Part shown: positions 1-13,608 of the stretch, one piece after another | Layout of the letters: the number at the start of each line of letters is the position of its first letter | How positions within the stretch are numbered: position 1 is the first letter of the stretch | From: Balneolales bacterium | GTDB lineage: Bacteria > Bacteroidota > Rhodothermia > Balneolales > Natronogracilivirgulaceae | Reading direction: 5' to 3' | DNA: 13,608 nt | NCBI GenBank assembly: GCA_007127695.1 | Contig: SKYW01000310.1 | Location: 1-13,608 of the forward strand | Position numbers and translations under genes: made by a program | Notes under the pieces: model-generated | The model's input: the letters and a program-made list of their open reading frames with translations, nothing else | Database searches by the model: none | What the model was told of the DNA's origin: nothing

Positions 1-443
1 ACCAGGGTACAGAACTCGGAAAACTTGTACAATCCATCATCGACGAGGGTCAGCTTGTTCCCGACCAGACAGTTGTGGACATGGTGGAAGAGACCATTGC
101 CTATGAAGACTACGGCAAGGGATATATCCTGGATGGCTTTCCGCGTACCGTGGAGCAGGCCGTAGCTTTTGACAACCTCCTGGAACGGCGCAATGAGTCG
201 ATTGATGTGTTTATTTCGCTGCATGCGCCCGACGAAGAGCTGATCCAGAGGCTGCTGACCCGTGGTGAAGGCCGCTCGGACGATACGGAAGAGAAGATCA
301 AGACACGCCTGGAAGTCTACAAGAAGGAGACGGCGCCCGTGATGGAGCATTATCAGCAGGCTGGCATGTTCCGGTCTGTGGATGGTACCGGCACCATTGA
401 TGAAATATTCCAGCGCATCCTGTCAGCTCTGCCCAAAAAATAA
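1..443 (+). CDS. adk: Adenylate kinase, 3' part (5' end outside the window)
   Basis: Adenylate kinase interconverts ATP + AMP and 2 ADP in the cytoplasm. The reading frame is open from base 3, and 146 residues are visible. The first visible residues, QGTELGK, match the AMP-binding region that normally follows the P-loop by a few dozen residues, so the N-terminal P-loop lies left of the window. The hallmark DGFPRT motif is at bases 132-149. The LID is the short type (TRGEGRSDD, about bases 258-284) with no four-cysteine zinc LID. The chain ends in the usual C-terminal helix, and the TAA stop is at 441-443. The last 21 bases overlap the end of the convergent metalloenzyme gene, so no terminator fits between the two. 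The identification is secure; only the missing 5' end is unknown. Confidence 0.95.
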   Translation, partial: QGTELGKLVQSIIDEGQLVPDQTVVDMVEETIAYEDYGKGYILDGFPRTVEQAVAFDNLLERRNESIDVFISLHAPDEELIQRLLTRGEGRSDDTEEKIKTRLEVYKKETAPVMEHYQQAGMFRSVDGTGTIDEIFQRILSALPKK

Positions 444-1337
444 TCTGTGCCATTCCACGCACAGCGGGGTGACATCCTGAATGGATTTCGCTTCGTGGAA
501 CAGGTGTGCTCCTTTTCCGAGTACATACAAGGGCACCTGGTTGCGTGTATGCGTCTTGACGGAGAGATCCTCCAGATTGCCATGATCACTGGTAAGGAGC
601 AGGGTATATCCGTTTTTCTCCTGCCGGCTGATAAGGTGTTCCAGGAACCGGTCAATGCGGGAAAGGATCTTGTGTGCGAGATCGGCATCGCGGCTATGAC
701 CGGCCTTGTCGGTCAGATAGTATTCGACCAGGACCAGATCGTGTTCGGTGGCTGCCCGGATTACCCGTTCTGCAGCATCTGATTCGGATATCAACGGCAC
801 GTCCAGCGAAAGCCGGGTACGCCAGGCATCCTGCGTAAGTTCCGCGGTAATGGCCCTCTCCGCCAGGATCTCCGGCACGGAATTGAGTTTCATGCCTGCC
901 CTGGTGGTCATGAAGGTGGTGCTGGACCAGCGGTTTTTTGTGGTGACGTAATCGATGAACCGCTGCGGAAAAGCATTAATGAAGTGACAGCGCCCGTTTT
1001 GGTGGCCAATTTTTTGAAAGATGCTTTCTCCATCCAATAATCCGCGTATGGCCGAGTGTGGATAGGGGCCAAAGTGCCTGCCCAGCAGCTGCGCAGAATT
1101 GATCCCGGTGAAGAGGGTCACCTGCCCGGTTCCGCTTTGCGGCAATCCATCCACCCCCAGACAGGCATCGATGGAGGTGAAAAAATGTGCTCCGTTTTGG
1201 CAGATTTCGGCATCTTCCGTGAAAGCCTGTCCACCCGCCATCGCTTTGAAAGCGGGATAATCATGCATTGTAAACGGATTCCGCCCGTCAGACCTGCCGA
1301 GTCCGACACCGTCCAGAAACAGGAATACAAGAGACAT
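423..1337 (-). CDS. Alkaline-phosphatase-superfamily metalloenzyme (iPGM/phosphopentomutase-like), function unassigned
   Basis: This 304-residue cytoplasmic protein has the full two-metal site expected of the alkaline phosphatase superfamily. D9 lies in LFLDGVGLG, a candidate catalytic Thr70 in QSGTGQ, D210 and H214 in TDKAGH, D251/H252 in SDHGN, and H263 in THTRNQVP. It is much shorter than cofactor-independent phosphoglycerate mutase (about 510 residues) and lacks an obvious cap-domain insertion of that size, so it resembles the small 'metalloenzyme domain' proteins of unknown substrate. A phosphatase or phosphomutase acting on a small phosphorylated metabolite is likely but not shown. The ATG is at 1335-1337 and shares one base with the dtd TGA stop. 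A GGAG sequence lies five bases before the ATG, inside the end of dtd, which supports translational coupling. The 3' end overlaps adk by 21 bases. Confidence 0.85.
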   Translation of the reverse strand: MSLVFLFLDGVGLGRSDGRNPFTMHDYPAFKAMAGGQAFTEDAEICQNGAHFFTSIDACLGVDGLPQSGTGQVTLFTGINSAQLLGRHFGPYPHSAIRGLLDGESIFQKIGHQNGRCHFINAFPQRFIDYVTTKNRWSSTTFMTTRAGMKLNSVPEILAERAITAELTQDAWRTRLSLDVPLISESDAAERVIRAATEHDLVLVEYYLTDKAGHSRDADLAHKILSRIDRFLEHLISRQEKNGYTLLLTSDHGNLEDLSVKTHTRNQVPLYVLGKGAHLFHEAKSIQDVTPLCVEWHRLFFGQS

Positions 1338-1777
1338 CAGCGCTCCACGATAATAGTTACAGGTCCGTCATTGACCAGGGATACGTCCATTTTGGCTGCA
1401 AAAATACCTGTTTGGATCCTTCCTGGCATGGCATCTTCCAGCAAAGCTACCATGCGGTCATACATCTGTTCGGCCTTTTCCGGTCCGGCCGATGCCGTGA
1501 AACTTGGACGGGTGCCTTTTTTCAACGCACCATACAGTGTGAATTGCGATACGATCAGCATGCCGCCATCCACATCCTCCACACTGCGGTTCATCTTTCC
1601 CTCATCATCTTCAAAAATCCGGAGCTTCCTGAGTTTTTCGGCCATCCAGCGAAGCTGCTCGTCGGTATCGTCGCGATGAACGGCCAGCAGCACCAGTAAT
1701 CCTTTGCCAATAGTACCGGTAACGTTGCCGTCGACGGTGACCGATGCCTCTGAAACCCGCTGTACAACTGCTCTCAT
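1337..1777 (-). CDS. dtd: D-aminoacyl-tRNA deacylase
   Basis: Dtd hydrolyses D-amino acids (and glycine on tRNA-Ala) from mischarged tRNA in the cytoplasm. The 146-residue product has the standard length and start, MRAVVQRVSEASV. Both signature motifs are present: SQFTLYG at residues 77-83, and NDGPVT at 136-141 with the cross-subunit Gly-cisPro pair G138-P139. KGTRPSFTASA at 87-97 is also typical. The frame is open for 23 more codons upstream (to 1846), but that stretch has no family similarity and lies in the AT-rich gap, so the ATG at 1775-1777 was chosen. No Shine-Dalgarno sequence precedes it. The TGA stop overlaps the next gene's ATG by one base, so the two are surely co-transcribed. 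Confidence 0.95.
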   Translation of the reverse strand: MRAVVQRVSEASVTVDGNVTGTIGKGLLVLLAVHRDDTDEQLRWMAEKLRKLRIFEDDEGKMNRSVEDVDGGMLIVSQFTLYGALKKGTRPSFTASAGPEKAEQMYDRMVALLEDAMPGRIQTGIFAAKMDVSLVNDGPVTIIVER

Positions 1778-1788
1778 GGTATTTCTGA

Positions 1789-1798
1789 TTGTTAACAA
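1789..1798. promoter_or_regulatory. 10-bp palindrome TTGTTAACAA in the dtd leader
   Basis: TTGTTAACAA reads the same on both strands and ends 12 bases before the dtd start codon. Its AACAAGT half (1794-1800) pairs with ACTTGTT at 1822-1828, so a larger hairpin enclosing a DnaA-like site (1802-1810) is possible. It may be an operator for dtd or part of the origin-like region. Function is inferred from symmetry only. Confidence 0.3.
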
Positions 1799-2004
1799 GT
1801 ATGGGGATAACCGTGCACGAAACTTGTTGATTCGTATACGGGTCATTTTTTATGTGCGGAAGATAACCAATTATTCACTGTTACATGCGGGATTCCCACA
1901 CCATAAGGGCTCTGCGGGAAGTGTGGGTTACAAGAATGTGCTGAAATGTATGATTCATGTGATACGTGGATATTCTGATGAAAATCTTTTAAAAGGCTAC
2001 TCCC

Positions 2005-2024
2005 TGTGGATGTTGTTATCCACA
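2005..2024. promoter_or_regulatory. Inverted pair of DnaA boxes
   Basis: TGTGGAT (2005-2011) and ATCCACA (2018-2024) form a perfect 7-bp inverted repeat with a six-base centre. The right arm belongs to a perfect DnaA box TTATCCACA on the + strand (2016-2024). The left arm is the core of a 7/9 box on the - strand. It would suit a DnaA pair at an origin. Confidence 0.55.
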
Positions 2025-2075
2025 TTTATTTCAACAATGGTGGAGATGCCAATTTGAATAAAACGGAAAACTTTC

Positions 2076-2084
2076 TTTTCCACA
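2076..2084 (+). promoter_or_regulatory. DnaA box TTTTCCACA left of the AT-rich core
   Basis: It fits the relaxed consensus TTWTNCACA. TTTTCC is also the right arm of a perfect small hairpin with GGAAAA at 2065-2070 (five-base loop). The same nonamer recurs inverted at 2148-2156 across the AT-rich core. Confidence 0.5.
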
Positions 2085-2097
2085 TATCAACAGCCTC

Positions 2098-2131
2098 TAT
2101 ATATGATTACAAATTTATATAAAAATTAATT
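2098..2131. other. Extremely AT-rich segment, possible DNA unwinding element
   Basis: Only two of 34 bases are G or C (G2105, C2110), in a window whose genes are about 54% G+C. It lies between the two inverted TTTTCCACA boxes, as an origin unwinding element would. An AT-rich UP-type promoter element for purM is the alternative. Confidence 0.45.
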
Positions 2132-2147
2132 ACTCATAGAAAACCCG

Positions 2148-2156
2148 TGTGGAAAA
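2148..2156 (-). promoter_or_regulatory. DnaA box TTTTCCACA (minus strand) right of the AT-rich core
   Basis: TGTGGAAAA on the + strand is the reverse complement of the box at 2076-2084, and the two face each other across 63 bases. It runs into an A-rich tract (2153-2161). Confidence 0.5.
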
Positions 2157-2218
2157 AAAAAGAAAGGACTTCTTGGTTTTGTTTCCTTTTGTTCCAAACT
2201 TTCTTGCGTCCTGTTACC

Positions 2219-2240
2219 GTTCCCGGACAGAATCCGGAAC
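2219..2240 (+). promoter_or_regulatory. Hairpin/inverted repeat in the purM leader
   Basis: GTTCCcGGA (2219-2227) pairs with TCCGGAAC (2233-2240) over eight base pairs with one bulged C and a five-base loop. It ends 43 bases before the purM ATG and has no U-tract after it, so it is not a standard terminator. It could be an operator (for example for purine control) or an mRNA structure. No known purine riboswitch was recognised. Confidence 0.35.
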
Positions 2241-2283
2241 AAGATGCCATTTCCCGAATCATCCCTAATATTTTCAGTTAATT

Positions 2284-3414
2284 ATGTCCAAGAAACATAC
2301 GTACAAGTCTGCCGGAGTGGATGTGGATGCCGGAAACCGTTTTGTGAAATCCATAGGCGACCTGGTTGCCAGAACGCACCGGCCGGAGGTCGTGACTTCC
2401 ATTGGTGGTTTCGGTGGTCTTTTCCAGCCGGATTTTTCCTCCATGAAGCAGCCGGTCCTGGTAAGCAGCGTGGATGGTGTCGGGACAAAGCTGATCATAG
2501 CGTTCAGGACTGGGGTGTATCACACCATTGGACAGTGCCTGGTAAACCACTGCGTCAATGACATCGCTGTCTGCGGGGCAGAGCCGCTTTTTTTCCTGGA
2601 CTATTTTTCGACCGGAAAACTGGAACAGGAGGTGGCCTACAATGTCCTGAAAGGGTTCACTATCGCCTGCGAGGAAAACGGCTGTGTACTTATTGGCGGT
2701 GAAACCGCGGAGATGCCGGATATCTACGGCGAAGGTGAATTTGACCTGGCCGGAACGGTGGTGGGTGTGGTGGACCGGGATCAAATCCTGGATGGATCCG
2801 GTATTCAGAACGGGGACATTATCCTTGGTGTGACGGGAAACGGATTGCATACCAACGGTTATTCACTGGCACGCAAGGTTTTGCTATCGAAGTACAGTGT
2901 TGATCAGCACGTATCGGAACTTGGAATGACGATTGGAGAGGCCCTGCTGCAGATCCACCCGTCCTATCTGCAGGTGATAAGAAAACTAAAAAAAATAGAG
3001 GGGATCCGTGGCTTTGCCCACATAACGGGTGGGGGTATTGTGGGTAACACGGAGCGGATCGTGCCAAAAGGAAAGGCCTTGAAAGGAAACGCCCCGAAAG
3101 AAAAAAATGCGGATGGGAAGAACGTGGATGAGAAAATGACTGGGAAAAAGGGTCCGGAGGAAATAAAAGCAGATGAAAAGACTCCTGAGGGACTGATTCC
3201 GGTCATTGACTGGGACAGCTGGGAGTGGCCGGCCATTTTTGAATTGATCCGGAAGGAAGGTGATGTTCCGGTTGAGGATATGAGGCAGGCATTCAATCTT
3301 GGTATCGGGCTGACGGTCGTTGTTTCACCCGAAAGAGCCGATTCCGTGCTGAACACGGAGATACAAGCCGGATTCCGTATCCTCCCGATAGGAGAGGTCA
3401 AAACCAGCCGATAA
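2284..3414 (+). CDS. purM: Phosphoribosylformylglycinamidine cyclo-ligase (AIR synthetase)
   Basis: PurM closes the imidazole ring in step five of purine synthesis: FGAM + ATP gives AIR + ADP + Pi. The 376-residue product shows the family motifs in order: YKSAGVDVDAGN (7-18), GVGTKL (65-70), VND (91-93), GGETAEMP (138-145), GNGLHTNGYSL (185-195), AHITGGGIVGN (245-255) and WDSWEWP (310-316). The usual length is about 330-350 residues. The excess is a Lys/Glu-rich low-complexity insert at about residues 262-303, between the VP after GGGIVGN and the conserved D-SWEWP, which few other PurM proteins should share. The ATG is preceded by AT-rich sequence without a Shine-Dalgarno. It is divergent from dtd across the candidate origin. 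The TAA stop lies inside the end of the convergent peptidase gene, a 17-base overlap. Confidence 0.95.
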   Translation: MSKKHTYKSAGVDVDAGNRFVKSIGDLVARTHRPEVVTSIGGFGGLFQPDFSSMKQPVLVSSVDGVGTKLIIAFRTGVYHTIGQCLVNHCVNDIAVCGAEPLFFLDYFSTGKLEQEVAYNVLKGFTIACEENGCVLIGGETAEMPDIYGEGEFDLAGTVVGVVDRDQILDGSGIQNGDIILGVTGNGLHTNGYSLARKVLLSKYSVDQHVSELGMTIGEALLQIHPSYLQVIRKLKKIEGIRGFAHITGGGIVGNTERIVPKGKALKGNAPKEKNADGKNVDEKMTGKKGPEEIKADEKTPEGLIPVIDWDSWEWPAIFELIRKEGDVPVEDMRQAFNLGIGLTVVVSPERADSVLNTEIQAGFRILPIGEVKTSR

Positions 3415-6382
3415 ACACATTGCTTCTGTTGCGCGTTGGTTCGTAGACGCCGGCGACACCGATATCCACAGGGAAGTTGAAAACACGGAATTGCATGCGG
3501 ATTCCACCACCGAAAAGCGTGCGGGAATCTGAAACCCAGTCCTCGTATTGTCGTGATTGCACCGGGAACACCGTGTCACTGAACAGGACCAGGTAGAATC
3601 GGTCCAGGAAAAAAGGCAGCAGAATCTGTCCGCGGTCGGCGTGCCAGAGCGGTATGGTAAAACGGCTGTTAAGACGGGCTGCGTTGTTGAAACCCAATAA
3701 GATTCTCTCGTCGAATCCCTGGGAGTAGAAGCCGCTTATGTCGAAATATGGCCGGTTTTGCGTGACGGCCTCAGCGCCGAGGCGCAGGGACCAGTTATCT
3801 TCATAATAAAAGGTCAGGAACCGGTACATCCCGACACGCAAGGCAGACAATTTCTGCGCAGCATCGGTCTGCAGGTCGTGGTTGACTTCAGAAAACAGGA
3901 GCCATCCCGTGTTGGGCTGAACGTCCCGGATGTTCTGCTGAAGGCGGTGCTGCCACGATACAAACAGGGAGGCGCGTGTGCGTTGGAACCAGTCTGACTG
4001 CGATGTGCCTCCGGTTGTGATGATCCTCTCCCTGAGCACATCAATACCGGGCACGAAAGAAACAGAGGAACTGCGCGTGTTTTGGTCGATACGGTACTGT
4101 AAAGGGATGTCTATTCCAGCCCCCTGGCGATCCAGCAGAAAATCCGTGGTCTGGACGGGCCGCTGGTAGAAATTCAACCGGAAGCCGGGATAGAAGCCGC
4201 TGAACCGATAGTCCACATCATACCAGAAGCGGTTGTTGGATGTGCTCAGTTCGGCATTGTAACTGTGCCTGCGAAGCACGTCGCCGCCGGACAGTACGGC
4301 CCCGAAGCGGTGACCGATGAATTGCGATTCGTTTTCCCAATAGGGAAAGGCCGATCGGGGACGAAGCCAGCCGATTCCGGTGTGGTAGGATGAGAGTGTC
4401 CAATCCCCGGGCAATTCCATTTCTGTTGGACTGTCCGCGGAAGAAGCTGTTTCACCATCATCCAGCGGACCGCCGGTTTGGTTTTCGACATAACCGGCTG
4501 GCAAAGGCGGGTCAGGGGAGGGTCCGGAGAACGGAGGATATTTCCATTCACCGGCCGGGATTTCCTCAGGTGTGAGCTGGTCATAATCCAGCAACACCAG
4601 TTCAAATCGATTTTTATGAAGCTGAACAGCTGCAATCCTGGATCCATCCGGACTCCAGGAGGCCTCCATGATCCCGTAGCGGTGGTTTGTTGCTCGTCGC
4701 ACAGAACCGGTATCGGTTTCTGAGCCGGAAGCGGGTGCCAGGGGGCCAAGATATTCATACAGATTCATCCGTCCGTCCAAATCCGACGTAAACAGCAGGG
4801 TGTGGCCATCCGGATGCCAGTCCGGATCGTAAATGGATGCGAGATCGAATGCGATATCCGCCGGTTCACGGTTGAATCGCTCAAGATCATCACGATGCAG
4901 GAACCAGAGTCCCTGGAGGCCCTGGCGATTGGCCAGAAGCACAAGCGAATCGGGATCTTTGGGATGAAAGGCCAGTTCCAGCAGGTGTCCCTGCTCCGGT
5001 ATCAGGAGGGTATCCACGCCTGTTCTTTTTATGGATACCAGAACATTGCGCTCATGGTGGGTCTGCAAGGCCCAAATCGTGTTGTCCGGGCCATAGGCAG
5101 GGGCGTGGATGCGATCCACCAGGATAAGTTGCCCGGTGTCACGATCCAGATAGTTGCCGGGAATCCGGACGTCTCCATCATCATCAACAGAGGCTTCGTG
5201 GATCCTCATGCGCTGGTAGTTGTGATAGTAGGGATGGCGGTGATAGCGGGAGTAGAGCAAGCGGCTTCGGTCGCGATTGAGAGTGAACCGGTAATCGTCC
5301 GTTGACCGTGTTTCAAGGAACAGTGCAGAGTTGTTGCTTTGTGTGTCAAAGCTATAAAAACCCGGACGCTGATTATAGGAAAGGCCGTAATAAAGGATTT
5401 CCCTGTTGGATATCCAGAAGGGTCGGCGGACCCGGCCGGCTGTTATTGCATCCGGCGATGGATAGACATCCCGACCGACCATGCTGGATTCCGCCTGTTT
5501 TTGCTCTTCCTCTTTTTGTTCTTCGTGTTGTTCGCGGAACTGACGGTAGAGCCTGGACGGCCGTTTGCCGGTGTGGTACCAAAGGGCCGAGCCGTATCCG
5601 AGGAATGGCCAGCGCGAAACGAAGCGGATGGTTTTTTTCGTGGTTTCCATACCGTATTCGTACTGCAGCCAGTGGATGAATTCATGTCCGCCGATATAGT
5701 GGCGGTCGAACGGCCAGGTCCGGGCCGGATCCATCAGCATCTGTCCGAGCGACCAGCGATGCCGGCTGTCGTAGATGGTTTCGAACTGCTGTGTGAAATA
5801 GGGGTGGTTGCCGCGGCCGCTCAATCCGTATTGGCGGTGGGATTCATGGAATACGGCAATGCCCTCGATCATGCCAAGCGGGGCGGCAAGGTGCATGGAG
5901 CGGGCGAGGTCCGGCGAAAACGGACGGATGAAACCCGTCACCCCGAAGGTCGGGATCACATTCAGGTGCAGGGCGTGGACCAGCTCGTGCGGCATGACGG
6001 TATTGAGCCAGTTGCCGTCCGAGGGGTTCATGCTCTTGCTCTTGATCCGTGGTATTTCGACCTCAATACGAAAATTCTGGGTGGTGACATATCCGTTCGA
6101 GAGATCGTTCTGACCGTTCAGAACAACCGGCATGCCGGAAAGGGATCCGCCCACAAGTGTTTGTACGATATCGTACTGATCCTCCAGCAGCAAGGCCGAA
6201 CGCAGGGCGGCCGCCTCCTCTCCTTCCTGGAAAAGTATGCGAAAATGCGGCGTCTCGAGCTGTTGCCAGGCGGGGCGCGTCGGACGATAGACATTCTCGT
6301 AGATCTGGGCTCGTACAGCATCCACCCCCAAAAGGAGAATCAGCACAAGCGTTATACCCCACGTCAATCGGTATGTAACCAT
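3398..6382 (-). CDS. Exported HExxH peptidase - beta-propeller - outer-membrane barrel fusion protein
   Basis: This 994-residue protein has a signal peptide ending near residue 25 (DAVRA-Q). An N-terminal gluzincin-like region follows, with HELVH at 132-136 and a plausible third zinc ligand E173 in MIEGIAVF. A second HExxH-like string, HEFIH, is at 233-237 just before WLQYEYG. A Glu/Gln-rich linker (about 286-298) leads to a TolB/PD40-type propeller at about 316-611, with repeats such as DPDWHPDGHTLLFTSDLDG and ASWSPDGSRIA. An acidic/proline linker follows (about 616-660). The last 320 residues alternate polar and hydrophobic residues like a beta-barrel and end in aromatic F994 (FIGWF), as barrels recognised by BamA do. 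It probably sits in the outer membrane; the substrate is unknown. The frame also opens at a TTG at 6394, but ATG 6380-6382 gives a cleaner signal peptide. Confidence 0.8.
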   Translation of the reverse strand: MVTYRLTWGITLVLILLLGVDAVRAQIYENVYRPTRPAWQQLETPHFRILFQEGEEAAALRSALLLEDQYDIVQTLVGGSLSGMPVVLNGQNDLSNGYVTTQNFRIEVEIPRIKSKSMNPSDGNWLNTVMPHELVHALHLNVIPTFGVTGFIRPFSPDLARSMHLAAPLGMIEGIAVFHESHRQYGLSGRGNHPYFTQQFETIYDSRHRWSLGQMLMDPARTWPFDRHYIGGHEFIHWLQYEYGMETTKKTIRFVSRWPFLGYGSALWYHTGKRPSRLYRQFREQHEEQKEEEQKQAESSMVGRDVYPSPDAITAGRVRRPFWISNREILYYGLSYNQRPGFYSFDTQSNNSALFLETRSTDDYRFTLNRDRSRLLYSRYHRHPYYHNYQRMRIHEASVDDDGDVRIPGNYLDRDTGQLILVDRIHAPAYGPDNTIWALQTHHERNVLVSIKRTGVDTLLIPEQGHLLELAFHPKDPDSLVLLANRQGLQGLWFLHRDDLERFNREPADIAFDLASIYDPDWHPDGHTLLFTSDLDGRMNLYEYLGPLAPASGSETDTGSVRRATNHRYGIMEASWSPDGSRIAAVQLHKNRFELVLLDYDQLTPEEIPAGEWKYPPFSGPSPDPPLPAGYVENQTGGPLDDGETASSADSPTEMELPGDWTLSSYHTGIGWLRPRSAFPYWENESQFIGHRFGAVLSGGDVLRRHSYNAELSTSNNRFWYDVDYRFSGFYPGFRLNFYQRPVQTTDFLLDRQGAGIDIPLQYRIDQNTRSSSVSFVPGIDVLRERIITTGGTSQSDWFQRTRASLFVSWQHRLQQNIRDVQPNTGWLLFSEVNHDLQTDAAQKLSALRVGMYRFLTFYYEDNWSLRLGAEAVTQNRPYFDISGFYSQGFDERILLGFNNAARLNSRFTIPLWHADRGQILLPFFLDRFYLVLFSDTVFPVQSRQYEDWVSDSRTLFGGGIRMQFRVFNFPVDIGVAGVYEPTRNRSNVFIGWF

Positions 6383-6411
6383 AGAATGAAGCAAGAAGAT
6401 TAGCGCACAGA

Positions 6412-6432
6412 AACCGACTATCTGAATCGGTT
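6412..6432 (-). terminator. Weak hairpin between the hemolysin III and peptidase genes
   Basis: AACCGA (6412-6417) and TCGGTT (6427-6432) form a 6-bp stem with a nine-base loop in the 96-base gap. On the minus strand only a short, interrupted T run follows, so it is at best a weak or partial terminator. Read-through from hemolysin III into the peptidase gene is plausible. Confidence 0.25.
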
Positions 6433-6478
6433 ATCATCAGGCGGTTTGCCTTGAAAGCCGGAACCATGAAACTTCTGA

Positions 6479-7147
6479 TCAGTAGTAGATCACATACTGG
6501 TACATGAGCCAGAAGAAGCAGAAGCTGCCGACCATCACCATAATATGCCAAATCGCATGAAAATTAAAATGCTTTGGTGAGGGATTCGGCCACTTGATTC
6601 CATAGATGATGGCGCCCACGGTGTATGCGAGGCCGCCCATCAAAATCCATGCGATGGCACCGAAGGAGAAAACCTGCCATAATGCGGGAAAAACGATGAG
6701 GGCCATCCACCCCATGGTCAGGTAAAGCACCAGGGAGACCCATTGCGGAGCGTTGAACCAGACCAGCTTGAAGATCACGCCAAGTGCGGCAACAGCCCAG
6801 ACAGCGGTGAAGAGCGCCCAGCCGAGAAATCCTTCCAGCACGATCAGTGTAATAGGGGTGTACGTGCCGGCAATGAGCACATAGATCATGATATGGTCGA
6901 TGCGGCGCAGGATGCGTATCCCTTTTTCAGATACGGGAAGCAGGTGATAGAGGGTGCTTGCGAGATAGAGCAGGATCATGCTGCTTCCGAAAATCGAGAA
7001 CGCCACAACGTGTGTCGGCTGTCCGTGGAGAACGGATTTATGGATGAGCAGTACGAGTCCGAGCACAGAGAGAAGTGCGCCGGCAAGGTGCGTGTAGGCA
7101 TTGGCGGGTTCGCGGACCCGGGACAAGAGGGATCTCATCGGTTTCAT
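6479..7147 (-). CDS. trhA: Hemolysin III / PAQR family membrane protein
   Basis: This 222-residue inner-membrane protein has about seven hydrophobic segments, the usual size and topology of bacterial hemolysin III proteins. The conserved metal-site residues of the PAQR superfamily are present: NAYTH (16-20), STLYH (64-68), and H197/H201 in FHAIWH. RRIDHIMIYVLIAGTYTP (82-99) is also diagnostic. The physiological role is poorly known; E. coli TrhA (YqfA) has been linked to membrane energetics, and haemolysis is not implied. The frame is open to 7312, but that extension overlaps cstA and has no family similarity. The chosen ATG (7145-7147) overlaps the cstA TGA in an ATGA arrangement, so translation is probably coupled. 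A second ATG at 7136-7138 is possible. Confidence 0.9.
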   Translation of the reverse strand: MKPMRSLLSRVREPANAYTHLAGALLSVLGLVLLIHKSVLHGQPTHVVAFSIFGSSMILLYLASTLYHLLPVSEKGIRILRRIDHIMIYVLIAGTYTPITLIVLEGFLGWALFTAVWAVAALGVIFKLVWFNAPQWVSLVLYLTMGWMALIVFPALWQVFSFGAIAWILMGGLAYTVGAIIYGIKWPNPSPKHFNFHAIWHIMVMVGSFCFFWLMYQYVIYY

Positions 7148-8802
7148 CTTTGTGAAACGCTTTTTAATTCCACTTTCGTCTTTCCATGTTTTTCTTCCTC
7201 GTAAAACTGGCGAAGGCTGTTGCGTGCCATCACCACAAGGATTACCGCAAGCACAAAAAGGGTAACCGAGAGCACGCTCAGGAACCAGGAGTCCTGCTGA
7301 TACTGGTTCCATGCGAAGATGAGCAGGGAAAGCAGTGTGACGGTGAACATGAATATCATCGGGATGACGGTGAAAACCGGATTCACTTTTTTCTTTGCCA
7401 GCCAGACGGTCCCGGCCAGAAGGGCCAGTGCGGCCAGCAGTTGGTTGGCCGAGCCGAATATGGGCCAGAGTTGTTCGAACTGCCCGGTAAGCAGCAGTGA
7501 CCCGGACAGGAGCACAACCAGGAACGTGGCGACAAATCGGTTCTGGAGGGGCGACCGGATGCGCGCGGACGGGATATCCTCGGCATATTCCTGGATGATG
7601 AACCGGGCCAGCCGCGTACAGGTGTCCAGGGTGGTGAGCGCAAATGCGGATACGGTCAGCGCCACGAATGAGATGGCTACCGAAATCGGAATGCCGATCG
7701 AGGAGATGAATCCGCCTAGCCCTTCAGAAAACAAAGTTACCGGTCCAACATCTGCCAGCCGGAGGCTGAAATCGGCGCGTGTCATAACTGCAACGGCCAT
7801 AACGGCTATCACCGCAAGCAGGGTTTCGATCAACATCCCCCCGAAACCGATCATTTTAACATCTTCTTCTTTGTTGATCTGTTTGGATGTGGTCCCGGAT
7901 GCCACCAGGGAGTGGAAGCCGGAAATCGCACCGCAGGCAATGGTCACAAAAAGGACAGGGAACAGGAGTCCAAGGTTTTCCACCTGAAACTGGATGGATG
8001 AGGTCATTTCAATGCGCGGATTGCCGATAAGGATGCCTGCCACACCGAAAAGGATCATGCCATACAGCAGGAAGGAGTTGAGGAAATCCCTCGGTTGCAA
8101 CAGGATGGATACCGGGGTTACGGCGGCCAGGAAAATGTAGGCAACCAGGATGGCGATCCAGAAAGCATACCCGATCTGAATGGGATAGATCTCGCCGAGA
8201 TATACGAAGAAGTACAGCAGTCCGACCCCGAAAATGGTGCTGATCCAGAGGGGGAAGCCCAGGCGGTTGATGACGACGCCGAACACCAGGGCGAGAAGGA
8301 TGAAAAATACCGATGCCGATGCTGCAGCCGGGACCGTGACGAAAGTTCGGGCCACAATGTCCATGAAGACGGCAATGACCAGCAGCAACGTGGCGAATGC
8401 GAAAACGAGAAAGAGTTTTTTTCCGGAATCGCCGATGTATTGCTGGATGATTTCGCCAATGGACTTGCCCTGGTGGCGCAGTGAAGCGGTCATGGACGTG
8501 ATGTCATGGACGGCACCGAAGAAGATGCCGCCTATGATTATCCAGAGAAGGGCGGGTACCCATCCAAAAGAGACGGCGATGATTGGGCCAACGATGGGAC
8601 CGGCTCCGGCAATGGATGCAAAATGGTGTCCAAGTACCACAAACCGGTTGCTCGGAACGTAATCCACACCGTCTTCACGGGTGTGGGCCGGGGTGACGTT
8701 GCTGTTGCTCACCCCCAGTTTTCGGGCGATGAACGATCCGTAAAACCGGTAGGCACTCAGCAGAATGGCAATGGTCCCTGCAAGGATGGCCAGTACAGAC
8801 AT
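7144..8802 (-). CDS. cstA: Carbon starvation protein A family transporter
   Basis: CstA-family proteins are inner-membrane transporters; E. coli members take up peptides or pyruvate. The 552-residue product is hydrophobic almost throughout, with many membrane segments. It carries the family motifs GHHFASIAGAGPIVGP (about 58-73), LQPRDFLNS (235-243), ACGAISGFHSLVASGTTSKQ (289-308) and FGSANQLLAALALL near the C-terminus. It is the shorter class; E. coli CstA is about 700 residues. The frame runs open to 8955, but those 51 extra codons look non-coding. The ATG at 8800-8802 gives the normal hydrophobic N-terminus (MSVLAILAGTIAILLSAYRF). No Shine-Dalgarno is visible. It leads a coupled pair with the hemolysin III gene. 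No BtsS/R-type sensor pair is nearby, and the substrate cannot be read from sequence. Confidence 0.93.
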   Translation of the reverse strand: MSVLAILAGTIAILLSAYRFYGSFIARKLGVSNSNVTPAHTREDGVDYVPSNRFVVLGHHFASIAGAGPIVGPIIAVSFGWVPALLWIIIGGIFFGAVHDITSMTASLRHQGKSIGEIIQQYIGDSGKKLFLVFAFATLLLVIAVFMDIVARTFVTVPAAASASVFFILLALVFGVVINRLGFPLWISTIFGVGLLYFFVYLGEIYPIQIGYAFWIAILVAYIFLAAVTPVSILLQPRDFLNSFLLYGMILFGVAGILIGNPRIEMTSSIQFQVENLGLLFPVLFVTIACGAISGFHSLVASGTTSKQINKEEDVKMIGFGGMLIETLLAVIAVMAVAVMTRADFSLRLADVGPVTLFSEGLGGFISSIGIPISVAISFVALTVSAFALTTLDTCTRLARFIIQEYAEDIPSARIRSPLQNRFVATFLVVLLSGSLLLTGQFEQLWPIFGSANQLLAALALLAGTVWLAKKKVNPVFTVIPMIFMFTVTLLSLLIFAWNQYQQDSWFLSVLSVTLFVLAVILVVMARNSLRQFYEEEKHGKTKVELKSVSQR

Positions 8803-8834
8803 GGTGATTCGGCAAGTGGTGGTTTGACAATCAC

Positions 8835-8865
8835 CATAAGTACAAGAATTTGTAACGTTAATCAA
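8835..8865 (-). promoter_or_regulatory. Candidate Bacteroidota-type promoter for cstA
   Basis: On the minus strand, TTG (8863-8865) is followed after 20 bases by TACTTATG (8835-8842). That is one mismatch from the Bacteroides -7 element TAnnTTTG, at the normal spacing from the -33 TTG. Transcription would start near 8828, giving a leader of about 25 bases. The remaining sequence between cstA and rtcB shows nothing else recognisable. Confidence 0.35.
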
Positions 8866-8957
8866 GGAGAATTTGGGGCGCGGGGACAGGGAATTAGCAG
8901 CTGCGCACGAAGCACGAAAGAGTCGTAATACACAAACAGGAAACAGCCGCCGCAATC

Positions 8958-10310
8958 CTAATCCATGAACGGATCAAAGATATCCGGTCCGGCCATGACC
9001 ACGCCGAGCGGCTGCAGCCAGTGCCTGATTTCAATGGTGTTCTGATGCGAATTGAGCACATCGGTGAGACGGCGGTAGGCATGAGGGGATTCATCCAATC
9101 CCCCGCCGCGCAGTTTGACCCCCTTTTTCTTCAGCCACTCCTGCATCATCTTCGGGGTCACCTCGCCGGCCCGGATCTGCTTGCGCTTTTTCCCCCGGCC
9201 GCGATACTTGCCGGCAGCCTTGGTCCGCGACATTACACGTCCCGCCCCGTGAATGGTTGAATAGAGCGCCCTTTTGCTCTCGGGACTGTCAACCCCTTCC
9301 AGGATCACCGAGGGATCGCCCATGCTTCCGCCAACAAAACTGAGCTGGCCGGGGAATGCAGGGGTCGCGCCCTTGCGGATGACCAGATAGTCGCGCAAGG
9401 TGGTTTTGCGGGATTTTTTTGTGCCGCCTGAACTTTCGGATCGTTTTTTTGCTTCGCTCGTACCTTTTTTGCCGCCATCCTTCCCCTTTTTTTGCTCATC
9501 TTCGGCATCGGCGCCATTTCCCGGCAAATCCTGTTTCAGCGATCCGGAATCCGGATGCTGCTCTTTCCAGGCATAGTTGTGATGATTGTGGACGCGTTCA
9601 ACGATTTCGGCACCGGCAAGTTTTGCCACATACTCACACACCCACTCGCGTCCGGCCCATGCATAGGCGCCGCACAGCCGCATGGCGCGGTAATACCGCT
9701 CGCCAAGGTCGCTGTTGATATCCAGAAGCACCTCTTTTTCCACGGCGCGCACATTCCAGGGCCGGTCCTGCGAGAGGTTGATGAATCCGGTTGCGGTTTT
9801 GTGTCCCAGCCCGCGGCTTCCGAAATGGACGCCCACCCAGATGCGATCCTGTTGATCGGCAAATATGTCCACGTAGTGGTTTCCGGCGCCCACGGTACCC
9901 AGCTGGTCGCGGCCCAGTTTCTTCAGTTCGCCCCGCAGGGAGGCCGGTTCGTATGCGTCCCAGTCGCCGCTGTCGAAAATGGGATGGCCATGGGGGGCAT
10001 CCGGGTTGGTCTGCCCGATACCGAAGGAGATGTATTTCTCGATGCGGTCAAGCAGCAGATCCAGCTTCAGGTCCTTTTTCTGCATATCCAGCCGGACAGC
10101 CATGTTGCCGCATCCGATATCAAACCCGACACCCACCGGGGACAGCTTGTTGCGATAGGCCGCGACTCCCCCGATGGGCATGACATAGCCCAGATGTCCG
10201 TCCGCCATAAGGGCGCCATACTCCGCCCTGCTCATGACATCCAGAAATTGCCGGATGGTCTGCTCGTCGTGAAGTCCGTAAACGGGATAATCTTCTATTT
10301 TTTGGAACAT
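8958..10310 (-). CDS. rtcB: RNA-splicing ligase RtcB with an internal low-complexity insert
   Basis: RtcB joins 2',3'-cyclic phosphate (or 3'-phosphate) and 5'-OH RNA ends using GTP and Mn2+, in RNA repair or tRNA splicing. The 450-residue protein has all key elements: ADGHLGYVMPIGGV (36-49), D64 and C67 in GFDIGCGN, H145 in GAGNH, H162 in VHFGSRGLGH, H241 in VHNHHNYAW, KGATPAFPGQ (313-322), and the guanylated histidine H354 in STIHGAGRVMSRTK. Between NYAWKE and YLVIRKGATP, where other RtcB proteins have a linker of roughly ten residues, this one has about 55 Lys/Ser/Gly/Glu-rich residues (about 252-306). No Cys or His/Asn splice junctions are seen, so it is not an intein. No archease, RtcA or RtcR gene is adjacent. 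The ATG at 10308-10310 has no Shine-Dalgarno. Confidence 0.95.
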   Translation of the reverse strand: MFQKIEDYPVYGLHDEQTIRQFLDVMSRAEYGALMADGHLGYVMPIGGVAAYRNKLSPVGVGFDIGCGNMAVRLDMQKKDLKLDLLLDRIEKYISFGIGQTNPDAPHGHPIFDSGDWDAYEPASLRGELKKLGRDQLGTVGAGNHYVDIFADQQDRIWVGVHFGSRGLGHKTATGFINLSQDRPWNVRAVEKEVLLDINSDLGERYYRAMRLCGAYAWAGREWVCEYVAKLAGAEIVERVHNHHNYAWKEQHPDSGSLKQDLPGNGADAEDEQKKGKDGGKKGTSEAKKRSESSGGTKKSRKTTLRDYLVIRKGATPAFPGQLSFVGGSMGDPSVILEGVDSPESKRALYSTIHGAGRVMSRTKAAGKYRGRGKKRKQIRAGEVTPKMMQEWLKKKGVKLRGGGLDESPHAYRRLTDVLNSHQNTIEIRHWLQPLGVVMAGPDIFDPFMD

Positions 10311-10362
10311 GGCGGGATATTTTTGGGTTTGATTGCGTGGTCGGCTTCAGTCTGATTCCGGT

Positions 10363-10391
10363 TTTTCAATAACAGCGTTCTTTAGTATAAT
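10363..10391 (+). promoter_or_regulatory. Candidate sigma-70-type promoter for the M14 peptidase gene
   Basis: A perfect TATAAT (10386-10391) lies 17 bases after TTTTCA (10363-10368, four of six matches to TTGACA). Transcription would begin near 10398 and give a leader of about 115 bases. Its -10 overlaps the opposing candidate promoter of rtcB. The housekeeping sigma factor of Bacteroidota prefers TAnnTTTG, which lowers confidence. Confidence 0.35.
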
Positions 10392-10411
10392 GGAAGCTTC
10401 GTGCGGTGCAA
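10384..10411 (-). promoter_or_regulatory. Candidate promoter for rtcB, overlapping the opposing promoter
   Basis: On the minus strand TTGCAC (10406-10411) and TATACT (10384-10389) are 16 bases apart. Transcription would start near 10377, about 66 bases before the rtcB ATG. The -10 element shares bases with the TATAAT of the opposing strand. Confidence 0.25.
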
Positions 10412-10418
10412 TGGATAC

Positions 10419-10442
10419 CGGTTGTGTTTTCGGTTGTGTTTT
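10419..10442. repeat. Two tandem 12-bp units in the peptidase leader
   Basis: CGGTTGTGTTTT occurs twice head to tail (10419-10430 and 10431-10442), and a third unit breaks off after CGG. It lies in the predicted leader between the candidate promoter and the M14 gene. No function is known; it may be a protein-binding pair or slippage product. Confidence 0.6.
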
Positions 10443-10511
10443 CGGGACCGGTAAAACCATCGTCCGGGAAGTCTTTCAGCACCTTGGCAATTCCAATTCA
10501 TTCCATCTTTT

Positions 10512-13442
10512 ATGAATAACACATTTTGCGGTTCACGCATTTCCATCCTGATGTACAAAATATCACCGTTGTTTTCACTGTTATTGCTTGTCACAATCAT
10601 GGCGGGTTCACCCCTGCCAGCCCTGGGGTCCACTACAGGGTCTATTCCGGGATCCATTCCGGGATCCACTCCGGCATTCGGTCCTTCTCCCGGGACCCCG
10701 GACAATCCATTGGTTGAACCCATCCAAAAGGAATCCCGTGAACCGTTTTTTGCATCCACCCCGAAATCCGTGACGTCCGGGGATCTCTGGACGCTTCTTT
10801 TGCCGGATGGAACGGCACTGCCGCGGCCCGATTCGTTCCGGAGCGATATCGCCACCCCGGCAGAGGTGCTCGGCTTTGAACCGGGCGAGTGGCACGTCCG
10901 TCACGACCAGGTCGTGGCCTACATGTACCGCCTGGCCAGGGAGTCGGACCGCGTCCACATACAGGAATACGGACGGACATGGCAGCGCCGGCCGCTGCTT
11001 TTGCTCACGATTTCACACCCGGACAATCTTGCCTCCATCGATTCCCTCCGGGCCGACCATCTGGCCCTGAGCGACCCGTCACAGTCGACGGATCTCGACC
11101 TGAGCCAAATGCCCGTCGTAACCTGGCTGGGCTACTCGGTACACGGAAACGAGTCCAGCGGGGCCAATGCCGCCGTGCTCGTTGCCTATTATCTTGCGGC
11201 GGCCGAAGGGGAGGATATAGAACTGCTTCTGCAGGAGTCTGTTGTGTTGCTGGACCCGACCTACAACCCGGACGGGCTCGACCGATTTGCGACATGGGTG
11301 AACAACAACCGCTCATTCACACCTTCCGGCGACCCCTACCACCGCGAACACCGCCAGCCCTGGCCCGGATCCCGGACCAACCACTACTGGTTCGACCTGA
11401 ACCGGGACTGGATGCCGGTCCAGCACCCCGAAAGCCGCAGCCGGGTACGCACCTTCCAGTCATGGAAGCCAAACGTGCTCACCGACCACCATGAAATGGG
11501 CCCGCAGGCAACCTATTTTTTCCAGCCGGGAGTGCCCTCCCGCGACAATCCGCTCACGCCGCAGCGCACGTTTGAGCTGACCGCCAAACTGGCGGAGTAC
11601 CACGCGGACTATCTGGACGAAGTGGATCAGCTTTACTGGACCAGCGAATTTTTTGACGATTTCTTCATTGGAAAAGGTTCCACCTATCCGGATCTGCAGG
11701 GCACGGTTGGCATCCTGTTTGAACAAGCCAGCTCCCGCGGACATCTGCAGGAAAGCCAACACGGAGACGTCGCCTTTCCGGTTACCATCCGCAATCAGTT
11801 CCTGACCTCGCTTTCGACGCTGTACGGCGCCAGGGATCTTCGCCTTGAACTCCTCGGACACATGAGGGAATCTGCTTCAAGCGCCATGGAGGATGCCCGA
11901 AGCAATCCGGTGAAAGCGTGGGTTTTCGGGGATCTGTTCGACCGGGCGCGGAACGCCCACCTGTTGGACCTGCTGTCGCATCATGACATTCGCATCCACG
12001 AACTGGAGGGTTCTCTTTCCGCGGACGGAGACCGTTTCGAGAGCGGCAGCGCATGGATCATACCGGCCGAACAGCCGCAATACCGGCTGATCCGCAGCTT
12101 GTTTGAGACCCGCAAGGAATTCCAGGACAGCGTGTTTTATGACATTTCCACCTGGACCCTGCCTCTGGCATTCGATATACCGTATGCGGAGCTGGATCGC
12201 CGTAGCTACAGTGAAAACCTTCTGGGAGCAGCCGTCTCCGACACGCCTTTCCCCGAAGGCCGGTTCCGGTCCGGCCAGAATGCGCACGCAATTTCTGAAA
12301 CCCAACCTGATAACACCCAACCTGCAAACACCCAACCTGATAACACCTCACCTGCAAACACCCCATCTGCAAACACCCAACCTGCAAATCAGCTCCGTCC
12401 ATACGCCTATCTGTTCGAATGGCATGAATATTATGCACCGCGTGCGGCATACCGCCTGATGGATGCCGGCGTACGTATCAAGGTCGCAACGCAGCCATTC
12501 AAGGCAGTAACAGATGAAGGGTCGCATGAATTCGACTATGGCACCATCCTTGTGAGTGCGGGCATTCAGGACCGGGTGGATGCGGATGCGCTCCGGGAGC
12601 TGATGATGGAGGTGGCAAAGGAGGACGGGCTGGATGTGCACATGGCAAGCTCCGGCCTGACGGTCCGCGGAATGGATTTGGGAAGTCCGTCCTTCCAGAT
12701 GCTTGAAAAACCCGGGGTCATGGTCGTCACGGGTGACGGGATCAACATGTATGAGGCCGGCGAAGTGTGGCACCTTCTGGACCAGCGATACCGGATGCCG
12801 GTTACCATGGCCGATGTCAGATATCTGAACAGCGTCGACCTGGACCGGTACAATACCGTGGTCATGGTGCACGGCAATTATCAGCGGCTGTCCGGGACAT
12901 TCCTGGACCGCCTGAAGCAGTGGGTCGAAGCAGGCAATACCCTGATATTGCAAAAAGGCGCTGTTTCCTGGATGGCCGGACTTGGCTGGTTGGACTTTGA
13001 AATGCAAAAAACCGAGTATTCCACCTCCGGAAATAAGGAACTCCGGTACCGGGATCTGGCATCCCTGCGTGGTTCGCGGGCCATTGGCGGGGTGATCATG
13101 GAGGCGGAGCTGGACCGGACACATCCGCTTGGTTATGGTTTCAAGCGCGACAAACTGCCGGTCTTCAGGAACAGCACCCTGTTCCTTGAGTATCCGGAAA
13201 ATCGGTTTGCGGTACCGGTGCGATACACCGCCGAGCCGCTGTTGAGCGGTTTTGTATCCACCGAAAATCGGGAATGGCTGTCGCAAAGCCCGGTTTACCT
13301 GGTGGCGCGTATGGGTTCGGGGCGGGTAATCATGACAACGGACAATCCGAATTTCCGCGCCTTCTGGTTCGGCACGAACCGGCTGTTTGCCAACGGCCTG
13401 TTTTTCGGTCGCATCATCCATCAGAATGCAACCATACGCTGA
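10512..13442 (+). CDS. Secreted M14-family zinc carboxypeptidase with C-terminal amidotransferase-like domain
   Basis: This 976-residue exported metallopeptidase has a hydrophobic signal segment (about 15-39) and then a short Gly/Ser/Pro repeat (43-54). The M14 domain carries zinc ligands H211 and E214 in HGNESSG, a third histidine at H326 or H327 in TDHHEMG, the substrate-binding DLNRDW (295-300) with NPDG at 252-255, and the catalytic glutamate E404 in ILFEQASSRG. A perfectly periodic Thr/Gln/Pro/Ala/Asn repeat (597-626) then precedes a region that resembles class-I glutamine-amidotransferase-like folds (about 730-980). That assignment is by style (VMVVTGDG, VVMVHGNY, WVEAGNTLIL), with no catalytic Cys identified. 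It probably trims peptides or peptidoglycan-like substrates outside the cytoplasm. The ATG at 10512 is the longest start; Met14 (10551) also gives a good signal peptide. No Shine-Dalgarno is present. Confidence 0.88.
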   Translation: MNNTFCGSRISILMYKISPLFSLLLLVTIMAGSPLPALGSTTGSIPGSIPGSTPAFGPSPGTPDNPLVEPIQKESREPFFASTPKSVTSGDLWTLLLPDGTALPRPDSFRSDIATPAEVLGFEPGEWHVRHDQVVAYMYRLARESDRVHIQEYGRTWQRRPLLLLTISHPDNLASIDSLRADHLALSDPSQSTDLDLSQMPVVTWLGYSVHGNESSGANAAVLVAYYLAAAEGEDIELLLQESVVLLDPTYNPDGLDRFATWVNNNRSFTPSGDPYHREHRQPWPGSRTNHYWFDLNRDWMPVQHPESRSRVRTFQSWKPNVLTDHHEMGPQATYFFQPGVPSRDNPLTPQRTFELTAKLAEYHADYLDEVDQLYWTSEFFDDFFIGKGSTYPDLQGTVGILFEQASSRGHLQESQHGDVAFPVTIRNQFLTSLSTLYGARDLRLELLGHMRESASSAMEDARSNPVKAWVFGDLFDRARNAHLLDLLSHHDIRIHELEGSLSADGDRFESGSAWIIPAEQPQYRLIRSLFETRKEFQDSVFYDISTWTLPLAFDIPYAELDRRSYSENLLGAAVSDTPFPEGRFRSGQNAHAISETQPDNTQPANTQPDNTSPANTPSANTQPANQLRPYAYLFEWHEYYAPRAAYRLMDAGVRIKVATQPFKAVTDEGSHEFDYGTILVSAGIQDRVDADALRELMMEVAKEDGLDVHMASSGLTVRGMDLGSPSFQMLEKPGVMVVTGDGINMYEAGEVWHLLDQRYRMPVTMADVRYLNSVDLDRYNTVVMVHGNYQRLSGTFLDRLKQWVEAGNTLILQKGAVSWMAGLGWLDFEMQKTEYSTSGNKELRYRDLASLRGSRAIGGVIMEAELDRTHPLGYGFKRDKLPVFRNSTLFLEYPENRFAVPVRYTAEPLLSGFVSTENREWLSQSPVYLVARMGSGRVIMTTDNPNFRAFWFGTNRLFANGLFFGRIIHQNATIR
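10638..10673 (+). repeat. Three in-frame 12-bp repeats encoding GSIP/GSIP/GSTP
   Basis: Three consecutive 12-base units around GGATCCATTCCG code for G43-P54 of the M14 peptidase, directly after its signal peptide. A change of unit number would keep the frame. It is probably a flexible linker. Confidence 0.75.
12300..12389 (+). repeat. Six in-frame 15-bp tandem repeats in the M14 peptidase gene
   Basis: Six adjacent units of the form ACCCAACCTGNNAAY (units 4 and 5 are variants) encode TQPDN, TQPAN, TQPDN, TSPAN, TPSAN and TQPAN, residues 597-626. They sit between the peptidase half and the C-terminal half of the protein. Because the unit is five codons, gain or loss of copies preserves the frame. 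It is probably an expandable linker. Confidence 0.9.
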
Positions 13443-13487
13443 TGCACGGAATCGCGACTGGCAAGTTGAACAGCGGTAGTAACAGCC

Positions 13488-13607
13488 TTACAAACGACTG
13501 AAAGGCGCCGGGCTTGCAGGATCGATGGCAGAAAATACGGACAGCCCGGCAGCTACGTAACGGCAGATGTCCTTGTTGTGAGACCGGGTGATCTTGTTCA
13601 GAGACCG
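13488..13607 (-). CDS. Possible 3' end of an unidentified gene running in from the right edge
   Basis: On the minus strand one frame is open from 13607 to a TAA at 13488-13490, giving 39 residues (start RSLNKITRSHNKD, end SPAPFSRL). Codon choice looks protein-like (AAC, AAG, ATC, ACC, CTG), and the 21-base periodicity at the edge translates to a seven-residue repeat. Another minus-strand frame is also open here, the family was not recognised and the fragment is short, so this is tentative. If real, the gene converges on the M14 gene with about 45 bases between stops. Confidence 0.25.
   Translation of the reverse strand, partial: RSLNKITRSHNKDICRYVAAGLSVFSAIDPASPAPFSRL
13507..13550. repeat. 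8-bp inverted repeat downstream of the M14 gene
   Basis: GCCGGGCT (13507-13514) and AGCCCGGC (13543-13550) are perfect inverted copies separated by 28 bases. No T-tract follows on either strand, so it is not a standard intrinsic terminator, though it is the strongest stem in the tail of the window. Confidence 0.4.
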
Positions 13608-13608
13608 G
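13572..13608. repeat. 16-bp direct repeat at 21-bp period, cut by the window edge
   Basis: CTTGTTNNGAGACCGG occurs at 13572-13587 and 13593-13608, with 14 of 16 bases identical and five bases between. The second copy ends exactly at the window edge, so more copies may follow. It could be the start of a tandem array, a pair of binding sites, or a coding heptad-like repeat on the minus strand. Confidence 0.5.

Follow-up and report, generated by a model that had tools for sequence, protein, structure and literature searches.

The window, by which we mean the whole 13,608-nucleotide stretch of DNA analysed here, is contig C57 of a Balneolales bacterium assembly that comprises 313 contigs and 2.03 Mb and is 73.6% complete. 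It carries dtd and purM in divergent orientation, and the gap between the two genes, which must contain the promoters of both, is the region proposed as the replication origin (Table 1). To the left of dtd, Pfam searches assigned an adenylate kinase that is cut at the window start and a metalloenzyme-superfamily protein. The best matches of PurM in named genomes came from Balneolia, Balneolales or Balneolaceae in five of six cases, and the top match was a 'Bacteroidetes bacterium'; a 16S search in the window's assembly ended without a match, and a plasmid search with PurM made no contribution. PurM of the window gave a full-length match of 376 aa as a single piece only in G012 and G005, and in most other close relatives the match fell into two pieces with residues ~264–300 skipped. 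A Lys/Glu-rich insertion in PurM (window 3070–3190) is seemingly common to the window genome, G012 and G005. Elsewhere in the window, a 15/30-bp tandem repeat (12300–12388) lies within an M14-peptidase-like gene and encodes a Thr/Gln/Pro/Asn-rich repeat.

Table 1. Genes and sequence features of the dtd–purM locus, in window coordinates.
Feature	Position	Strand	Remarks
dtd (D-Tyr-tRNA deacylase), left neighbour	1337–1777	−	Pfam PF02580, E = 3.3e-60; start at 1777
Proposed oriC, whole dtd–purM intergenic region	1778–2283		506 bp; GC 0.37
Distal variant DnaA box TTATCCCCA	1802–1810	−	1 mismatch to TTATCCACA; 9/9 columns invariant in ten family genomes
Consensus DnaA box TTATCCACA	2016–2024	+	TTWTNCACA match
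Core DnaA box 1 TTTTCCACA	2076–2084	+	Tandem pair, left of AT-rich element; 6/9 columns invariant in ten family genomes
Core DnaA box 2 ATATCAACA	2084–2092	+	One-base overlap with box 1; 2 mismatches
CTA (3′-GAT-5′ on the minus strand), first DnaA-trio-like triplet	2097–2099	+	4 nt past the tandem boxes
AT-rich stretch, candidate DNA unwinding element	2099–2132		2 G/C in 34
Inverted core DnaA box TTTTCCACA	2148–2156	−	72 bp from box 1; 8/9 columns invariant in ten family genomes
Conserved purine-rich run and T-rich block	2157–2205		Beside the inverted box; conserved in the family
purM (AIR synthase), right neighbour	2284–3414	+	Pfam PF00586 and PF02769; start at 2284

DnaA boxes and AT-rich element of the gap

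The word TTWTNCACA occurred three times in the 13.6-kb window, each time inside the dtd–purM gap. When the gap was shuffled 5000 times with dinucleotides preserved, TTWTCCACA, present three times in the gap, had a mean of 0.034 and never reached three, and boxes with at most one mismatch, of which the gap holds four, had a mean of 0.22, with none of the shuffles matching the observed count. The facing TTTTCCACA boxes at 2076 and 2148 bracket an AT-rich 34-mer, which ties with the overlapping 2098–2131 as the most AT-rich of the window. The earlier note had described one perfect box and two inverted boxes flanking a 34-base stretch with two G/C in this gap, and this description was confirmed position by position. 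Its 'perfect inverted box pair' at 2005–2024 held as a short perfect palindrome (TGTGGAT/ATCCACA) but not as a pair of boxes, since the would-be box in its left half (ACATCCACA, 2005–2013) has two mismatches, and none of its nine columns is invariant in ten family genomes. It had also counted three or four weaker boxes. Beyond the three TTWTNCACA words, the sole box of the gap with at most one mismatch is TTATCCCCA at 1802–1810, which that note did not name and which is the best-conserved box of the gap; the further ones have at least two mismatches, and of those checked the box at 2084–2092 is conserved and the one at 2005–2013 is not.

The second core box, at 2084–2092, has only one mismatch in 10 of 13 family cores, where it reads ATATCCACA, and seven of the eight columns from 2085 to 2092 are invariant in ten family genomes. 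Within the purine-rich run and the T-rich block, ten family genomes agree at 5 of the 10 columns of 2157–2166 and at 16 of the 28 columns of 2172–2199. A scan for promoter-like sites returned two, compared to 1.7 in shuffles, and hence no excess, and a scan for terminator-like sites returned two where 0.5 were expected, namely the palindrome at 2005–2024 and 1828–1845. An Rfam search of 1500–2600 at a relaxed threshold gave three snoRNA-family matches, which were set aside as chance because their scores lay well under gathering.

Conservation of the core in Balneolales

We compared 38 regions upstream of purM, made up of 14 from this family, 21 retrieved as best matches in a search of the class and three from complete genomes. 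At 11 of the 14 family loci (window included), the start of dtd lies upstream of purM on the opposite strand, and the gap measures 488–515 bp. Among the family loci without a dtd start, L012 is cut by a contig end 238 bp upstream, L015 has just 562 bp of upstream DNA covered, in which the dtd motif was not found, and L014 (G003) has another gene than dtd upstream of purM. Within the genus, the distances from the boxes to purM are almost constant. The consensus box TTATCCACA stands at −268 from purM in six of the eight genomes examined, the seventh has TTATCAACA at −267, and the eighth has no box with ≤1 mismatch there.

Two overlapping tandem boxes and a facing box form a core, which was found in 36 of the 38 regions and in 16 genera. 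The check suggested earlier, conservation of the boxes between dtd and purM in relatives, thus spoke for the origin. The facing box lies 69–74 bp from the tandem boxes in all 36 cores, a spacing to be read with the fact that this box was part of the core search criterion and was allowed 68–75 bp. In the two other genomes, G003 (C75) and G110 (C168), there was no core at purM and no match to the strict pattern defined below in the genome; in both, a gene other than dtd adjoins purM. That the cluster is a chance gathering of DnaA-box-like words in AT-rich DNA could draw on the 56 occurrences of TTWTCCACA in the 2.03-Mb assembly, but with a box count that none of the 5000 shuffles reached, base-level conservation in ten family genomes and a core shared by 16 genera, we regard the probability of this explanation as practically negligible.

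The core is also confined to this place in the DNA that was sampled. In five genomes, searched over 80 stretches of 20 kb (1.6 Mb, or 3.2 million strand-bases), it was found at five places, one per genome and each at the dtd–purM gap. A strict pattern, consisting of the tandem boxes, 4 nt and CTA with at most one mismatch, was searched in 128 genomes of the order and gave 90 matches: 60 lay ≤0.9 kb upstream of purM on the purM strand, 22 lay elsewhere and 8 were in genomes for which no purM position is listed. Exact matches were at purM in 21 of 22 cases. The reversed control pattern had 27 matches in the same 128 genomes, about as many as the scattered strict ones. Counted by genome, 99 members of the order have a listed purM, and the strict pattern stood beside it in 60 and was missing there in 39. 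The looser core was sought in seven of the 39: G007, G078, G101, G103 and G106 have it, and G003 and G110 do not.

At some loci, another reading frame stands between the core and purM. An extra frame of ~170–190 codons lies there at L090 783–1298 (G022 955,783–956,298), and the same arrangement was seen at L185 2405–2986 (CP051242.1, which matches G058). Where this frame separates the two, the core has remained with dtd, and it is purM that is displaced. In several other genomes of the second family, dtd lies ~1 kb from purM.

The triplet CTA occupies the position 4 nt past the tandem boxes in 33 of the 36 cores, window included, and in 14 of the 16 genera. It is found again at +7 in 19 cores and at +10 in 11, that is, as the following triplets, and at other offsets up to +33 its highest count was 8, at +14. 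Runs of two or three CTA are present in 17 of the 36 order cores, and the genus of the window has CTA at the first triplet only. We also applied the published DnaA-trio rule (at least three NAN trios). The longest run in the window is one, and across the 36 cores 10 passed compared to 10.5 expected from shuffling; the rule was therefore dropped as evidence, given the lack of enrichment over shuffles. A reading of the conserved plus-strand adenines as trios was dropped as well, since the assignment in B. subtilis puts the trios on the other strand.

GC skew at the gap and at dnaA

The earlier note had named a GC-skew minimum at the gap as a check. The window's own contig has only 1.8 kb to the left of the gap, with a skew of 0.004, and its cumulative minimum falls at base 41; to the right of the gap, the skew is mostly positive to ~8.75 kb and mostly negative from there to ~12.5 kb. 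Because the assembly is in 313 contigs, the skew curve of the genome itself is unreadable, and we turned to relatives. In G011 (same genus, 40 kb), the cumulative minimum is at 32,981 and the best changepoint at 32,898, with the purM start at 32,953; the first 20 kb have a skew of −0.081 and the second 20 kb one of +0.028, and none of 5000 block permutations did as well. In two genomes of the same family, each over 200 kb, the minimum lies at 386,393 with the purM start at 386,423 (G017) and at 135,961 with the purM start at 135,991 (G002), again with 0 of 5000 permutations in each. In all three genomes, the minimum or the best changepoint is thus no more than ~60 bp away from where purM starts.

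Three complete genomes were available for a wider view. In G022 (same order), the local minimum, 955,882, is flanked by dtd and purM (permutation 4/5000) and is near the boxes at 955,634–955,713. The skew is negative in each of the eight stretches up to 955 kb and positive in the next; onward to 2.5 Mb all are positive except the stretch at 1.204 Mb, and the stretch with dnaA (1.285–1.305 Mb) is among the positive ones. A two-replichore fit to 20 stretches placed the origin at 950–960 kb, with an R2 of 0.86 compared to 0.66 when it was forced at dnaA. In G058, the local minimum, 320,372, again falls in the interval from dtd to purM, close to the core at ~320.2 kb, and the local changepoint was not significant (permutation 535/5000). 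The gene-corrected GC3 fit of this genome gave 270–330 kb (R2 0.86, compared to 0.70 at dnaA), and raw GC alone gave 120–190 kb (R2 0.66, compared to 0.65 at the gap). In G097, the raw GC fit of 200–410 kb agrees with the gap (R2 0.46), the gene-corrected fit gave 3.42–3.81 Mb (R2 0.51, compared to 0.29 at purM and 0.20 at dnaA) and the local changepoint was not significant (permutation 1169/5000). A skew switch from minus to plus at the gap is thus clear in four genomes and consistent in a fifth, and G097 is noisy. The skew minimum that the earlier note had named is clear in the relatives G011, G017, G002 and G022, and G058 points the same way without reaching significance in the local test.

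In many bacteria the origin lies upstream of dnaA, and if this applied here the boxes between dtd and purM would be secondary. The dnaA gene of the window's genome is on another contig (C32 of G000), not adjacent to the gap, and in the three complete relatives it is ~346, 447 and 270 kb from the gap. In favour of this reading, three TTWTCCACA stand within 106 bp upstream of dnaA on C32 (L001 ~875–980), and boxes of the same orientation near −152 and −55 from dnaA are present at all 20 order loci examined, 18 of which have another near −316. The array stands at L001 and also at L032–L042, L044, L045 and L068–L074; 24 dnaA loci were looked at, and L043 and L046 (dnaA truncated at a contig end), L078, L079 and L081 were left out. 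The skew argues the other way. In G022 the dnaA stretch and those that follow are positive, in G058 dnaA lies ~447 kb from the gap within the negative half, and forcing the origin to dnaA lowered the fit in G022, G058 and G097. In addition, the core was absent from the dnaA-containing stretches of these three genomes in the core scan, and none of the five core matches was at dnaA. We therefore consider an origin at dnaA very unlikely. The dnaA box array probably serves the control of dnaA, a reading based on the absence of the core there and on the uniform sign of the skew around dnaA in G022 and G058; it may also be what is left of an older origin, or a partner to one.

DnaA boxes can also regulate transcription, and the gap, lying between divergent genes, must hold their promoters and has conserved blocks besides the boxes; it might thus be a DnaA-controlled promoter or a datA-like DnaA titration site, and not an origin. 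Such a site, however, predicts neither a skew switch at the gap, as seen in four genomes and less surely in a fifth, nor an AT-rich element set between inverted boxes whose spacing hardly varies. Moreover, the core persists where another reading frame stands before purM, in G022 and in the record matching G058. On these grounds a promoter or titration site alone appears highly improbable. The gap combines a box cluster beyond chance, an adjacent AT-rich element, a skew minimum in relatives and a conserved neighbourhood, and the computed support further includes the conserved geometry of the core and its single occurrence per genome in the sampled DNA. Taken together, we predict from sequence that the dtd–purM gap is, with high probability, the oriC at which this Balneolales bacterium starts to replicate its chromosome, as the earlier note had proposed, a proposal that the skew switch in relatives and the conserved boxes and gene order support.

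Proposed initiation and known origins

From the layout of the core, we infer where DnaA would bind, where and in which direction the DNA would melt and where helicases would be loaded. DnaA would bind the tandem boxes at 2076–2092, and further DnaA would be recruited at 2016–2024 and at the distal box at 1802–1810. A DnaA oligomer may then extend over the adjacent strand, with 3′-GAT-5′ (CTA at 2097–2099 on the plus strand) as its first triplet, and melt the AT-rich stretch at 2099–2132, whose far side would be bounded by the inverted box at 2148–2156. Helicases would be loaded, and two forks would depart, one towards dtd and one towards purM. The facing box may have a role in melting or in two-way helicase loading.

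The dtd–purM address looks specific to Balneolales, since the ~4 kb upstream of purM in 19 genomes of the class from outside this order contained single scattered boxes but no box cluster and, by motif search, no dtd; a 20th stretch of the class, which lies at dnaA of G127, was left out. Two complete genomes of other orders were also inspected for skew. In G112 the switch falls at 906–940 kb, with dnaA at 885 kb and purM at 1.63 Mb, and in G131 at 2.42–2.50 Mb, with dnaA at 2.32 Mb and purM at 4.45 Mb. The switch is ~20–55 kb (G112) and 95–175 kb (G131) from dnaA, nearer to dnaA than to purM and not at dnaA itself.

For many Balneolales, the gap provides a precise origin address, also in fragmented metagenome assemblies where skew fails; the signs to look for ahead of purM are dtd, the tandem pair of boxes, CTA and the facing box. 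Correct origins are needed for coverage-based growth-rate estimates and wherever gene order or strand bias is studied. In addition, the DnaA-trio-like CTA runs differ in length from genome to genome at this one homologous origin, a natural series on the number of trios that DnaA needs.

The core can be compared with the basal unwinding system of B. subtilis, which consists of DnaA-box 6/7 and DnaA-trios at oriC (according to the available portions of PMC6669920, PMC8287927 and PMC10201434). In these portions, DnaA on two boxes extends onto the trios (PMC8287927, PMC6669920), the B. subtilis top strand is CTACTATTACTTCTACTA with the trio strand as its complement (PMC10201434), the gap from box to trio is 4 bp on average, and the rule asks for at least three NAN trios that start within 16 nt of a box (both PMC8287927). 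As far as the system is set out in these texts, the Balneolales core resembles it in having tandem boxes at the unwinding region, followed by a 4-nt gap and by CTA running into AT-rich DNA, with 3′-GAT-5′ at a fixed distance. It differs in that the Balneolales origin is not next to dnaA and, with regard to the published rule as given there, in that the genus of the window has the first CTA only and not three NAN trios. A further feature of the Balneolales core is a facing box that closes its far side at near-fixed spacing. By analogy, the dtd–purM core would work like the Bacillus system in outline, and the site in the window does not count as a strict member of it, its run of trios being shorter than the rule describes. 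A fuller reading is offered tentatively, as possible and on balance rather doubtful: an order-specific dtd–purM origin would use a variant module of the Bacillus type, in which only the box-proximal trio is fixed and the facing box at 69–74 bp closes the AT-rich element, perhaps for two-way helicase loading, and the dnaA array would serve self-control only.

The evidence used here, namely the skew minimum, DnaA boxes, indicator genes and the DnaA-trio, is shared with the predictions of DoriC and Ori-Finder 2022, as far as the available text of PMC10225481 describes them. As an origin address, dtd–purM was not found in that text or in the literature searched, a statement that concerns the text and not the entries of DoriC; the papers listed by the literature searches likewise included no description of an origin beside purM or in Balneolales, and the word oriC is absent from PMC7029141. 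Like the oriC of Escherichia coli, as described in the part of PMC6669920 at hand, the dtd–purM gap joins a DnaA-box cluster to an AT-rich element and is unlinked to dnaA, and unlike it, the gap is flanked by dtd and purM. Origins unlinked to dnaA are a known kind, and the dtd–purM address is lineage-specific.
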